A stretch of DNA of 64,000 bases, from positions 62,001 to 126,000 of the forward strand of contig JAPLKL010000006.1 of NCBI GenBank assembly GCA_026388095.1, written 5' to 3'. The position numbers and the translations under genes were made by a program. Positions 1 through 64,000 of this stretch are shown one piece after another (position 1 is the stretch's first letter; every line of letters starts with the position of its first letter). The notes below the pieces were generated by a model that ran no database searches, had not been told where the DNA came from, and saw nothing but the letters and a program-made list of their open reading frames with translations. This stretch comes from Elusimicrobiota bacterium (GTDB taxonomy: Bacteria > Elusimicrobiota > Elusimicrobia > UBA1565 > UBA9628).

Positions 1-499
1 AGGCGAAGAGCAAGTAGACCATGGGCTCGTTAAAGACCACCCAATCCCTCACTACGCCTCCCAGCGCCGTCACCGCGCGCTCGGCAAAGCGCAGGAACCT
101 CTGGGGCACGGCTTCGTCGAGCCAGCCGCGAGGATGCCTCTTGAGCAGCCAAGCGGGCTCGGAGAAATGGTGCAGAGTGACGATGGGCCGGATGCCGGCG
201 CCGACCAAGCGCTGGGCCCATTGCGCATAGCGGGCCAGGGCCCCATCGTCGAAGCGGCCCGGCTCGGGCTGGACGCGGGACCATTCCAGGGAGAAACGAT
301 AGGCGGTGAGGTTGAGCTCCTGCAGGAGGCGAAAGTCCTCGGCGAAGAGCTCCCAGGAGCGCGCGGCCTCGGCCGAGCGTTCCCAGCCTCGTCTCGCCTC
401 CCAGTCCCAAAGCGCCGAGTCCTTGTTGCCGCCCTCGTTCTGATAGGAGGAGGTGGAGGCCCCCCAAAGGAATCCTTTCGGAAATGTTATAATGGCCAC
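1..499 (-). CDS. GH1 family beta-glucosidase, N-terminal part (runs off left edge)
   Basis: Only the first ~166 residues are present. The minus-strand translation begins MAIITFPKGFLWGASTSSYQ and shows the standard landmarks of glycoside hydrolase family 1: FLWG-x-STSSYQ near the N-terminus, YRFSLEWSR, VTLHHF, and WVVFNEP, where the Glu is the family acid/base residue. Family members are usually 440-480 residues and hydrolyse beta-glucosides or beta-galactosides. I chose the GTG start at 499 because GGAG lies 6-7 nt upstream. The gene is divergent from trxB, and the trxB promoter lies inside its first codons. No signal peptide is seen, so the enzyme is probably cytoplasmic. Substrate cannot be judged from this fragment. 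Confidence 0.85.
   Translation of the reverse strand, partial: MAIITFPKGFLWGASTSSYQNEGGNKDSALWDWEARRGWERSAEAARSWELFAEDFRLLQELNLTAYRFSLEWSRVQPEPGRFDDGALARYAQWAQRLVGAGIRPIVTLHHFSEPAWLLKRHPRGWLDEAVPQRFLRFAERAVTALGGVVRDWVVFNEPMVYLLFA
485..493 (+). promoter_or_regulatory. Extended -10 promoter for the trxB-lipA-lpdA-lipB operon
   Basis: TGTTATAAT is a perfect TATAAT at 488-493 preceded by a TGn extension. It lies about 43 nt upstream of the trxB ATG, giving a leader of roughly 37 nt. No convincing -35 is seen, which is usual for extended -10 promoters. It overlaps the first codons of the divergent GH1 gene. Confidence 0.5.
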
Positions 500-536
500 G
501 CTTTCTCCGTCTGAGAAACGCCGGACCAAGCAAATT

Positions 537-1463
537 ATGGCTTATTCCAAAAAGGTTGTCATCATCGGCTCCGGGCCCTCCGCCCATACCGCGGCCATCT
601 ACGCGGCCCGCGCCAATCTCGAGCCCTTGGTCTTCGGAGGCGTGGCCATGGGCGGTCAGCTCATGATCACTTCGGACGTGGAGAATTTCCCGGGCTTCGC
701 GGAGCCCGTGGCGGGCCCGGAGCTTATGGAGCGCATGCGCGCTCAGTGCGAGAGACTGGGAGTGCTGATCATCCCGGAGTACGTCTCCAAGGTCGACCTG
801 AGCCGCCGCCCGTTCTCCCTGGAGACCACGGAAGGGGTCACCGCCTCCGCCGCGGCGCTCATCATCGCGACAGGAGCCAAAGCCAAGCTGCTGGGCCTGG
901 AATCCGAAGGCAAGCTGATGGGTCACGGGGTCTCGGCCTGCGCCACCTGCGACGGATTCTTCTTCAAGGGCAAGGAGATCGCCGTGGTCGGAGGCGGAGA
1001 CACCGCAGTCGAGGAAGCGACCTTCCTGACCAGGTTCGCCACCAAGGTGACGGTGATCCATCGCCGCAACGCCCTGCGCGCCTCGGCGGTGATGATCCAG
1101 CGCGCCGAGCGCAACCCGAAGATCGCGTTCCTCTGGGACTCGGTGGTGACCGAGGTCTTGGGCCAGGATTCGGTCACGGGCGTGCGAGTCCGCAACGTGA
1201 AGACCGACTCGGTCAGAGAATTCGCCTGCCAGGGCCTGTTCGTGGCCATCGGGCACTCCCCGACCACGGACTTCCTGAGCGGACAACTCAAGACGGACGA
1301 GAACGGCTACATCGTGACCGACGGCCGGACCCGCACCTCGGTGGAGGGGGTCTTCGCCGCGGGCGACGTCATGGATTCCCGCTACCGGCAGGCGGTCACG
1401 GCCGCGGGCACGGGCTGCATGGCGGCCTTGGAAGCCGAGCGCTTCCTGGCGCAACATGAATGA
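537..1463 (+). CDS. trxB: Thioredoxin reductase (NADPH)
   Basis: 308 residues, full family length. FAD-dependent reduction of oxidised thioredoxin by NADPH in the cytoplasm. Visible: N-terminal FAD-binding GSGPSAHTAA; the redox pair C135-A-T-C138 followed by DG, at the same spacing as the E. coli enzyme; NADPH-binding GGGDTAVEEA; and C-terminal GVFAAGDV with its FAD-contacting Asp. The ATG at 537 was chosen because the conserved KKVVIIGSGPS begins a few residues later; an in-frame upstream ATG at 453 would put the promoter inside the gene. The stop overlaps the lipA start by 8 bp, so it heads a lipoate/redox operon. Confidence 0.93.
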   Translation: MAYSKKVVIIGSGPSAHTAAIYAARANLEPLVFGGVAMGGQLMITSDVENFPGFAEPVAGPELMERMRAQCERLGVLIIPEYVSKVDLSRRPFSLETTEGVTASAAALIIATGAKAKLLGLESEGKLMGHGVSACATCDGFFFKGKEIAVVGGGDTAVEEATFLTRFATKVTVIHRRNALRASAVMIQRAERNPKIAFLWDSVVTEVLGQDSVTGVRVRNVKTDSVREFACQGLFVAIGHSPTTDFLSGQLKTDENGYIVTDGRTRTSVEGVFAAGDVMDSRYRQAVTAAGTGCMAALEAERFLAQHE

Positions 1464-2355
1464 AGCAGCCCGCAAGCCTCTGCCGTCCTGGCTGAAGGTC
1501 TCGGTCCCCTCCGGGGAGAAGGTCGCGCGCATCCGCAAGACCTGCGCCGAGCGCGGCCTCCATACCGTATGCGCCAGCGCCCGCTGTCCGAACCTGGGCG
1601 AGTGCTGGGGCGCGGGCACCGCGACTTTCATGATCCTGGGCGGCCATTGCACGCGCGGCTGCCGCTTTTGCTCCGTGCCTTCGGCCGCGCGGCCTGAAGC
1701 GCCCAAGCCGAGCGAGCCCGAACTGCTGGCCCAGACCGTGGCCGAGCTGGGGCTGCGCTACGTGGTCTTGACCACGGTCTGCCGCGACGATCTGCCGGAC
1801 CAGGGCGCTGGGCACATCGCGGCCTGCATCCAGGCGGTCAAAGAGCGGGTGCCCGAAATCCGCGTCGAGATCCTCCTGCAGGATTTCACAGGACAGGAGG
1901 CGGCCTTGCGCAAGGTCGTCGCCTCGGTCCCGGACGTGGTCGGGCACAACATCGAGACCGTGGAGCGCCTCACGCCTTCGGTGCGCGACGGGCGCTGCTC
2001 CTATCGGCTTTCCCTGCAGACGCTCTCGGCCTTGCGCAAGCTGGCGCCCAAGACGCCCCTGAAGTCCTCGCTCATGCTGGGCCTGGGCGAGGCGGACGAG
2101 GAAATCCTGGCCGCCTTGCGCGACCTGCGCGGCGTGGACGTGGACCTGGTCACCATCGGGCAGTACCTCCGGCCCACGGGCATGGGCCGGAATCTTCCGG
2201 TGGAGCGCTATGTGGCGCCCGGAGAATTCGCGCGCTGGGCCGAGCGCGCCAAGGAGCTGGGCTTCAAGCACGCATCCTGCGGCCCGTTCGTGCGCAGTTC
2301 CTATCACGCGGCGGAGGCCTTTACGGCCAGCCTGCTCAGCGGTAGAATTAGTTAG
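1456..2355 (+). CDS. lipA: Lipoyl synthase
   Basis: 299 residues. Radical SAM enzyme that inserts two sulfurs into protein-bound octanoyl chains to make lipoyl groups. Both iron-sulfur cluster motifs are intact: the auxiliary cluster C39-x4-C44-x5-C50 (CASARCPNLGEC) and the radical SAM cluster C65-x3-C69-x2-C72 (CTRGCRFC). The C-terminal region carries RSSYHA, whose Ser is the known auxiliary-cluster ligand. The ATG overlaps the trxB stop by 8 bp. It is followed within 12 bp by lpdA and then by a LipB homologue, so the operon is devoted to lipoate cofactor use. No E2 or H-protein substrate gene is in view. Confidence 0.95.
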   Translation: MNEAARKPLPSWLKVSVPSGEKVARIRKTCAERGLHTVCASARCPNLGECWGAGTATFMILGGHCTRGCRFCSVPSAARPEAPKPSEPELLAQTVAELGLRYVVLTTVCRDDLPDQGAGHIAACIQAVKERVPEIRVEILLQDFTGQEAALRKVVASVPDVVGHNIETVERLTPSVRDGRCSYRLSLQTLSALRKLAPKTPLKSSLMLGLGEADEEILAALRDLRGVDVDLVTIGQYLRPTGMGRNLPVERYVAPGEFARWAERAKELGFKHASCGPFVRSSYHAAEAFTASLLSGRIS

Positions 2356-2366
2356 GAGACCTCTTT

Positions 2367-3773
2367 ATGGCCATGGACACGGAAGTGCTGGTGATCGGCG
2401 CGGGACCGGGCGGCTACGTGGCCGCCCTGAAGCTGGGCAAGCTGGGCAAGAAGACCCTGCTGGTGGAAAAGGACCGTCTGGGGGGAGTGTGCCTTAACTG
2501 CGGCTGCATCCCATCCAAAGCCATGATCCACATCGCGGGCCAGGTGCACAAGCTGCGCAAGGCCAAGGCCCAGGGTCTGGAAGCTCCGGACCTGCGCCTG
2601 ACCTGGTCCAAGGTGGTGGACTGGAAGGACCTGATGGGGACAGGCCTGAACCGCGGCATCGCCGCTTTGGAGAAGGGCAACGCTGTGACGGTGCTGGCCG
2701 GCACGGCGCGCCTGACCGGCGCCCATCAGGCCGAGGTGGCGACGTCGACCGGGAAGGAGACCGTGTCCTTCCAGCAGGCCATCGTGGTGACGGGCTCGCG
2801 TCCGATCTCGATACCAGGCTTCGATTTCGACGCGGACAGGATCTTGAGCTCGAGCGATGCTTTGGCATTGCGCGAGGTCCCGGGGCGGCTCTTGGTCATC
2901 GGCGGAGGCATCATCGGGCTGGAGTTGGGCACGGTGTTCGCCAAGCTGGGCTCGCAGGTTACCGTGGTGGAGTTCCTGCCCCAGGTGCTCACGGGAGTGG
3001 AGGCGGACCTGGCCGCGCCGGTGACGCGGGGCCTGCAGAGGATGGGGGTCACGGTCTGGACGAGCTCCAAAGCCAGGAGCTTCAAGACCGCGGCGGGCGG
3101 GCTGGAGGTCTCGATCGAGACTCCTGAAGGCGACAAGATGGTGGAGACGGACAAGGTCTTGGTCTGCGTGGGCCGGGCGGTCAACAGCAAAGACCTGGGC
3201 CTGGAGGCTTTGGGGATCGTCTGCGACCCGAAGGGGCACATCATCGTCAACCAGAACTATCAGACGAAGCAGCCGCACATCTACGCTGTGGGCGATGTGA
3301 TCGGTCCTCCTTACCTGGCTCACAAGGCCTCTCGCGAAGGGGTGCTCGCAGCGCTGCACATCTCGGGCAAGCCTGTAGAGCCGCGGGGCGCCATCCCGGC
3401 GGCCATCTTCACGGATCCCGAGATCGCGGCGGTGGGGGAGACAGAGACCGAAGCGCGGGCTCGCGGGGCCGAGGTGATCACCGGACGCTTCCCGTTCTCG
3501 GCTCTGGGCAAGGCCCAGGCGATGCGCGAGACCGAAGGCTTCGTGAAGATCGTGGCGGACAAGTCCTCGCACAAGGTGCTGGGCGGGGCGATCGTGGGGC
3601 CGGAGGCCGCGGATCTCATCGGCGAGTTGTGCTTGGCCGTGAAGGTGGGTGCGACCTTGGAGGACCTGGGTTCCACCGTGCATCCGCATCCGACCCTGAG
3701 CGAGGCGATCTCCGAGGCCGCCGAGGCCTGTCTGGGCCAGGCCTTGCACATCCTGACTCCGAGCCGAGTGTAG
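2367..3773 (+). CDS. lpdA: Dihydrolipoamide dehydrogenase (E3)
   Basis: 468 residues, full length. FAD/NAD flavoenzyme that reoxidises dihydrolipoamide in 2-oxoacid dehydrogenase or glycine cleavage complexes. Visible: FAD motif GAGPGGYVAA; redox disulfide C42-LNCG-C47 in GGVCLNCGCIPSK, with an unusual third Cys at 45; NAD motif GGGIIGLELG; FAD-contacting YAVGDV; and the catalytic C-terminal HPHPTLSE. TAGGAG lies about 9 nt before the ATG at 2367; a second ATG follows two codons later. It sits between lipA and the lipB-like gene, and the stop is 1 nt from the next start. Confidence 0.93.
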   Translation: MAMDTEVLVIGAGPGGYVAALKLGKLGKKTLLVEKDRLGGVCLNCGCIPSKAMIHIAGQVHKLRKAKAQGLEAPDLRLTWSKVVDWKDLMGTGLNRGIAALEKGNAVTVLAGTARLTGAHQAEVATSTGKETVSFQQAIVVTGSRPISIPGFDFDADRILSSSDALALREVPGRLLVIGGGIIGLELGTVFAKLGSQVTVVEFLPQVLTGVEADLAAPVTRGLQRMGVTVWTSSKARSFKTAAGGLEVSIETPEGDKMVETDKVLVCVGRAVNSKDLGLEALGIVCDPKGHIIVNQNYQTKQPHIYAVGDVIGPPYLAHKASREGVLAALHISGKPVEPRGAIPAAIFTDPEIAAVGETETEARARGAEVITGRFPFSALGKAQAMRETEGFVKIVADKSSHKVLGGAIVGPEAADLIGELCLAVKVGATLEDLGSTVHPHPTLSEAISEAAEACLGQALHILTPSRV

Positions 3774-3774
3774 G

Positions 3775-4368
3775 ATGCTGGTCCGTCACCTTGGGCTGAA
3801 GCCGTATTCAGAGGTGATGGGCAAGCAGTTCACATTGCTGCGGCGCCGGGCCTTGGGAGAGGCTCCTGACACCCTCCTGCTGGCCGAGCATCCGCCCCTC
3901 TACACCCGCGGCGTGGCGTGCCGGCAGAGACCCGCCCACAAGCTGCCGTATCCTCTGCGCACGGTGGACCGAGAGGGGGGGCTTTTCTACCACGGTCCGG
4001 GTCAGCTGGCGGGGTATCCGGTCTTCGACCTGCGGCAGCGTGGTCTGACTCTGGCAGCCTATCGTCGCTCGCTAGAGGGCGTGATCATGGAGGCGCTGCT
4101 GGGCCTGGGAGTGAAGGCGGTGCGCCGCAAGGGGTCTGTGGGGCTGTGGGCGCGGGGCAAGAGGCTAGTGTTCATCGGGGTGGCGGCACGGAAAGGGATC
4201 TGCTGCCATGGCTTCGCGCTCAACATCAACTGCGACCTGGCTCCGTTCCACTGCATCACGCCGCGCTCGGGGCCTGGGTGGACGTCGCTGGCCGATGTCC
4301 TGGGAAAGCCCCTGGATGAGACCTTGGTCGCCAAGGCCGTGGCTGAAGCCTTCCTACGTTACTTTTGA
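3775..4368 (+). CDS. lipB: LipB-family octanoyltransferase homologue with altered active site
   Basis: 197 residues, close to E. coli LipB (213). LipB moves octanoate from acyl-ACP to lipoyl domains through a thioester on a Cys, assisted by a Lys. The fold markers are present: EHPPLYTRG, the FYHGPGQ loop, and HGFALNINCDLAPF. At the catalytic Cys position (family N-P-C-G) this protein reads T162-P163-R164-S165-G, and at the Lys position (family G-x-K-I) it reads G128-K129-R130-L131. A Cys at 160, three residues before the Pro, is the only nearby thiol. No frameshift restores the motif. It may be a rewired transferase or a scaffold. The operon position after lipA and lpdA supports a lipoate role. 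Confidence 0.8.
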   Translation: MLVRHLGLKPYSEVMGKQFTLLRRRALGEAPDTLLLAEHPPLYTRGVACRQRPAHKLPYPLRTVDREGGLFYHGPGQLAGYPVFDLRQRGLTLAAYRRSLEGVIMEALLGLGVKAVRRKGSVGLWARGKRLVFIGVAARKGICCHGFALNINCDLAPFHCITPRSGPGWTSLADVLGKPLDETLVAKAVAEAFLRYF

Positions 4369-4374
4369 TATGAT
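4366..4374 (+). promoter_or_regulatory. Extended -10 promoter for serC-serA
   Basis: TGATATGAT is a TATGAT hexamer with a TGn extension, overlapping the stop codon of the upstream lipB-like gene. Transcription would start near 4381, leaving a ~20 nt leader containing AAGGAGG just before the serC ATG. No clear -35 is seen. Confidence 0.45.
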
Positions 4375-4400
4375 AGGCAAAAGACATTAAGGAGGATAGA

Positions 4401-5579
4401 ATGCAAAAGCCCACTTTGAAGCCCAAGTGCCCCAACTTCTCTTCCGGCCCCTGCGCCAAGCGCCCCGGCTGGACCGTCGACGCCCTCAAGAACGCTTTGG
4501 TCGGCCGCTCCCACCGCTCCAAGGAAGGCAAGGCCCGGCTCAAGGAAGTCTCCGACCGCATGAAGGCCGTCCTAGGCCTGCCCGCGGACTACCGCATCGG
4601 CGTGGTGGCCGGCTCCGATACCGGTGCCGTCGAACTCGCCCTATGGACCCTCCTGGGGCCCAGGCCCGTTGACATCTTCGGCTGGGAGTCCTTCGGCAAA
4701 GGCTGGATCACGGACGTGGTCAAGTACCTCAAGCTGCCCAACGTGCGCGAGTTCAAGGCCGACTACGGCAAGATCCCCGACCTCACCAAGGCCGACCCCA
4801 AGCACGACATCGTCTTCACATCCAACGGCACCACCTCCGGAGTCAAGGTCCCCAACCTCGACTGGATATCCAAGGACCGCGAGGGCCTGACCATCTGCGA
4901 CGCCACCTCCGGCATCTTCGCCATGGAGCTCGACTTCACCAAGCTCGACGTCGTGACCTTCTCCTGGCAGAAGGTCCTCGGCGGAGAGGCCGGCCACGGC
5001 GTCCTCATCCTCTCGCCCCGCGCCGTCAAGCGCATGGAGGAGAACGACCCCAAGGTCTCCTGGCCTCTGCCCAAGATCTTCCGCCTGGTCGCGGAAGGCA
5101 AGCTCAAGCCCGGCGAGCTGGAGTACAACACGGTCAACACCCCCTCCATGCTCTGCGTGGAGGACGCCATAGACGCCCTCAAGTGGGCCGAGTCCATCGG
5201 CGGCTGCAAGGCTCTGGTCGCCCGCTCCAACGCCAACCTCGCCGCCCTCGAGAAATGGGTGGAGAAGGCCGGCTGGATCTCCTTCCTCGCCGAGTCCAAG
5301 GCCATCCGCTCCAACACCTCCGTCTGCTTCAAGATCACGGCGGACTGGTTCACCAAGCTTCCCGACGAGGAGAAGGCCAAGGCCGCCAAGAAGATCACGG
5401 GGATGCTCGACAAGGAGGGCGTCGCCCACGACATCAACTCTTATGGGAAGGCCCCTGCTGGCATCCGCATCTGGTGCGGCGCCACCGTGGAGACCTCGGA
5501 CGTCGAAGCCCTCACCCACTGGCTGGATTGGGCTTATGAATCCGTCTCACAGGAATACGCCAAGGAGACAGTGAAATGA
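4401..5579 (+). CDS. serC: Phosphoserine aminotransferase
   Basis: 392 residues. PLP enzyme of serine synthesis converting 3-phosphohydroxypyruvate and glutamate to O-phosphoserine. It begins with the family signature [13 protein letters not shown] and continues with [13 protein letters not shown], the form common in alphaproteobacterial and archaeal SerC rather than the E. coli form. The PLP-binding Lys is K191 in [17 protein letters not shown] lies about 6 nt before the ATG. The stop TGA overlaps the ATG of serA, so the two consecutive serine-pathway enzymes are translationally coupled. Promoter element at 4366-4374. Confidence 0.93.
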
Positions 5580-6526
5580 TGAAAGTCCTCATCGCCGACA
5601 AAGCCGATTCCATCTGCGAAAAGGTCCTGAAGGAAAGGGGCCTGCAGCCGGTCGTCAAGAACGGCATGAAGCCCGAGGAGCTCAAAGCCTGCATCGGCGA
5701 GTACGAGGCCATCATCGTGCGCTCCGCCACCACGCTGACCGCGGACCTCGTCAAGGCCGCGGCCAAGCTCAAGGCCGTGGCCCGGGCCGGCAGCGGCGTC
5801 GACAACATAGACGTGCCGGCCTGCACCGAGAAGGGCGTGGTCGTCATGAACACGCCTTTCGGCAACACCGTCTCCACCGGAGAGCACGCCGTGGCCATGA
5901 TGATGGCCCTGGCCCGCCACATCCCCCAGGCCAACGCCTCCACCCACGCCGGCAAGTGGGAGAAGAAGAAGTTCGAGGGCGTCGAGCTCACCGGCAAGAC
6001 CCTCGGCGTGATCGGCTGCGGCAACATCGGCGCCGTGGTCGCCAACCGGGCCATGGGACTCAAGATGAAGGTCTTGGTCTACGACCCAGTCATGACCACG
6101 GAACGGGCCCGGGAGCTGGGCGTCGAGATGGTCAGCCTCGACACCCTCTATCAGAAGGCCGACTTCATCACCTACCACGTGACCATGCGGGACACCACCA
6201 AGGGCATGCTCAACAAGGACGCCATCGCCAAGATGAAGAAGGGCGTGCGCATCATCAACTGCGCGCGCGGCGGCATCATGGTCGAGGCCGATGTGAAGGC
6301 GGCCCTGCAGAGCGGCCAGATCGCGGGCTTCGCCTGCGACGTCTTCGTCAAGGAGCCGGCCACCGAGCACATCTTCTTCGGGATGGAGAATGTGGTCGTC
6401 ACCCCGCACATCGCGGCTTCCACCAAGGACGCCCAGATCACCGTGGCGCGGCAGGCCGCCGAGCAGATCGCGGACTACCTGCTCACGGGCAAGATGACGC
6501 ACGCCGTAAACGGCAGCGACCTATAA
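5576..6526 (+). CDS. serA: D-3-phosphoglycerate dehydrogenase, short form without ACT domain
   Basis: 316 residues. NAD-dependent oxidation of 3-phosphoglycerate, the committing step of serine synthesis. Visible: substrate-domain [10 protein letters not shown]; Rossmann [13 protein letters not shown]; catalytic Arg in NCARGGIM, Glu in the KEPATEH region, and His in TPHIAAST. It ends right after the catalytic core, so the serine-sensing ACT and ASB domains found in 410-530 residue SerA proteins are absent. Feedback inhibition through ACT is therefore unlikely. Start ATG 5576 overlaps the serC stop; ATG 5579 is an equal alternative. Confidence 0.9.
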
Positions 6527-6539
6527 CGACCGCCGACCC

Positions 6540-6568
6540 GGGCCGGACCCAGTCGTCGGGTCCGGCCC
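6540..6568 (+). terminator. Strong hairpin after serA
   Basis: A perfect 11-bp inverted repeat (GGGCCGGACCC / GGGTCCGGCCC) with a 7-nt loop starts 13 nt after the serA stop. It is followed by GATCTTCCC, so there is no real U-tract. It may be an intrinsic terminator of a GC-rich genome or an mRNA 3'-end stabiliser. It separates serCA from the DUF1015 gene. Confidence 0.55.
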
Positions 6569-6592
6569 GATCTTCCCAAAGAGGTGAAGGCC

Positions 6593-7927
6593 ATGGCCAT
6601 GTTCTTCGATGACATCGGGCTGCAGGTGCCGACCGTGCTTCTTCCCGCGCCCGCGGTGGACCTCAAGAAATGGGCGGTGGTGGCCTGCGACCAGTACACC
6701 TCGGAACCCGCGTATTGGGAGCGGGTCCGCAAGTTCGCGGGGTCAGCCCCCTCCACGCTCAACATCATCCTGCCGGAGATAGGCCTGGACTCTCCGCGCT
6801 TGGCACGAATGATCACGAGCATCAACAAGACCATGCGCGCTTACGTGGCCGAGGGGGTCTTGCGGGAGCAGCGGCCGGGGCTCGTGCTCGTGGACCGAAA
6901 GACCGTCCATGCCAAGTCCCGCAAAGGGATGATCGTGGCGCTGGACCTGGAGAGGTACGACTTCAGGAAGGGCTCTCAGACCCTCATCCGCGCCACCGAA
7001 GGGACGATCCTCGAGCGCATCCCTCCCCGCGTGAAGATCCGCAAGAACGCCTCGCTGGAGCTTCCCCATATCATGGTCCTCATCGACGACCCGGAGAGGA
7101 CCGTGATCGAGCCCCTTTGCAAGAAACGGCCGGCCAAGCTCTACGACACGGACCTCATGCAGGGGTCGGGGCATATCTCAGGCTATCTCATAGACGACGC
7201 GGTGGCGATCGAGCGCGTGCACAAGAGCCTGGCCAGGCTCGCGGAGCGCGGCCGGTTCGCGAAGAAGTACGGTGCCCGGGGCAAGGGCGTCCTCCTCTAT
7301 GCCATGGGCGACGGGAACCACAGTCTCGCCACGGCCAAGACCATCTGGGAGACCCTGAAGTCCCAGGCCAAGGACAAGAAGGTCATCATGCGCCACCCGG
7401 CGCGCTTCGCGCTCGTCGAGCTCGTCAACGTCCATGACGACGGGCTCGAGTTCGAGCCGATCCACCGCGTGGTCTTCAACACGGACACGGCCGCGCTGCT
7501 CAAGGCGATGGGGTCCTTCTTCGGACCGCGCTTCTCCGTGCGCACCGTAAAGGGCCGGAAGAACGCCATCCGGGTGTCCCGGAGCTGCGCTGGTCCCTGC
7601 CACTGCATCCCGTTCTCGACCGGCAAGACCTTCGGCATCATCAGCATACGCCGGCCGAAGCTGACCCTGGAAGTCGCCACCCTGCAGTCCTTCCTGGACC
7701 AATACCTGGCATCGGACAAGCGGGCCAAGATAGACTACATCCACGGCGACGAAGTCGTCGAGTCGCTCTCGGCCAAGCCCGGCGCCATCGGCTTCTATCT
7801 GCCGCCGATGGACAAGAGCGACCTCTTCAAGACCGTCATCCTCGACGGCGCTCTGCCGCGCAAGACGTTCTCCATGGGAGAGGCCAGCGAAAAGCGGTTC
7901 TACCTGGAGTGCCGGAAGATCGCCTGA
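6593..7927 (+). CDS. DUF1015 family protein
   Basis: 444 residues. Recognised as the DUF1015 family by PAPAVDLKKWAVVACDQYTSEPAYW near the N-terminus, YDFRKGSQTLIRATEGTI, and MGDGNHSLATAKTIWE. Family members are often encoded beside serA/serC in Firmicutes and Fusobacteria, and here too the gene follows serCA. The biochemical function is not established; a role linked to serine or phosphoserine is an inference from neighbourhood only. I prefer ATG 6593 (AGAGGTG 6-7 nt upstream) over the in-frame GTG at 6584, which overlaps that ribosome site. The stop is 7 nt before the next gene. Confidence 0.85.
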   Translation: MAMFFDDIGLQVPTVLLPAPAVDLKKWAVVACDQYTSEPAYWERVRKFAGSAPSTLNIILPEIGLDSPRLARMITSINKTMRAYVAEGVLREQRPGLVLVDRKTVHAKSRKGMIVALDLERYDFRKGSQTLIRATEGTILERIPPRVKIRKNASLELPHIMVLIDDPERTVIEPLCKKRPAKLYDTDLMQGSGHISGYLIDDAVAIERVHKSLARLAERGRFAKKYGARGKGVLLYAMGDGNHSLATAKTIWETLKSQAKDKKVIMRHPARFALVELVNVHDDGLEFEPIHRVVFNTDTAALLKAMGSFFGPRFSVRTVKGRKNAIRVSRSCAGPCHCIPFSTGKTFGIISIRRPKLTLEVATLQSFLDQYLASDKRAKIDYIHGDEVVESLSAKPGAIGFYLPPMDKSDLFKTVILDGALPRKTFSMGEASEKRFYLECRKIA

Positions 7928-7934
7928 GCCCCGG

Positions 7935-9674
7935 ATGAAGTCTCTCAAGCGCCTTCTCCCCTATCTCCACGAGCACCGGGTCAGGTTCCTGCAGGTCTGC
8001 CTGGTCATGGTGGCCGTGGCGGCCCTCAGCGGCGCCACGGTCTACATCCTCAAGCCCGGCATCAACTCCATCTTCGAGCGCAAGGACCCCAATCTCCTCG
8101 TGGCCGTGGTACTGGCCATACCCGCCATCTTCTTCCTCAAGCTCATCCTCGTCTACGCCCAGACCTATCTCATCAACTACATCGGCCAGCGCATCGCCCA
8201 GCGCCTGCGCGAGGAACTCTTCGCCCATCTCCACACCCTCTCCCTGGACTTCTTCTGGAGGTCCAAGAGCGGCGAGCTCCTCTCGCGCCTGACCAACGAC
8301 CTCAACAACCTCCAGCAAGGCCTCCAATTCGTGCCCCTGTTCCTGGTGCGCGACACGCTCACCGTCCTCATCCTGCTCGTGGTCATGTTCGTCATCAACT
8401 GGCAGTTCGCGCTCATCGCCATACTCGCCATCCCCATGGCGGGCGGGGTCCTGGCCGTGCTGGGCAAGAAGCTGCGCTCCTCCAGCATGAAGGGTCAGGA
8501 AGTCATGGGCGAGATCTACCACCGCTTCCAGGAGAGCCTGCAGGGCATGCTCGTGGTCAAGGCCTTCAACTACGAGGCCGAGGCCACGGCCAAGTTCAAG
8601 GCCGAGAGCAGCGCTTTCTTCAGCCAGATGATGCGCTATTTCAGGGCCACCGCCCTCTCCGGCCCGCTCATGGAGTTCCTGGGAAGCATCATCATGGCCG
8701 CCATCGTGCTCAAGGCCGGCACCGAGATATTCCATGGGCACATGACTCCCGGAGACTTCTTCACCTTCCTGGGCGCCTTCTTCATGGCCTACGCTCCCAT
8801 CAAGAACCTCTCCCAGACCAACGCCCAGGTCCAGCTGGCCCTGGCCGGGGCGGACCGCATCTTCGAAATCCTGGACGAGAAGCCCAGCGTCAAGGAGCGC
8901 CCCGACGCCTTGCCGTTCTCCGGCCTGCGCGAGAGCGTGGTGTTCGAGGACGTCTCCTATCGCTATCCCGGCCGCGAGAACTGGGCCTTGCGCCACATCG
9001 ACCTCACCATCAAGGCCGGCGAGGTCGTGGCCTTCGCCGGCCCCAGCGGCTCGGGCAAGACCACCTTGGTGCATCTGCTCCTGCGGCTCTTCGACCCGCT
9101 GGAGGGCCGCATCCTCATCGACGGCAAAGATCTGCGCGACTACTCATCCAACGCTCTGCGCGCCCATCTGGGCTTGGTCACGCAGGACACCATCCTCTTC
9201 AACGACACGCTGGGCGCCAACGTGGGAGTGGGCCGACACGGGGCGTCTCTGGAAGACATCCGTTCCGCTCTCCAGGTCGCCGATGCCACGGAGTTCGTCT
9301 CCCACATGCCCGCGGGCCTCGACACTCCCCTGGGCGACCGCGGCCTGCGCCTCTCCGGAGGCCAGCGCCAGCGCATCGCCATCGCGCGGGCCGTGCTCAA
9401 GAACCCGTCCTTGCTCCTGCTCGACGAAGCCACCTCCAACCTCGACACCGGCAGCGAGCGCAGCGTCCAGGAGGCTCTGGAACGCCTCTATCCCGGCAGG
9501 ACCGTGCTCATCATCGCCCACCGGCTGACCACGTTGCAGAACGCCCACCGCATCGTGGTCCTGCACCACGGCGAGGTCGCGGAGGCCGGGCCCCATGCCG
9601 AGCTCCTGGCCCAAGGCGGCATCTACGCCACCCTATACCGCTACCAACAGCTCGAGCCCGTCGACGTCCAGTGA
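7935..9674 (+). CDS. msbA: MsbA-like lipid flippase, ABC transporter (membrane + ATPase fusion)
   Basis: 579 residues, typical of a half-size ABC exporter. The N-terminal ~310 residues form a six-helix membrane domain with INYIGQRIAQRLREELFAHL and the FDFFWRSKSGELLSRLTND-like coupling region. The C-terminal ATPase has Walker A GPSGSGKTT, Q-loop VTQDTILF, signature LSGGQRQR, Walker B LLLLDEATSNLD and H-loop IAHRLTT. MsbA dimers flip lipid A-core across the inner membrane. A GT9 gene overlaps its stop, which supports a lipopolysaccharide role over drug export. No Shine-Dalgarno is seen; it is probably cotranscribed with the upstream gene. Confidence 0.85.
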   Translation: MKSLKRLLPYLHEHRVRFLQVCLVMVAVAALSGATVYILKPGINSIFERKDPNLLVAVVLAIPAIFFLKLILVYAQTYLINYIGQRIAQRLREELFAHLHTLSLDFFWRSKSGELLSRLTNDLNNLQQGLQFVPLFLVRDTLTVLILLVVMFVINWQFALIAILAIPMAGGVLAVLGKKLRSSSMKGQEVMGEIYHRFQESLQGMLVVKAFNYEAEATAKFKAESSAFFSQMMRYFRATALSGPLMEFLGSIIMAAIVLKAGTEIFHGHMTPGDFFTFLGAFFMAYAPIKNLSQTNAQVQLALAGADRIFEILDEKPSVKERPDALPFSGLRESVVFEDVSYRYPGRENWALRHIDLTIKAGEVVAFAGPSGSGKTTLVHLLLRLFDPLEGRILIDGKDLRDYSSNALRAHLGLVTQDTILFNDTLGANVGVGRHGASLEDIRSALQVADATEFVSHMPAGLDTPLGDRGLRLSGGQRQRIAIARAVLKNPSLLLLDEATSNLDTGSERSVQEALERLYPGRTVLIIAHRLTTLQNAHRIVVLHHGEVAEAGPHAELLAQGGIYATLYRYQQLEPVDVQ

Positions 9675-10828
9675 AGCAGCTCCTCAAAGCCGTCGAGAAG
9701 AAGGGCCGAACAACCGTGGCATGCCTCATCGGCTCACTCTTCCCGCCCCGCCGGACCGCGCCCGAGGACCTGCGCCGCGGACTGGAGAGGGGGGACATCA
9801 AGAGGATCCTCCTGGTGAGGCCCTATCAAGGCTTGGGCGACCTGATCTGCACCACGCCCGTAATAACCAACCTCAAAGCCGCGTTCCCCGGCGTTTCCAT
9901 CCAATTCCTGGCCAACACCTTCAACCAGGCGGCGCTGCAGAACAATCCCGGGCTGGACAAGGTCTGGGCCTGGGACGAGCGCACCGTCTCCCATCCCACG
10001 GCGTGGTGGAGGATGCGCTCCGTTCTGCGCCGGGAGAAGTTCGACCTGGCTTTGGTCCTCTCCGGCAACGCCCTGTCTTTGACCTCCATCCTCCTGGCCA
10101 AACTCTCCGGAGCGCGCTTCGTCGCAGGCTATGACACCCGCGCCTACGGCCGCGATTGGAGCCGCTGGCTCTACAGCTGCGAGTTGCCGTATCGCGACCC
10201 GGTCAGGGAGATCGACAAGTTCCTCGGTCTGTTGGAAGGCATCGGCCTGGCCTGCCCGCGCCGCGAGCCCGTGTATCGGGTCCTCCCCGAGAACGCCGGC
10301 CTCATCGACGAGCGTCTCGCGGCGCTGTTCCCGGGCAGCACCCGTCCGATCCTCGGGATGTTCATAGGCGGCAAGACGGACAGGCCGGAGCGCATCTGGC
10401 CGCCGGCCAATTACGCGGAGACGGCGCGGCTGGTGCTGGCCCAGAAGCCCTGCGACCTCATCATCATCGCCCCGCCCAAAGCTCGGCGCCAGAGCCACAG
10501 CCGGGAATCGACCTTCTGGCTTGACGAGGATGTCCATCTCTCCGAGTTCAAGAAGGCTTTCGGCGCGGACGCCCCCGTGTTCCAGGAGGCGGACCTGGGC
10601 CGCGTGGCGGCCCTCCTGGCGCGGCTGAGGCTATTCATCTGCCCCGATGGCGGCATGATGCATGTGGCCGCGGGCCTCAAGGTCCCGACCCTCACGCTCT
10701 TCTTCGGCACCGATCCGGAGGTCTGGAACCCTCCGGTCCCCACCGCCCATTTCCTCAGAAGCCCGGGGCAGGACCCCAAGGGACTGGCTCCCGCCGCCGT
10801 GGCCGACGCCGCGGTCCGGCTTCTATGA
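9671..10828 (+). CDS. Glycosyltransferase family 9 (heptosyltransferase-like)
   Basis: 385 residues. GT9 enzymes add heptose or related sugars to the lipopolysaccharide core on the cytoplasmic face of the inner membrane. Visible: N-terminal ILLVRPYQGLGDLICTTPVI, the acceptor-domain start typical of WaaC/WaaF, and C-terminal FICPDGGMMHVAAGLKVPT followed by FFGTDPEVWNP, the nucleotide-sugar site. A ~35-residue N-terminal extension precedes the core. The GTG start overlaps the msbA-like stop (GTGA) and the stop overlaps the HAD gene (ATGA). Sugar specificity cannot be read from the sequence. Confidence 0.85.
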   Translation: MKQLLKAVEKKGRTTVACLIGSLFPPRRTAPEDLRRGLERGDIKRILLVRPYQGLGDLICTTPVITNLKAAFPGVSIQFLANTFNQAALQNNPGLDKVWAWDERTVSHPTAWWRMRSVLRREKFDLALVLSGNALSLTSILLAKLSGARFVAGYDTRAYGRDWSRWLYSCELPYRDPVREIDKFLGLLEGIGLACPRREPVYRVLPENAGLIDERLAALFPGSTRPILGMFIGGKTDRPERIWPPANYAETARLVLAQKPCDLIIIAPPKARRQSHSRESTFWLDEDVHLSEFKKAFGADAPVFQEADLGRVAALLARLRLFICPDGGMMHVAAGLKVPTLTLFFGTDPEVWNPPVPTAHFLRSPGQDPKGLAPAAVADAAVRLL

Positions 10829-11538
10829 AGAGGGCGCTTCTCGCGGCCGTCATCCTCGACATGGACGGGGTCATGGTGGACAGCGAGTATCAGTGGATGC
10901 TCTTGGAGAGGCCCTTCCTGCGCGGCCTGGTCGGACGCTGGACCGTGGCTGACCACCGCAAGGTCGTAGGCCTGGGCGTGGTGGACCTCTACTATCATCT
11001 GGTCAGGGAGTACGGCCTGCGCCTTGGGAAAACCGACTTCCTGGCGCGCTGCGACCGCATCGCCCGAGAGGTCTACCTGCGCAAGGTCGGCCTGGCTCCG
11101 GGTTTACGGCGTTTCATCGCAGACCTACGACGCCGCAGGGTGCCGCTGGGACTGGCCTCATCCTCTCCCAAGGAATGGGTGGACATGGTCCTGCGGCGCT
11201 TCCGCCTCAGGGCGGCGTTCCGTGCGGTCGTGACCGGCGACGACGCGCCCGGACGGACCAAGCCGGCCCCGGACCTCTACCTGCTGGCGGCGCGGCGCCT
11301 CAAGGTGCGCCCCGCCATCTGCTTGGCCGTAGAGGACTCGGACTTCGGGGTGCGCGCCGCCAAGGACGCGGGCATGACCTGCGTGGGGCTGCGCAGCGGG
11401 AACAACGACGAGCAGGAGCTCTCGGAGGCGGATTGGCAGGCTCGCGGTTTCGCGGCCCTGGGCTACCGGAGGCTGATCTCGCGGCTCAAGGCCGCTTGCG
11501 CCTTGACGAAGGCGCCCCAGTCCGCCAGCAAGGCCTGA
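10825..11538 (+). CDS. HAD-superfamily phosphatase / beta-phosphoglucomutase-like
   Basis: 237 residues. Contains all four HAD motifs: DMDGVMVDSE (nucleophile Asp and general acid Asp), ASSSPKEW, the Lys in GRTKPAPDLY, and EDSDFGVRAAKDAGM. The helical cap after motif I fits subfamily IA, as in beta-phosphoglucomutase and small sugar-phosphate phosphatases. The ATG overlaps the GT9 stop, suggesting a role in processing a sugar phosphate for the core glycan. The 3' end overlaps the convergent FGGY kinase gene by 76 bp, a long tail-to-tail overlap. Confidence 0.85.
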   Translation: MKRALLAAVILDMDGVMVDSEYQWMLLERPFLRGLVGRWTVADHRKVVGLGVVDLYYHLVREYGLRLGKTDFLARCDRIAREVYLRKVGLAPGLRRFIADLRRRRVPLGLASSSPKEWVDMVLRRFRLRAAFRAVVTGDDAPGRTKPAPDLYLLAARRLKVRPAICLAVEDSDFGVRAAKDAGMTCVGLRSGNNDEQELSEADWQARGFAALGYRRLISRLKAACALTKAPQSASKA

Positions 11539-12941
11539 GCTTCAGGCTCCGGCAGAGCCGGCTTGAACACGCGCACGCCTTTGCCCTGGCGCAGGCGCCC
11601 GGCCCAGGGCGCTCCCGCAGCCTCGGCGGCCAAGGACGCAGCGCCCAAGGCCGTCACCTCGGCCTCGCCGCAGCGCTCGATCTCGGCTCCCAGCAGGTCG
11701 GCCTGGAACTGCAGCAGGTAGCTCACCCGGGAAAGACCGCCCGAGGCCTTCACGGCCCCGGGCTTGAGTCCGGCCTGGCGCAAGGCGGCGACGATGTCCG
11801 CGATCTCGAAGGCGATGCCCTCGGCCATGCCCCGCACCAGGTCCGCGGCCCGGGTCTGGTTGGTCATGCCGAAGAACACGGTCTTGGTGATATAGTCCCA
11901 GCGCGGTGCCCCCAAGCCGCCGATGGCCGGCAGGACCAGCACCCGGTTCTTGGAGGCGCGGCAGAGGCGGTCGATGTCCGTCTGCTTCTTGAGCAGCCCA
12001 AGATTCTCGCGCAGCCAGTCGAAGGAGGCCCCGGCCGCGTGCACCGTGCCCTCCTGAAGGAAGATCGCGGGCCGGTCCCGCAACTTCCAAGCCACCGAAG
12101 TCAGCAGTCCCGGCACCCGGTGCTGGGCCTCGCCCGTGTTGTAGAGGAAGAACGCGCCGGTGCCGTAGTTGGCCACGGCCGAGCCCGGGGCCACGCCGCC
12201 GAGACCCATGGTCGCGGCTTGCTGGTCGCCCAGGCAGGCGAGTATGGGGAGCTTGCGTCCGCCGCGATGGAAAGACCCCCAATCGCCGGCGGAGGAGAAC
12301 ACGTTGGGCAGCAGCGCGCGGGGCACGTTGAAAAGGGCGAGCATCTCCGGGTCCCAATCCATGGTCCGCAGGTTGAGCAGCATCATGCGCTGCGCCAAAG
12401 TCGGGTCGGTCGCGAAGACCTCGCCGCGGGTCAGGCGCCAGATCAGGAAGGTCGCCACGGGGGCGGCCAGCAAGCGGCCCTCCTCCGCCAGCCGCCGCAC
12501 CGCGGGGTCGTTGTCGAGGAACCACTTGACCTTGGGCGCGGAGTAATAGGGGGTCAGATACAGGCCCGTGCGCTCGTGCGCGTCGGTCTGCCGCGCCTGC
12601 AGCGGCGCCACCACGGCCGCGCCGCGGCCGTCCTGCCAGCTCGGCGCCCGGGACGCGGGCTTGCCGGTCTTGCGGTCCCAGAAGACGACGGTCGAGCGCT
12701 GGGAGGCCACCGCGACGCCCAGGACCTCCGTGGCGCGGGGCAGCTGGTCCAGCACGGCGTCCAGGGTCCGCTCCTGGGTGCGCGCGATCTCCAGCGCGTC
12801 GTGCTCGGCCCAGCCGGCCTTGGGGTAGAAGGTCCTCACCGGGAGCTGAGCCCGGGCCACGACCTTGCCCCGGGCGTCTATGGCCAGCGTCCGGGAGGTG
12901 GAGCTGCCCTGGTCCAGGGCGATGACCACGGCTTGGTTCAC
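11463..12941 (-). CDS. FGGY-family carbohydrate kinase, glycerol-kinase-like
   Basis: 492 residues, about the size of GlpK (~500). ATP-dependent sugar or polyol kinase of the actin-like fold. Visible: phosphate-1 ALDQGSSTSRTLAID, SWQDGRG, adenosine-region NYGTGAFFLYNTG, EGTVHAAGASFDWLREN, LPAIGGLGAPRWD, and KASGGLSRVSYLLQFQADLL. These match glycerol kinase more closely than xylulokinase, but several active-site neighbours differ (WQDGRG where GlpK has WQDRRT), so the substrate is uncertain. GTG start at 12941 with AAGGTGAG upstream; it overlaps the nuclease gene stop. No glycerol transporter or dehydrogenase is nearby. Confidence 0.82.
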   Translation of the reverse strand: MNQAVVIALDQGSSTSRTLAIDARGKVVARAQLPVRTFYPKAGWAEHDALEIARTQERTLDAVLDQLPRATEVLGVAVASQRSTVVFWDRKTGKPASRAPSWQDGRGAAVVAPLQARQTDAHERTGLYLTPYYSAPKVKWFLDNDPAVRRLAEEGRLLAAPVATFLIWRLTRGEVFATDPTLAQRMMLLNLRTMDWDPEMLALFNVPRALLPNVFSSAGDWGSFHRGGRKLPILACLGDQQAATMGLGGVAPGSAVANYGTGAFFLYNTGEAQHRVPGLLTSVAWKLRDRPAIFLQEGTVHAAGASFDWLRENLGLLKKQTDIDRLCRASKNRVLVLPAIGGLGAPRWDYITKTVFFGMTNQTRAADLVRGMAEGIAFEIADIVAALRQAGLKPGAVKASGGLSRVSYLLQFQADLLGAEIERCGEAEVTALGAASLAAEAAGAPWAGRLRQGKGVRVFKPALPEPEAQALLADWGAFVKAQAALSREISLR

Positions 12942-14071
12942 AGCGGGCTCACCTTGAGGTCGGAGGGCTCCACGCGGTCGCCCAGCTCGCGCAGGGCGGC
13001 GCGCAGTTCCGCATCGGTGTCGGGGTCGGCCAGCAGCTTCTGGATGAGCGGGCCGGAAGGGGCCTGGATGCGCTCGTAGAGCCCGGCCTCCTTGAGCAAT
13101 CGGATGACCTTCTTCTTGTTGCCCTCGGGGAACTCGGTCCGCTCCGCGCCGGAGCGCTGGATCTCGTAGCGTGCGCCGAAGGCGCGGACGTAGCCCTTGC
13201 TGCGCAGGATGGCGAGTATGGCGGCCTTGACCTGCGCGGACTCGCGCTCGGCCTCGGCCGCGCGCGCCATGATGTCGCCGTACCGGTCTATCAACGCGGC
13301 CAGGTCCCCATCTGCCGGCGGAGGCGCCGCGGCGGTGGGCTGCTTCGCGAATATGGGGCAATAGGCCTTGTAGTCGCACCAGCGACAGGAATTCTCCGAA
13401 GGCTTGGGCTCGAAGCGTTCCGCCACGATGGCGGCGGCGGTGTCCACGATCTTGCGCCGCAGCCCACCCACCAGGGCCTCGGGCCGGCGGCCGACCGAAT
13501 GCGCCTTGAGCGAGGGCAGATGGTAGAAGGTCAATATCCCGACCTCGGCTCCGAGCCCGGCCTCGCAGGCCAACTGGTACATGGTCAGTTGCGCGTCGGT
13601 CTCGATGCGGTCAACAGCCAGCTGCTTGCCGGTCTTGTAGTCCAGGATGGAGAGCCGGCCGTCTTCCAGCCGGTCGATGCGGTCCACTTTCCCCGTGACC
13701 GGCACGCCTTCCACCGTGAGCTGAAAATTATATTCAACGTGGAGGGGGAGGGAGAAGGCCTTGGCGTGCTTCCTGTAGTAGCCGGTCAGGATGTCCTTGC
13801 CTTGCTGGAAGTACTCGGCCTCCTGCTCCTGGTCCCGGTAACCGACCGAGACCCAGTTTTCCTTGAGGCTCTGATGCAGCTCCTGCAAGGAAGGGGCCGC
13901 GGGGGTCTTGCCGCCGTAGAAGAACTCCAGGGCCAGGTGCACGCTCTGGCCGAAGGAAAAGAAGTGCTTGGGCTTCTCCGGAATCTTATCGACGTACTTG
14001 AGCTTGTACTTGAGGGGACACTCCGCGTACAAAGAGATGGAGGAATGCGAGAGCGCGCGGGGCAGGTCCAT
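12938..14071 (-). CDS. PD-(D/E)XK nuclease, RecB/Cas4-like with C-terminal Fe-S cysteines
   Basis: 377 residues. DNA exonuclease domain as in the C-terminal part of AddB/RecB and in Cas4. Visible: LSHSSISLYAECPLKYKLKY (first Cys of the cluster and QxxxY-like region), GKVDRID, catalytic LSILDYKTGKQ (D-x-K core), and the C-terminal cysteine triad SCRWCDYKAYCPIF expected for a [4Fe-4S] cluster. The last ~120 residues have no recognised domain. There are no CRISPR or cas genes around it, so a repair role is more likely. The start has a -10 box 7 nt upstream and no Shine-Dalgarno. It forms a two-gene unit with the FGGY kinase. Confidence 0.85.
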   Translation of the reverse strand: MDLPRALSHSSISLYAECPLKYKLKYVDKIPEKPKHFFSFGQSVHLALEFFYGGKTPAAPSLQELHQSLKENWVSVGYRDQEQEAEYFQQGKDILTGYYRKHAKAFSLPLHVEYNFQLTVEGVPVTGKVDRIDRLEDGRLSILDYKTGKQLAVDRIETDAQLTMYQLACEAGLGAEVGILTFYHLPSLKAHSVGRRPEALVGGLRRKIVDTAAAIVAERFEPKPSENSCRWCDYKAYCPIFAKQPTAAAPPPADGDLAALIDRYGDIMARAAEAERESAQVKAAILAILRSKGYVRAFGARYEIQRSGAERTEFPEGNKKKVIRLLKEAGLYERIQAPSGPLIQKLLADPDTDAELRAALRELGDRVEPSDLKVSPL

Positions 14072-14078
14072 CCTGGAT

Positions 14079-14087
14079 ATTCTACCA
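14079..14087 (-). promoter_or_regulatory. Extended -10 box, leaderless start of nuclease gene
   Basis: On the minus strand TGGTAGAAT (TAGAAT at 14084-14079) lies 7 nt before the ATG at 14071, so transcription would begin at or within 1-2 nt of the start codon. Confidence 0.5.
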
Positions 14088-14089
14088 AA

Positions 14090-14108
14090 CGGGCGGCTGC
14101 GCCGCCCG
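14090..14108 (-). terminator. Hairpin just after radC
   Basis: An 8-bp stem (C-GGGCGGC / GCCGCCC-G) with a 3-nt loop begins 3 nt past the radC stop and is followed on the minus strand by TTTGG. It probably ends the sigma-radC operon and sits directly before the nuclease -10 box. Confidence 0.45.
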
Positions 14109-14111
14109 GGG

Positions 14112-14828
14112 CTAGCCCAGGAGACCGTGCTCGCGGAAGCTGAAGCACGCCGAGCCCGACACGATGATGTGGTCCAAGAGCGGGATGCCCAGGATCTCCC
14201 CGGCTCGGCAGAGGCGCCGGGTGGTGTCCCGGTCGTCTGGAGAGGGCGAGCAGTCGCCGGAGGGATGGTTGTGCACGACGATGACCGCCGCGGCCGAGTT
14301 AGCCACGGCTGGGGAGAAGACCTCGCGCGGGTGGACCAGGCTCGCCGAGAGCGTGCCGATGGAGACCGTCTCCTGGCGCAGAAGCTGGCTGCGGGCGTTG
14401 AGGTAGAAGGCCAGGAGATGCTCCTTGCGCCCCTCGCGGACCTCCTGCGGGACGGCCTCCAGGACCCGTCCCGGGCTGTCCAGGGTGGGCCGGTGGTCCG
14501 GCCTGCCGGAGAAGCGCCGGGCCAGCTCGAAAGAGGCCACCAAAGCCGCGGCCCGGGTCTCGCCCACGCCTTTGACCCGGCGCAGCGCGGCGAAGCCCGC
14601 TTCCGCCAGGCCGTCCGTGAACTGGACCAGCAAAGACGAGGACAGGTCCATGACGCTGCGGCCGGAATAGCCCGTGCGCAGGACCAAGGCCAGGAGCTCC
14701 TGGTCGCTCAGGGCCTCGGGGCCGGACCGGGCCAGCTTCTCACGCGGCCTTTCCACCGGATGCAGGTCGCGCAGGAGCACTCCCGGCCGAGGCGATGAGG
14801 CGTAGGCGGCCGCCCGCGGCGCGTTCAT
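14112..14828 (-). CDS. radC: RadC family JAB/MPN-domain protein
   Basis: 238 residues. N-terminal helix-hairpin-helix (VKGVGETRAAALVASFELARR) and C-terminal JAB/MPN metalloprotease-like domain with VVHNHPSGDCSPSPDD, giving the H-x-H and Asp metal ligands. The signature LVHPREVFSPAV is intact. RadC was once linked to DNA repair; its true biochemical role is not settled. The ATG overlaps the stop of the RseB-like gene (ATGA), so it is the last gene of an ECF sigma factor operon, an unusual place for radC. A hairpin follows the stop. Confidence 0.9.
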   Translation of the reverse strand: MNAPRAAAYASSPRPGVLLRDLHPVERPREKLARSGPEALSDQELLALVLRTGYSGRSVMDLSSSLLVQFTDGLAEAGFAALRRVKGVGETRAAALVASFELARRFSGRPDHRPTLDSPGRVLEAVPQEVREGRKEHLLAFYLNARSQLLRQETVSIGTLSASLVHPREVFSPAVANSAAAVIVVHNHPSGDCSPSPDDRDTTRRLCRAGEILGIPLLDHIIVSGSACFSFREHGLLG

Positions 14829-15835
14829 CGCATCGATTCGGCCATGCGCTTGAGCGTCTCGTCGGACGCGGAACCGACCAGGACGAAGCGCCAGCCTCCC
14901 GAGTTCCAGGACAGCACGTTGCCTTCCGCCGTCCGGGTCCGGTAGCCCCGGCCCACGCTCAACTTGACGCGCCGGCTCAGGCGGGCGCCCAGGTCGAGGC
15001 GGACCCGAGGCGGACATTGGAAGAGCGAGATGGCCGAAAGTCCATCGGAAAAGCGGTAGTGAACGACGTTGCGCCGGCCCTTGGCCATGACGGAGAGGCT
15101 CTCGAAGACGTAGCCGGAGGGCAGCCAGGCCGGGAGCCGGGGCTCGAAGCCGGCGGCCTTGGCTTCGTCCAAGGCCAGGTAATCCGGCTCGGCCCGCTTG
15201 ACGACCGTGCTGCCGGCCGGAGGGGAGAATCGGAACAGAGTCAGGTCCCGGGGTTCTCCGATCTGGAGCCGGGTCATGGACATGGCATCGGCGGGGGACC
15301 CGTCAGGCCGGAAGGCCTCCGCCCGCAGGAGCAAGGAGCTCTTCCGGTCGACCCACAGACGCCGGGCCGGCAAGCCGTCGGAGCGCGCGCGCAGGGTGAG
15401 CAGCCAGGTCGAGCGTCCCGCGACCGGACCCCCGGTCGCGATGCCGACGTCGTAGTTCTCGCTGAGGAGGTCGAACTCATCCTCCGGGCCGAAGCGCTTG
15501 AAGAGGGGGTCGGCGGGCTCTCCCTGCCAGACCTTGCGCCGCGCCGGGTCGTAGATCCATTCGGTCCGGCCGTCCTCCACGATGAGCTGGGCCGTCTTGC
15601 TGCCGGGCCCCAGTATCTCGCGGCGGTAGAGGTTAGGGGGGCTGAAGCGGACCGCCAAGCGTCGGGACACGGCTTGCCCCTGGCCCGCCTCCCGGCTCTC
15701 GACCGTCAACTCGGCCGTGTAAGGCTCATGGGGCGGCTCCAGACTTTGGCGCAGGACCGTCAGGGCTTCGGGCGGGCCAGCGGCGGCGGTCCCAGGCAGC
15801 AGGGACAGGACGGAAAGCAGCAGCGCGCTAGTCAT
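14825..15835 (-). CDS. RseB/MucB-like sigma-factor regulatory protein (exported)
   Basis: 336 residues. N-terminal signal peptide (MTSALLLSVLSLLPGTAAA). The next ~200 residues resemble the LolA/RseB fold, with strand-rich segments such as YRREILGPGSK, GRTEWIYDPARRKVW and RSTWLLTLRAR; the C-terminal third (LPAWLPSGYVFESLSV to WRFVLVGSASDETL) resembles the RseB small domain. In E. coli RseB binds the periplasmic part of anti-sigma RseA and senses off-pathway lipopolysaccharide and porins. The order sigma, anti-sigma, this gene matches rpoE-rseA-rseB. It overlaps the anti-sigma stop by 8 bp and the radC start by 4 bp. Confidence 0.75.
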   Translation of the reverse strand: MTSALLLSVLSLLPGTAAAGPPEALTVLRQSLEPPHEPYTAELTVESREAGQGQAVSRRLAVRFSPPNLYRREILGPGSKTAQLIVEDGRTEWIYDPARRKVWQGEPADPLFKRFGPEDEFDLLSENYDVGIATGGPVAGRSTWLLTLRARSDGLPARRLWVDRKSSLLLRAEAFRPDGSPADAMSMTRLQIGEPRDLTLFRFSPPAGSTVVKRAEPDYLALDEAKAAGFEPRLPAWLPSGYVFESLSVMAKGRRNVVHYRFSDGLSAISLFQCPPRVRLDLGARLSRRVKLSVGRGYRTRTAEGNVLSWNSGGWRFVLVGSASDETLKRMAESMR

Positions 15836-16307
15836 GACGGCCTCCTTCCTGGGACAAGCGCAGGCTCAGGCCGGTGAAGAGGGCGTCGCGGTCAGCGGCC
15901 GGCATGGTGAGCTCGTAGCGGCTGTGCGCTTCCAGGACCTCGTCCAAAGAGAGCTCCTCGGTCCCGGTGGAGAAGCGGCTGACGGCCAGGACCGCCACCG
16001 CGGCGGCGAAGGCCGAGGCGCAGCCGAACCCGGCCGCTAGGCGCCAAGAGAAGCGCCAGGACTCCAGCCAAGCCGGGCGCGGTTGCGCCGCCGCGCGGGC
16101 CTGACGCATGAGCGCCGCGCGCAGGTCCGCCGGCAACGCGGGCCGGGGCACGCCGCGCACGGCCGCTTTGAGGACGCGCACCCAGCGCAGTTCCCGGGAG
16201 CAGGCCGGGCAGACCTGCAGGTGGGCCTCGAGCCGGGACGCCTCCGCGGCGGGGAGCCTGCCCGCGGCGTAGGATTCGAGAGACTCCCGCATCCGGTCAC
16301 ATTCCAT
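15828..16307 (-). CDS. Anti-sigma factor, zinc-finger type with one membrane segment
   Basis: 159 residues. N-terminal zf-HC2-like anti-sigma domain with C3 and H-x3-C-x2-C (HLQVCPAC), one membrane helix near residues 90-110 (LAAGFGCASAFAAAVAVLAV), and a short exported tail. It would hold the upstream ECF sigma factor at the membrane and release it on envelope stress, perhaps under control of the RseB-like partner. The ATG at 16307 has GGAGGTGG 7-8 nt upstream and overlaps the sigma gene by 11 bp. The exported tail is shorter than in RseA. Confidence 0.82.
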   Translation of the reverse strand: MECDRMRESLESYAAGRLPAAEASRLEAHLQVCPACSRELRWVRVLKAAVRGVPRPALPADLRAALMRQARAAAQPRPAWLESWRFSWRLAAGFGCASAFAAAVAVLAVSRFSTGTEELSLDEVLEAHSRYELTMPAADRDALFTGLSLRLSQEGGRHD

Positions 16308-16881
16308 GGTGTTCCACCTCCGGCTCCGACTTGAGGATCGCCCTCTTGAGCGCCCTGCGGGCCCGGCTGAGCCGGGAGCGCACCGTGCCCAGGGGGCAGT
16401 CGAGGGCCTCGGCGATCTGCTCGTAGCCGAGTCCATCCACGTCGAAAAGGGTCAGGATCGCCTTGTGCTCCATCGTGAGGCTGTCCAGCGCCTGGCGCAC
16501 TTCGGCCAATTGGCTCTCCCGCGTGAGCCGCTCCAGGACCGCCTCTTCCTTGGTGTCGGCGAGGCTGTCGGCGAGAGTGGCGCCGTCCCCCTGCTCGGGC
16601 GCCAAGGCGGCGTCGAGGCGCACGCCGAACCTGTGCTCGCAGCTCCTGACGCTGTCAACGTAGATGTTCCTAAGTATGGTCAGGAACCAAGTCTCCAGCG
16701 GCTGGGAGCGGTCGTAGCGGTCCCAGCTCCGGAAGACGCGGTAGAAGGCCTCCTGCACCAACTCCTTGGCCTCCTCGCTGTTGCCGCAAAGCCCATAGGC
16801 GAACTGGTAGCCCCGCTCCGAATGCTCCTCCACGAGCCGCTCCATCTGCGCCGGGTCCCGCTTGGGGCTCATACTATACAT
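16297..16881 (-). CDS. ECF-type RNA polymerase sigma factor (RpoE-like)
   Basis: 194 residues. Region 2 is clear (EEAKELVQEAFYRVFRSW, then LETWFLTILRNIYVDSVR) and region 4 carries the -35-binding helix-turn-helix (LGYEQIAEALDCPLGTVRSRLSRARRAL). Regions 1.1 and 3 are absent, as expected for the ECF group. First gene of a sigma, anti-sigma, RseB-like, radC unit, so it probably runs an envelope-stress response. GGAACTT, the classical ECF -35 sequence, lies 18 bp upstream of the ATG at 16881, hinting at autoregulation. The true start could be the ATG at 16872. No Shine-Dalgarno precedes either. Confidence 0.92.
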   Translation of the reverse strand: MYSMSPKRDPAQMERLVEEHSERGYQFAYGLCGNSEEAKELVQEAFYRVFRSWDRYDRSQPLETWFLTILRNIYVDSVRSCEHRFGVRLDAALAPEQGDGATLADSLADTKEEAVLERLTRESQLAEVRQALDSLTMEHKAILTLFDVDGLGYEQIAEALDCPLGTVRSRLSRARRALKRAILKSEPEVEHHGM

Positions 16882-16898
16882 ACGAGTTCGGGCCGAAA

Positions 16899-16905
16899 AA
16901 GTTCC
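16899..16905 (-). promoter_or_regulatory. Possible ECF-type -35 element (GGAACTT)
   Basis: GGAACTT on the minus strand matches the sigma-E family -35 consensus and precedes the ECF sigma gene. At the usual 16-bp spacing the -10 position reads TATGT rather than TCTGA, so only half of the promoter is convincing. Confidence 0.3.
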
Positions 16906-16928
16906 CTCCCGTCCTGCCGCCTCGTCGA

Positions 16929-16984
16929 TTGTAACAATTCGTTAACAGCCCTGAAATCGCTCTGTAACAGCCTGGCCACATACT
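16929..16984 (+). promoter_or_regulatory. Pho-box-like array of four 11-bp direct repeats plus -10
   Basis: Four 7-bp units TTGTAAC (16929), CGTTAAC (16940), CTGAAAT (16951) and CTGTAAC (16962) are each separated by exactly 4 bp, an 11-bp pitch. This is the geometry of PhoB/PhoP boxes bound by tandem OmpR-family winged-helix regulators. The last unit ends 10 bp before CATACT (16979-16984), a -10-like hexamer, which lies 6 nt before the GTG start of the histidine kinase gene. No Shine-Dalgarno is present. Confidence 0.55.
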
Positions 16985-16990
16985 CATAGC

Positions 16991-17896
16991 GTGAACGCCA
17001 AGACCCCAGAAGTGGCGCAGTGGGAAGACCTGGTGATCCGCCAGCCCGAACAGCCGGTCCCGGCCCCGGTGCCGGCGCCGGTGCCCGTGAAGGCTCCCGA
17101 GCAGATGCAGGCCTCCTACCTCACCCATGAATTGCGCGCCCCGGTCACTGCGATCCGTCTGGGCCTGGAGATCCTCCAGGAGCAGGTCCTGCGCAAGCTG
17201 GAATCCGATGAGAAGCAGATGCTGAACTTGGCGATCAAGAACACCGCGCGCCTCGAAGGGCTCATCAACGACATCATGGACTACTCAAAGATCGTGGCGG
17301 GCAAGATGACCGTCACAACGGAGCCCTGCGAGGCGCGCGCCCTCATCGGCGACGCCGTGGACGCCATGCAGACCATGGCCCTCTCCAAGGGCGTCAAGCT
17401 GGTCAAGGACATCGAGGAAGGCCTGCCCCGGGTCTCGGCCGAAGCGCGGCGCGTGGTCCAGGTCCTGACCAACCTCATCTCCAACGCCATCAAGTTCAGC
17501 CCCACCCGCGGGACCGTCACGGTCTCGGTCAAGGCCGGCCGCTACGAGCACGCCGGAGCTTTGGTCTTCCGGGTCAAGGACATGGGCTGCGGCATCCCGG
17601 CCGAGGACATCGAGAAGGTCTTCGACATGTTCGTGCAGTCCGCGTCCAGCGTCCAGAAGAAGACCGAGGGCACGGGCCTGGGCCTGACCTTGGCCCGGAC
17701 CATGGTGGAGCTGCACGGCGGCCGCATCTGGGCCGAGAGCTGGAAAGGCGCCGGCGCGAGCTTCTCCTTCACGATTCCGATCGCCCCCGAGGACATGGCC
17801 CGCAAGGTCGAGCTCTACCCGAAGCCGGTCGAGTACCACGGCCTGCTGGTCTCGCTCTACCGCCGCCTCAACGCGTTCTTCGCGATGTTCGTCTAG
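16991..17896 (+). CDS. Soluble sensor histidine kinase
   Basis: 301 residues. N-terminal ~35 residues are Pro/Val/Ala-rich (repeated PAPVPAPV), followed directly by a HisKA dimerisation domain with the phospho-acceptor in YLTHELRAPVTAIR, and a HATPase domain with N box LTNLISNAIKFSP, G1 VKDMGCGIP and G2 GTGLGLTLA. There is no membrane segment and no recognised sensor domain, so input must come from a partner or the Pro-rich tail. A ~35-residue C-terminal extension is unassigned. No response regulator is adjacent. GTG 16991 is supported by the promoter array ending just upstream; it may be translated from a leaderless mRNA. Confidence 0.88.
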   Translation: MNAKTPEVAQWEDLVIRQPEQPVPAPVPAPVPVKAPEQMQASYLTHELRAPVTAIRLGLEILQEQVLRKLESDEKQMLNLAIKNTARLEGLINDIMDYSKIVAGKMTVTTEPCEARALIGDAVDAMQTMALSKGVKLVKDIEEGLPRVSAEARRVVQVLTNLISNAIKFSPTRGTVTVSVKAGRYEHAGALVFRVKDMGCGIPAEDIEKVFDMFVQSASSVQKKTEGTGLGLTLARTMVELHGGRIWAESWKGAGASFSFTIPIAPEDMARKVELYPKPVEYHGLLVSLYRRLNAFFAMFV

Positions 17897-17921
17897 GCTG
17901 CCCATCCGGGTCGGCCCTTTT

Positions 17922-17955
17922 CCTTAACAGGCCTGAAACACAGCTTTGGTGGAAT
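17922..17955 (+). promoter_or_regulatory. Second Pho-box-like array plus -10
   Basis: Units CCTTAAC (17922) and CTGAAAC (17933) have the same 11-bp pitch as the array before the kinase gene, and 14 of 16 bases across TTAACAG-CCTGAAA match that array. A weaker third unit, CTTTGGT, starts at 17944. CTGAAAC ends 10 bp before TGGAAT (17950-17955), which is 6 nt before the ATG at 17962, the same geometry as in the first array. Confidence 0.45.
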
Positions 17956-17961
17956 ATCCTC

Positions 17962-18195
17962 ATGCCTATATTCCATCTGGCCCCCAGCTACCACGATACC
18001 TGGGTCGTCTTCGACCGCAGTCTGCGCGTGGTGGACTGCGGGGAGCACCTGGAGCCCCTGCGACGAAAGCACGGCGCCCGCCGGACCTTCTGCTTCGTGG
18101 CCGGCCCCGGCGACTCCCCGCAGGCGGCCGCAGATGGTCCCTGGTCCCTGCGCGGGATGCTCGGACATCCGCCCGTAGGCTTAGCCTTCGGCTGA
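17962..18195 (+). CDS. Small protein of unknown function, possible member of the same regulon
   Basis: 77 residues, begins MPIFHLAPSYHDTWVVFD. I do not recognise a family. It is soluble-looking, with a Trp/His-rich N-terminus, two Cys (in VVDCGEH and TFCFV) and no signal peptide or membrane helix. It follows the histidine kinase by 65 bp and has its own Pho-box-like array and -10 placed as for the kinase, which is the main reason to believe it is a gene. A spurious frame is possible, since other frames are open here as well. Confidence 0.45.
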   Translation: MPIFHLAPSYHDTWVVFDRSLRVVDCGEHLEPLRRKHGARRTFCFVAGPGDSPQAAADGPWSLRGMLGHPPVGLAFG

Positions 18196-18264
18196 CGACT
18201 CCGGGGGACGATCCGAGCCTCCAAGACGCTTCGTACTCCATTGGACCGCGGCGGGAGGATTAGA

Positions 18265-18270
18265 TAGAAT
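18265..18270 (+). promoter_or_regulatory. -10 box before the GT4 gene
   Basis: TAGAAT lies 9 nt before the ATG at 18280. Transcription would begin a few bases before the start codon, at the head of the glycan cluster. No -35 is evident. Confidence 0.35.
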
Positions 18271-18279
18271 CCCTCAACG

Positions 18280-19413
18280 ATGATGCGCATCGGTCTTGAC
18301 ATCAGCTCGGCACTGGCCGGGAACAGCGGCTTGGACATGTACGTCAAGAACCTGGTCAAGGGCTTGGCCGCAGTCGACCAGGAGAACGAGTACTTTCTCT
18401 ACAGCGCCTTCTGGTCCAGACCGGACCGGATGGCCGCATTCGATTTGCCGCTGGCCGGGAATTTCCGTCCTGCGTTCAAGCGTTTTCCCCAACGCCTGCT
18501 CCTCCCAGCAGATGAATTCGGGCTGGGACTGCAGGAACGGTGGCTGCGCGATTGGAAGCTCGATTTGTTCCATGGTCTGGGGAACACGATTCCTCGCCTC
18601 CACAGCCTGCCCAGCGTGGTGACCGTGCATCATGTTGGGGGGCTATCCCCTCAGGCTACGGCCTGGGACCGCTTTTACTTCGACTTCCTCACGACCCGAT
18701 CCGTCCGGCGCGCCCACGCAGTCGTGGCGGTCTCGGAGTTCACCCGGGGAGAGATCCTGCGACGGTGGAGCCTGGACCCCACCCGCGTCGCGACCGTGCT
18801 GGAGGGCGGGCCTGCGCCGGAGTTCCGGCCGCGCGAGGGCCGGCGGCCCCCGACGCGCGCCCGCCCTTTCATCCTGCATGTCGGCAGTTTTCTCGAGCAC
18901 AAGAACATCCCGACTTTGGTCAAAGCCTACCATGGATTGCTGGCCCGGGCTCCGGAGTGCGTGGGGGACCTGGTGCTCGCGGGACACGGAGGACGAGACC
19001 TGGCCCGGGTCGAGAGCCTCATCCGTGAGCTGGGCCTCGGCGGCCGGGTCGATATACTGACCGGAGCGTCGCGCGGCGAAATCGTCTCCCTCTATCAGGA
19101 TGCGGCGGCGGTCGTGGTGCCCTCGCTGATCGAGGGCTTCGGTTTCGCGGCCCTGGAAGCGATGGCTTGCGGGGCGCCCATCCTGGTATCGCGGGCGGGA
19201 GCTCTCCCTGAACTCGTCGGCGACGCGGGCCTGGTCTTCGACCCTCTGGATTGCAAGGCCTTGACCCTCGGATTGCAGAGGATACTGACCGACGCATCCC
19301 TAGCGGCGGACTTGCGGCGGCGCGGGCTGGAGCGGGTGCGCCGCTTCTCCTGGGATAAGACCGCCCGCGACACCATCGAGGTCTATCGACGGACCCTGGG
19401 CCAAGGCCGATGA
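18280..19413 (+). CDS. Glycosyltransferase family 4
   Basis: 377 residues. GT-B fold retaining glycosyltransferase. Visible: N-terminal GLDISSALAGNSGLDMYVKNLVKGL, the hinge AVVAVSEFTRGEI, LHVGSFLEHKNIPTLVKAY, and the E-x7-E catalytic motif PSLIEGFGFAALEAMACGAP that binds the nucleotide-sugar donor. First gene of the surface-glycan region; probably adds one sugar to a lipid-linked precursor at the cytoplasmic membrane. ATG 18280 and ATG 18283 are equally possible. Donor and acceptor cannot be predicted. Confidence 0.88.
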   Translation: MMRIGLDISSALAGNSGLDMYVKNLVKGLAAVDQENEYFLYSAFWSRPDRMAAFDLPLAGNFRPAFKRFPQRLLLPADEFGLGLQERWLRDWKLDLFHGLGNTIPRLHSLPSVVTVHHVGGLSPQATAWDRFYFDFLTTRSVRRAHAVVAVSEFTRGEILRRWSLDPTRVATVLEGGPAPEFRPREGRRPPTRARPFILHVGSFLEHKNIPTLVKAYHGLLARAPECVGDLVLAGHGGRDLARVESLIRELGLGGRVDILTGASRGEIVSLYQDAAAVVVPSLIEGFGFAALEAMACGAPILVSRAGALPELVGDAGLVFDPLDCKALTLGLQRILTDASLAADLRRRGLERVRRFSWDKTARDTIEVYRRTLGQGR

Positions 19414-19486
19414 AGATGCGAGCCTGAAAGGCGCCCTACCGGCACCTGCTGGAGCTTCCGCGCAGTGGAGCCACGTCGGAATTTTA

Positions 19487-19492
19487 GTACAA
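19487..19492 (+). promoter_or_regulatory. Possible -10 box before first epimerase gene
   Basis: TACAAT (5/6 to consensus) in an AT-rich 100-bp gap, 21 nt before the ATG at 19514. A 6-bp inverted repeat GTTCAT-TTT-ATGAAC (19505-19519) includes the start codon. No good -35 is seen. Confidence 0.3.
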
Positions 19493-19513
19493 TTGACGAT
19501 AGCTGTTCATTTT

Positions 19514-20536
19514 ATGAACGACGAACCTACAAGAGAGGTCCTCATCACTGGTGGGGCCGGCTACGTAGGCTGCGTCCTCGTGCCCAAGCTCCTCGATGCC
19601 GGATACCACGTCACGGTATTCGACATCATGTATTACGGGGACCGCAACCTCCCATCTCACCCGCGGCTCAAGGTCGTCCGGGCCGACATCCGCGACACCG
19701 CTCGCTTGGACTCCGAGTTGGCCGGGACGGACGCGGTCATCCATCTGGCCTGCATCTCCAACGATCCCAGCTTCGAGCTCGACGCCGGCCTGGGCAAGTC
19801 AATCAACTTCGACTGCTTCGAGCCCATGCTCAAGGCCTGCCGCGCCGCCGGGGTCAGGCGCTTCATCTACGCCTCCTCCAGTTCCGTCTACGGCGTCAGC
19901 GAAGCCCCGGACGTCACCGAGGAGCACCCCCTCAAGCCCCTCACGGACTACAGCAAGTATAAGGCCCTATGCGAGGACGTACTGCGCCGTTACCAAGCTC
20001 CGGATTTCTGCACGGTCATCATCCGGCCGGCCACCGTCTGCGGCTACTCCCCGCGCATGCGCCTCGACCTCTCGGTCAACATCCTGACCAACCTCGCGGT
20101 CAACAACCGCCGCATCACGGTCTTCGGCGGCAGCCAGAAGCGCCCGAACCTGCACATCGGGGACATGGCCGACCTCTACCTCCGGCTCCTGGGGCTCCCC
20201 GATGAGAAACTGGCCGGCGACACCTTCAACGCCGGTTATCAGAACTACTCCATCGCCGACCTGGCCCAGATGGTGCGCAGGGTGGTGGAGGCCGAGATGC
20301 CGGAGAAGGCGCCCATCGAGATCGTGACCAGCGCCACGGACGACCTGCGCTCCTATCACGTCTCCTCCGGGAAGATCGCCGCCAAGTTGGGGTTCAAGCC
20401 CACGCGCACGGTGGAAGACGCCATCGCCGACCTCTGTCGCGCCTTCAAGGCCCGCCAGCTCCCGGACAGCCTCACCGACCCCCGTTACTTCAACGTCAAG
20501 ACCATGAAGGCCCTCACCTCCGCGAGGAGCGCATGA
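19514..20536 (+). CDS. NAD-dependent sugar epimerase/dehydratase (extended SDR)
   Basis: 340 residues. Rossmann motif GGAGYVG near the N-terminus, HLACISNDPSFELD, Ser/Tyr catalytic region YASSSSVYGVSE and DYSKYK (Tyr-x3-Lys), and IRPATVCGYSPRMRLDL. The last feature places it in a subgroup of glycan-cluster SDR proteins, and the minus-strand gene at 36973-37959 shows the same GHSPRMRMDL string, so they are probably paralogues. The ATG at 19514 fits the Rossmann fold best; an upstream TTG at 19493 was not chosen. The next gene overlaps by 4 bp. It acts on a nucleotide sugar of unknown identity. Confidence 0.85.
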   Translation: MNDEPTREVLITGGAGYVGCVLVPKLLDAGYHVTVFDIMYYGDRNLPSHPRLKVVRADIRDTARLDSELAGTDAVIHLACISNDPSFELDAGLGKSINFDCFEPMLKACRAAGVRRFIYASSSSVYGVSEAPDVTEEHPLKPLTDYSKYKALCEDVLRRYQAPDFCTVIIRPATVCGYSPRMRLDLSVNILTNLAVNNRRITVFGGSQKRPNLHIGDMADLYLRLLGLPDEKLAGDTFNAGYQNYSIADLAQMVRRVVEAEMPEKAPIEIVTSATDDLRSYHVSSGKIAAKLGFKPTRTVEDAIADLCRAFKARQLPDSLTDPRYFNVKTMKALTSARSA

Positions 20537-21549
20537 GCACGCCGGCCCGAGCGGTGGTCACCGGAGGCGCCGGGTTCATCGGCAGCCACCTGGTCGAGCG
20601 CCTCCTCAAAGAAGGCCTGGCCGTCACGGTGATCGACGACTTCTCCACCGGCCGGCCCGAGAACCTGGCGCACCTCAAGGATCAGGCCGGGCTCAAGCTG
20701 GTCCGAGCCGATGCCGCGGACGGAGAGTCTATCAGCCCCTGTTTCCAAGGCGCCGACTGGGTCTTCCACCTCGCCGCCTTGGCCGACATCGTGCCCTCCA
20801 TCGAGCGCCCCACGGACTACTTCCGCGCCAACGTCGCCGCGACTCAGTCCGTCCTCGAAGCGGCGCGCGCGGCGGGCGTCAAGCGCTTCGTCTACGCGGC
20901 CTCATCCTCATGCTACGGCATCCCGGACGTCTTCCCGACGCCGGAGACCGCGGCCATCCGGCCGCAGTACCCCTACGCCCTGACCAAGCGCCTGGGAGAG
21001 GAGCTGGTCCTGCACTGGGGCCAAGTCTACCGTCTGCCGGTGGTGAGCCTGCGTTTCTTCAACGTCTACGGGCCGCGCTCGCGCACCTCGGGGACTTACG
21101 GCGCCGTGTTCGGGGTCTTCCTGGCCCAGAAACTGGCCGGCCGGCCCTACACCGTGGTCGGCGACGGCCGGCAGACCCGCGACTTCACCTTCGTCACCGA
21201 CGTGGCGGAGGCCCTGGCGAGCGCGGCGCGGTCCTCGGTGAGCGGCGAGGTCTTCAACGTGGGTTCGGGCCACACCTACAGCGTCAACCGTCTTGTGGAG
21301 CTCTTGGGCGGCCCGGTAACCCACATCCCCAAGAGGCCCGGCGAACCGGACCGCACCTTCGCCGACATCTCCAAGATCCGGCGCGTCTTGGGCTGGGAGC
21401 CCCGCGTCTCTTTGGAGGATGGCGTGCGCCGGATGATCGAGCATATCGACTACTGGAAAGCCGCCCCGGTCTGGACGCCGGAGCAGATCGCCAAGGCCAC
21501 GGAGACGTGGTTCCGCTGCCTCACCCCGGCCGCCGAGAGGAGACCTTGA
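20533..21549 (+). CDS. UDP-glucose 4-epimerase-like SDR protein
   Basis: 338 residues. Rossmann GGAGFIGSHLVERLL, DDFSTGRPENL, HLAALADIVPSIERP, catalytic YAASSSCYGIPD and YPYALTKRLGEE (Tyr-x3-Lys), LRFFNVYGPRSRTSGTYGAV, and GDGRQTRDFTFVTDVAEAL. These match the WbpP/GalE-type epimerases used in O-antigen synthesis. ATGA overlap with the previous epimerase gene. The exact substrate (UDP-GlcNAc, UDP-glucose or a uronate) cannot be decided from motifs. Confidence 0.87.
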   Translation: MSTPARAVVTGGAGFIGSHLVERLLKEGLAVTVIDDFSTGRPENLAHLKDQAGLKLVRADAADGESISPCFQGADWVFHLAALADIVPSIERPTDYFRANVAATQSVLEAARAAGVKRFVYAASSSCYGIPDVFPTPETAAIRPQYPYALTKRLGEELVLHWGQVYRLPVVSLRFFNVYGPRSRTSGTYGAVFGVFLAQKLAGRPYTVVGDGRQTRDFTFVTDVAEALASAARSSVSGEVFNVGSGHTYSVNRLVELLGGPVTHIPKRPGEPDRTFADISKIRRVLGWEPRVSLEDGVRRMIEHIDYWKAAPVWTPEQIAKATETWFRCLTPAAERRP

Positions 21550-21551
21550 GA

Positions 21552-23111
21552 ATGCCCATGGCCAAGCCCGCGCCGTCCCAGCCCAGGACCGACGTCTCCG
21601 GCAAGATCAAGGGGCTTACCGAGCTCGCCGCCATCATCCAGTCAGCGCGCCGCCGCGGCCGCAAGATCGTGCTTTGCCACGGGGTCTTCGACTTGGTGCA
21701 CCCCGGCCACATCGTCCACTTCAAGGAGGCGCGCAAGCACGGCGATTTGCTGGTCGTGACGGTGACCCCGGACCGTTGGGTCAACAAGGGTCCGGGACAT
21801 CCGCTGTTCTCCGAGCAACTTCGCCTGGAAAGCCTCGCCGCCTTGGCCATGGTCGACTATGTCGCGCTCAACGAATGGCCCACCGCGACCAAGGCCATCA
21901 AGCTGCTACGGCCGCATTTCTACGTCAAAGGCCGCGACTACGCAGACCCCAAAGCGGACCTGACCGGAAAGATAGGCGAGGAAGCAGCCGCCATCAAGTC
22001 CGTAGGCGGCCGCCTCGTCACTACCGAAGGCTTCACCTCGAGTTCCAGCCACATTATCAACCGTTTCTTCAGCGCCTATCCGGCAGAGACCCAGGAGTAC
22101 TTGGATGGTATGCGCCGGCTTCACTCAGCCGACAGTATCATCGCTCACCTGCGCTCGCTCTCCAAGCTCAAGGTCCTGGTGATAGGAGAAGCCATCCTCG
22201 ACCAATACTCCTACTGCCTGCCCCTGGGGAAGTCCCCAAAGGAAAACCTGGTCTCCACCAAATATTCGCACGAGGAGCTCTTCGCGGGCGGCGCCGTGGC
22301 CACGGCCAACCATCTGGCCGGCTTCTGCCAGTCGGTCGTCTTGCTCACTAATCTTGGACCGGACGCGAAGGAAGAGGCTTTCATCCGCGGCAAGCTCAGG
22401 CCCAACGTGCGCCTGGAGGCCGTCCGGACCCCCGAGCGGCCCACCGTGCGCAAGCAGCGCTTCGTGGATCCTGAACCGCTCCGCAAGGTCTTCGAGATCC
22501 AGTATCTCGACGACACGCCCCTGGACACCCGCACCGAAAAGGCCTGCCAAGCCAAGCTCGCCCGGGAGCTTCCTCGTCACGACCTGGTCGTGGTCAACGA
22601 TTTCGGGCACGGCCTGATGACCCCCCGCCTGCGCGAGACGGTGCTCTCCAGCCGCAAGTTCCTGGCCCTCAACACCCAATCCAATTCCGCCAACCACGGC
22701 TTTAACGCGGTCACCAAGTACGCCCACGCCGACTACGTGGCCATCGACGAGCTGGAGCTGCGCATCGCGGCGCGCGACAAGTACGGCGCCATACCGGACC
22801 TCGCGGCCTCGGTGCGCCGCCAACTGCGCGCGGGCCAGTTCCTGGTCAGCCGCGGAGCGCTGGGCTCCTTCGTGCTCTCGTCATGCGGGTGGCACGAGTC
22901 GCCGGCCCTGGCCCTGCGCATCGTGGACCGGATGGGCGCCGGCGACGCGCTTTTCGCCGTCACCTCACCCTGCGCCTATCGCCGGGTCCCGCCGGACCTG
23001 CTCTGCTTCATCGGCAACTGCGTGGGCGCCTTGGCGGTCGAAATCGTGGGCAACCGCAAGCCCGTGGATCCCGTGGCCCTGTTCAAGTTCATCAAGACCC
23101 TGCTGAAATGA
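21552..23111 (+). CDS. Cytidylyltransferase-PfkB kinase fusion (HldE-like, reversed domain order)
   Basis: 519 residues. N-terminal ~170 residues: nucleotidyltransferase with CHGVFDLVHPGHIVHF (HxGH) and KGRDYADP, then TTEGFTSSSSHIIN. C-terminal ~320 residues: ribokinase/PfkB-type kinase with LVIGEAILDQY, AGGAVATANHLAGF and catalytic RMGAGDALFAV. HldE of E. coli, which makes ADP-heptose, has the kinase first and the transferase second; here the order is reversed. It presumably phosphorylates and activates a sugar or polyol for glycan assembly. AGAGGAG precedes the ATG at ~12 nt. Its stop overlaps the DegT gene start (ATGA). Confidence 0.85.
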   Translation: MPMAKPAPSQPRTDVSGKIKGLTELAAIIQSARRRGRKIVLCHGVFDLVHPGHIVHFKEARKHGDLLVVTVTPDRWVNKGPGHPLFSEQLRLESLAALAMVDYVALNEWPTATKAIKLLRPHFYVKGRDYADPKADLTGKIGEEAAAIKSVGGRLVTTEGFTSSSSHIINRFFSAYPAETQEYLDGMRRLHSADSIIAHLRSLSKLKVLVIGEAILDQYSYCLPLGKSPKENLVSTKYSHEELFAGGAVATANHLAGFCQSVVLLTNLGPDAKEEAFIRGKLRPNVRLEAVRTPERPTVRKQRFVDPEPLRKVFEIQYLDDTPLDTRTEKACQAKLARELPRHDLVVVNDFGHGLMTPRLRETVLSSRKFLALNTQSNSANHGFNAVTKYAHADYVAIDELELRIAARDKYGAIPDLAASVRRQLRAGQFLVSRGALGSFVLSSCGWHESPALALRIVDRMGAGDALFAVTSPCAYRRVPPDLLCFIGNCVGALAVEIVGNRKPVDPVALFKFIKTLLK

Positions 23112-24247
23112 CTCTGAAAGACCGACGCGTCAAAATCAATCCCGTTACCCAGGTGCGCTACTCCTACCTCGACCGGCAGTTCGCCGATATCGAGCCCATC
23201 GTCGACGATATCCGCAAGCTGGTCAAGTCCGGCGACTTCACCCTGGGCGCGCCCGTCGCCGAGTTCGAGGCCGAGTTCGCCCGGCTCATCGGATCCCAAT
23301 ATGCGGTAGGGGTCGGTTCCGGGACCGACGCCCTGACGCTCTCACTCAAGGCCCTGGGAATCGGGCCTGGCGATGAGGTCATCACTGCCGCCAACACCTT
23401 CGTGGCCACCGCTGGAGCCATCGCCGCGGCGGGAGCCCGCATCGTGTTCGTGGACTGCGACGACAAGTTCGTCATCGACGCGGACCTCATGGAGCGCGCC
23501 ATCACTCCCCGAACCAAGGCCCTGCTACCCGTGCAGTGGGGGGGACAGCCGGCAGACATGAGCCGCATCATGGATATCGCGGCGCGGCACAAGATTCCGG
23601 TGCTCGAGGACGCCTGCCAGTCTATCGGAGCCGAGATCGACGGCCGCAAGTGCGGCACCTGGGGCGCGGCCGCAGGCTTCAGCCTGCATCCCCTTAAGAA
23701 CCTCAATGTCTGGGGCGACGGTGGGCTCATCACCACTGATTCCCAGGAGCTGCGCGACCGGCTCATCCTCATGCGCAACCACGGCATGTCCACGCGCGAT
23801 GAGTACGCATTCTACGCCTACAACAGCCGCCTCGATTCCCTACAGGCCGTGGTGGGGCTCCACCTCATCAAGGATTTCGAGTGGATCACCAACACCCGCA
23901 TCGCCAACGCGGCAAAACTCGACGCGGCCCTCTCCAAACTGATCCCCCGCGTGACGCTGCCGCGGCGCGACGCCGGGGAGCGGCACGTCTATCACCTCTA
24001 CCAGTTCCTGGCCCAGGACCGCGACCTCCTCTGCGCGCACCTGCGGGCGCATGGGGTAGAGGCCAAGGTCCACTATCCCGTGCCCCTGCACCTGCAGCCC
24101 GCCAGCCGGAGCCTCGGCTACAAAGCCGGGGACTTCCCGAAAGCCGAGGCCCAGGCCAAGACCACCGTCACTTTGCCCGTACACCAGCACCTCACTGCAG
24201 AAGAGCTCTCCTACATGATAAGCTGTGTAGAGGAGTTCTATTCCTAG
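23108..24247 (+). CDS. DegT/DnrJ/EryC1/StrS sugar aminotransferase
   Basis: 379 residues. PLP enzyme that aminates a nucleotide-activated keto-sugar. Visible: GDFTLGAPVAEFE, VGVGSGTDALTLSLKALG, ITAANTFVATAGAI, EDACQSIGAEIDGRKCG, and the PLP Lys in FSLHPLKNLNVWGDGGLI. The C-terminus carries EAKVHYPVPLHLQP and LPVHQHLTAEE, typical of the family. The ATG overlaps the previous stop. It lies 1 nt upstream of a clear paralogue; tandem DegT genes may act on two different sugars or positions. Confidence 0.9.
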   Translation: MTLKDRRVKINPVTQVRYSYLDRQFADIEPIVDDIRKLVKSGDFTLGAPVAEFEAEFARLIGSQYAVGVGSGTDALTLSLKALGIGPGDEVITAANTFVATAGAIAAAGARIVFVDCDDKFVIDADLMERAITPRTKALLPVQWGGQPADMSRIMDIAARHKIPVLEDACQSIGAEIDGRKCGTWGAAAGFSLHPLKNLNVWGDGGLITTDSQELRDRLILMRNHGMSTRDEYAFYAYNSRLDSLQAVVGLHLIKDFEWITNTRIANAAKLDAALSKLIPRVTLPRRDAGERHVYHLYQFLAQDRDLLCAHLRAHGVEAKVHYPVPLHLQPASRSLGYKAGDFPKAEAQAKTTVTLPVHQHLTAEELSYMISCVEEFYS

Positions 24248-24248
24248 G

Positions 24249-25355
24249 ATGAAGGTCCCCTACGTCGACTTCCAGGCCCAGTATGCCACCGAGCGCAGGC
24301 CGCTCCTGCACGCAATCGACCGCGTCCTGTCGCGCGGCGAGTACATCCTCGGCCGGGAGGTGGCGGCTTTCGAGTCCGCGCTGGCCAGGCTCTGCGGCGT
24401 GCGCCACGCGGTCGGGGTGGCCAACGGCACCGACGCCCTCATCCTCACGCTCAAGGCCTTGGGCATCGGCCCGGGTCACGAAGTCATCACAGTCCCCAAC
24501 TCCTTCGTGGCTTCCGCCTCCTGCATCGCGCTGGCCGGCGCCCAGCCGGTCTTCGTGGACGTCGGCCCCGACCAGCTCATGGACCCACGGCAGCTCGAGC
24601 GCGCGTTCACGCGCCGGACCAAGGCCGTCATCCCGGTCCACCTGACCGGGAAATGCTGCGACATGGACGCCATCGGGGCTGCGGCCCGCCGCCGCGGCCT
24701 GCCCGTCATCGAAGACGCGGCCCAGGCCGTGGGAGCCCGGTACCACGGCCGCCGGGCGGGGTCTTTGGGCCGCGCCGCCTGCCTGAGCTTCCACCCGCTC
24801 AAGAACCTCAACGCGGCGGGCGACGCCGGGGCCGTGGTCACGGACGACCCCCGCTTGGCCGAGCGGCTGCGCCTTCTGCGCAATCACGGCCTTAGGTCCC
24901 GCGACGAGGTGCTCTTCTGGGGCTTCAATTCACGGCTCGACGCCCTGCAAGCCGCCATCCTGCGCTCCCGCTTGAAGAGGCTGCGCGCCGTCGTAGCCCG
25001 GCGTCGGCGCAATGCCGAGACCTACCGTCATGCGCTGGCGGACCTGACGGACGTAGTGCAGTGCCCGCAGGATGCGCCGGACTGCCAGGACACCTACCAC
25101 CTATTCGTCATCCAATGCGACCGCCGCGATGCGCTGCAGTCCTTCTTGGCCCGGAGGGGGGTTGCCACCGCAGTGCATTACCCCACGCCAATCCACCTGC
25201 AGCCCTGTTGCGCTGATCTGGGCTACCGGCAGGGGGACTTCCCCGAGGCCGAGCGGCAGGCCCGCCGGATACTCTCCTTGCCTGTGCACCAGCACCTCAA
25301 AAGGAGCCAGTTGGCCTACGTCATCCATTGCATCAGGAACTGCTATGGCCGCTGA
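24249..25355 (+). CDS. DegT/DnrJ/EryC1/StrS sugar aminotransferase, second copy
   Basis: 368 residues. Same family as the preceding gene: VPYVDFQAQY, GREVAAFESALARLCG, GVANGTDALILTLKALGIG, EDAAQAVGARYHGRRAG, PLP Lys in SFHPLKNLNAAGDAGAVV, and C-terminal ATAVHYPTPIHLQP. It matches the standard family pattern at the Lys (KNLNAAGDAGA) better than its neighbour (KNLNVWGDGG), so the upstream gene is the more diverged copy. It overlaps the transketolase gene start by 11 bp. The amino-sugar product is unknown. Confidence 0.9.
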   Translation: MKVPYVDFQAQYATERRPLLHAIDRVLSRGEYILGREVAAFESALARLCGVRHAVGVANGTDALILTLKALGIGPGHEVITVPNSFVASASCIALAGAQPVFVDVGPDQLMDPRQLERAFTRRTKAVIPVHLTGKCCDMDAIGAAARRRGLPVIEDAAQAVGARYHGRRAGSLGRAACLSFHPLKNLNAAGDAGAVVTDDPRLAERLRLLRNHGLRSRDEVLFWGFNSRLDALQAAILRSRLKRLRAVVARRRRNAETYRHALADLTDVVQCPQDAPDCQDTYHLFVIQCDRRDALQSFLARRGVATAVHYPTPIHLQPCCADLGYRQGDFPEAERQARRILSLPVHQHLKRSQLAYVIHCIRNCYGR

Positions 25356-26196
25356 CCGCACAGGCCTCAGATCACCGCGGGTATCGGACGCGCGCTTGCG
25401 GCGCCTGGCGGACGAGGCCCGCCGGCTCATCATCGAGGTGGCTTGCCGCTCCCGCACGGCTCATGTGAGTTCGGCCCTGTCTTGCGTCGACCTGCTGGTC
25501 ACCCTGTATTTCGGGAATCTGAGGCTCCCGCCCCGGCAATGGGACCGGCGGGACATCTTCGTGCTCAGCAAAGGCCACGCGGCGCTGGCCCTCTACGCCA
25601 TATTGACTCTGAAGAGACTGATGCCCAGGAGCAAGCTCCTCGGTTATCTGCAAAACGACGGGACGCTGCCTGGACACCTGGATCGGACCAGCAACAAGGG
25701 CATCGAGGTCTCCGCCGGCTCCCTGGGACACGGCTTCAGCGTGGCCCTGGGCATGGCTCACGGCTACCGGCTCCGCAAAGACCGCCGGAGGGTCTGGTCG
25801 CTCATCGGCGATGGAGAATCCCAGGAAGGCGCGATTTGGGAAGGGGCGCTATTCGCCGCCCGCCTCGGGCTGGACAATTTCACCGCCATCCTGGACTACA
25901 ACAACCTGCAAGGCTACGGCCGGCCGCGCCAACTCTGCCACTACGAGCCGGTCTTGGCCAAATGGCGGGCCTTCGGGTGGGACGCCTGCCGGATCGACGG
26001 GCATGACTTCCGGCAGATCCGGAAAGCTTTCCGGCGCCCACCGCGCGGCAGACCGCGGGTCATCGTGGCCGACACCACCAAGGGCAAGGGCGTCGCGTTC
26101 ATGGAAAACGAACTCAAATGGCATTACCACATCGTCACCGAGGACCTCAAGCGCGAGGCCCTCAGCCAGATTGGGGGAGCCCGCCGTGCGCCATAG
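25345..26196 (+). CDS. Transketolase N-terminal subunit (TPP-binding)
   Basis: 283 residues. N-terminal half of a split transketolase. Visible: SRTAHVSSALSCVDLLVTLYF, LSKGHAALALYAIL, GSLGHGFSVALGMA, and the TPP/Mg motif GDGESQEGAIWE ending ILDYNNLQGYG. Full-length transketolases transfer two-carbon ketol units; split forms occur in archaea and several bacterial lineages and also inside glycan clusters. It overlaps the preceding aminotransferase and the following C-subunit gene by 11 bp each, so equal expression is likely. A glycan-specific ketol transfer is an inference. Confidence 0.9.
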   Translation: MAADRTGLRSPRVSDARLRRLADEARRLIIEVACRSRTAHVSSALSCVDLLVTLYFGNLRLPPRQWDRRDIFVLSKGHAALALYAILTLKRLMPRSKLLGYLQNDGTLPGHLDRTSNKGIEVSAGSLGHGFSVALGMAHGYRLRKDRRRVWSLIGDGESQEGAIWEGALFAARLGLDNFTAILDYNNLQGYGRPRQLCHYEPVLAKWRAFGWDACRIDGHDFRQIRKAFRRPPRGRPRVIVADTTKGKGVAFMENELKWHYHIVTEDLKREALSQIGGARRAP

Positions 26197-27112
26197 CGCC
26201 ATAGAGGCCATCACTCTCATCGCCGCGCGCGACCCCCGAGTCTTCGTCGTGACCGGGGACGCCGGCTACGGCATCCTGGACAAGTTCCAGAAAGAGCATC
26301 CGGACCGTTTCCTGAACCTGGGCGTGGCGGAACAGAACATGATGGGCTTCTGCGCCGGCCTGGCCATGGCCGACTACAGGGTCTTCGCCTACAACATCGC
26401 CCCCTTCATCCTTTACCGCCCTTACGAACAGGTCCGCAACGATATCTGCTACCAGGCTCTGCCCGTGACGCTCATCGGCATCGGCAGCGGAGTCACCTAC
26501 GCTCCCGGAGGCATGACGCACTATTCCGTCGAGGATATCGCCGTGGCGCGAACCCTGCCGAACCTCGCCATCCTTTCCCCAGCCGACCCCTGGGAGACGC
26601 GGGCTTGCATCGCGCACGCCTACCATCACCGGCACCCGACCTACATCCGGATCGCCAAAACCGGAGAGCCCGCCCTGCACGCCGGTCCCATAGCCTCCGT
26701 AGCAGCGCCTCTCCTCTTGCGCCCGGGCCGGGGAGTGGCGCTGCTCTGCCATGGCTCCATCAGCGCCGAAGCGCTGTCTGCCGCGGACGCATTGTCCGTC
26801 CGGCCGCTGGTCCTCTCCGTCCCCATGCTGCAGCCCCTTCCCTTCGCCGCCCTACGACGGCGTCTGCGCGGGATCCACACCGTGGTGACCGTGGAAGAGC
26901 ATTTTGTCGAGGGCGGTCTGGGCAGCATCATCGCGGAGTGGATCGTCCGAGAGCGCCTACCGCTGCGGCTGGTCAAGCTGGGTATAGCCAACGAATTCAT
27001 ACACGCCATCAAGGATACCTCCGGCATGCGCCGCCATTACGGGATATCCGCCGGACAGATCGCGGCGGCCGTCAGACGCGCCGGCCAAAGGAGGGGATCA
27101 TGTCCGACATAG
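26186..27112 (+). CDS. Transketolase C-terminal subunit
   Basis: 308 residues. Pyrimidine-binding and C-terminal domains of transketolase: VTGDAGYGILDKFQKEHPDRFLN, GVAEQNMMGFCAGLAMADY (catalytic Glu in the AEQ motif), GSGVTYAPGGMTHYSVEDIA, and PTYIRIAKTGEP. GTG 26186 is preceded by GGGGGAG at 6-7 nt and starts VRHSAIEA. It forms an obligate pair with the preceding subunit gene. No other pentose-phosphate gene is nearby, so a housekeeping role is less likely than a role in making an unusual sugar. Confidence 0.9.
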   Translation: MRHSAIEAITLIAARDPRVFVVTGDAGYGILDKFQKEHPDRFLNLGVAEQNMMGFCAGLAMADYRVFAYNIAPFILYRPYEQVRNDICYQALPVTLIGIGSGVTYAPGGMTHYSVEDIAVARTLPNLAILSPADPWETRACIAHAYHHRHPTYIRIAKTGEPALHAGPIASVAAPLLLRPGRGVALLCHGSISAEALSAADALSVRPLVLSVPMLQPLPFAALRRRLRGIHTVVTVEEHFVEGGLGSIIAEWIVRERLPLRLVKLGIANEFIHAIKDTSGMRRHYGISAGQIAAAVRRAGQRRGSCPT

Positions 27113-27870
27113 CCCTGCGCCACGAGAACGAACGGCTTCAAAAGGAGGCTCTGGAAAAGCTCTTCAAGGCCACGGATCTTCCGGTCTTCGACATGTTCCG
27201 GAATTTCCCGGTGTTCACCCCCCGCTACAACCTGGCGCGCTTCCTCGTGCACTACGAACTGTTCAAGAAGGTCTGCGCGCTGCCCGGCGTCATCATCGAC
27301 CTGGGAGTGTTCCAGGGCGCCTCGACCTTCACATGGGCCAAGCTCTCCGAGATATTCTGCCCCACAGACGTACGCAAGGTGGTTTACGGGTTTGACACGT
27401 TCGCGGGCTTCCCCTCGCTGGCGGCGGGCGACGAAGGCGTTGATTCCAAGAATGATCGGAAGGTGGGCGGTTTTTTCCCAGGCGCCACCATCGAACGCGA
27501 CCTGCGCCTGGCCCAGGAGGCGATGCGCCCGGACAAGCACATCCGGCACATCGACCGCATCGAATTCGTCAAAGGCGACGCGGCCCAGAGCATCCCCGAG
27601 TTCGTGAAGGCCAAGGGCAGCGGCTTCAAGATCGCGCTGCTCAACGTCGATTTCGATCTCTATGAGCCGACCAAGGTGGCTCTGGAGCATTTCGTCCCGC
27701 ACATGGTCCGCGGCGGCATCATCATCGCGGACGAATATGCCCTGGAGACCTTCGCCGGGGAGACCAAGGCTATCGACGAATACTTCCAGAAGAATTTCGG
27801 CTCCCGTCCGAAGGTCCAGAAGTTCAGCTGGCACAGCGTGCCCTCGGCCTATATCGAGGTCGATTGGTAG
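27100..27870 (+). CDS. TylF/MycF-like O-methyltransferase
   Basis: 256 residues. SAM-dependent class I methyltransferase of the macrocin O-methyltransferase type. Visible: IIDLGVFQGASTFTWAKL (SAM-binding glycine region), VVYGFDTFAGFP, and LNVDFDLYEPTKVALE, whose acidic cluster binds the metal, then RGGIIIADEYALE. Family members methylate sugar hydroxyls in antibiotics and surface glycans. ATG 27100 has a very strong ribosome site, AAAGGAGGGG. A second TylF-like gene at 30073 flanks the two radical SAM genes on the other side. Confidence 0.85.
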   Translation: MSDIALRHENERLQKEALEKLFKATDLPVFDMFRNFPVFTPRYNLARFLVHYELFKKVCALPGVIIDLGVFQGASTFTWAKLSEIFCPTDVRKVVYGFDTFAGFPSLAAGDEGVDSKNDRKVGGFFPGATIERDLRLAQEAMRPDKHIRHIDRIEFVKGDAAQSIPEFVKAKGSGFKIALLNVDFDLYEPTKVALEHFVPHMVRGGIIIADEYALETFAGETKAIDEYFQKNFGSRPKVQKFSWHSVPSAYIEVDW

Positions 27871-27946
27871 CCCGTTACTGATAGAGGCGTCGGACGGGAG
27901 ATCTCGAGCCGTGACGTGCGCCGTTTTGATCAGCAGGAGCTGACCG

Positions 27947-29050
27947 GTGAAAGACCTGATTCTCGACGACACAAAGCTTTCCTGGCACAAGGAGCGGGTG
28001 GAGGCCTGGCTCCGCGGGGAACGCATCCCTCCGATTACGATCGACTGCGCCCTGACCAGACGCTGCAACTATCGGTGTGTTTATTGCATGGGCAAGCTGC
28101 AAGCCAATGACGAGAAGAGGATGACGCGCGACGTCATCTTCCGGTTCCTCGACGATGCCGCCGAGATCGGAGTCAAGGCGATCAGCTTCGTCAGCGACGG
28201 CGAAAGCACGTGCAGCCCCCATCTTTACGAAGCCATCTTGCGGGGTGCGGCCAATGGGCTGGACATCGCCCTGGGGACCAACGGCTATCTTCTCCAAGAA
28301 GCCCATTTGCCCGCGATCCTGCCCAAGCTCACGTATCTGCGATTCAACATTTCCGCCGCGACGCCGGAACGATACGCCCAAATCATGGGGACAAAACCCC
28401 AGGCTCTCGAGAAAGTCCTGGCGGTAATAAGAAAATGCGTTGAATACAAGAAAAAAGACAACCTGCCAGTGACGTTGGGCCTCCAAATGGTCCTTATGCC
28501 TTCGCTCGCCGACCAAATACTCCCCCTGACCGAACTCGGAGAGGGACTCGGCGTGGACTACCTGGTGATCAAGCATTGCAGCGACACCGAAGACGGCGCC
28601 CTCGGTGTCGAGTATGGCAAGTATTTCGGCCTCGTGGATGTGCTCAAGAAAGCCGAAGCTCTTTCGAACGATCATTACCTCGTCAAAGCCAAGTGGTCGA
28701 AGATCCTCAGCGGTGGGAAACGGTCTTACTCCCAGTGCTACGGGCCCCCGTTCATCATGCAGCTCAGCGGGTCGGGCCTGGTGGCTCCTTGCGGAGCGCT
28801 GTTCCACGCAAGATACAAGAAGTATCACATCGGCAATATCGCGGAGACGTCGTTCAAAGAGCTCTGGAAAGGCGACCGCTACTGGGAAATCGTGAATCTG
28901 ATCGCGTCGGACCGCTTCGACGCCAGGACCATGTGTTCGTCCCTTTGCCTCCAGCATAAAGTCAACGAAGTCCTCTGGGGCATCAAGCGGGAAGGCGGAG
29001 TCCTGCCTGATGCCGTCGGAGCGCCGCCGATGCACATCAACTTCATCTAG
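27947..29050 (+). CDS. Radical SAM/SPASM-like protein
   Basis: 367 residues. Radical SAM core with CNYRCVYC (C-x3-C-x2-C), SFVSDGESTCSPHLYEAI, and GTNGYLL. The C-terminal region has QCYGPPFIMQLSGSGLVAPCG, HIGNIAETSFKELWKGDRYWEI and CSSLCLQHKVNEV, cysteines placed as for a SPASM-type auxiliary iron-sulfur cluster. SPASM proteins modify peptides, sugars or aminoglycosides. In this glycan cluster a sugar substrate is most likely, but this is inference. GTG 27947 has CAGGAG at ~7 nt. A-rich stretches suggest lower GC than the neighbours. Confidence 0.83.
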   Translation: MKDLILDDTKLSWHKERVEAWLRGERIPPITIDCALTRRCNYRCVYCMGKLQANDEKRMTRDVIFRFLDDAAEIGVKAISFVSDGESTCSPHLYEAILRGAANGLDIALGTNGYLLQEAHLPAILPKLTYLRFNISAATPERYAQIMGTKPQALEKVLAVIRKCVEYKKKDNLPVTLGLQMVLMPSLADQILPLTELGEGLGVDYLVIKHCSDTEDGALGVEYGKYFGLVDVLKKAEALSNDHYLVKAKWSKILSGGKRSYSQCYGPPFIMQLSGSGLVAPCGALFHARYKKYHIGNIAETSFKELWKGDRYWEIVNLIASDRFDARTMCSSLCLQHKVNEVLWGIKREGGVLPDAVGAPPMHINFI

Positions 29051-29065
29051 GATACAGGACAAAAT

Positions 29066-30076
29066 ATGTATTTGAGGAAGAAGAAACTACATGAGCGGGA
29101 GCGTCACCGGCTGCCCGGCACCTTGCGGACCATCGTGCTCGACGTCACTCCCCGCTGCGACATGCGCTGCCCCCACTGTTACGCGGAGACTTTTTCCGAC
29201 GTGGAGCCGATCGCCATCGAGATCCTGCAGCGAGCACTGGAACAAGCCCACGAAATGGGCGTTTCCCACTACGTGCTGATGGGCGGCGAACCCATCCTGG
29301 ACCCAAAACGCGTCGAGGCGATCCTCGCCGCCTGTCATCCAGATGAGTCCTATATTACCGTGACGACCAACGGCTGGAGCATGACTTTGGACAAGATCCG
29401 CTGGCTCAAGAGCCTGCAGGTTGACAAACTCTCGGTCAGCCTCGATTCGGGGATCGAGGCGGAGCACGACGCCAACAGAAGGCCGGGATCCTATCGGCGG
29501 GTCATGCAGATGGTCGATGAGGCGTTGGGCGAGGATATCATCGTCGCCCTGGACGTCCTGGTGACGCATCAATCGTTGCACTCCGAGGGATTTCGAAAAG
29601 CCTACGACTATGCGAAGTCCAAAGGCATTCGCCTGGACCTGCAGATCGCGGAGCCCGTAGGGAAATGGGACGGCCGCAAAGACGTGCTGATCACCCCGGA
29701 AGACGCCCGCTACATCAAGGACCTGCAGATGAGCAGTCCTCTGACCCGCAACGGCGAGCGCACCATCAAGAGGGACATCTATGCAGGCCCGCAGGATCAC
29801 TGTCCCGCCGGGAAGGATTTCCTTCATATCACCTCGCACGGGCACGTGTTCCCCTGCAATTTCCTGCAGTTCAGCCTGGGCAACATCCGCGACAAATCGC
29901 TCCAGGCGATGCGCAAGGATCTATTGACCTGTCATTGGTTCAGCGCGAGCCACCCCATATGCCTCTGTGGAGAGGACGAGAAGTTCATTGCTGCCTACAT
30001 CATGCCTCATGTCGCCAGGCCCAAACCCCTCGCTGCGCATGAAATCTTCGACCTTCCTTACGGAGGACAAAAATGA
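29066..30076 (+). CDS. Radical SAM protein with SPASM-like C-terminus
   Basis: 336 residues. Radical SAM cluster CDMRCPHC, then YVLMGGEPILDPKRVEAIL, VTTNGWSM and LSVSLDSGIEAEHD. C-terminal cysteines lie in CPAGKDFLHITSHGHVFPCNFLQFSLGNI and ICLCGED, consistent with an auxiliary cluster. It differs clearly from the radical SAM gene upstream and so is not a recent duplicate. Only 15 bp separate the two genes, and the following TylF-like gene overlaps its stop by 4 bp. Function unknown; the context points to carbohydrate or aglycone modification. Confidence 0.83.
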   Translation: MYLRKKKLHERERHRLPGTLRTIVLDVTPRCDMRCPHCYAETFSDVEPIAIEILQRALEQAHEMGVSHYVLMGGEPILDPKRVEAILAACHPDESYITVTTNGWSMTLDKIRWLKSLQVDKLSVSLDSGIEAEHDANRRPGSYRRVMQMVDEALGEDIIVALDVLVTHQSLHSEGFRKAYDYAKSKGIRLDLQIAEPVGKWDGRKDVLITPEDARYIKDLQMSSPLTRNGERTIKRDIYAGPQDHCPAGKDFLHITSHGHVFPCNFLQFSLGNIRDKSLQAMRKDLLTCHWFSASHPICLCGEDEKFIAAYIMPHVARPKPLAAHEIFDLPYGGQK

Positions 30077-30843
30077 CCCCAAAAAACAAATTCGACGGGT
30101 ATCGCAAATATGGCCCGGATTCAAAGATTGAAGGGAGGATCGCGTCCCACTGCAAGAAGTTCAAGCTCGACCCGCTCGATGCCGTGAAGCTGTTTCCTCT
30201 GTTGGCTCGTCGCCAATGGCTCAAGAGGTTCATGGCCCACCATGAGCTCTTTCTCAAGACGCTCGAGGTCCCTGGAGACATCGCCGAGTTGGGGGTATTC
30301 CGTGGAGTTGGCCTGATGACCTGGGCGAATCTCCTTGAATCTTATTGCATCGGGAGCCGGACCAAAGTCGTCTTCGGTTTCGATAACTGGAAGGGCTTTG
30401 TCGATCTGGCCAGCGAGGACGGCAAGGAGGTCGGTGCTGTCCAAAAAGTGGTCGGCGGGTTCTCGCCCGAACTCCATTTCAAGCAGTTAAAAGACGCCAT
30501 CTCTATTTTTGATGAAGACCGGTTTGTCCCTTGGAAGAATCGGATTCGACTGATAGAAGGCAACATCGAAGATTCGGCACCGGCCTTCACGCAGCAGCAT
30601 CCCGGCGTGCGATTCTCCCTGGTCCATTTTGACTGCGATTTGTACAAACCGACGAAGGCGGCCCTGCAAAGCTTTTGGCCCCGTCTCTGCCGCGGTGGCG
30701 TCATGATATTTGACGAATACGCGATTGCCGACTGGCCTGGCGAGACCCAGGCTGTCGATGAGTTCTTTGCGGACATGCCCAATATGAGAATCCGGACCTT
30801 CCCTTGGACCAATTCCCCGGGAGGCTACCTCATCAAGGAGTGA
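30073..30843 (+). CDS. TylF/MycF-like O-methyltransferase, second copy
   Basis: 256 residues, the same length as the gene at 27100. Visible: IAELGVFRGVGLMTWANLLE, VVFGFDNWKGFVDL, VHFDCDLYKPTKAALQSF (metal-binding acidic cluster) and RGGVMIFDEYAIADWPGETQAVDEFF. The last segment closely parallels the first TylF-like protein (DEYALETFAGETKAIDEYF), so they are paralogues. ATGA overlap with the radical SAM gene. Probably methylates a second hydroxyl of the same glycan. Confidence 0.83.
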   Translation: MTPKNKFDGYRKYGPDSKIEGRIASHCKKFKLDPLDAVKLFPLLARRQWLKRFMAHHELFLKTLEVPGDIAELGVFRGVGLMTWANLLESYCIGSRTKVVFGFDNWKGFVDLASEDGKEVGAVQKVVGGFSPELHFKQLKDAISIFDEDRFVPWKNRIRLIEGNIEDSAPAFTQQHPGVRFSLVHFDCDLYKPTKAALQSFWPRLCRGGVMIFDEYAIADWPGETQAVDEFFADMPNMRIRTFPWTNSPGGYLIKE

Positions 30844-30977
30844 CGAGGGCCTTAATCAAGAATTGGCCTTATCGGGCTCGCCGCCCACAATCCGGGCGTC
30901 ACAAGGACACTGAAATATCTCAAACAGAACAACATGTTGAGTAGACCATCTTGCATGCGCATGGCACATCACCGCCC

Positions 30978-32018
30978 ATGAGTCCGAATTCTCCAAGGAG
31001 CAAGACTTTGTCTGTGGTGATGCCCAACTACAATCACGGCCATTATATCCGAGAGGCCCTAGCGGCGTTCTTGAGCCAGTCTTTTAAGCCCATGGAAATC
31101 ATTATTGTTGATGATGCTTCCACCGACAACAGCATCGAGATTCTGGAAGAGTTATGCAGAAACAACCCGACTCTCCATCTGGTGCGCAACGAACGGAACA
31201 TGGGGGTGATGGCAAGCGCCAATCGCGCAGCGCGGATGTTGTCCGGCGACTACGCGCAATTCTCCGCAGCCGACGACAGAATCCTCCCAGGTTTCCTGGA
31301 ACAGTCCATCGGGCTGCTGTCGCGGTATCCCCAAGCCGGACTCTGCTCCACCCTCAGCCTCATGTTGGGCAAAGACGGCCAGAACCTGGGCCCATACCAA
31401 ACCCCGGTCGTCGCCGAGACCGAGTGCTATCTGCCGCCGGCGCGGATTGCCGCCATCTACAGAAAGAACGGCTCTTGGGTGGTCCCCAATACGGTCATCT
31501 TTCGGCGCGAGGCTATCCTGGAGTTCGGCTGCTTCGATCCTGCGCTGGGACCGTCGGCGGACGGGTTCCTGCACCACGCTGTTTCCTTGAAGTACGGGGC
31601 CTGTTTCATCCCGCGGCCTTTGGCAATGTGGCGACAGATGGAAACCAATTACTCATGGACCTACACGGCCGATTTCCGCGCAAGCATGGACATGGTGGGA
31701 CGCATGGAGCACCGGATGCGCCACCAGTACCGCGACCTGTTCCCGCCTGACTACGTGGACCTGTTCAAACTGCGGGCCATGCGGAGCCAGGTGCACGGAA
31801 TGATTGAGCGCAACCCCTACCGCCACGACCAGATCCTCGAAGTGGGGAAATCCATGCGGCTGCGACGCCCGCTCGACAAGATGTACTTCGCCGGCCTGCG
31901 GCTCTGTTTGGAGGTGGGCCTCTGGGCCACGAAGCTCTATATCCTATTGCAGCACCCTTTCCCGGACCAAGCACGCATCATCCTCAGGAAGCTGCGCCGG
32001 CTCGTAAGCGGGGCCTAA
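30978..32018 (+). CDS. Glycosyltransferase family 2
   Basis: 346 residues. GT-A fold inverting glycosyltransferase: SVVMPNYNHGHYIREALAAFLSQ, IIVDDASTDNSIEIL, and the nucleotide-sugar/metal Asp pair in AQFSAADDRILPGFLEQ. It is followed by ~200 residues of acceptor-binding region. I chose ATG 30978; in-frame TTG 30951 would add nine residues not typical of GT2. No clear ribosome site. It lies 135 bp after the TylF-like gene and 3 nt before the B12-radical SAM gene. Confidence 0.87.
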   Translation: MSPNSPRSKTLSVVMPNYNHGHYIREALAAFLSQSFKPMEIIIVDDASTDNSIEILEELCRNNPTLHLVRNERNMGVMASANRAARMLSGDYAQFSAADDRILPGFLEQSIGLLSRYPQAGLCSTLSLMLGKDGQNLGPYQTPVVAETECYLPPARIAAIYRKNGSWVVPNTVIFRREAILEFGCFDPALGPSADGFLHHAVSLKYGACFIPRPLAMWRQMETNYSWTYTADFRASMDMVGRMEHRMRHQYRDLFPPDYVDLFKLRAMRSQVHGMIERNPYRHDQILEVGKSMRLRRPLDKMYFAGLRLCLEVGLWATKLYILLQHPFPDQARIILRKLRRLVSGA

Positions 32019-32021
32019 TTG

Positions 32022-33683
32022 ATGAGCCGCGTATTGATGGTAGTGCCAAGGACCGGATCCGGAGAGGAACCGAACTTCTGCTATGTCTTCCCCATCGGCT
32101 TAGTCTATATCGTAACCGCGATGCGGCAGGCCGGGCATTCGGTCGATTGCCTCAACCTCAACCACCGCCGCGGCTCCGTTGAGGAGCTGGTGCGAAGCAG
32201 TCTGGGCGGGGAGCGCAGATACGACTATCTCTGCACGGGCGGCCTCTCCAATGTCTATCGCGAGATACGGTCGATAGTCGGCGCCACGCGCAGGGCCAGG
32301 CAGGGGGCCCGCATCATCGTGGGCGGCGGGATCATCACCTGCGAGCCCGCGCTCATGTTCGAGGCCTTGAAGCCCGATTTCGTCGTCATCGGCGAAGGCG
32401 AAAGGACCATCGTCGAGCTTCTTGGCAGCCTGGAAAGCGGCTTGGAAATCGCAGAGGTGCCCGGCATCGGTTATCGGTCCGCGGCCGGCGGCTTCATCCA
32501 GACCCGGGAGCGCGCACCGATCGCCGACCTCGACTCTCTTGCCATGCCCGACTACGACGGCTTCGGGATCGAGGACTACCTTGACCATATGGCGCCCTCG
32601 GACAACCTCTTCTACGACCTGTTCGACCATCCCAGGGTCTATCCCATCACCTGCAGCCGGTCCTGCCCGTTCCTGTGCACCTTCTGCTTCCATCCCTTGG
32701 GGAACAAATTCCGGAAGAGGTCCGTCGCCTCGGTCATGGGAGAGGTCGAGTTGATGGTGCGGCGTCATCGCATCAACCTGCTGCTCGTCTATGACGAATT
32801 ATTCTCCAACCAGCGCCAATGGATGAGCGAGTTCTGCCGCCGGATCACGGAGTTCCGCCAGGGACTCCCGTGGCCGCTGCATTGGATATGCCAGATGCGG
32901 GTCGACCATATTGACGAAGGGATGCTTAGGACGATGAAGGAGGCGGGCTGCTGTCTGGTGAGCTACGGGTTCGAGAGCTACAGCGAGAAGGTTCTCAAGA
33001 GCATGAAGAAGCACATCAAGCCCGAACAGATCGAGCGGGCCATCGGCGCCACCCTGCGCAACCATCTCAGCATCCAGGCGAACTTCATCTTCGGGGATAC
33101 GCTGGAGACCTCCGAGACCGTCAGCCAGACTCTGGCCTATTGGAAGCGCAACAGCCATGCGGGGATCAACCTTGAATTCATCCGCCCCTACCCCGGCAGC
33201 GAGTTGTACCATAGATGCGTCGAGCGCGGGATCATCGGCGACAAGCTCGAATTCATCCAGGACCATCTCTTCGACATCTTGAACATGACGGAGACTATGA
33301 GCCAAGACGAATTCGAGAGGCTGAAGTTCGATGTTTATCAGGCTTGGCTGAAGCACAGGAGATACGCCTCGCCCACGCTTTTGGGAACCGGCCCGGAGGC
33401 GGCCGCAGGATTTCGGGTCAGATGTCCATATTGCGGAACGACATCAACTTACAGGAATTATCGGATGCCGTTCAGACATTACTTTTACCTCGAAGTCTAT
33501 TGCCGCTCCTGCCGCTGGAGGTTCACGGTCGCGAGCCGGACATACAGGATTGTCGCGAAACTGGTGGTGTGGTCCTACTCGCTGCTGCCAAACGGGCTGA
33601 AGGTCCCGGCCTTCCGGCTCCAGAAAGGCCTGCGATTCAAGGCGCTTTTAAAGCGGTATGTCTTTCCCGCGCTGAAGGTCTAG
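32022..33683 (+). CDS. B12-binding radical SAM protein with C-terminal zinc-ribbon-like tail
   Basis: 553 residues. N-terminal ~140 residues resemble a cobalamin-binding Rossmann domain (LMVVPRTGSGEEPN, ARIIVGGGIITCEPAL, FVVIGEGERTIVELL), followed by the radical SAM core with CSRSCPFLCTFC (C-x3-C-x2-C), VYDELFSNQRQWMSEFCRRI, and YGFESYSEKVLKSMKKHI. This architecture is typical of B12-dependent C- or P-methyltransferases and ring-forming enzymes. Unusually, the last ~100 residues carry CPYC and CRSC (residues ~468 and ~493), a zinc-ribbon-like pair, followed by a basic hydrophobic tail. The classical cobalamin D-x-H-x-x-G is not seen, so B12 may be bound base-off or not at all. Confidence 0.8.
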   Translation: MSRVLMVVPRTGSGEEPNFCYVFPIGLVYIVTAMRQAGHSVDCLNLNHRRGSVEELVRSSLGGERRYDYLCTGGLSNVYREIRSIVGATRRARQGARIIVGGGIITCEPALMFEALKPDFVVIGEGERTIVELLGSLESGLEIAEVPGIGYRSAAGGFIQTRERAPIADLDSLAMPDYDGFGIEDYLDHMAPSDNLFYDLFDHPRVYPITCSRSCPFLCTFCFHPLGNKFRKRSVASVMGEVELMVRRHRINLLLVYDELFSNQRQWMSEFCRRITEFRQGLPWPLHWICQMRVDHIDEGMLRTMKEAGCCLVSYGFESYSEKVLKSMKKHIKPEQIERAIGATLRNHLSIQANFIFGDTLETSETVSQTLAYWKRNSHAGINLEFIRPYPGSELYHRCVERGIIGDKLEFIQDHLFDILNMTETMSQDEFERLKFDVYQAWLKHRRYASPTLLGTGPEAAAGFRVRCPYCGTTSTYRNYRMPFRHYFYLEVYCRSCRWRFTVASRTYRIVAKLVVWSYSLLPNGLKVPAFRLQKGLRFKALLKRYVFPALKV

Positions 33684-33689
33684 GGCCGT

Positions 33690-34562
33690 TCAACGAACGA
33701 TCGCGAAGAGATTGTTCCCGGACCGCTGCACTGCATAGCCCAGACCGCGCAGCAGGGCACCAGCCTCTTCTTCTTCCTGCGGCGAATGCACTTCCATGAC
33801 CACCCTGGGCTTATGGCATCGCAACAGGGCCTGGCCTCCGCGCAGCACATGGGCGCCGTAGCCTTCCACATCGATCTTAAGGAACGACGGCTTCAAGGAA
33901 AGCTTTGCAGCCAGACCATCGAGGGTCTCCACGGCCACAGCCAGGCTCTTCCCGCCGGGCTCGCAGGCATTCAAGGAATGCCCTCCGGAATTGAGTCCAT
34001 CAAGGAAAAGCAGCGCGCTCCCAGCCTTATCCGATAAAGCCAGCGGCACGGCAGTCACGTTGCGGAGCTCGTTGCGCGCCACATTCCTGGTCAAAAGCTC
34101 ATAGTTGGCCGGCATCGGCTCGAAACTGTACACCCGCCCCGAAGCCCCCACCTCTTTCGCGGCCAAGGCCGCGTAGCAGCCTTGCTGGCCTCCGACATCC
34201 ACGACCACGTCGCCCTCATGCAAAGAAAAATCACCCAAAGCGCAAGTGTGATAGATGCCCTCGACCCAGATCTCGCGCAGGATCATGAAGACCGTCATAA
34301 GATCGATCTCCAGACAGAGTCCCGGCTCGCCGCGCATGCGCACCCTCACGACTCTTCGGCTCCATCCTTGTCGGCTCAGATAGCCCATGGCCGCGGCATG
34401 CGCCTGCGTCGAGTCCGCCTGAGCCGAGCCTCGGCGCGCGATCAGATAATGCCACCAATACAACGTGGCGTAGGCCAGCCGGTTGCTCAGAGCTCCGCTC
34501 ATCCCTAATTGAAAAGCGTAACTCCTGCAAATGTTAGTCAGGCCCGAAGGCAGACGCATCAT
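33690..34562 (-). CDS. FkbM family methyltransferase
   Basis: 290 residues. SAM-dependent methyltransferase. Visible: VVVDVGGQQGCYAALAAKEV (SAM loop), YSFEPMPANYELLTRN, and SFLKIDVEGYGAHVLRGG. Typical FkbM proteins O-methylate sugars or polyketides. The N-terminal ~85 residues before the core may bind the acceptor. TAGGAGG precedes the ATG pair at 34562/34559. Convergent with the B12-radical SAM gene, 6 bp apart, so the glycan region changes strand here. Second of two adjacent FkbM genes. Confidence 0.86.
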   Translation of the reverse strand: MMRLPSGLTNICRSYAFQLGMSGALSNRLAYATLYWWHYLIARRGSAQADSTQAHAAAMGYLSRQGWSRRVVRVRMRGEPGLCLEIDLMTVFMILREIWVEGIYHTCALGDFSLHEGDVVVDVGGQQGCYAALAAKEVGASGRVYSFEPMPANYELLTRNVARNELRNVTAVPLALSDKAGSALLFLDGLNSGGHSLNACEPGGKSLAVAVETLDGLAAKLSLKPSFLKIDVEGYGAHVLRGGQALLRCHKPRVVMEVHSPQEEEEAGALLRGLGYAVQRSGNNLFAIVR

Positions 34563-34612
34563 CGCCTCCTACAGATTCCCATACCTATTCCGCCGGTCCT
34601 CGCCGACGGCGA

Positions 34613-35410
34613 CTAAACCGGAGGCCGGAGACAGAGGAAATTAGTCCCATCGATGTCACGACACTCGAAGCCGGCGCTCCGGAAGACCGCCAAGAACTCA
34701 TCGACGCTCGTTCCTTGGTCAGAAAGGACCTCCCTGCAGCATTCAATGAACACCGCCTGCAACCGCCGGTCCTCGATCATCCGATTCATGCCGGCGATCG
34801 CGAGGGACTCTCCGCCTTCGATGTCCATCTTCACGACATGCGGCCGCAGCACTCCCAGGTACTCGTCCAAAGGGACCATCCCGACTTGCTGAGAGATCGC
34901 GCCAGCGTGCCGCTCCCGGGGGCTCCGGATCGAATGTCCGCTGCGGCTGGGAAAGGACAGGTATAGGGTGGCCGCGCCGAAGGACCGCCCGGCGGCGCAA
35001 GGGCAAACGAATACGTTGACGCAGGCGTTTGCAACCACGTTCTTGACCAAGAACCCCAGGTTCGTCAATTCCGGCTCCAGAGCCAGGACCTTGCCCTGCT
35101 CTCCGACCAACTTGGATGCGAGGATCGTATAATATCCGATGTTGGCGCCGCAGTCCACAACCACCATTCCCGGGCGGACGACCCGCCGGAACTCCTCCAC
35201 CATCTTCGCCTCGAAGACCTCGTTCATCTGCAAGACCTGAGACATCCCGGTATCATCCTTCGGGAGATACAGACGATATCCGTTGATGTCCACGAATGCA
35301 GGCTGCAAGCAGCGTTGCCACACCAGGGAGTGGAGCTTATTGAATAACCCGAATCCGAATCCCTTCCCCTGGAATACGCGGAAAAACGCCCGATACCATT
35401 CGGTCAACAA
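34613..35410 (-). CDS. FkbM family methyltransferase, second copy
   Basis: 265 residues. Visible: VVVDCGANIGYYTILASKLVG (SAM loop), LALEPELTNLGFLVKNV, and HVVKMDIEGGESLAIAGM. The N-terminus is hydrophobic-aromatic (WYRAFFRVFQGKGFGFGLFNKL). No in-frame ATG fits, so a TTG start at 35410 (or 35407), with GAGGAGG ~7 nt upstream, is most likely. It lies 50 bp from its FkbM neighbour and 48 bp from the flippase gene. Probably methylates a sugar of the surface glycan. Confidence 0.85.
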   Translation of the reverse strand: MLTEWYRAFFRVFQGKGFGFGLFNKLHSLVWQRCLQPAFVDINGYRLYLPKDDTGMSQVLQMNEVFEAKMVEEFRRVVRPGMVVVDCGANIGYYTILASKLVGEQGKVLALEPELTNLGFLVKNVVANACVNVFVCPCAAGRSFGAATLYLSFPSRSGHSIRSPRERHAGAISQQVGMVPLDEYLGVLRPHVVKMDIEGGESLAIAGMNRMIEDRRLQAVFIECCREVLSDQGTSVDEFLAVFRSAGFECRDIDGTNFLCLRPPV

Positions 35411-35458
35411 GACGACGCCTCCTCGCGGCAGAACCCGATCCCGATCTTCCCGGCCTGC

Positions 35459-36976
35459 CTAGCGCAAAACTGCCAGGACTTCCTTCAAGCTTTCATAGTT
35501 ATCGTGGTCGATCAAGAGGAGAACCAGGCCGATGTAAACCGCGGCGCAAAGCCCTCCGCCCAACAGGAACGAGGTCCAGCTGCCGAGCCAGAAGTGGATC
35601 ATCCACGCGACCGCCAACAGAACGGCGCCGGCCAAAAAGGGCCTCAGGCAGACGTCCTCAAAATACTCGCGCCCAGACATGCTGAAGAAATCGCGATTGG
35701 CGCACAGAATGAAAACCCCATTGACCAAGAGGGAGGCGAGGAAGAATCCCCAAGCCGCGCCGACGATGCCGAGCCGCGGTATCAGGAACGTCCAGAGAAA
35801 CAGACACATCAAGGCCAACGCGACACCGGCCTTGACCCCATATTGGATCCGGCCGAGCCCCCCGACGGCGACGCCCGGCATGACGCCCATGAAATAGAAG
35901 AAATTGCCCATGGCGAGAAGCCGCAGCGGCCAGGTCCCGTACCGGGAGAACTCCTCGCCCAGCCACAGGGTCAAGAACTGGGGCGCCAGCACCATGAGCA
36001 TGACGAAACCGGGGACGACCAGCCAGATGACGAGCTGGGAGCACCGGCGATAGAAGCGCCTGACGCCCGCGGCATCTTTGGCCCCATGGAGCTCGCTGAG
36101 CATGGGAAAAGCCACCGTCGTGATGGTCGATGGGATGATCCAAAACTTCTGGAGGATGGCCGAGGGCATCATGTAGTAAGTGAGCTGCGAGAGGGGGAGC
36201 ATGCATCCGATGAACAACTTGTCCCATTGGAAAATGACCGACCACGACAGCAGGCCCACGAAGCCGGTGATGCTGAAGATCAAGAAATCCCGGAAAGGCT
36301 TGCGGCCCGACTCCAGCCAGAAGTCCCAGGCCGGATAGACCGGAAGGAAGTGCAACGCCGATGCGAGGGCGGCAAGGCCGACGACGGCGTTGATGACGAC
36401 GAACGCTCCTCCGATGGCAAGGATGCCGCAGCCGCGCCACAGGAGGAGCGCCACGCTGCCCAGGAACAGTCCGGCCTGCAGCAAAGAGAGCGTGTTGGAG
36501 AGATCGTAGCGCTGCAGGCCCTGCAGGACGTTCTGCCCATATTGCGCCAGGGCGAAGCACACCCCGCCGACGCTGGCGCAGGCCATGACCCAGACCGCCA
36601 GCTTGAGCGATGCTGGTTCGACTTTCAATAGATGCGCGACCTCTTGCCTGAAGACCAAGACCGCCGCGGCTCCCAAGCACACCCCGAAAGCATGCATCCA
36701 GAGAGAGGTGCCGAGGACCGCCCTCAGGGCGCCTCGGTCGCCCGAGCCCAGGTGTTCGGAGACGTATTTGACCGTGGCGTTTCCGGCCCCCAGCGAAAGA
36801 AGCATGAGGTAGCCCGACACGATGCCCAGCAGACTATAGAGAGCGTAGCCCTCCGAGCCGAGCTTCTTGACGATGTAGGGAATGAGCCAGAAGGCCAGGA
36901 TCGCAAGTCCGGCTTGCCCAGCCATGTTCCAGCCCGCATTCCGAGCCAGGCGAACGGATCGGGAAACTGGCTTCAT
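35459..36976 (-). CDS. Wzx-like polysaccharide flippase
   Basis: 505 residues, with about 12-14 hydrophobic segments along the whole length. N-terminal RNAGWNMAGQAGLAILAFWLIPYIVKKLG is typical of Wzx/RfbX-type MOP-superfamily exporters that flip lipid-linked oligosaccharide units across the inner membrane. Its presence means the cluster makes a Wzx-dependent glycan (O-antigen or exopolysaccharide); no Wzy polymerase is recognised in the window. The ATG overlaps the stop of the upstream epimerase gene (ATGA), so it belongs to the minus-strand operon that starts with the RmlC-like gene. Confidence 0.87.
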   Translation of the reverse strand: MKPVSRSVRLARNAGWNMAGQAGLAILAFWLIPYIVKKLGSEGYALYSLLGIVSGYLMLLSLGAGNATVKYVSEHLGSGDRGALRAVLGTSLWMHAFGVCLGAAAVLVFRQEVAHLLKVEPASLKLAVWVMACASVGGVCFALAQYGQNVLQGLQRYDLSNTLSLLQAGLFLGSVALLLWRGCGILAIGGAFVVINAVVGLAALASALHFLPVYPAWDFWLESGRKPFRDFLIFSITGFVGLLSWSVIFQWDKLFIGCMLPLSQLTYYMMPSAILQKFWIIPSTITTVAFPMLSELHGAKDAAGVRRFYRRCSQLVIWLVVPGFVMLMVLAPQFLTLWLGEEFSRYGTWPLRLLAMGNFFYFMGVMPGVAVGGLGRIQYGVKAGVALALMCLFLWTFLIPRLGIVGAAWGFFLASLLVNGVFILCANRDFFSMSGREYFEDVCLRPFLAGAVLLAVAWMIHFWLGSWTSFLLGGGLCAAVYIGLVLLLIDHDNYESLKEVLAVLR

Positions 36977-37959
36977 TGAAAAGGGAGACGCGGCGACTGC
37001 GGGTCCGGACGCAGCTTCTTGTGCATCCTGATGTTATAGAATTCGTCCTGGTTGTAATCCCCGTACTCGTTCCGGTGCGCGTACAGGTCCATCACGATAT
37101 CCTTCACGGTGTATTGGGGCTGGAAACCGAGTTCCGTCTTCGCCTTGGCGATGGAGACTTTGTAGTTGCGGAAATCGCGGAGATTCCCGATCTCCAGGCC
37201 GATCTTCTTGCCGGTCAGTCTCTCCAGCTCGAATTTCACCAGGTCTCCCGCCTGCCCCACGGTGTAATTGTCCGAAGCGACATTGAAGATCCCATGCGTC
37301 TCTTGGTCCGCCTGGATCGCCCGGAGCATGGCCGCCGTCGCGTCCTGGATATGCAGGATCGGGCGCCAGATCGAGGGATTATTGATATGGATGCGGCCCT
37401 CCGTCATCGCGGTCTTGAACATCGTATTGATGATGAGGTCCATCCTCATGCGCGGGCTATGCCCGGACACCGTGCCCTGGCGCAGGCATATGACGGAGAA
37501 CGATTCATCCTCCATCTGCAGCACTCCGCGCTCGCCCTGCAGCTTGGATATCCCGTAGGGATAGCTGCAGGAGACGGGCGCCTCCTCGTCGTCGAGGTGG
37601 TTGGTCGTGTAGCCGTAGATCGAGCAGGACGAGGCGTATATGAAGCGCTTGATCCCAGCCTTCTTGGCGTTGAAGGCCAGGTAGGACGGCAGGGCTCCGT
37701 TGTAGATGAAGTTCTCGGCGGGGCTGTACTCGGCCATGGGGTCGTTGGAGAGCCCGGCCAGGAAGACGATCTGGTCGAAGCCGGCCAGGTCCTCGACCGT
37801 GCAGGCGAACAGGTCTTTCTTGACGACCTTGACTCCCGCCGGGAGGTGATTGCCGAACCACAAGAGATCGATGACCTCGACCTGATAGCCGTGTTCGACG
37901 AGAACCCCGGCCAGGGACGAGCCGATGTAACCTGCGCCGCCTGCCAGCAAAATCCTCAT
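36973..37959 (-). CDS. NAD-dependent sugar epimerase/dehydratase
   Basis: 328 residues. Rossmann GGAGYIGSSLAGVLV, FLAGLSNDPMAEYSPAEN, catalytic YASSCSIYGYTTN and YPYGISKLQGER (Tyr-x3-Lys), and RQGTVSGHSPRMRMDLI. The central strings match the plus-strand epimerase at 19514-20536, which suggests related nucleotide-sugar substrates. ATGA overlaps on both sides couple it to the RmlC-like gene upstream and the flippase downstream. Confidence 0.86.
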   Translation of the reverse strand: MRILLAGGAGYIGSSLAGVLVEHGYQVEVIDLLWFGNHLPAGVKVVKKDLFACTVEDLAGFDQIVFLAGLSNDPMAEYSPAENFIYNGALPSYLAFNAKKAGIKRFIYASSCSIYGYTTNHLDDEEAPVSCSYPYGISKLQGERGVLQMEDESFSVICLRQGTVSGHSPRMRMDLIINTMFKTAMTEGRIHINNPSIWRPILHIQDATAAMLRAIQADQETHGIFNVASDNYTVGQAGDLVKFELERLTGKKIGLEIGNLRDFRNYKVSIAKAKTELGFQPQYTVKDIVMDLYAHRNEYGDYNQDEFYNIRMHKKLRPDPQSPRLPFQ

Positions 37960-38615
37960 ATCCCCGCCTTGGCCATCCCCAGCCTGGGCGCGGTGAATTG
38001 ATCCGATCTGGGATCGTTCTGCCAGCCGGAAACGGTCAGCCCGGCCCTATCCTTCTCGCTGATCAGTTCCGATCCCCGGGCCACAGCGTCGAACAGCCCC
38101 TTGAGCTCGGCCGGGCACAAAGACCAATCGATGTCCGGGGCCAGCGGGGAGATCCCCGCCTCGCAGCCGGCGCTGTACTCTCCCGTGCACAAATATTGGA
38201 TCTGCGTCGGCTCCATGAAAAGATTTCCGTGCGCGAACCCGGGCGGGACCCAGATCCATTCGTCCTGGTCGGAGTCCTCGTGGTAAGGCATGTCCCAGGC
38301 CAGTATCTTTCCGTACGTCGGCCGGTCTTTCCGGATGTCCAGGACGAGGTCGATCATCCGGCCGCGCAGCGTGCGGACGAGTTTTCCCATAAACGGGTTC
38401 CACTGGAAGTGCAGCCCGCGCACGGCGCCGGCCTTCGAAAAGCTCTCGTTGCCCTGCACGAATTCGAGCCCGCGCAGTCCATCCGAGCCGGGATGGTCCC
38501 GAAGGTCTCTCTTCCTGAAGGTCTCCGTGAAATATCCGCGCGCATCGCAAAAACGCGCGAAGACGACGACCTTGACTTCAGGTATAGCCAAGCTCTTTAT
38601 CGAGAGGATTCTCAC
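37956..38615 (-). CDS. dTDP-4-dehydrorhamnose 3,5-epimerase-like cupin enzyme
   Basis: 219 residues. RmlC-like double-stranded beta-helix: RFCDARGYFTETF, GAVRGLHFQWNPFMGKLVR (catalytic His), DIRKDRPTYGK, and WVPPGFAHGNLF. RmlC inverts two centres of a 4-keto sugar; variants act at C3 or C5 only. No rmlA, rmlB or rmlD was seen in the window, so the substrate need not be dTDP-rhamnose. GTG start at 38615 without a strong ribosome site. First gene of a minus-strand operon with a promoter at 38662-38689. Confidence 0.85.
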   Translation of the reverse strand: MRILSIKSLAIPEVKVVVFARFCDARGYFTETFRKRDLRDHPGSDGLRGLEFVQGNESFSKAGAVRGLHFQWNPFMGKLVRTLRGRMIDLVLDIRKDRPTYGKILAWDMPYHEDSDQDEWIWVPPGFAHGNLFMEPTQIQYLCTGEYSAGCEAGISPLAPDIDWSLCPAELKGLFDAVARGSELISEKDRAGLTVSGWQNDPRSDQFTAPRLGMAKAGI

Positions 38616-38661
38616 GAGCGGTTCTTGAAGGCCCAGGATGGCGGTTCTACGGCTCAGCGAA

Positions 38662-38689
38662 TATATAACATCTCGACAACCCCCAGCAA
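38662..38689 (-). promoter_or_regulatory. Sigma-70-like promoter of the RmlC-like operon
   Basis: On the minus strand TTGCTG (38689-38684), a 16-bp spacer and TATATA (38667-38662); an 18-bp spacing would give TATATT. The leader to the GTG at 38615 would be about 40 nt. Confidence 0.45.
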
Positions 38690-38723
38690 CTTGAGGCCAG
38701 CGGCCCGAGCTGAGCGCCGGCGG

Positions 38724-40904
38724 CTAAGCCGAGGGCGCGGTAGGGGCGGCGGGCTGTGCCGGCTGCTGCGTCGGGAAGCCCAGGTAGCGCAGGAAGGCCT
38801 CCTCGTCGGGCTCGCGCCCCAGGAAGGCCTTCAAGGACTCGGCTTCGTCGCGGCTCGATCCCGTCTGCAGGATCTCCTTGCGGTAGGACCGGCCCACGGC
38901 GGGGTTGTCTATGCCTTCCTTCTCGAAGCGCGAGAAGATGTCCTGGGCGTAGACGCGCGACCAGAGGTAGCCGTAGTAGCCGGCCGCGTAGCCCATGAGA
39001 TGCCCGAAGCTGGCGGGGAAATGGGTGCCGGGCACGGGCGCGGGCAGGCCGAGGTCCTTCCAGATGGCCTCCATCACGGCCATAGGGTCCACGGGCCCGG
39101 TCATGAGGTTGTAGACCAGGTCGAGCGTGGCCAGGGCGACCTGGCCGAGCTCGGCTTTGGCATGGTTGAAGTTCTTGGCCGCGATCATCTTGTCCAGGAG
39201 CGCCTGCGGGAGCTTCTGGGAGGGGTTCTGCCAGTGGCCGGAGAGCTGAGCCAGGACCGAGGGCTGCCAGACGAAGTTCTCCAGCATCTGCGACGGGGCC
39301 TCGACGAAGTCGCGCGCCACGCGCGAGCCGGAGAAGTCGGTGTAGCGGGCCTGGGTCAAGGTCTGGTGCATGAGATGGCCGAACTCGTGGAAGAAGGTCT
39401 CGACCTCGCTGTGCAGCAGCAGCGAGGGCTGGTTGGGAGTGGCCTTGGTGAAATTGCCGACCATGGCTGAGACGGGCTGGCGGTAGGAGCCGTCCGGGAG
39501 CTCGCGCCCCTGGAGCAGCGAGAAGGCCGCCATGTGCTCGTATTTGCCGGCCCGGGGATAGAGGTCCAGGAAGAAGTGGCCGATCTGCCGGCCCGTGGCC
39601 GCGTCCGTGATCTTGAAGAGGCGCACGTCCGAGGACCAGGCCTGGGCCGGGACCTCCGTGAAGCGCACTCCGAGCAGGTTCTGGTAGACCTTCATGGTGC
39701 CTTCGACCACGGTGTCTACGGGGAAGTACTGGCGGACCTCTTCGTCATCGAGGTCGTAGAGGCGCTTCTGGAGCTTGACCGCGTAGTAGCCGCGGTCCCA
39801 AGCGGGGATGCTCTGCGCGGCCGGGTCGTCCGCGCGCTTCTCTTCGAGCATGCGCGCTTCCTCGGCCTTGGCCGGGCCCTGCAGGAGGTCTTTGAGCCGG
39901 GTGAGGAAGGACTGCACGCGGTCCGGGGTCTTGGCCATGCGGTCTTCGATGGCATAGTGGGCGTAGGACTTGTAGCCGAGTACGCCGGCGAGCTCCCGGC
40001 GCAGTTGGAGGACCTCGGTGAGGATGGGCATGTTCTCGACCGCGGCGCGGTTGGCGTACTTCATGTAGAGTTGGCGGCGCAGGTCCGAGTTCTGGGCGAG
40101 GTCCATGAATGGACCGTAGGAGGGGTAATCGAGGCCGATCTTGACCTTGCCGTCCGGGGTCTTCTCCAGGCCGTCTATGTAGGACTGCGGCAGGCCGGCG
40201 AGCTGGGAGGGGTCGACTTCGAGCTTGTCGTTGACCTCGCGAAGATTCTTGGAGAAGGCCTGGGAGAGGTCGGAGAGGCGCTGGCGGATCTGGTTGAGAC
40301 GGTCGCGCTGGTCCTGGGGAAGTCCCATGCCGCTGCGCTCGTAGCCCCGCAAAGTCTCTTCGAGGAGCTTCTTGTCCTCGCCGGTGAGTTGCTCCCCCCT
40401 GGCCGCTACGTCCTTGTAGGCCTGGTAGATGTCCTGGCGAGCGGCCAGCCCGATGCCGAGGCGGCTGCTGCGGCGGTCGATGGCATCGGCCATGCGGCGG
40501 ACCTTGGGGTCCTGGGAAACGTCGGTCATGAAGGACGGCCCGACCGTGGCTTCCTGGAAGCGGGCGTCGGCCTCGGAGAGGGGCTGGACCGTGTTGGCGA
40601 AGCCGCGCTGGTCCGCGGGGATGGCCATGACCTTCTCGATGGCCTGGAGGTAGTCCTTCTCGGCGACCTTGTACGCCGCGGCCATGCCGCGGTAGGTGGT
40701 GGGGTAGGAGAGGACCGGGACTCCGGTGAGGACCGAGGCGCCCGAGAGGCCGGAGGAAGGGGAGGCTGTGTTGATGCCGGCGGCAAGGCTGCCTAGTCCT
40801 GCGTTTACGCCAGCGGTCTGGACGGGGGCGACGACGGCGCCAGCCGCCCAAAGGGATGGGGGGATGAAGAGGATGAGGGAGAGCAGGACTCTCAAGAGGT
40901 TCAT
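38724..40904 (-). CDS. M3 family oligopeptidase, exported
   Basis: 726 residues. Zinc metallopeptidase of the thimet oligopeptidase/Dcp type. The active site HEFGHLMHQ lies near residue 506 in ETFFHEFGHLMHQTL, with a later Glu-containing helix (VEAPSQMLENFVWQPS) that supplies the third ligand. An N-terminal signal peptide (MNLLRVLLSLILFIPPSLWAAG) is followed by a low-complexity Ala/Gly/Ser linker, so it works outside the cytoplasm, unlike the cytoplasmic E. coli OpdA. It cleaves short peptides. The start has a -10 box 7 nt upstream and no Shine-Dalgarno. Divergent from the AI-2E transporter gene. Confidence 0.92.
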   Translation of the reverse strand: MNLLRVLLSLILFIPPSLWAAGAVVAPVQTAGVNAGLGSLAAGINTASPSSGLSGASVLTGVPVLSYPTTYRGMAAAYKVAEKDYLQAIEKVMAIPADQRGFANTVQPLSEADARFQEATVGPSFMTDVSQDPKVRRMADAIDRRSSRLGIGLAARQDIYQAYKDVAARGEQLTGEDKKLLEETLRGYERSGMGLPQDQRDRLNQIRQRLSDLSQAFSKNLREVNDKLEVDPSQLAGLPQSYIDGLEKTPDGKVKIGLDYPSYGPFMDLAQNSDLRRQLYMKYANRAAVENMPILTEVLQLRRELAGVLGYKSYAHYAIEDRMAKTPDRVQSFLTRLKDLLQGPAKAEEARMLEEKRADDPAAQSIPAWDRGYYAVKLQKRLYDLDDEEVRQYFPVDTVVEGTMKVYQNLLGVRFTEVPAQAWSSDVRLFKITDAATGRQIGHFFLDLYPRAGKYEHMAAFSLLQGRELPDGSYRQPVSAMVGNFTKATPNQPSLLLHSEVETFFHEFGHLMHQTLTQARYTDFSGSRVARDFVEAPSQMLENFVWQPSVLAQLSGHWQNPSQKLPQALLDKMIAAKNFNHAKAELGQVALATLDLVYNLMTGPVDPMAVMEAIWKDLGLPAPVPGTHFPASFGHLMGYAAGYYGYLWSRVYAQDIFSRFEKEGIDNPAVGRSYRKEILQTGSSRDEAESLKAFLGREPDEEAFLRYLGFPTQQPAQPAAPTAPSA

Positions 40905-40911
40905 GATAAAG

Positions 40912-40917
40912 ATTCTA
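40912..40917 (-). promoter_or_regulatory. -10 box, leaderless start of M3 peptidase gene
   Basis: TAGAAT on the minus strand lies 7 nt before the ATG at 40904, so the mRNA would have essentially no leader. Confidence 0.45.
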
Positions 40918-41009
40918 GCTTGCGCCTGCGCCGGGCGCATGAAGCGAGAGGCCTATGGGGAGGGTGGCAAGATTCCCATCCCAAGTGGGTCTTTTGGGCG
41001 CGGATTTCA

Positions 41010-41015
41010 TATAAT
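41010..41015 (+). promoter_or_regulatory. -10 box, leaderless start of AI-2E transporter gene
   Basis: Perfect TATAAT, 7 nt before the ATG at 41023. No Shine-Dalgarno lies in between and no strong -35 is seen. Confidence 0.5.
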
Positions 41016-41022
41016 CGAGTCC

Positions 41023-41991
41023 ATGTCCGTCGCGAAGAAGGCGTCCTACGTCCTGGTGCCGCTGGCGGTCCTGGCCTCGGCGTGGATGCATTTGGCTCCC
41101 ATCGTCCTGGCCGGCCTTTTCTCCTACATGATCCTGGACCTGACCTACCGGGGGCTCGCGCGGCGCCTCTCGCCCCTGCTCTCCCGTTGGCTGGCGCTCG
41201 CGGTGTTCCTGGTCGCCGCCGTCGCGCTCGGGTGGATGGTCGCCCGCTTCGTGCGCGCCACCCTCCACACCTTGCCCCAGATCGCCGCCGCCGCCATCCC
41301 CCGGGTCATCGTCCTCGCCGAATCCCACGGCATCGACCTGCCCTTCGACAACGTCTACGAGCTGCGCGAGATAGCCATCCAGAAGATCAAGGAGAATGCC
41401 GAGGCCATCACCAAGACCAGCGGCGTGCTGACCGTGCAGTTCTTCCGGATCCTCATCGCCGTCTTCGCGGCCATACTCGCCTTCTTCTGCCCTCCCCCGG
41501 AGGTCCACGCGCCCAACCTCTTCGATGAACTGGGCCGGGAGCTGGCGGAGCGCATGCGCACCTTCATGGCCGGATTCGAGAAGGTCCTCGGCGCCCAGCT
41601 AGGCATCTCCGCGGCTTACGCCGTCCTGACTCTCGCCTTCCTCGTCACGATGGGCTTCTCGCACCTGATCTTCCTGACTTTGGCCACCTTCCTCTTCGGC
41701 GTCATGCCCATCATCGGCAACATCATCAGCAACGCCATCATCGTGGCCACGGGGCTGACCATATCCGACCGCCACGCCGCCTTCGCGCTGGTCTTCCTGA
41801 TCGTCATCCACAAGAGCGGTTATTTCGTATACGGCCGGGTCCTGGGCACAAGCATGAAGGTGCCCATGTGGCAGACCCTCCTGGCCATCCTCCTCGGCGA
41901 AGTCGTCATGGGCGTGCCCGGCATCATCATGGCGCCGACCCTGCTGCATTACGTCAAGGAAGAGTTGCGCGCCATACCGTCCGCGCGCTGA
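41023..41991 (+). CDS. AI-2E family transporter (PurR/YdiK/YhhT type)
   Basis: 322 residues with 7-8 predicted membrane helices, two of them at the N-terminus (SYVLVPLAVLASAWMHLAP and onward), and the family-typical pattern of a soluble helical region (residues ~85-185) before five more helices, ending MGVPGIIMAPTLLHYVKEEL. The family includes the E. coli AI-2 exporter TqsA and Na/H antiporter-like members; the substrate cannot be predicted. Convergent with the response regulator gene, 12 bp apart. Confidence 0.82.
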   Translation: MSVAKKASYVLVPLAVLASAWMHLAPIVLAGLFSYMILDLTYRGLARRLSPLLSRWLALAVFLVAAVALGWMVARFVRATLHTLPQIAAAAIPRVIVLAESHGIDLPFDNVYELREIAIQKIKENAEAITKTSGVLTVQFFRILIAVFAAILAFFCPPPEVHAPNLFDELGRELAERMRTFMAGFEKVLGAQLGISAAYAVLTLAFLVTMGFSHLIFLTLATFLFGVMPIIGNIISNAIIVATGLTISDRHAAFALVFLIVIHKSGYFVYGRVLGTSMKVPMWQTLLAILLGEVVMGVPGIIMAPTLLHYVKEELRAIPSAR

Positions 41992-42003
41992 AGTCAGCCG
42001 GGG

Positions 42004-42681
42004 TCAACCGATGAGCTCGTAGCCGTCGTCCGTGGTCTGGATACGCTTGCTGTCATCCGGGCCGAAGTCCTCGCGCAGCCGCTGCACGGTCTTCTCCAGG
42101 GCGCTGACGTGGTCGCCCGCGCCCCAGACCGCGGTCATGAGCTTCTCCCGCTTGACCGCGTCCTTGGCCTCGATGAGCATCTTGAGCACCTCGGCCCGGG
42201 TCGGAGGCAGCGTCGCGACCGTCCGGCCGGATATCCAGACCGTGCGGAAGCGCGTGTCGAGACGGACCTCGCCCTTGGCCACTTCGGAAGGGAGGGCGGG
42301 AGCGCGCGGATACTGGGCGATGAGGCGCCGCACGAGGCTGATGAGGGGCTTGAGCTCGAAAGGCTTGCGCACGTACTCGCGCACGCCGTGGGCGCGGATG
42401 GACTGCTCGAGCATGTCGGCCTTGTCGCTGTGCGCGGTCATGACCACGATGGGGATGTCGCGCACCGAGGTGTTGGAGGTCACCTTCTTGATGACGTCCA
42501 CGCCGCTCAATATCGGCAGCATGAGGTCCAAGAGGACGAGGTCAGGCTGCAGGGACAGGATCTTGTCGTAGCCTTCCTGGCCGTTGAAAGCGTAGTGCGT
42601 CTCGAAGCCCTCGCGGTTGAAGGCGAAGCTCAAGATCTGCTGCAGGTCGCCGTCATCCTCGACAATGAGCAAACGCGGCAT
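42004..42681 (-). CDS. OmpR/PhoB-family response regulator
   Basis: 225 residues. Receiver domain with VEDDGDLQQIL (acidic pair), phospho-acceptor Asp in DLVLLDLMLP, Thr in VVMTAHSD and Lys in REYVRKPFEL. C-terminal winged-helix of the OmpR type: LPPTRAEVLKMLIEAKDAVKREKLMTAVWG to RIQTTDDGYELIG. It has no adjacent histidine kinase. Because PhoB-like regulators bind 11-bp direct repeats, this orphan is a candidate for the arrays at 16929 and 17922 (inference). A clear promoter lies upstream and the start appears leaderless. Confidence 0.9.
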   Translation of the reverse strand: MPRLLIVEDDGDLQQILSFAFNREGFETHYAFNGQEGYDKILSLQPDLVLLDLMLPILSGVDVIKKVTSNTSVRDIPIVVMTAHSDKADMLEQSIRAHGVREYVRKPFELKPLISLVRRLIAQYPRAPALPSEVAKGEVRLDTRFRTVWISGRTVATLPPTRAEVLKMLIEAKDAVKREKLMTAVWGAGDHVSALEKTVQRLREDFGPDDSKRIQTTDDGYELIG

Positions 42682-42687
42682 GCGGGC

Positions 42688-42716
42688 AATCTATTAAATA
42701 TCGCGATTCTTGACAA
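42688..42716 (-). promoter_or_regulatory. Sigma-70 promoter of the response regulator gene, leaderless
   Basis: Minus strand: -35 TTGTCA (42716-42711), 17-bp spacer, -10 TAGATT (42693-42688), then 6 nt to the ATG at 42681. It is the best two-part promoter in the window, and it places the transcription start at the start codon. Confidence 0.55.
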
Positions 42717-42726
42717 GGGCGGCGGG

Positions 42727-44406
42727 TCACCGGCTCCTGCCGGCCAGAGACGCCGCGACGGCGCGGTCCTTGACGGCGCTGGGGAAGTCCGGCTCCAGCG
42801 CCAGCGCGAGATCCAATTTCGCGAACCCATCGCGCCACCGCTCCCGGCTGAAGTCGCCGCGCGCGCCGACGTAGAGCTCGTAGGCTCGCACGGACACGCC
42901 GGAGCCCGCGACGCGATAGAGCAGCGAGCCTTCCTGCGGCTCCGCGTGGAGCAACTCGTAGCGCCGCGGGGCGGAGCGGATCCAGTCCCACACCCGCAGC
43001 CAGGATTCCTGGTGCGCCGGCGCGATGTCGGTGAGCGGAAAGAACAGGAGGACAGCGCGGATGTCCTTCTGCGCCAGGAGATAGCGGAGCTCATCGGCGT
43101 CCCGGATTCCCACCGGAAGAGAATACGCCTGACGGCCCGTGTAGATGTAGACGGTGGGGGCGTTGTTGCTCAGCAAGGCGGAACCCTCTCCCAGCAGGCT
43201 CTGGACCGACTTCCAGGTGGCCGTCGGATTCTGCGCGTTCCCGTAAGGGCGCCTCATCAAGCCGTCGGCCGCCAGCCGGGCGTCCTGGGCCGCGTAGGTG
43301 GCGGCCAGAAGCACGGCGGCGGACCACCCCAACAACCGCGACTTTCCGCCTCGTCCCAGCAAGGCCAGCAGCCCCAGGACCATGAACACGGCGAGTAGCG
43401 GCATCAGGGGCAGGAAATAACGGACATCCAAAGGGCGCCAGAGCAGATGGACGGCCAGGTAGAGGCCCCAGGCTGCCGCCGCCGAGCGCGTTCCCGGATC
43501 CGGGTTCCTCCTGAGGAGTTCGCGCAGGCCCAGGAGGGCCAGCGCCATGGAACCCAGGAGCGCCAGGGCGCGGCTGGGCCCGGGCGCAAATCCCGGAGGC
43601 AACAGGCCCGCGGCCTGGACGAAGAGGGTGTCCAGCACCGCCCACCAGCCGCGCCAGAGTTGCGCGGCCCCCAGGTCCGCGCGCCATTCGCCGAGGTAGT
43701 CCGACACCTGATGGGAGAGCGCGTAGTTGCGCAGGAGCCAGGCGCCCCAGATGGCGCAGGCGCCGGCGACGATCGGCCAGAGACGGCGGCGCAGGTCCGC
43801 CCTGAAGGCGAGCATCCCCAAGACGGCCGTCAGGACGATGCCTTCCGGCCGGGTCAATGCGGCCCAGCCCAGCAGGAGGGCGGGGGGCCAGGCGGCCGCG
43901 GCCGGCCGGTCCTCCTTGAGAAGACCATCGAGGCGCGGCAGGATCCAGAGCCACAGGACCAGGAACCAGGACTCCGCAGTGACCAGGCTGCACAGGCGCG
44001 CGGTGGCCGGATTCAGGGCGAAGAGCAGGACCGCCAAGCCCCGCTCACGGCCGGAGAGGCGACCCGCCAGCCAGCGGTGCAAAAGGATGGCCGCGACCAG
44101 GATGAGGGCCACGGCCAACCCCTGCAGGAGCTGCCAATGCGGGGCGACGCATCCGACCCAGGGCGAGAGGAAGAGGGGGAAGCCGGGCAGGAAATGGATG
44201 AGGGGAGGGGTGTCCGGTCTGGTGAGGTCCACGTAACGGCCCTGGAGCAAGGATCGGGCCCCCGCGATGTAGGACGCGTCGTCGATCAGGACGCCGACAT
44301 AAGAGCGGCCCAACTGCGTCGCGTAGAACAGGGCGGCCAGGAGAAGGATCAGCCGATAAGGCCTGTCGCTGAGCTTGCTCCCTGCGGGTCCGCCGCTAAG
44401 CTCCAT
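42727..44406 (-). CDS. Membrane glycosyltransferase, GT39/ArnT-like
   Basis: 559 residues with roughly 10-12 hydrophobic helices and a C-terminal soluble region of ~150 residues. The N-terminus has YVGVLIDDASYIAGARSLLQGRYVDL, with the Asp pair in the first periplasmic loop typical of polyprenyl-phosphate-sugar-dependent transferases (PMT/ArnT group), and TPPLIHFLPGFPLFLSPW. It probably transfers a sugar to a lipid or protein outside the inner membrane. ATG 44406 overlaps the flavin reductase gene by 11 bp. Confidence 0.75.
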   Translation of the reverse strand: MELSGGPAGSKLSDRPYRLILLLAALFYATQLGRSYVGVLIDDASYIAGARSLLQGRYVDLTRPDTPPLIHFLPGFPLFLSPWVGCVAPHWQLLQGLAVALILVAAILLHRWLAGRLSGRERGLAVLLFALNPATARLCSLVTAESWFLVLWLWILPRLDGLLKEDRPAAAAWPPALLLGWAALTRPEGIVLTAVLGMLAFRADLRRRLWPIVAGACAIWGAWLLRNYALSHQVSDYLGEWRADLGAAQLWRGWWAVLDTLFVQAAGLLPPGFAPGPSRALALLGSMALALLGLRELLRRNPDPGTRSAAAAWGLYLAVHLLWRPLDVRYFLPLMPLLAVFMVLGLLALLGRGGKSRLLGWSAAVLLAATYAAQDARLAADGLMRRPYGNAQNPTATWKSVQSLLGEGSALLSNNAPTVYIYTGRQAYSLPVGIRDADELRYLLAQKDIRAVLLFFPLTDIAPAHQESWLRVWDWIRSAPRRYELLHAEPQEGSLLYRVAGSGVSVRAYELYVGARGDFSRERWRDGFAKLDLALALEPDFPSAVKDRAVAASLAGRSR

Positions 44407-44920
44407 GCGCAAGCTTGTAGGAGCGGAGGATGCGGCCGTTGAATATGGAATGGAAGTCGCCTTGGGGATAGTAGCCGGCGATGATGTCCGCGTCCAAGGT
44501 CTCCGGGAGCACCTGGGTCTTGTGCACGGTCTCGCATTCGAAGGCCAGGCCGCAGCCTTCCAGGACCGAGACGCCCCGCTCCAGTCCCGGGCCCACCTTG
44601 AGCCCCAAGGACTCCACTTTATCGCAATCACGCCCGGACTTGCTGCCGCAGAAGGCCAGCTCATCGGCCAGTTGCCCTTCCTCGGGCACGCAGACCGAGA
44701 ATCGCCGCGACCTTTCTAAAAGGCCGAAGGTGTGGCGGGACGGCCGCACGAGCACGGTCATGATGGGCTCGCCCCAGACGACGCCGGCCAGGGCCCAGCC
44801 GATGGTCATCGGATTGGGCCGCCCTGTCTCATCCTGGACCACCAAGAAGGCCCCGCCGCCGCGCAAGGCCCTGCAGAGCTCCGCGAAACCCGCCGAGAAT
44901 TCCAGCTCGCGTTGCTTCAT
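44396..44920 (-). CDS. Flavin reductase-like domain protein
   Basis: 174 residues. FMN-binding split-barrel of the flavin reductase-like family: GGGAFLVVQDETGRPNPMTIGWAL, EPIMTVLVRPSRHTFGLLERSRRFSV, and LAFECETVHKTQVLPETLDADIIAG. Members reduce flavin or act as FMN-containing oxidoreductases. The single Cys-containing AFCGSKSGRDCDK segment is typical. The ATG overlaps the stop of the GH57 gene (ATGA) and the gene overlaps the GT39-like gene downstream. Partner and electron acceptor are unknown. Confidence 0.82.
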   Translation of the reverse strand: MKQRELEFSAGFAELCRALRGGGAFLVVQDETGRPNPMTIGWALAGVVWGEPIMTVLVRPSRHTFGLLERSRRFSVCVPEEGQLADELAFCGSKSGRDCDKVESLGLKVGPGLERGVSVLEGCGLAFECETVHKTQVLPETLDADIIAGYYPQGDFHSIFNGRILRSYKLAHGA

Positions 44921-47349
44921 GCGTCGGCCGATATCTCGAGGAGGCGCGCCGCCTCGTCGATCTCTCCCACCAGCCGGACCTTCTCATCGCTGTCCGGGGG
45001 CAGACGCCGCAGCAGGTCGAAGAACCGGTTCTGCGCGCGGTAGCGCCAGCGCGTCAGGCCGGCGGCCGGAGCCAGCGCTGCCAAGGCCGCCAGCCGCCGC
45101 AGCCAGGCGGCGGAAAAATCCTTCTCCAGCGAGTCCAGGACCCAGAAGGCGCAGGACTCCCATTCCTCTTCCGCCGCGGCCGAAGGCGCGCAGAGGTCCG
45201 CGGATTTGGCCCGCGCCATGGTCGCGGCCACATCCGAGAGGTCCGCGTCCGGATTCTGACGCAGGCCCCTCACCCGGCGCAGGAGCCAGGCGTCCAGGGC
45301 CGCCTCGGTCTGGCCGCGCAGTCCGGGCGGCAGTTCCAGGCCGAGCCGCGCGTGCTGCTCGGCCAGGCCCAGGCATTCGTCCATATCGAGCAGCGGCGAG
45401 TCCTCCCAGAACTGCCGGCGCTTTTCCACCAGGATCCTGAGGATGCGCTCTCGCTCGTCGGCCAGCAGGTCATCGAAGCCGAAGCGGCGCCCCTTGGCCA
45501 GCGGCCCGGCCACGGCGCTGAGGTCGAATCCTTGGCCCTCCCGCGCCGACCGGACCCGCTCTCCAAGAGCCTCCAGGCCTCCGGGCCCCAGGTCCGATGA
45601 CGAAACCAGGGCCGTGACCGTGTAGTCGGGCATGGCCGCGGCCAGGAAGGTCCGCCGCCAGCGCTCGCCGGTGATGCCGTCGCGGACCGCGACCTGGCCT
45701 GAGACCAAGCGGATGCCGCCGACCTGAGCGCGCGCCAAGCCGGAGAATTCCGCGGCGGCCTGCCCCATCGGCCACACCTCCTGGCCCTCGCTGAACAGGC
45801 TGGCGATGGCATGGTGAGCCGCGGCGCGGTCCTCGTCCATCCGGCCGGCCACCGCCAGCTTGCGGTACACGCCCTCGCCGTTGCGATGCTCGGCATAGTT
45901 GCTGGGCGCCGATTTCAGGCGCGCGGCCAGCCCGCGCTCCAGTTCCACTCCGGCGGCCAGATGCGCAAGCTCCGCGGCCCGGGCCGCATACTGGAGGTTC
46001 TGCACGGCCTCTATGCCGGAGATATCCGAGAAGAACCAGCCGCAGCTGGTGTACATGAGCATGGCATGCCTCTGCATCTCCAGCAGGCGCAGCGCTCTGA
46101 CCCGGTTCTCGGGAGAGTCTTCGGCTTTGAGATGCTCCGCCATGAACCGGGAAACGTTCTCGTCCGAACGCTCCAGGATGACCGAGATGTAGGCGTCGCG
46201 CGCGGCCCAGGGCTCGCGCAGGAGGCGGCCGCCCTCGCGCTCGAAGGTCAGCGCCAGGTGGTCGCGCAGCCAGTCCAGGGCCTCGCGCAGCGGCCGGCGC
46301 CAGGACAGGCTCTTGCCTTCGCCGCCGCAGCCGCAGGCGTCGCTCCAGCGCGACACGCCGTGGCTGCAGCTCCAGGAGGTCCCGAGGCCGCCCTCGCCGG
46401 GCTTGACCTCGGCCTCCCAGGTCGGCGGATGCTCGGCCAGGAAGGCCGCGTAATTGACCACCTCGATGCCGCGCTTGGGCAGCTCCTGGACCAGGAGGTG
46501 GGCCAGCCCCATCTCGCCGAACTTCTCATGGTGCCCGTAGGATTCCCCGTCCGTGCAGAGGTTGACCAGCTGGTCCTCGGCGGCGGCGGGGTCGAAGGCG
46601 CCCAGGATGCGGTCCGCCCAGGCTTTGGCGTTGACCATGACCTTTTCGAAGGCCACGGCGTGGGAGAGGCCGCCGTCGTAGAAGAAGAGGGCCAGGGACT
46701 TCTTGCCCTGCGAGCCGGGGGCCGACCAGCGATAGGCCCGGCGGGGATCGAGACCGCCGGAGGACACGTCGGTCCAGGCCTCGCTGCCAAGGCGCCGCAC
46801 GCGCCGCGCCTGGGTCGGGGCGAGCACGGCGTATTTGAGTCCGTGCTCGGCCAGGGCCTCGAGGACCGCGTCGTTGCAGGCGGTCTCCGGGATCCACAGC
46901 GCCTCGGGCTCGCGGCCGAAGCGGTGCCGGAAGTCGGCCAGGCCCCAGAGGATCTGCGTGCGCAGGTCCCGCGGCTTGGCCAGGGGCAGGATCATGTGGT
47001 TGTAGGCCTGGGCCATGGCGTTGCCGTGGCCGGAGAGGCGCTGCAGGCTCTTGCGGTCCGCGTCGAGCAGGCGGCGGTAGTCGTGCGGGTGGGCCTTCTC
47101 GAACCAGGTGAGCAAGGTGGGCCCGAAGTCGAAATCGAGGTATTCGTAGTTGTTGACCAGCTCGCTGATGAGGTTGTGCGCGTCCATCAGGCGCGCCTGG
47201 CTGTTGGGGATGTAGCACTCGCGCGCGATGCGGCGGTTCCAGTCGTGCTCGGGCTTGGCCGAGGGCTGGCGCTCCACCGTCTCGGTCCAGGGGTTCTCGC
47301 GGGGCGGCTGGTAGAAATGTCCGTGGATGCAGAAGTAGCGCTTGGTCAT
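44917..47349 (-). CDS. GH57-family glycoside hydrolase with DUF3536-type C-terminus
   Basis: 810 residues. Begins RYFCIHGHFYQPPRENPW, the first GH57 motif (H-x-H-x-Y-QPP). Further on: SGHGNAMAQAYNHMILPLA, ALWIPETACNDAVLEAL (catalytic Glu region) and LCTDGESYGHHEKFGEMGL (catalytic Asp region). The C-terminal ~400 residues match the DUF3536-type extension found on large GH57 proteins. GH57 enzymes are alpha-amylases, branching enzymes or amylopullulanases, mostly acting on glycogen in the cytoplasm; no signal peptide is seen. The start has a perfect TATAAT 7 nt upstream and no Shine-Dalgarno. Divergent from the TPR lipoprotein gene. Confidence 0.87.
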   Translation of the reverse strand: MTKRYFCIHGHFYQPPRENPWTETVERQPSAKPEHDWNRRIARECYIPNSQARLMDAHNLISELVNNYEYLDFDFGPTLLTWFEKAHPHDYRRLLDADRKSLQRLSGHGNAMAQAYNHMILPLAKPRDLRTQILWGLADFRHRFGREPEALWIPETACNDAVLEALAEHGLKYAVLAPTQARRVRRLGSEAWTDVSSGGLDPRRAYRWSAPGSQGKKSLALFFYDGGLSHAVAFEKVMVNAKAWADRILGAFDPAAAEDQLVNLCTDGESYGHHEKFGEMGLAHLLVQELPKRGIEVVNYAAFLAEHPPTWEAEVKPGEGGLGTSWSCSHGVSRWSDACGCGGEGKSLSWRRPLREALDWLRDHLALTFEREGGRLLREPWAARDAYISVILERSDENVSRFMAEHLKAEDSPENRVRALRLLEMQRHAMLMYTSCGWFFSDISGIEAVQNLQYAARAAELAHLAAGVELERGLAARLKSAPSNYAEHRNGEGVYRKLAVAGRMDEDRAAAHHAIASLFSEGQEVWPMGQAAAEFSGLARAQVGGIRLVSGQVAVRDGITGERWRRTFLAAAMPDYTVTALVSSSDLGPGGLEALGERVRSAREGQGFDLSAVAGPLAKGRRFGFDDLLADERERILRILVEKRRQFWEDSPLLDMDECLGLAEQHARLGLELPPGLRGQTEAALDAWLLRRVRGLRQNPDADLSDVAATMARAKSADLCAPSAAAEEEWESCAFWVLDSLEKDFSAAWLRRLAALAALAPAAGLTRWRYRAQNRFFDLLRRLPPDSDEKVRLVGEIDEAARLLEISADA

Positions 47350-47356
47350 CCGGGAG

Positions 47357-47362
47357 ATTATA
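47357..47362 (-). promoter_or_regulatory. -10 box, leaderless start of GH57 gene
   Basis: Perfect TATAAT on the minus strand, 7 nt before the ATG at 47349. TGGACG, a weak -35, lies 18 bp further upstream. Confidence 0.5.
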
Positions 47363-47401
47363 GGGTTTTGGCCCGTCGGCCGTCCACCGGCCGAGGCGAA
47401 A

Positions 47402-47410
47402 TGGTATCAT
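47402..47410 (+). promoter_or_regulatory. Extended -10 box before the TPR lipoprotein gene
   Basis: TGGTATCAT (TATCAT at 47405-47410) lies 8 nt before the ATG at 47419, again with no Shine-Dalgarno between them. Confidence 0.4.
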
Positions 47411-47418
47411 GGCGGGGC

Positions 47419-48843
47419 ATGCCGAGGACCGCGGCCTTCTGCATGCTTCTCGCCGCCATCTCGGGCGCCGCCGCCTGCCGCAAAGACCACCGGCCCGAGC
47501 AATGGAAGGAGAAGTCGGAGGAGAGCATCGACCTCTTCGACCAGGGCCGCTATCTGGAGGCCCTGCAGCCCGCCCTGCAGGCGCAACAGCTCGCCCAGGA
47601 GGTCTTCGGACCGGCCGATATCCGGACCGCCTACTCGCTGGACCAGTCAGGCAAGGTCTACCGCCGCAACGGCGACCTGGAGAAGGCCCGTCCCCTCTTC
47701 GACTCCGCGCTCAAAGCCGCCTCGGGCGTCCTGGCCGCCGACGACGCGAAGCGGGCGCATTTCTACGACAACCTGGCCGAGCTGCTCATGGTCGAGGGCC
47801 GCTTCGACGAGGCGGAGGACTACTACCAGAGCTCGCTGCACGTCCTGCAGAAGAACTTCGGCGAGCTCAGCGGGGCGGTGGCCTCGGCCTACGCCAAACT
47901 GGGCGCGCTCTACACGCGCTGGGGTGTCTACGAGGAGGCGGACCGGACCCTGCGCCGTGGGGAGGCCATCGGCTTCCGCGTGGGCGGCGCGGACGACTCC
48001 GCCGAGGCCCTAGCCGCGGCGAGCCTCTGCGAGGTCGGCATGGAGACGGCCGAGGGCCAGTTCTACGGCCAGGACCATTGCCGCCGGGCCTTGTCTTTGA
48101 GCCGGAAGCTGCCCAAGAACCACCTGGACCTGGCCCAGGCCCTGCGGCTCGACGGGACGCTCGCCCTGCGCGAGGGCCGGCTCAACGAGGCCGGAGCCTC
48201 TCTCCAGCAGGCCATAGACATCTACAAGCTGAGCCCGGGCGCGGACCCGCAGGGCCTGCGCCAGAGCTGGCTGGCCATGGCCGAGGTCTACGCGGCGCAG
48301 GGGCGGGGCGACGAGGCCGCGGCCCTCTACCAGAAGCTCCTGCCGCAGGACCCGAACCCTTACACCGGGGTCAAGTCCGCCCTACGCGCCGCCGCCTTCT
48401 ATCACCGCCGTGGAGAACTCAAGACCGCGGAGTCTTTGTGCCTGCAGGCCCTAGCCAAGCAGGTGCAGGCTCCCAAGGCCGACCAGCGCGACCGCGAGGA
48501 ACTGCTCCTGAGCCTGGCCGAGGTCTCGGCCGGGCTGGGCCGCAATGAGAAAGCCGAGGGCTTCTTCCGCCGCGCTTTGGAGGTCAACGAGGGACGGCAC
48601 CACGGACCGGACCCTAGCACGCTGTCAATCTGGGAGGGCCTGGCCCGGGTCTACGTCGCGCGGGGCAAGCCCGACCTGGTCGAGATGTGCCTCAAGCGCA
48701 TGCGCCAAGTGGGGGAGATGTTCGGCCGCCAGCACCCGGTGCACAAGGACGCCTTGCGCCGCATGGCCAAGGTCTACCGGGCGATGGGCCGCAAGCAGCG
48801 CGCCGAGAAGCTGGAGCGGGATGCGGACTTCGGCAGCGGCTAA
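47419..48843 (+). CDS. Tetratricopeptide-repeat lipoprotein
   Basis: 474 residues. N-terminal lipoprotein-type signal MPRTAAFCMLLAAISGAAAC with Cys at about residue 20, so it is probably membrane-anchored outside the cytoplasm. The rest is a run of TPR-like helical pairs (for example AYSLDQSGKVYRRNGDLEKA, RFDEAEDYYQSSL, AKLGALYTRWGVYEEADRTL, RNEKAEGFFRRALEV), spaced ~42 residues as in the kinesin-light-chain variety. It has no catalytic motif and probably acts as a protein scaffold. ATG 47419 is preferred over in-frame ATG 47401 because of the -10 box and lipobox position. First gene upstream of the LolA-like cassette. Confidence 0.8.
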   Translation: MPRTAAFCMLLAAISGAAACRKDHRPEQWKEKSEESIDLFDQGRYLEALQPALQAQQLAQEVFGPADIRTAYSLDQSGKVYRRNGDLEKARPLFDSALKAASGVLAADDAKRAHFYDNLAELLMVEGRFDEAEDYYQSSLHVLQKNFGELSGAVASAYAKLGALYTRWGVYEEADRTLRRGEAIGFRVGGADDSAEALAAASLCEVGMETAEGQFYGQDHCRRALSLSRKLPKNHLDLAQALRLDGTLALREGRLNEAGASLQQAIDIYKLSPGADPQGLRQSWLAMAEVYAAQGRGDEAAALYQKLLPQDPNPYTGVKSALRAAAFYHRRGELKTAESLCLQALAKQVQAPKADQRDREELLLSLAEVSAGLGRNEKAEGFFRRALEVNEGRHHGPDPSTLSIWEGLARVYVARGKPDLVEMCLKRMRQVGEMFGRQHPVHKDALRRMAKVYRAMGRKQRAEKLERDADFGSG

Positions 48844-48847
48844 GTTG

Positions 48848-48853
48848 TAGAAT
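48848..48853 (+). promoter_or_regulatory. -10 box, leaderless start of LolA-like gene
   Basis: TAGAAT, 6 nt before the GTG at 48860 and only 5 nt after the TPR gene stop. No Shine-Dalgarno is present. Confidence 0.4.
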
Positions 48854-48859
48854 CACCGC

Positions 48860-49615
48860 GTGTCCGCGATATTCAGCCTCCTCCTTGGTGTGGCCGCGGC
48901 CTGCGCCGCCGCGGACCTGTCCCTGCACGAGATCGTGGACCGCGCCAACAAGGCCCTGCGCGGCGACACCAGCCACGCGCGCCTGACCATGACCATCACG
49001 ACCCCCTCCTGGGAGCGCAAGCTCGACGTGGAGGGTTGGAACCGGGACCGCAAGCTGGCCTTCATCCTCATCCACGCCCCGCCCAAGGACGCGGGCAACG
49101 TGACCCTGCGCCGGCGCGACGAGATGTGGGCCTGGCTGCCGCGCGTGGAGCGCGTCATCAAGGTGCCGCCCACCATGATGCACAGCTCCTGGCAAGGCTC
49201 GGACTTCACCTACGAGGACATCGTCAAGGCCGACTCCATCGTCAAGGACTATGAGCACAAGCTCCTGGACAAGACACCGGAGGAAGGCCGCACGGTCTAC
49301 CGGATCCAGGCCGACCCCAAGCCCGACGCGCCCGTGGTCTGGGGCAAGGTCCTGTTCTGGGCCGCGGTGTATCCGGGCGACGAGGTGGTGGGACTCAAGG
49401 AAGAGGACTACAGCGAGCGCGGCGAGCTCATCCGCACCATCACCCTCTCCGACATCAAGCGGATGGGGGGGAGATTGGTGCCCGCGCGGCTGCAGTGCCA
49501 GCCGCACAAGAAGCCTGGGCAGAAGACCTCCCTGCAGTACCATGAGATCGAATTCGACATCCCGCTGGCCGACGGCTTCTTCAGCCTCTCGCGGCTTCAG
49601 AAGGGAGTGCGGTAG
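48860..49615 (+). CDS. Exported LolA-like outer-membrane lipoprotein-sorting protein
   Basis: 251 residues. Signal peptide (MSAIFSLLLGVAAACAAADL, with GTG start) followed by a LolA-like beta-rich domain: HEIVDRANKALRGDTSHARLTM, RKLAFILIHAPPKDAGNVTLRR, DEMWAWLPRVERVIKVPPTMM, GSDFTYEDIVK. It belongs to the LolA-related group often encoded beside MacB/LolC-type permeases. It presumably carries a hydrophobic substrate across the periplasm. Its stop TAG overlaps the permease GTG by one base. Confidence 0.82.
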   Translation: MSAIFSLLLGVAAACAAADLSLHEIVDRANKALRGDTSHARLTMTITTPSWERKLDVEGWNRDRKLAFILIHAPPKDAGNVTLRRRDEMWAWLPRVERVIKVPPTMMHSSWQGSDFTYEDIVKADSIVKDYEHKLLDKTPEEGRTVYRIQADPKPDAPVVWGKVLFWAAVYPGDEVVGLKEEDYSERGELIRTITLSDIKRMGGRLVPARLQCQPHKKPGQKTSLQYHEIEFDIPLADGFFSLSRLQKGVR

Positions 49616-50829
49616 TGCTCCGTTTGGCCTGGCGCAACGTCTGCCGCAACCTGCGGCGCAGCCTCATCACCGTGGCCTCCATGGCCTGCGGCCTGGCCGC
49701 CATCATGTTCGGCCAGAGCATGATCAAGAGCGTCCAGCGCCAGCTCATCGAGCGCGCCACCGGCTCCATCACCGGCCACCTCCAGATCCAGAACCGCAGC
49801 ATCAAGGAGTACAAGTTCCCGGACAAGTACATCGAGGACCCCGCGCCTGTGGAGGCCGTCCTGTCTCGGCAGACCGGCATCAGAGCCTTCGGCAAGCGCA
49901 TCGACGTCACCGGACTGGTCTCCTCTCCGACCGGCTCCGTGGGCGCCATGATCTGCGCCGTGGAGCCGGACAAGGAGAAGCAGATCACCACCATGGCCGG
50001 CTACATCACTTTGGGCCGCTACCTGGGCGGCGCCGAGCACGAGGCGGTCCTGGGCGACAAGATCGCCCAGCGCCTGGACCTGCGCCTGGGAGAGAAGGTT
50101 GTGGTCATGGCCCAGGCCGACGACGGCAGCATGGGCGCCGAAGCCTTCCGAGTCGTGGGGATCTATCACACCGGCAGCACCACCTTCGACGGCCAATTCA
50201 TCTATATCCCGCTCGCCGGCGGCCAGGCCCTGCTGGCCGCGGGCCGCAAGGTCAACCAGATCGTGGTCCGGCTCGACGACATCGGGCTCGCCGACCGGGT
50301 GCGCGCCGAGCTGGCCGAGAAGCTGGGCCGCGGGCCCGTGCAGGTCCTGCGCTGGCTCGACATCGACCATGAGATCGTGGCCATCCAGACCTTCCAGAAC
50401 GCCCTGCTCGACATCGTCCTGCTCATCGTGTTCGCCATCGTGGCCCTGGGCATCCTCAACACCTTGCTCATGAGCCTCTTCGAGCGCGTGCGCGAGTTCG
50501 GCGTGCTCATGGCCATCGGCGCGCGGCCGCGCTGGGTCATGAAGCTGGTGCTGGCCGAGTCCGTCATCCTGGGCTCGGTGGGCACGGTCCTGGGGCTCGG
50601 GATCGGCTGCCTGCTCATCACCTACTACGGCAAGGCCGGCCTGCGCCTGGCCGTGGGCGACGCTCTGTCCTATTTCCTGCCCTTCCCGTCCGTCATCTAC
50701 CTCCGCTTCGACTGGCCCAGCCACGCCCGCGCCCTCTGCGCGGTGCTGGTGGTCAGCGTGCTCGCGGCCCTGCCGCCCGCTTTGCGCGCCTGCCGCCTCA
50801 ATCCCTCGGAGGCCCTGCGCCATGTCTAA
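49615..50829 (+). CDS. ABC transporter permease, LolC/LolE-MacB type
   Basis: 404 residues. One N-terminal membrane helix (ITVASMACGLAAIMFGQSM), a large periplasmic domain of ~230 residues (MacB_PCD-like), then three C-terminal helices of the FtsX fold (ALLDIVLLIVFAIVALGILNTLLMSLFERVREFGVL). This is the topology of type VII ABC systems, which extract lipoproteins or move substrates mechanically rather than through a channel. Cotranscribed with the LolA-like gene and the ATPase gene (8-bp overlap). Confidence 0.88.
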   Translation: MLRLAWRNVCRNLRRSLITVASMACGLAAIMFGQSMIKSVQRQLIERATGSITGHLQIQNRSIKEYKFPDKYIEDPAPVEAVLSRQTGIRAFGKRIDVTGLVSSPTGSVGAMICAVEPDKEKQITTMAGYITLGRYLGGAEHEAVLGDKIAQRLDLRLGEKVVVMAQADDGSMGAEAFRVVGIYHTGSTTFDGQFIYIPLAGGQALLAAGRKVNQIVVRLDDIGLADRVRAELAEKLGRGPVQVLRWLDIDHEIVAIQTFQNALLDIVLLIVFAIVALGILNTLLMSLFERVREFGVLMAIGARPRWVMKLVLAESVILGSVGTVLGLGIGCLLITYYGKAGLRLAVGDALSYFLPFPSVIYLRFDWPSHARALCAVLVVSVLAALPPALRACRLNPSEALRHV

Positions 50830-51496
50830 GGCCCCCCTGATATCGGTCCGCCACGTCTCCAAGACTTACGCGGCCAAGGTCACGGCGCTGACCTCGGTGA
50901 GCATGGACTTCCAGGCCGGAGAGTTCTCCGCCATCGCCGGGCCTTCCGGCTCGGGCAAGACCACCTTGCTCAACATCATCGGGACTTTGGACGCGCCCAG
51001 CTCGGGGGAGGTCCTCTACGAGGGCCGCAAGGTCTCGCACCTGTCCCCGCCCGAAGCCGCGGACTTCCGCCTGCGCTCTTTGGGCTTCATCTTCCAGGCC
51101 TACAACCTCATCCCGGTGCTCAGCGCCGTGGAGAACGTCGAGTATCCCATGGTCCTGCAGGGCGTGCCGGCCTCGGAGCGGCGCGCCCGCGCCTTGGAGG
51201 TGCTCGGCTGGGTGGGCCTGGAGACCATGGCGAACCGCAGGCCCAACCTGCTCTCGGGCGGCCAACAGCAGAGGGTCGCGGTCGCCCGCTCCATCGTGCA
51301 CCGGCCCATGGTGGTGCTGGCCGACGAACCCACGGCCAACCTCGACTCCAAGACCGCGGCCTCTTTGCTGGACCTCATGGGCTCGCTCAATCAGGACCGC
51401 GGCATCACCTTCATCTTCTCCAGCCACGACCCGGCCGTGCTCTCCCGCGCGCGCCGCGTGATCCACCTCCACGACGGGAAGCTCGCTCCGTCATGA
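50822..51496 (+). CDS. ABC transporter ATP-binding protein, LolD type
   Basis: 224 residues. Walker A GPSGSGKTTL, Q-loop GFIFQAYNLIPVL, signature LSGGQQQRVAVARSI, Walker B VVLADEPTANLD, H-loop FSSHDPAVL. The FQAYNLIPVLSAVENV string is typical of the LolD/MacB/FtsE group. It powers the FtsX-fold permease encoded immediately upstream. The downstream beta-barrel gene starts within its last codons (4-bp overlap). Confidence 0.9.
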   Translation: MSKAPLISVRHVSKTYAAKVTALTSVSMDFQAGEFSAIAGPSGSGKTTLLNIIGTLDAPSSGEVLYEGRKVSHLSPPEAADFRLRSLGFIFQAYNLIPVLSAVENVEYPMVLQGVPASERRARALEVLGWVGLETMANRRPNLLSGGQQQRVAVARSIVHRPMVVLADEPTANLDSKTAASLLDLMGSLNQDRGITFIFSSHDPAVLSRARRVIHLHDGKLAPS

Positions 51497-52665
51497 TCGT
51501 TGCGGCCGCACTCTGGCTCTGGACCGCGGCCGGGCCGGTGCAGGCCAAAGAGTCCCATCCCGGTCCCGTGCGGCTGGAGGCCTCGGGCTATCTCAAAGAA
51601 CTCTGGCAGTATTCTCATTCCGGGCTCGACGGCAGGCCCTTCTTCCTCAATCTCGACCGGGCGCGCCTGACCTTGGAAGCCCAGGCCTCGGTATTCAAAG
51701 TCCACGTGGACTACGACCACGAAGTCTACGCCGGCAGCTTCTTTCGCACCACGGAGTACAAGACCTTCGGCCTGGCCGGGCCGCAGACCTGGCTCGACAT
51801 GGACCAGACCGTCGCCGATTCCGCCACCTCGCTCTGGCGCCACCGGCTCTACCGGGGCTGGGCCGGCCTGGAGACGGAGCGCACCAGCCTGCGCTTCGGC
51901 CGCCAGCGCGTGGCCTGGGGCACGGGCAAGCTCTGGAACCCGACCGACGTGCTCAATCCCTACCAGCCGGCCGCGGTGGAGCGCGACGAGCGCAATGGCG
52001 TAGACGCCGCATACCTGCGTCAAGGCTTGGGCGAACTTTCCCAGGCGGAACTCGCCTACGCACCGCGGGACCGCTGGCCGGACAGTTCGCTGCTGGCCCG
52101 GGGCCGCTCGAACTGGAAGAACTTCGACTTCTCGGCCATGGGCGGCAAGGTGGCGGGCTCGACTTCGAGCTGGATGGCGGGAGGGGATTTCGCGGGCAAC
52201 CTTTGGGACGGCTCTTTGCACGGAGAGTGGTCCTATACGGACCCCGAGACGGCGCGGCCGTATTGGCGGGGCCTCATCGGCTACGAATATTCCTTCGGCT
52301 CGGAGCCGAAGTGGAAGGCGCTTAAGGACTCGTCGCTGCTGGCCGAGTATTACCACAATGGCCGCGGCACCGTGAACCCGGCGCGCTACGACCGCAGCGT
52401 GCTGCTCTCAGGCCGGGACGTTGCGCTGGCCAAGGACTACGCGGGACTGACCTTTTCCAAGGACCTGCATCCTTTGCTCAAGCTCGACGCGGTGCTCCTG
52501 ACCAACCTGGATGACGGCAGCAGCCTCTTTTCGCCCAGCCTGCAGTACAACCCGCTCTCGAATTTGTATCTTACGGCTGGCTGGCAGCGCTTCGGCGCGG
52601 CCCGGAACACGGAATTCGGGTTCCCGGCGAACCTGGGGTATCTGCAAGCGCAGTATTACTTCTGA
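51493..52665 (+). CDS. Outer-membrane beta-barrel protein (porin-like)
   Basis: 390 residues. Signal peptide (MIVAAALWLWTAAGPVQA), then alternating-hydrophobicity strands rich in Tyr/Trp/Gly (GYLKELWQYSHSG, RARLTLEAQASVFKVHVDYDHEVYAGSFF, LRFGRQRVAWGTGKLWNPTDVLNPYQP), ending in ...QAQYYF with the C-terminal Phe recognised by the BAM complex. The RFGRQRVAWG-NPTDVLNP signature is shared with DUF1302-like barrels that accompany LolA-like and exporter genes. It is coupled by 4-bp overlap to the ATPase gene, so it is probably the outer-membrane end of the same transport route. Confidence 0.82.
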   Translation: MIVAAALWLWTAAGPVQAKESHPGPVRLEASGYLKELWQYSHSGLDGRPFFLNLDRARLTLEAQASVFKVHVDYDHEVYAGSFFRTTEYKTFGLAGPQTWLDMDQTVADSATSLWRHRLYRGWAGLETERTSLRFGRQRVAWGTGKLWNPTDVLNPYQPAAVERDERNGVDAAYLRQGLGELSQAELAYAPRDRWPDSSLLARGRSNWKNFDFSAMGGKVAGSTSSWMAGGDFAGNLWDGSLHGEWSYTDPETARPYWRGLIGYEYSFGSEPKWKALKDSSLLAEYYHNGRGTVNPARYDRSVLLSGRDVALAKDYAGLTFSKDLHPLLKLDAVLLTNLDDGSSLFSPSLQYNPLSNLYLTAGWQRFGAARNTEFGFPANLGYLQAQYYF

Positions 52666-53480
52666 TGGACAAAAGACTCCCAGTCGGCGAGGCAGCGGCG
52701 GGCTTGGCGCGGCATTGGCTCGGCCAGGCGTGGGAGTCGGCCCGGCTGATCCAGCGCGGCTCGGATGCGAAGGCCTTGCACGATTTCCGCACCTCGGTGC
52801 GGCGCCTGCGCGTGGCGCTGAGCGCCTACCGAGACTGCCTCGGGCCCGCCGGGGCGCGGCCCCTGCGCGAGCGCCTGCGCAAGATCAGCCACGCCACGAG
52901 CCCGGCGCGCGACGCGCAGGTGTGGTCGGTGTGGCTTAAGCGGCATGGCGCGCCGTGCGAGATCACGCGCCGGCTCATCGTGCATCTGGAGGCTGTGGCC
53001 GCGCATTGCCGGCAGGATTTCCTGCGCCAAGGCTTGCCGGAGTTCGAGTCCGCGGCGCGACAGCTCGAAGCCAGGCTGGCACGGGTCCAGCCCGGCCGGC
53101 TCTCCTTCGGCGCCGCGGCCTCCGCTGCCATCCGCGCAGCGGCCAAGCGGCTCGACCGGCGCCTCAAGGCGGTGCGGCGAGGGGGGACTCCGGCACAGAT
53201 GCATGCGGCCCGCATACGGGTCAAGCGCCTGCGTTATCTGCTTGAGCCTTTCACGAGGATCGACGCCGGTGTCCGCAAGTTGGTCGGCCGGCTGCGCCAA
53301 TTGCAGGACCTGTTCGGAAAACTGCACGACCTGCATGAGCTCGCGGACTGCGGCGTACCGCCCGCCTCCGAGCCCGCCCGCCTCGAGGCCCGGCGTCTGG
53401 AGCGAGACCTGCGGCGCAGATGGCTGAAGACCGGGCGGGACAAGCGGCTGATCAGCGCGGCTCAGCGCTGGTCAGCTTAG
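52665..53480 (+). CDS. CHAD domain protein (polyphosphate-binding type)
   Basis: 271 residues. Conserved histidine alpha-helical domain: ALHDFRTSVRRLRVALSAYRDCLG, ISHATSPARDAQVW, and MHAARIRVKRLRYLLEPF, with the His and many Arg/Lys lining a basic cavity. CHAD domains bind polyphosphate in characterised cases. The TGATG overlap ties it to the beta-barrel gene. Why a polyphosphate-binding protein should follow a Lol-like cassette is unclear. Its 3' end overlaps the convergent aminopeptidase gene by 29 bp. Confidence 0.88.
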   Translation: MDKRLPVGEAAAGLARHWLGQAWESARLIQRGSDAKALHDFRTSVRRLRVALSAYRDCLGPAGARPLRERLRKISHATSPARDAQVWSVWLKRHGAPCEITRRLIVHLEAVAAHCRQDFLRQGLPEFESAARQLEARLARVQPGRLSFGAAASAAIRAAAKRLDRRLKAVRRGGTPAQMHAARIRVKRLRYLLEPFTRIDAGVRKLVGRLRQLQDLFGKLHDLHELADCGVPPASEPARLEARRLERDLRRRWLKTGRDKRLISAAQRWSA

Positions 53481-54471
53481 TCAAGGCTCCTAAGGGGTCG
53501 CTGCGGTCCAAGGCCTTGAGCGCGGCCACCGTCTTCTTCCAGTCCCGGCCGCAGCGCTCGTGCAGGGCGCGGAAACCGCTCAGATCGTAGTTGTAGAGCC
53601 GGTGGGCCAGGACCGCCGCGTTGTTGAGCGGCTCGGAGAGCGGCTGGCCCATTTCCTCTAGCCGTTTGCGGCCCCAGGCGAATATCTCTTCACGGCGGGC
53701 AAGCTTCTCCTGGTCCGTAGCGGGACCGCGGTAGAGGGCCCCGAGCCGCTGGTAGAGCTCGTCCATGGCGACGGCGAACTCCCGTCCGCGAGCCAGACCA
53801 GCCCGGTACTCCCTCAGTTGGGCAGAATCCGCGCCGAAGCGCAGGGTCAGGAAATCCGCCGCGCCCTCCTGGCCCACGAAAGTCGCCGCGGCTTCATCGA
53901 AATCCACCCGGTCTTTGAACCAGACCGTGCCATGGGTCAACTCGTGGATGAGCAGTTCGGCCAGGTCTCCGGGTGGATAATCCAGGACATTGGAGGGCAA
54001 GGGATCCGTGAACCAGAGCGGGGTCTTGTAGGCCGCCACCCCACCCACCCGCGCGTCGAAGCCGTTGTCCTCGAAGCTCTTCATCTCGCGCAGCGCGTCG
54101 TCCTTGCGGAAGTAGCCCTTGTACGGCACCTTTCCCACGAACGGGAACCACCACTGGTAGGCCTCCAGGCTGGTGCGCGGGCAGGCCGAGACCACGTAAG
54201 TGACCGCGCCGTGGACCGGGGTATAGGTCGAAAAGTCCCGGCTTGGCTTGAGGCCCATACGCTGGAAGGCGAACTCCCGGACCTCCAGCGCGAGCTTGAG
54301 CCCGGCCTTGAGGTCCTCCGGGGTGGCTGGGTCGCGCAAGGCCGCGGCCATGCTGCGGCTGTGCCAGAGGAGGCTGGCGTGGCCGGCCGCGGCCTTGGTG
54401 ACATAGACCGGGGAACAGCCGCACAAGGCAACGGCGAGGAGCAAGACCAGGGGGAATTTCGGGGACACCAT
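53452..54471 (-). CDS. Putative zinc aminopeptidase lipoprotein (pfam10023-type)
   Basis: 339 residues. Lipoprotein signal MVSPKFPLVLLLAVALCGCSP with lipobox LCGC. Zinc-binding HELTHGTVWF with downstream Glu in VGQEGAADFLTLRFG, matching the putative aminopeptidase family found in proteobacteria. N-terminal SLLWHSRSMAAALRDP and FSTYTPVHGAVTYVVSACP are also family features. The annotated ATG (54471), and an in-frame GTG just after it, both lie inside one arm of a REP-like inverted repeat, so the repeat may have created the start. No Shine-Dalgarno is visible. Confidence 0.8.
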   Translation of the reverse strand: MVSPKFPLVLLLAVALCGCSPVYVTKAAAGHASLLWHSRSMAAALRDPATPEDLKAGLKLALEVREFAFQRMGLKPSRDFSTYTPVHGAVTYVVSACPRTSLEAYQWWFPFVGKVPYKGYFRKDDALREMKSFEDNGFDARVGGVAAYKTPLWFTDPLPSNVLDYPPGDLAELLIHELTHGTVWFKDRVDFDEAAATFVGQEGAADFLTLRFGADSAQLREYRAGLARGREFAVAMDELYQRLGALYRGPATDQEKLARREEIFAWGRKRLEEMGQPLSEPLNNAAVLAHRLYNYDLSGFRALHERCGRDWKKTVAALKALDRSDPLGALTKLTSAEPR

Positions 54472-54541
54472 ACTTAACTCAGGTCACCATGATTCCCATG
54501 CCAAATTTCGGCTGGAATCAAGTATGGTGTCCCCCTAATTC
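54454..54541. repeat. REP-like inverted repeat between ispG and aminopeptidase gene
   Basis: Two 22-bp arms (54454-54475 and 54520-54541) are inverted copies with two mismatches; the central 15 bp GGGGACACCATACTT / AAGTATGGTGTCCCC is perfect. A second nested pair, GATTCC (54491-54496) and GGAATC (54514-54519), lies between them. The arm sequence resembles repeats I associate with REP-associated tyrosine transposases; that is from memory. The element covers the ispG stop and the start codon of the next gene. No other copy was seen in the window. Confidence 0.75.
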
Positions 54542-56169
54542 TAGTCCCGCCACTTGCCGTTCTGTTTTATCAGGTCCTTCAGAGCCTGTACGGCCAATCT
54601 CTCCGGCACCCCTTTCCTCACGCATCGCTTGCCGACGTAAAGGTTGATCCTGCCGGGGGCTCCGCCGACGTAGCCGAAGTCGGCGTCCGCCATCTCGCCC
54701 GGCCCGTTGACGATGCAGCCCATGACCGCGATCTTGAGGCCTTTGAGGTGGCCGAGCTGGCGCTTGACGCTGGCCGTGGCGGCCTGGAGGTCGTAGAGGG
54801 TGCGGCCGCAGCCTGGGCAGGAGACGAACTCGGTCTTGCTCAGGCGGACCCCGGCGGCCTGGAGGATGTTGTAGGCGAGGGAGAGTTCTCGCGCAGGCCG
54901 CCAGCCTGTGTCTATCTCCACGGTGTCGCCGATGCCGTCGCAGAGCAAGGCGCCTATCAAGGTCGAGGCTTCGAGGATCTGGCGCTGGTCGTCTGCGGCG
55001 CGCGGGGCGCGGATATGGATGGCCAGCCCTGTTGCCTCTGCGGCGAGGAGGCGGTACTCGCGCAGGAGCAGGCTGGGGTCTTTGCCGACGAGGCCGACCA
55101 GCGGCGCTCCTTTGCGCTGGGCTAGGCTGAGAGCTTTGTCAGCCGTCTCTGCCTCCACGAACTCAGGGGTTTGCCGAAGCGCAGAGGAGTTGAGCTCCAT
55201 CTCTTCGGCCTTGACCGGCTGGCTGACGACGCGGACGTCTGTTTCGCCTCCGACGGCAAAGCCTGCGATGGTGGTCTTGCGGCTGGTCCGTCTTGTGTAG
55301 CTGTAGGGGTCGCAGTATCTGCCTTTGGCGCTGGACTTGGCGGGCTTGCGGTTCCGGAATCGTGCGGCCAGGGCTCCGCAGACTGGTATCTCGGCTTCGG
55401 GCTCTTCTGTCAGAGAGACTCGTATGGTGTCCCCGATCCCATCCTCCAACAAGCTGCCGATGCCGATGGCTGATTTGATGCGGCCGTCTTCGCCTTCGCC
55501 GGCTTCGGTGACTCCTAGATGAAAGGGGTAGTCCATGCCGGCTTGGGCCATGCGCGCGGCCAAGAGGCGGTAGGCGGCGATCATGACTTTGACATTGGAG
55601 GCCTTCATGGAGAAGACGACCTCGTGAAAGTCCTGCTTCTCGCAGAGGCGCGCGAACTCGAGGGCGCTTTCGACCATTCCTTGTGGTGTGTCGCCGTACC
55701 GGCTCTTGATGCGCTCTGAAAGCGAGCCGTGGTTGACGCCGATGCGCAGGCTGCGTTTGAGGCTTTTGAGTTTGTCTACGAGGGGGGGGAAGCGGTCCTG
55801 GGGGAAATTGCCGGGGTTGATGCGGATCTTCTCCACGAAGTCGGCGGCGGTCATGGCGGCTTCGGGTTGGAAGTGAATGTCGGCGACTAGTGGGATGTCG
55901 ACGCCTTTTTGTATGAGACCGGTCTTGATGCCTTCCAGGGCCCGGGCGGCTTCGACGGTGGGGGCGGTGAGGCGGACGATCTCGCAGCCGGCTTGGGCCA
56001 GGCGCGCGGTCTGGGCCACCGAGGCTACGACGTCGAGGGTGTCGGTGGTGGTCATGGACTGGAGGCGCAAGGGGTTGTTTGCGCCGAGGAGGACCTTGCC
56101 CACGGCCACGGCGCGGGTCAGACGGCGTTTGTAGGAGAAAGGGTCGGGGCAGTACGGCGGGAGGGGCAT
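54541..56169 (-). CDS. ispG: 4-hydroxy-3-methylbut-2-enyl diphosphate synthase, long form
   Basis: 542 residues, against ~370 for E. coli IspG. Iron-sulfur enzyme of the MEP isoprenoid pathway. The N-terminal TIM barrel begins CPDPFSYKRRLTRAVAVGKVLLG and has VADIHFQPEAAM and KIRINPGNF. A ~160-residue insert in the middle (after the AARFRNRKPAKSSAKG segment) is the extra A* domain known from plant, Chlamydia and Bacteroidetes enzymes. The C-terminal cluster domain has EFVSCPGCGRTLYDL and GCIVNGPGEMADADFGYVGG. TATAAT lies 6 nt before the ATG and there is no Shine-Dalgarno. Confidence 0.93.
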   Translation of the reverse strand: MPLPPYCPDPFSYKRRLTRAVAVGKVLLGANNPLRLQSMTTTDTLDVVASVAQTARLAQAGCEIVRLTAPTVEAARALEGIKTGLIQKGVDIPLVADIHFQPEAAMTAADFVEKIRINPGNFPQDRFPPLVDKLKSLKRSLRIGVNHGSLSERIKSRYGDTPQGMVESALEFARLCEKQDFHEVVFSMKASNVKVMIAAYRLLAARMAQAGMDYPFHLGVTEAGEGEDGRIKSAIGIGSLLEDGIGDTIRVSLTEEPEAEIPVCGALAARFRNRKPAKSSAKGRYCDPYSYTRRTSRKTTIAGFAVGGETDVRVVSQPVKAEEMELNSSALRQTPEFVEAETADKALSLAQRKGAPLVGLVGKDPSLLLREYRLLAAEATGLAIHIRAPRAADDQRQILEASTLIGALLCDGIGDTVEIDTGWRPARELSLAYNILQAAGVRLSKTEFVSCPGCGRTLYDLQAATASVKRQLGHLKGLKIAVMGCIVNGPGEMADADFGYVGGAPGRINLYVGKRCVRKGVPERLAVQALKDLIKQNGKWRD

Positions 56170-56175
56170 CAGGGG

Positions 56176-56184
56176 ATTATACCA
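56176..56184 (-). promoter_or_regulatory. Extended -10 box, leaderless start of ispG
   Basis: Minus strand TGGTATAAT, with a perfect TATAAT ending 6 nt before the ATG at 56169. The transcript would start at the start codon. Confidence 0.55.
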
Positions 56185-56293
56185 ATTGGCTTTGGGGCGG
56201 GCGGGGCGGCATTTCCAAAATGTGCGGGATCGTGTTTCAATCGCTTTATTCGGATGGGAGAAATATATTCAGCTCGACGGCGTTCTTATTTTT

Positions 56294-56299
56294 TATACT
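56294..56299 (+). promoter_or_regulatory. Possible -10 box in AT-rich gap before the amidohydrolase gene
   Basis: TATACT in the 227-bp gap 56170-56396, which is visibly more AT-rich than the flanks. Another hexamer, TATATT, occurs at 56264-56269. Neither has a good -35. The leader would be about 90 nt. I see nothing else definite in the gap. Confidence 0.3.
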
Positions 56300-56396
56300 C
56301 TACAAACGGCAGATTCGACGTCAACTCGCTGTCGATTTTCAGGGCGCATAGTCGGGGCGCGATGGGATGTGTCTGACTAGACAAAGGGAGGACTGG

Positions 56397-57671
56397 ATGA
56401 TCGGCCTGATCCGGTGCGCTGACAAGCGATTCCGAAGCATCATCATCTCGCTGCTACTGGGGATGCTGGTCTCCGCCAGCCCAAGCCTCGCCGCTGACCT
56501 GGCTCTGGTCGGAGGGAAGATCTACCCGTCGCCCACCGAGCCGCCGATCGACGACGGCACCATCCTCGTGCATGACGAGCGCATCTATGCTGTCGGCCCC
56601 AGCTCCAAGGTCAAGCCGCCCCGGGGCGCCACGGTACTCGCCTGCAAAGGGACGGTCGTCACCGCGGGATTCTGGAACAGCCACGTGCATTTCCTCACCA
56701 AAGGACTGCTGAACGCAGAGAGACTCCCAGCCGATCGACTCTCCGCGCAACTGGAGCAGATGCTCACCCACTGGGGTTTCACGACTGTCTTCGACGTCGC
56801 CTCTGTCCTCGACAACACCAACGCCATCCGGCGGCGCATAGCCAGCGGCGAAGTGCGCGGCCCGCGCATATTCACCGTCGGCGATCCCTTCTATCCCAAA
56901 GGCGGGACTCCCCATTATGTGCAGGAGCTGCTTGCGGCCAACCACATCCCGTCGGAGGAGGTGCAGTCCGCGACGCAGGCCGTGGCGCGCGTGCGCCGGC
57001 AGATCGACGCCGGGGCCGACGGCGTAAAGATCTTCACCGGCTCGCTGGCGGGGAGCGGGAGAATCCTGCCCATGCCGATGAGGATAGTCAAAGCCATAGT
57101 CACGCAGGCCCACCACGCCGGAAAGCCCGCTTTCGCGCATCCCTCCAATATCCAGGGCATCGAGATAGCCTTGCGAAACGGCGTCGACGTTCTGGCTCAT
57201 ACCGCCCCTTTGAGCCAGCACTGGCCTCCGGACCTGATCAATCGCATGAAGGCCAAGCGCATGGCGCTGATCCCGACTCTGACCCTGTGGGAAGTGGAAG
57301 GCAGGGAACGCGGCCAATCCCCCGAGGATATCCGGACGGCACTCGACCTGGCCATCGAGCAACTGAAGGACTATTCCGAGGCTGGCGGACAGATCCTCTT
57401 CGGCACCGACGTGGGCTATACCCATCATCCCAATACCGCCAAGGAGTTCGCGCTGATGTCGCGCGCGGGCTTGAGCTTCCAGCAGGTGCTCGCTTCGCTG
57501 ACCACGAACCCCGCCCAGCGTTTCAGATGCTCGCGTCAAAGCGGACGGATAGCCAAGGGGATGCAGGCAGATCTGGTGGTACTGAAGGGTGATCCCGCCA
57601 AGGCTTTTGCCGCATTCTCAAGAGTCCGGTACACCATCCGCAACGGCAAGGTGATCTACGCCGCGCAATAG
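56397..57671 (+). CDS. Exported amidohydrolase (imidazolonepropionase-like)
   Basis: 424 residues. Metal-dependent hydrolase with a signal peptide (FRSIIISLLLGMLVSASPSLAA). Visible: VTAGFWNSHVHFLTKG (HxH metal ligands), the Lys in DGVKIFTGSLAG, the His in PAFAHPSNIQG and VLAHTAPLSQHW, and the Asp in ILFGTDVGYTHH. The closing ADLVVLKGDP and GKVIYA are standard. Members act on Xaa-Pro dipeptides, imidazolone compounds or other cyclic amides; the substrate is unknown. ATG 56397 has GGGAGG 6 nt upstream. It lies alone, divergent from ispG. Confidence 0.87.
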   Translation: MIGLIRCADKRFRSIIISLLLGMLVSASPSLAADLALVGGKIYPSPTEPPIDDGTILVHDERIYAVGPSSKVKPPRGATVLACKGTVVTAGFWNSHVHFLTKGLLNAERLPADRLSAQLEQMLTHWGFTTVFDVASVLDNTNAIRRRIASGEVRGPRIFTVGDPFYPKGGTPHYVQELLAANHIPSEEVQSATQAVARVRRQIDAGADGVKIFTGSLAGSGRILPMPMRIVKAIVTQAHHAGKPAFAHPSNIQGIEIALRNGVDVLAHTAPLSQHWPPDLINRMKAKRMALIPTLTLWEVEGRERGQSPEDIRTALDLAIEQLKDYSEAGGQILFGTDVGYTHHPNTAKEFALMSRAGLSFQQVLASLTTNPAQRFRCSRQSGRIAKGMQADLVVLKGDPAKAFAAFSRVRYTIRNGKVIYAAQ

Positions 57672-57703
57672 GCCTTGACACCTCCGGCGACGGCGACCTT
57701 TCG

Positions 57704-57712
57704 TGGTATAAT
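57704..57712 (+). promoter_or_regulatory. Extended -10 promoter of the repeat-protein gene cluster
   Basis: TGGTATAAT with a perfect TATAAT at 57707-57712, followed by a ~20 nt leader with TTAGGAGG before the ATG at 57738. A TTGACA at 57675 is 26 bp away, too far to pair with it. Confidence 0.5.
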
Positions 57713-57737
57713 TAAGGACACTTAGGAGGAACCGCTG

Positions 57738-58370
57738 ATGATGCTCCCCGCCCTCTGCCTCTTGGCCTCTCTCGCCAACGCCCAAAGCCTCGAAACCCTC
57801 TCCGCAGGCACGGCCGCCGGCTTCGCAAACCCCGCAGTCCAGGCCTTCAAGTTCGTCCCGGCCGCGACTGTCGCCGCCAAGGCAACGTCCCTGCCCCGCG
57901 TCGGCACGATCAAAGGCGGCATGAACCTCTCGCCCGTTGACGTCACCTTCGACCGCCGCGCCGGCCGCATCACCGGCGGCATGAACCTCAGCCCCCTCGA
58001 CGTCACCGTGGACTATGACGGCGGCAAGATCACCGGCGGGGCCAACCTCAGCCCCGTAGAGCTCACCTTCACCTGGAGCCCCGAGAAAGCGTCCGTCGAA
58101 GGCGGAGCCAACCACAGCCCGGTCAAGTACGAGGTCGAATGGTCCAAAGGCGTTCTGGAAGGTTACTCCAACCACTCCCCCGTGCGCGTCGAGTTCGACA
58201 TGGAGAAAGGCACCCTCACGGGCTACGCCAACCATTCTCCCATCGAGCTGAATTTCGACAAGGTCTCCGGACGCCTCAGCGGAGGCATGAACCATTCCCC
58301 GGTCGACATCACCTTGGTCAACCTCGACCTCTACGACTTCCTGACCTACTTCTTCCTGTTCCTGAAGTGA
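57738..58370 (+). CDS. Secreted protein of seven GG-x-N-[LH]-SP repeats, family not recognised
   Basis: 210 residues. Signal peptide (MMLPALCLLASLANA), ~45-residue linker, then seven repeats starting at nucleotides 57915, 57975, 58035, 58101, 58161, 58221 and 58281: six units of 20 residues and one of 22. Each reads [GS/E]-G-[GY]-x-[N]-[LH]-S-P-[VLI]-x-[VLFY]-x-[FVL], then a charged turn and a hydrophobic residue. Repeats 1-3 use NLSP, 4-7 use NHSP. A regular 20-residue pitch with alternating hydrophobics suggests a beta-solenoid or stacked beta-hairpins. A hydrophobic C-terminus (DLYDFLTYFFLFLK) could be a membrane anchor. SD AGGAGG. GTGA overlap with the next gene. Confidence 0.8.
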   Translation: MMLPALCLLASLANAQSLETLSAGTAAGFANPAVQAFKFVPAATVAAKATSLPRVGTIKGGMNLSPVDVTFDRRAGRITGGMNLSPLDVTVDYDGGKITGGANLSPVELTFTWSPEKASVEGGANHSPVKYEVEWSKGVLEGYSNHSPVRVEFDMEKGTLTGYANHSPIELNFDKVSGRLSGGMNHSPVDITLVNLDLYDFLTYFFLFLK

Positions 58371-59080
58371 CAGCCGACATCGTCCGACGCGCAGCCGGAC
58401 TCCTGGCCATAGGCGCATTGGCCATGAGCTTCGGCGCCTGCGAGGAGTCCGGTTGCGGCGAGCCGCCCAAGCCGGAGAAAAGCTCGACCAGCGTCAGCGG
58501 CGCCAGCGGCGCATCCTCAGGCGGCGGCGGCGGCGGAGCCGTCGCCGTGGGAGAAAGAGCCCAGCAGGTCATCAACGGGCCCCTGCGCAAGGAGAAGGAT
58601 TCGGCGATCCCCCGGGCGCAAACGGCCCGCCCAGAAGCCAATACCGCCGTGTCCACCGCCGCGGTCTTCTCCGTGGTGAACAAAGCCGCTTACGAGCGCA
58701 CCGTGGTCAAGGCCCCGGGGAAAGTGCTCGTGGTCAGCTACACTCCCACCTGCAAAGGCTGGAAAGACGTGCAGGCCGCGCTGCAGGGCCTCTCCGAGGA
58801 CCTGGCCGGCAAGGTGGCCGTCTATCGCCTCGACGTCTCCGACCCGGACCAGGCCACGGTCCTGCCTTCGGGCATGACCCGCCTGCCCGTGCCGGGTTTC
58901 GCCTATTACGAGAGCGGCGTGTCCTTGAGCCAGCGCCAGGGACTCCCCTTCGATCGCCGGATCGGGAAGGGGGGAGAACCCATCGAGGACGCCCAGCAGT
59001 ACCAGGACCGCCTGCGGCGCTGGCTGCGCGAGGCCGTGGCCGCCAAGAGCTTCAGCCTGCCCGCGCCCAAGAGCCTGTGA
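58367..59080 (+). CDS. Thioredoxin-like lipoprotein with a single active-site Cys
   Basis: 237 residues. Signal with Cys near residue 26 (IGALAMSFGACEES), then a Ser/Gly-rich linker (SSTSVSGASGASSGGGGGG), then a C-terminal thioredoxin-like fold: APGKVLVVSYTPTCKGWKDVQAAL, VAVYRLDVSDPDQA, LPVPGFAYYESG. Thioredoxins have WCGPC; here the motif is TPTCKGW, with one Cys only and no Trp before it, so disulfide reduction by the usual mechanism is unlikely. GTG start overlaps the repeat-protein stop, so the two exported proteins are coupled. Confidence 0.65.
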   Translation: MTADIVRRAAGLLAIGALAMSFGACEESGCGEPPKPEKSSTSVSGASGASSGGGGGGAVAVGERAQQVINGPLRKEKDSAIPRAQTARPEANTAVSTAAVFSVVNKAAYERTVVKAPGKVLVVSYTPTCKGWKDVQAALQGLSEDLAGKVAVYRLDVSDPDQATVLPSGMTRLPVPGFAYYESGVSLSQRQGLPFDRRIGKGGEPIEDAQQYQDRLRRWLREAVAAKSFSLPAPKSL

Positions 59081-59087
59081 GGACCAC

Positions 59088-59348
59088 ATGAAGATCATCG
59101 TGCGCAAACCCACTGAAGCTGAGCGCAAGACCGCCTCGGCCTGGCCCATCTGGACCAAGGAAGAGTCGACCTTCCCCTGGCATTACGACGACCAGGAGAC
59201 CTGCCTCATCCTCGGAGGCGAGGTCACGGTCAAAGCCGGCAGCGAAGAAGTCTCTTTCGGCGCCGGCGACTGGGTCGTCTTCCCCAAAGACCTCGACTGC
59301 GCCTGGACCATCCGGAAAGCGGTGCGCAAGCACTACAAGTTCGGGTAG
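59088..59348 (+). CDS. Small cupin-domain protein (DUF861/EutQ-like)
   Basis: 86 residues, a single cupin barrel. Visible: SAWPIWTKEESTFPWHYDDQETCLILGGEVTVKAG and FGAGDWVVFPKDLDCAWTI. The spacing matches small DUF861 cupins, which include ureidoglycine-type and other metal-binding proteins. The first cupin motif keeps H and E (WHYDDQE), enough for a metal site. No signal peptide. GAGG lies 7 nt before the ATG; 7 bp after the thioredoxin-like gene. Role unknown. Confidence 0.8.
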   Translation: MKIIVRKPTEAERKTASAWPIWTKEESTFPWHYDDQETCLILGGEVTVKAGSEEVSFGAGDWVVFPKDLDCAWTIRKAVRKHYKFG

Positions 59349-59361
59349 GCCTGCCCTTTTG

Positions 59362-59397
59362 TGCTATACTCCTCCTAGGCCTAAAGGCCTAGGAGGA
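59362..59397 (+). promoter_or_regulatory. Extended -10 followed by a 12-bp palindrome that covers the ribosome site
   Basis: TGCTATACT (59362-59370) is an extended -10. A perfect 12-bp inverted repeat with a TAAA loop (arms 59370-59381 and 59386-59397) follows at once and includes AGGAGG. If transcription starts near 59377, only the inner 5 bp of the stem (AGGCC/GGCCT) would be in the RNA, so the full palindrome acts at DNA level, as an operator over the start site, more plausibly than as an RNA hairpin. Confidence 0.5.
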
Positions 59398-59402
59398 TGC
59401 TC

Positions 59403-60296
59403 ATGAGATTCGTCCTCGTTCTGCTGGCCGCCGCTTTGCCGGTCCGCTTCGCGGCCGCCCAAGAGACGCTCGGTTCGCAGGGATTCGGATATCTCGGATT
59501 CCAACAGCTCCGCCAGATGCTGCCCGCCGGCGCGCCGTCCGTTCCCGGCCGGGCCGTGGGCCTCACCCTCACCGTGCCGGAGAAGGTGACGGACAGCTAC
59601 CTCCTGCCGCGCGCGGGGAAGCAGAGCCTCTACTCGTATCCGAAGAACGCGGCCGAGAACCAGGCCTTCCTGGACAAATGGACCAAGATCCTGGGACGCG
59701 CCGGCTTCACTCCCGGCGCCAACGACTACGAGGAGAACATCATCTCCGTGCTCCCTTACACGGGCAGCGACGGCCTCGTCATCCGCGAGTTCATGGCCGA
59801 GCCCATGCAGTTCAAGCCCAAGGATCCGGCGGACCTGCTGGCCAACATGGAGAAGATCTCCGACGCGGTCAAGGCGGCCGGGCTTCCCATCATCGCCTCG
59901 TTCACCTCGGACTTCGAATTCTACCTGCCCACCTACCATCTCTACTACCTGACCAAAGGCAATGCCAAGGCCAACGAAGAGGTGCAGGTGCGCATCCTCA
60001 AGGCCGAAGGCGTGGACGCCAAGATCCTGGAGAAGGCCGGGATCCAGGTCCTGCAGCAGGCCAAGGACTACTCCAACACCATCGACATCATAACCGTCTA
60101 CATCGGCCGCGAGGTCGGCTTGGTGACCCGCTCCGCGGACAAGCGCGAGGACCTCGACACGCGGATCGCGGACTTCAAGAAGTTCATCGCGGAGCAGGGG
60201 GGCGGCTTCATCGAGGCCGTGGTGCGGGAGCTGCCGCCGGGCTCGTACCGCAACTTCGAGGCGGACCTCTACTTCTTCCAGGCCGGCGACAAGTAG
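59403..60296 (+). CDS. Secreted protein of unknown function
   Basis: 297 residues. Signal peptide (MRFVLVLLAAALPVRFAAAQ). I do not recognise a family. The mature protein is mixed alpha/beta with no Cys, and has LDKWTKILGRAGFTPGANDYEENIISVLPYTG, MQFKPKDPADLLANMEKI, and FTSDFEFYLPTYHLYYLTKG. ATG 59403 has AGGAGG at 6-nt spacing; the ATG at 59397 touches the ribosome site and was rejected. Expression is probably controlled by the palindrome overlapping its promoter. A strong hairpin follows the stop. Confidence 0.75.
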   Translation: MRFVLVLLAAALPVRFAAAQETLGSQGFGYLGFQQLRQMLPAGAPSVPGRAVGLTLTVPEKVTDSYLLPRAGKQSLYSYPKNAAENQAFLDKWTKILGRAGFTPGANDYEENIISVLPYTGSDGLVIREFMAEPMQFKPKDPADLLANMEKISDAVKAAGLPIIASFTSDFEFYLPTYHLYYLTKGNAKANEEVQVRILKAEGVDAKILEKAGIQVLQQAKDYSNTIDIITVYIGREVGLVTRSADKREDLDTRIADFKKFIAEQGGGFIEAVVRELPPGSYRNFEADLYFFQAGDK

Positions 60297-60315
60297 TCAG
60301 GCTAGTCCAGGCCCC

Positions 60316-60344
60316 AGCCCCGCTGCCCCATGGGCAGCGGGGCT
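60316..60344. terminator. Convergent hairpin terminator
   Basis: A perfect 13-bp inverted repeat (AGCCCCGCTGCCC / GGGCAGCGGGGCT) with a CAT loop lies between the convergent secreted-protein gene and the hybrid kinase gene. The plus side is followed by CGCTCTTTC; no T-run on the minus side. Confidence 0.65.
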
Positions 60345-60351
60345 CGCTCTT

Positions 60352-62352
60352 TCACGGGGCCTTGGACTTGCCGGCCAAGGTGCGCGCCACGGCCACCAGC
60401 TCCTCCGGGTCCACGGGCTTGGGCAGGTAGATCTGGAACCCGGCGCGCAGGGCCTCGGCCCGGTTCTGCGCGGTCGCGTACGCGGTGAGCGCCGCGGCCG
60501 GGACTTGCCCTCCCTCTTGGGGCCGCAGGGCGCGGATGCGGCGCATCAGGGAATAGCCGTCCTCTTCGGGCATGGCGATGTCGGAGATGACCATGTCCGG
60601 CCGGCTCGCCCTGAAGGCGGAGAAGGCCTCGGCCGCCGACGCGGCGCCCTGAGCCTTGGCGCCGCAGTGCTCCAGGACCGAGGCGATCATGTTGCGGGTG
60701 TCGTCGTCGTCGTCCACGACGAGGATGCGGACTCCGCTCAGGGACCCCGGAGAACGGGAGGAGGCCGCGGCCTTGGAGTCGGCGTCGGTGAGCTCGGGAG
60801 GCGGCCCACCCGGCGGCACCGCGGCGAGCGGCAAAGACACGGATATGCTGGCGCCCCGCCCGGGAACCGGGGGGGCGACCGAGACCGCGCCGCCGTGCAG
60901 ATCGACGAGATGCTTGACGATGGCCAGGCCCAGGCCCAGCCCCCCGTGCACGCGCGTCAGGGAGGCCTCCTGCTGGCCGAACAGCTCGAAGAGCTTCCCG
61001 TAGAATTCGGGGCTGATCCCGGGTCCGGTGTCCTCGACCGAGACCAGGACCCGGCCCTCGGCGCGGCGAGCCAGGACCGTCACCGTGCCTCCCTCCGGGG
61101 TGAACTTCACCGCGTTGGAGACGAGGTTCCAGAAGACCTGGCCCAGGCGCCTGGCGTCGCCCTCCACGAGCAGTCCCGCCGCGGGCTCGCAGACCAGGCG
61201 CAGGGACTTGGCCCGCAGCTCGGCCTGGAAGCCGGCCGCGGTCTCCGCCACCAGCTTGCCCAGGTCCATGGTCTGCTTCTTGAGGCTCAACTGTCGGCGC
61301 ACCATGCTGGAGACGTCGAGGAGCTCGTCGATGATCTGCTTCTCGGTCTGCATGCTGCGGTCGATGACCTCCAGGGCGCGCTTGCTCTCGGGCGGGCTCA
61401 GCTCGCCCGAGCGCAGCAGCCAGTTCCAGCCCATGATGGCGGTTATGGGCGTGCGCAGCTCATGGGACACCAGGGCCAGGAACTCGTCCTTGGCCCGGCT
61501 GGCGGCCTCGGCCTCGGCGCGGGCCTTCTGTTCCGATTCCAGCAGGCGCGCCCGCTCCGCCTCCCCCTTGCGGCGCTCGGAGATGTCGCGGCATAGGGCC
61601 ATGATCTGCGCGACCCCGTTGGCGGTGACCACCGTCGCGTTGATCTCCACGGGGGTTATGCGGCCGCGCTCGTCCGCATAGTCCACCTCGAAATCCAGGA
61701 TCCGGCCCTCCTTGGCGCACTGCGCGACCGCCTGGGTGTTCTTGGCCTTGGCGTGCTCGGCCGTCCACTCCAGGACGCTGCGGCCGCGTATCTCGTCGAG
61801 CGTGCGGCGGCCGGTCATGCGCACGTACTCCGGGTTGGCGCCCAGGACCTTGCCCTCCAGGTCGACGATGACGTAGCCGGTCCCGGTGGTCTCGACCATA
61901 GCGCGGTATTGGTCCGCGCTCTCCTGCAAAGCGGCCTCCGCCAGCCGCTGTTCCGCGCGCAGCCGGGCCTCCTCCAGGGCGCGCCCCACGGCCGGTGCCA
62001 GCCGGGAGAGCCGCGCCTTCAGCACGTAGTCGGTCGCGCCCTGCTTGAGCGTGTCGATGGCCAATTCCTCGCCCATGGTCCCCGAGACGAAGATGAAAGG
62101 CACGTCCGGGCAGCGCTGGCGCGCGATGGCCAGAGCATCCAGGCCGTTCATGGAGGGGAGGTTGTAGTCTATCAGCATGAGGTCCGGCGGGGAGGCCTGC
62201 AGGACTTTGACGAAGGCTTCCCGGTCTTCCACCCGGACCATGGAGAATCTGATCCCGGCTTGGCGCAGCGCCCGGTCCGCCAGTTCGGCGTCCGAGGCGT
62301 CGTCCTCCAGCATCAGGATCCGGAGCTCTTGGTCGCTAGCGTTCTGATTCAA
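60352..62352 (-). CDS. Hybrid histidine kinase: REC-PAS-HisKA-HATPase-REC
   Basis: 666 residues. N-terminal receiver ([17 protein letters not shown], Asp in [10 protein letters not shown]), then PAS ([23 protein letters not shown]), HisKA with [14 protein letters not shown], HATPase with [25 protein letters not shown] and [12 protein letters not shown], then a C-terminal receiver ([14 protein letters not shown], Asp in [14 protein letters not shown]). TTG start at 62352, chosen for GCGGAGG at ~6 nt and its TTGA overlap with the upstream regulator gene. No membrane segment; the N-terminal receiver suggests it is a relay partner of the upstream kinases. The HisKA-HATPase part is a near copy of 63371-64000. 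Confidence 0.9.
60823..61452 (-). repeat. Duplicated HisKA-HATPase segment, copy A
   Basis: At least 630 bp match 63371-64000 at a constant offset of 2548 with no indels. The encoded 204 residues differ at 13 positions by my count. The second copy continues beyond the window edge, so the full length is unknown. The left boundary is sharp, immediately after the SLPLA codons. Confidence 0.9.
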
Positions 62353-62798
62353 GCGTTCCTCCGCGACGGAAGGGATTCGTTGAGGAGCATCCAATAAAGG
62401 CCGAGCCGGCCGACCGCCTCCATGAAGCTCTCGAACTCCACCGGCTTGCGCACGTAGCTGTTGGCCCCAAGCTGGTAGCTGCTGATGATGTCCTGGTCCT
62501 CCTTGGAGGACGTGAGGATGACCACCGGCAGGTTCCGGGTCCGGGCGTCGCCGCGGATCCGCCGCAGCACCTCCAGGCCGTCGAGCCTGGGCAGCTTGAG
62601 GTCCAGCAAGACGACCGCCGGCACGACGCCGGCGTCCCTCCCGGCGTGCCGGCCCGTGGCGAAGAGCCATTCCAGGGCCTCGGCCCCGTCCCTCGCCACG
62701 ACGACCTCGTTGGCGAGGTTGTGTCTCTTGAAGGCGCGCAAAGTCAGGGCCTCGTCGTCCGGATTGTCTTCGACGAGCAGGATCATCTTCGTGTTCAT
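62349..62798 (-). CDS. Single-domain response regulator (Rcp1-like)
   Basis: 149 residues, receiver domain only. [27 protein letters not shown] matches the NPDDE subgroup that pairs with phytochrome-type kinases. Phospho-acceptor in [18 protein letters not shown], Thr/Ser in [10 protein letters not shown], Lys in [15 protein letters not shown] 62798 has GGAGGG at ~6 nt and overlaps the upstream kinase stop (ATGA); the hybrid kinase overlaps its own stop. It is probably the shuttle between the two flanking kinases. Confidence 0.92.
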
Positions 62799-64000
62799 GG
62801 GCCCTCCGGGTCCGGGCGCGAGGGCAAAGTGAAGTAGACGGCCGCGCCCTTGCCGACCTCGCCCTCGGCCCACACACGGCCGCCGTGCCGGTGGATGATG
62901 CGCCGCACCGTGGCCAGGCCGATGCCCGAGCCCGGGAACTCGGCGCTGCCGTGCAGGCGCTGGAAGGCGCCGAAGAGCTTGCCCGCCCGGGAGGCGTCGA
63001 AGCCGGCCCCGTTGTCGCGCACGCAGAAGGCCCGCTCGTCCCCGCTCGGGACCACGCCGAACTCGACTTTGGCCTGGGCCGTCTTCGCGGTGAACTTCCA
63101 GGCGTTACCCAGGAGGTTGTCGAGCACGATCCGCAGCAACGCGCCGTCGCCTTCCGCGCGCAGGTCGCCCGCCGCCGTGAACTCGACGTCCCGGCCCGGG
63201 TTCGACCGGCGCAGATCCGTCACCGCGTCCCGGGCCAGGGCCCCGAGGTCCATGGGCTTGCGCTGCAGCTCGGCGCGGCCCGCGCGCGACAGCTTGAGGA
63301 AGCCGTCGATCATCCGGGCCAGCCGCCGGGTTCCTCCGCGCACCCGGGACAAGTAGTCCCGGCCCCGCGGGGCGAGCGGCAAAGACACGCCGATCCTGGC
63401 GCCCCGCCCGGGGACCGGGGGGGCGACCGAGACCGCGCCGCCGTGCAGATCGACGAGATGCTTGACGATGGCCAGGCCCAGGCCCAGCCCCCCGTGCACG
63501 CGCGTCAGGCAGGCCTCCTGTTGGCGGAACAGCTCGAAGAGCTGCCCGTAGAACTCGGGGCCGATCCCGGGTCCGGTGTCCTCGACCGAGACCAGGACCT
63601 GGCCCTCGGCTCGGCGAGCCAGGACCGTCACCGTGCCTCCCTCCGGGGTGAACTTCACCGCGTTGGAGACGAGGTTCCAGAAGACCTGGCGCAGGCGCCT
63701 GGGGTCGCCCTCCATGAGCAGTCCCGCCGCGGGCGCGCAGACCAGGCGCAGGGACTTGGCCCGCAGCTCGGCCTGGAAGCCGGCCGCGGTCTCCGCCACC
63801 AGCTTGCCCAGGTCCAAGGTCTGCTTCTTGAGGCTCAGCTGGCGGCGCACCATGCTGGAGACGTCGAGGAGCTCGTCGATGATCTGCTTCTCGGTCTGCA
63901 TGCTGCGGTCGATGACCTCCAGGGCGCGCTTGCGCTCGGGCGGGCTCAGCTCGCCCGAGCGCAGCAGCCAGTTCCAGCCCATGATGGCGGTTATGGGCGT
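62795..64000 (-). CDS. Chimeric histidine kinase with two ATPase domains (5' end beyond window)
   Basis: 402 codons present. The first ~210 residues are the C-terminal part of HisKA ([16 protein letters not shown]; the phospho-His lies just outside the window) and a HATPase ([28 protein letters not shown]), nearly identical to the hybrid kinase. After SLPLA the sequence switches to [20 protein letters not shown] and [11 protein letters not shown], the second half of a phytochrome-type HisKA helix pair lacking its His, followed by a second HATPase ([32 protein letters not shown]). The junction at 63371 coincides with the duplication boundary, so this is probably a recombination product. An assembly error cannot be excluded. 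Confidence 0.85.
63371..64000 (-). repeat. Duplicated HisKA-HATPase segment, copy B (cut by right edge)
   Basis: Partner of 60823-61452, same orientation, ~2.5 kb apart. It starts at the exact chimera junction and is still matching at the last base of the window. Confidence 0.9.

Follow-up and report, generated by a model that had tools for sequence, protein, structure and literature searches.

What does an exported bacterial protein gain from a 20-residue unit that recurs seven times at almost constant spacing, and what fold does such a unit build? The question is posed by a 210-codon gene within the 64,000-nucleotide stretch of Elusimicrobiota DNA analysed here (the window). A preliminary description made from the sequence had proposed a secreted protein with a new repeat, possibly a beta-solenoid. 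We conclude that the gene very probably belongs to a lineage-specific exported family in which a fixed set of seven beta-hairpins makes up the folded part. At about even odds (a probability near 0.5), we read the product as a curved-sheet envelope protein that binds or scaffolds without being an enzyme, its apolar concave face filled by its own aromatic helix. The coordinates of the features on which these readings draw are collected in Table 1.

Table 1. Features of the repeat gene and its downstream neighbour, in positions of the window
Feature	Position	Strand	Basis
Extended -10 promoter element GTGGTATAAT	57703..57712	+	Sequence; comparable elements ahead of many family members
Ribosome-binding site AGGAGG	57724..57729	+	Sequence
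Seven-hairpin protein gene, 210 aa	57738..58370	+	Sequence, relatives, profile search, dN/dS
Putative signal peptide, residues 1-15, cleavage LANA/Q	57738..57782	+	Judged by eye
Low-complexity variable linker, residues 16-54, predicted disordered	57783..57899	+	pLDDT under 50; poor conservation
Unit 1 GGMNLSPVDVTFDRRAGRIT	57915..57974	+	Sequence, AlphaFold2, covariation, self-similarity
Unit 2 GGMNLSPLDVTVDYDGGKIT	57975..58034	+	Sequence, AlphaFold2, covariation, self-similarity
Unit 3 GGANLSPVELTFTWSPEKASVE, 22 aa with longer loop	58035..58100	+	Sequence, AlphaFold2, covariation, self-similarity
Unit 4 GGANHSPVKYEVEWSKGVLE	58101..58160	+	Sequence, AlphaFold2, covariation, self-similarity
Unit 5 GYSNHSPVRVEFDMEKGTLT	58161..58220	+	Sequence, AlphaFold2, covariation, self-similarity
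Unit 6 GYANHSPIELNFDKVSGRLS	58221..58280	+	Sequence, AlphaFold2, covariation, self-similarity
Unit 7, last hairpin GGMNHSPVDITLVN	58281..58322	+	Sequence, AlphaFold2, covariation, self-similarity
C-terminal aromatic helix LYDFLTYFFLF	58329..58361	+	Predicted helix; alignment conservation
Thioredoxin-like lipoprotein gene, GTG start overlapping the repeat-gene stop by four bases	58367..59080	+	Pfam Thioredoxin E 3.3e-4, below cut-off

The regularity of the array is beyond dispute. Successive units start 60, 60, 66, 60, 60 and 60 nt apart, as first reported, and the BLOSUM62 self-score of the protein at lag 20 reaches 248, compared with a best value of 9 among 5000 composition-preserving shuffles scored at all lags from 10 to 44. 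The turn motif reads NLSP in the first three units and NHSP in the last four, and the two sub-types proposed on this basis are real in the window protein. However, across the family the variable position of NxSP is occupied by H, L, G, R or N, and the split is therefore a property of this protein rather than of the family. The GG-x-N start originally ascribed to every unit holds except in units 5 and 6, which open with GY (GYSNHSP and GYANHSP). Similarly, the N-x-S-P turn had been called invariant, but N4, S6 and P7 of the unit are merely frequent among relatives, and Gly at position 1 is the sole residue invariant across all seven units. The DNA of the units is only 48-76% identical (mean 60%), and thus the duplications that produced the array must be old.

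We take the plus strand to be the coding strand because relatives share its reading frame, because dN/dS lies between 0.21 and 0.66 in the pairs compared (lower in the repeat domain than in the whole gene), and because a ribosome-binding site 8 nt ahead of the ATG and an extended -10 element precede the gene. A consensus scan gave no full sigma-70 site, and no RNA element was found. An antisense ORF of 266 aa (57618-58418, minus strand) overlies the gene and probably exists only as a high-GC shadow of the gene itself. A signal peptide, MMLPALCLLASLANA followed by Q, is plausible as judged by eye and agrees with the proposal that the protein is exported.

The C-terminal end (LYDFLTYFFLFLK) had been thought to suggest a surface location. 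Its hydrophobic stretch is real, but it spans only about 12 residues and is predicted to be a packed helix, and a surface and a periplasmic location cannot be told apart. A transmembrane anchor was rejected, given that such a run is too short. This aromatic helix is the most conserved part outside the repeats in the family alignment. The idea that it serves as a general sorting tag was also rejected, because a profile built on the C-terminal 34 residues matches clearly in this family only; weaker matches fall in other ORFs (mostly of 414-450 aa), with partial coverage of the model.

How the units fold is best approached through the AlphaFold2 model of the window protein, which was built with 35 sequences and has a pLDDT of 84 in the block 51-60, about 91-97 beyond it, and 93-97 for the larger part of the stretch 55-210 that holds the repeats. 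The model predicts 14 strands of 6-9 residues, with lengths of 8 and 6 in alternation, then a short helix at residues 198-208. Two-residue N-x turns alternate with longer loops, mostly of four residues, and the strands are predicted to form tandem hairpins in a single continuous antiparallel sheet. A second model, of a 317-aa relative, has the same order of strands and helix at lower confidence. The coil-length repeat suggestive of a solenoid is certainly present (a period of 20, with one 22-residue unit), but in place of stacked coils with about 20 residues per turn, which would have supported the solenoid, the model has hairpins.

Evidence independent of the model points in the same direction. 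Covariation in the two predicted antiparallel registers has a mean Z of 0.77 +/- 0.20 and 0.52 +/- 0.17, versus 0.25 for positions that would be stacked in a solenoid, and the top covarying pairs, K117-E134 and R179-T192, lie exactly in hairpin register. Shifted registers mostly score near 0, but hairpin B at a shift of -2 scores 0.56, and this half of the test is weaker because the slid register does as well. Between strand 1 and strand 14 the covariation signal is absent. Across the N-x turn, the charges at the paired positions 20 and 9 are opposite in 122 cells and like in 4, where cells are counts of related sequences and not independent events. In units 4 and 5 both members of the pair are exchanged, with Glu opposite Lys or Arg where the other units have Lys or Thr opposite Asp or Glu, and only 27 of the 5040 permutations of unit order do as well as the observed one. 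If the units were stacked in register, most contacts between charges would be of like sign (129 versus 53 cells at position 9, 74 versus 5 at position 13 and 45 versus 7 at position 11). Judged from the aligned sequences, charge pairing and covariation fit antiparallel hairpins rather than parallel solenoid coils, and all three measures speak against the solenoid. The alternating hydrophobic residues noted at the outset are borne out by a strict alternation of face hydropathy: one side of the sheet is wholly apolar (unit positions 3, 8, 10, 12 and 19, with the invariant Gly 1) and the other is polar.

The preliminary description knew of no named repeat family with this signature, and the searches bear this out. 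For the window protein there was no significant match in Pfam, NCBIfam or PHROGs, and a search of PDB sequences returned only chance-level or designed proteins. An NCBIfam match to the E492 microcin in five members (best E 2.6e-4) was set aside as a low-complexity, Gly-rich match. Pfam scans gave no DUF4097 or bactofilin match, with E limits of 5 for the window protein and 1 for the other members scanned. The PCC_BT domain consists of hairpins around a helix. One divergent member (L021) scores 34.4 bits against its model (PF18140), above the Pfam gathering cut-off of 23.5, and another scores 23.3; the window protein has no match, and the remaining members with listed scores are below the cut-off. 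PCC_BT differs in being a domain of an enzyme subunit, and its match leaves some of the repeat array uncovered. Tentatively, we take these scores to reflect a shared hairpin pattern rather than membership.

Relatives of the gene occur in 20 of 57 related genomes (the window's own included, where the gene is single copy), and a profile search extends the family to 47 of the 295 genomes of the phylum, all in the window's class. The named matches to the profile belong to Elusimicrobia or Elusimicrobiales, and the family has so far been found only in Elusimicrobia. Its distribution is patchy even within the window's genus, where three of the seven genomes searched, own included, carry the gene; some of the others are incomplete. 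A viral, phage or plasmid origin was rejected, since no relatives of the protein were found in the viral contigs, phages and plasmids searched. One small literature search aimed at the family found no description of it. The proposal of a new repeat family is supported, and with it a little-studied phylum gains a previously undescribed hairpin-repeat family.

What could such a sheet do? Each unit very probably consists of a strand from position 6 to 13, a four-residue loop, a second strand from position 18 to position 3 of the next unit, and the N-x turn at positions 4 and 5, so that the 14 strands follow one another in an unbroken antiparallel meander. Only apolar residues line one face, and the other is polar, with charges matched across strands. 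A face that is only apolar means that the sheet must curve or fold to cover it, and the conserved C-terminal helix (LYDFLxYFFLF) would be a natural plug. A closed barrel, a half-pipe and a flat sheet could not be told apart. No catalytic set is conserved in the family alignment, where the invariant features are Gly, Pro and Asn turns and the aromatic helix. Because the conserved residues are structural, a non-enzymatic binding or scaffold protein is the simplest account. In taking this further we infer closure of the sheet, location, ligand and partner. Tentatively, and with somewhat less than even confidence, we suggest that a periplasmic or cell-surface protein binds a partner or a hydrophobic ligand through its concave face or exposed hairpin ends, with the helix acting as lid or plug.

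The structural comparisons give this reading some support. In VIA-align, where Z-scores under 8 are common by chance and every row obtained here is below 8, LolA-type proteins align over the whole domain at a Z of about 5.0-5.5 (6.3 over 122 residues when the second model is used), and the YD shell of a teneurin reaches 5.7. The unclosed barrels of LolA, LolB, LppX and LprG have 11 strands, and share with the predicted fold export, a curved antiparallel sheet, an apolar interior and a helix inside. However, the likeness is weak and within the chance range (Z about 5-6.3), LolA-type proteins are non-repetitive with a different helix order, and LolA has no sequence match. Also counted in favour of an envelope protein is the OMP-like gene found downstream at about 25 loci in Elusimicrobiales. 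Against it stand the absence of a confident match to any solved fold (Foldseek against the PDB gave a best E of 0.036, with unrelated propellers and FABPs as top rows) and the point that a helix lodged in the groove would leave little room for a ligand.

Gene neighbourhoods provide further context. The thioredoxin-like lipoprotein gene adjoins the repeat gene in two other loci (L051 and L054) and lies elsewhere in two genomes (G016 and G022); the pair is an operon at genus level only. Across lineages the neighbours include this lipoprotein, the OMP-like protein, a DUF2089-like gene and a pseudouridine synthase-like gene, and since they differ between lineages they do not point to any one partner. 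Most Elusimicrobiales members (L055-L088) have roughly 100 additional residues at the N-terminus, a domain with a predicted ferredoxin-like order of beta-alpha-beta-beta-alpha-beta in the model of the 317-aa relative. Here the OMP-like gene is followed by a GAF-histidine kinase gene, and at about 22 loci a gene for a clostripain-family (C11) protease lies divergently upstream. At L055, for example, the protease (3947-5425, minus strand) precedes the hairpin protein (6589-7443, plus strand), the OMP-like gene (7452-9020, plus strand) and the kinase gene. At L077 and L085, a DUF2089-like zinc-ribbon gene, identified by eye, replaces the OMP-like gene. This conserved neighbourhood supplies concrete candidate partners. 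Furthermore, the window's genome encodes the N-domain as a free, signal-bearing protein of 155 aa (L112:5925-6392, plus strand, contig C79), which has no match in Pfam or PDB sequences. Because the domain occurs either fused or free, as in fusion or fission, there is a hint in the sequences that it acts together with the hairpin domain. In Elusimicrobiales, the hairpin domain might thus work with the ferredoxin-like domain and probably also with the outer-membrane-type protein of the adjacent gene.

A bolder version of the envelope-protein reading, which we consider rather unlikely, would make the fold itself new: seven equal hairpins would enclose one conserved aromatic helix in a soluble barrel or clam of 14 strands. 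Such an envelope protein would have arisen within Elusimicrobia and would be linked, by way of the ferredoxin-like domain in its fused or free form, with a secreted protease and with an outer-membrane protein.

The strongest competing explanation, doubtful though still a genuine contender, is a static structural protein of the surface or envelope with an open sheet like that of OspA or MORN proteins, which would hold partners or cover the cell without a ligand pocket. The single-layer sheet of OspA is the best VIA-align row for the window model (Z 6.5, within the chance range noted above, over 73 residues), and shares an antiparallel meander of short strands. Only half of the window domain aligns, however, and OspA has another organisation and lacks a repeat signature. 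A MORN repeat protein heads the Foldseek search of a viral library (E 2.8e-3, probability 0.90); no MORN structures are among the VIA-align rows, which excludes nothing. MORN repeats are 23-residue hairpins with YEGEW and GxG motifs, and the groove of MORN sheets binds partner proteins (PMC7725318). MORN proteins (PF02493/PF07661) resemble the predicted fold in their tandem hairpins of about 20 residues, conserved glycines and grooved antiparallel sheet, which is continuous and curved. Yet the 23-residue length, aromatic stacking and six-residue connecting loops are missing from the window family, MORN models are absent from the Pfam matches, and neither motif occurs in any unit. Low TM-scores, high rmsd values and an apolar face that would need covering also weigh against an open sheet. 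The family is akin to a hairpin-repeat sheet (MORN, OspA) or to an unclosed barrel (LolA), but it cannot be assigned to one or the other.

The C11 protease suggests another explanation, which we regard as improbable: that the hairpin protein is a regulatory partner or substrate of the adjacent secreted enzyme, with the fused N-domain as an I9-type propeptide. The divergent position of the protease gene, the strand order of the N-domain and its existence as a free secreted protein are all consistent with this proposal, and the prodomains of PCSK9 and subtilisin are among the best VIA-align rows for the N-domain. However, these rows (Z 6.9-5.9, with 6.9 for the PCSK9 prodomain) are tied with other ferredoxin-like folds, and Pfam I9 does not match the N-domain. 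I9 domains regulate subtilisins, not C11 enzymes. The N-domain is missing from several members, no C11 gene adjoins the window gene, and one of the C11 genes of the window's genome (L125:2295-3673, minus strand, contig C79) spans two reading frames, being either frameshifted or misassembled. Among possible roles, we would place a carrier of hydrophobic ligands ahead of a scaffold for partner proteins, and the latter ahead of a protease partner, without strong separation.

Two further alternatives fare worse. An integral outer-membrane barrel of 14 strands would suit the even strand number, the single apolar face and the short turns, but it is very unlikely because membrane barrels have longer strands than the 6-9 residues seen here, there is no aromatic girdle, Pfam scans gave no OMP match, and strand 14 ends at residue 194 with the helix after it, leaving no C-terminal beta-signal. 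Least probable of all is a curli-like or DUF4097-like beta-solenoid, in which each unit would form one coil of an in-register stack that might polymerise on the cell surface: the exact period, the Asn-containing, G-rich GGxN turn and the strand-turn-strand outline recall curlin repeats, and apolar and polar positions alternate, but the two-residue turns, the charge pairs and the covariation all favour antiparallel hairpins over stacked coils, no solenoid or curlin model is among the Pfam matches of the members scanned, and unit number lacks the variation typical of open-ended arrays.

The constancy of unit number, which the preliminary description had proposed to compare among relatives, tells us something about the history of the array. 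Seven units are present in the relatives recovered by the profile search, as in the window protein, and almost every full-length relative keeps them. Identity averages 0.55 between equivalent units of different species, 0.42 between different units of the same protein and 0.37 between different units of different proteins. Equivalent units are thus most alike across species, and the array must have been fixed before the family diverged, without free expansion or contraction.

Some copies depart from this plan. One (L094, 2212-2595, reverse strand) consists of one hairpin and the C-terminal helix only, and another (L092, about 2331-2456, reverse strand) has collapsed to the same two elements; the latter resembles a pseudogene, in that a stop separates its N-domain from the hairpin. 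Because copy number is nearly fixed, unlike in most arrays, and one-hairpin remnants exist in two genomes, the family could show how a repeat array turns into a single domain. The short, uniform, turn-defined unit is also attractive for work on folding and design. A paralogue (L091:2569-3246, plus strand) is built from 18-residue units (GTANGHEVDLRVYSNGVS) in which both turns are short. Finally, two giant exported proteins of 2641 and 2666 aa (L089:3335-11257 and L090:3356-11353, both plus strand) were rejected as family members, their match being weak (E 2e-4) and their repeat different. They carry repeats such as LTLADFIPEAA...VTGTVNGKAVTV, and their C-terminal ends appear ricin-like by eye.
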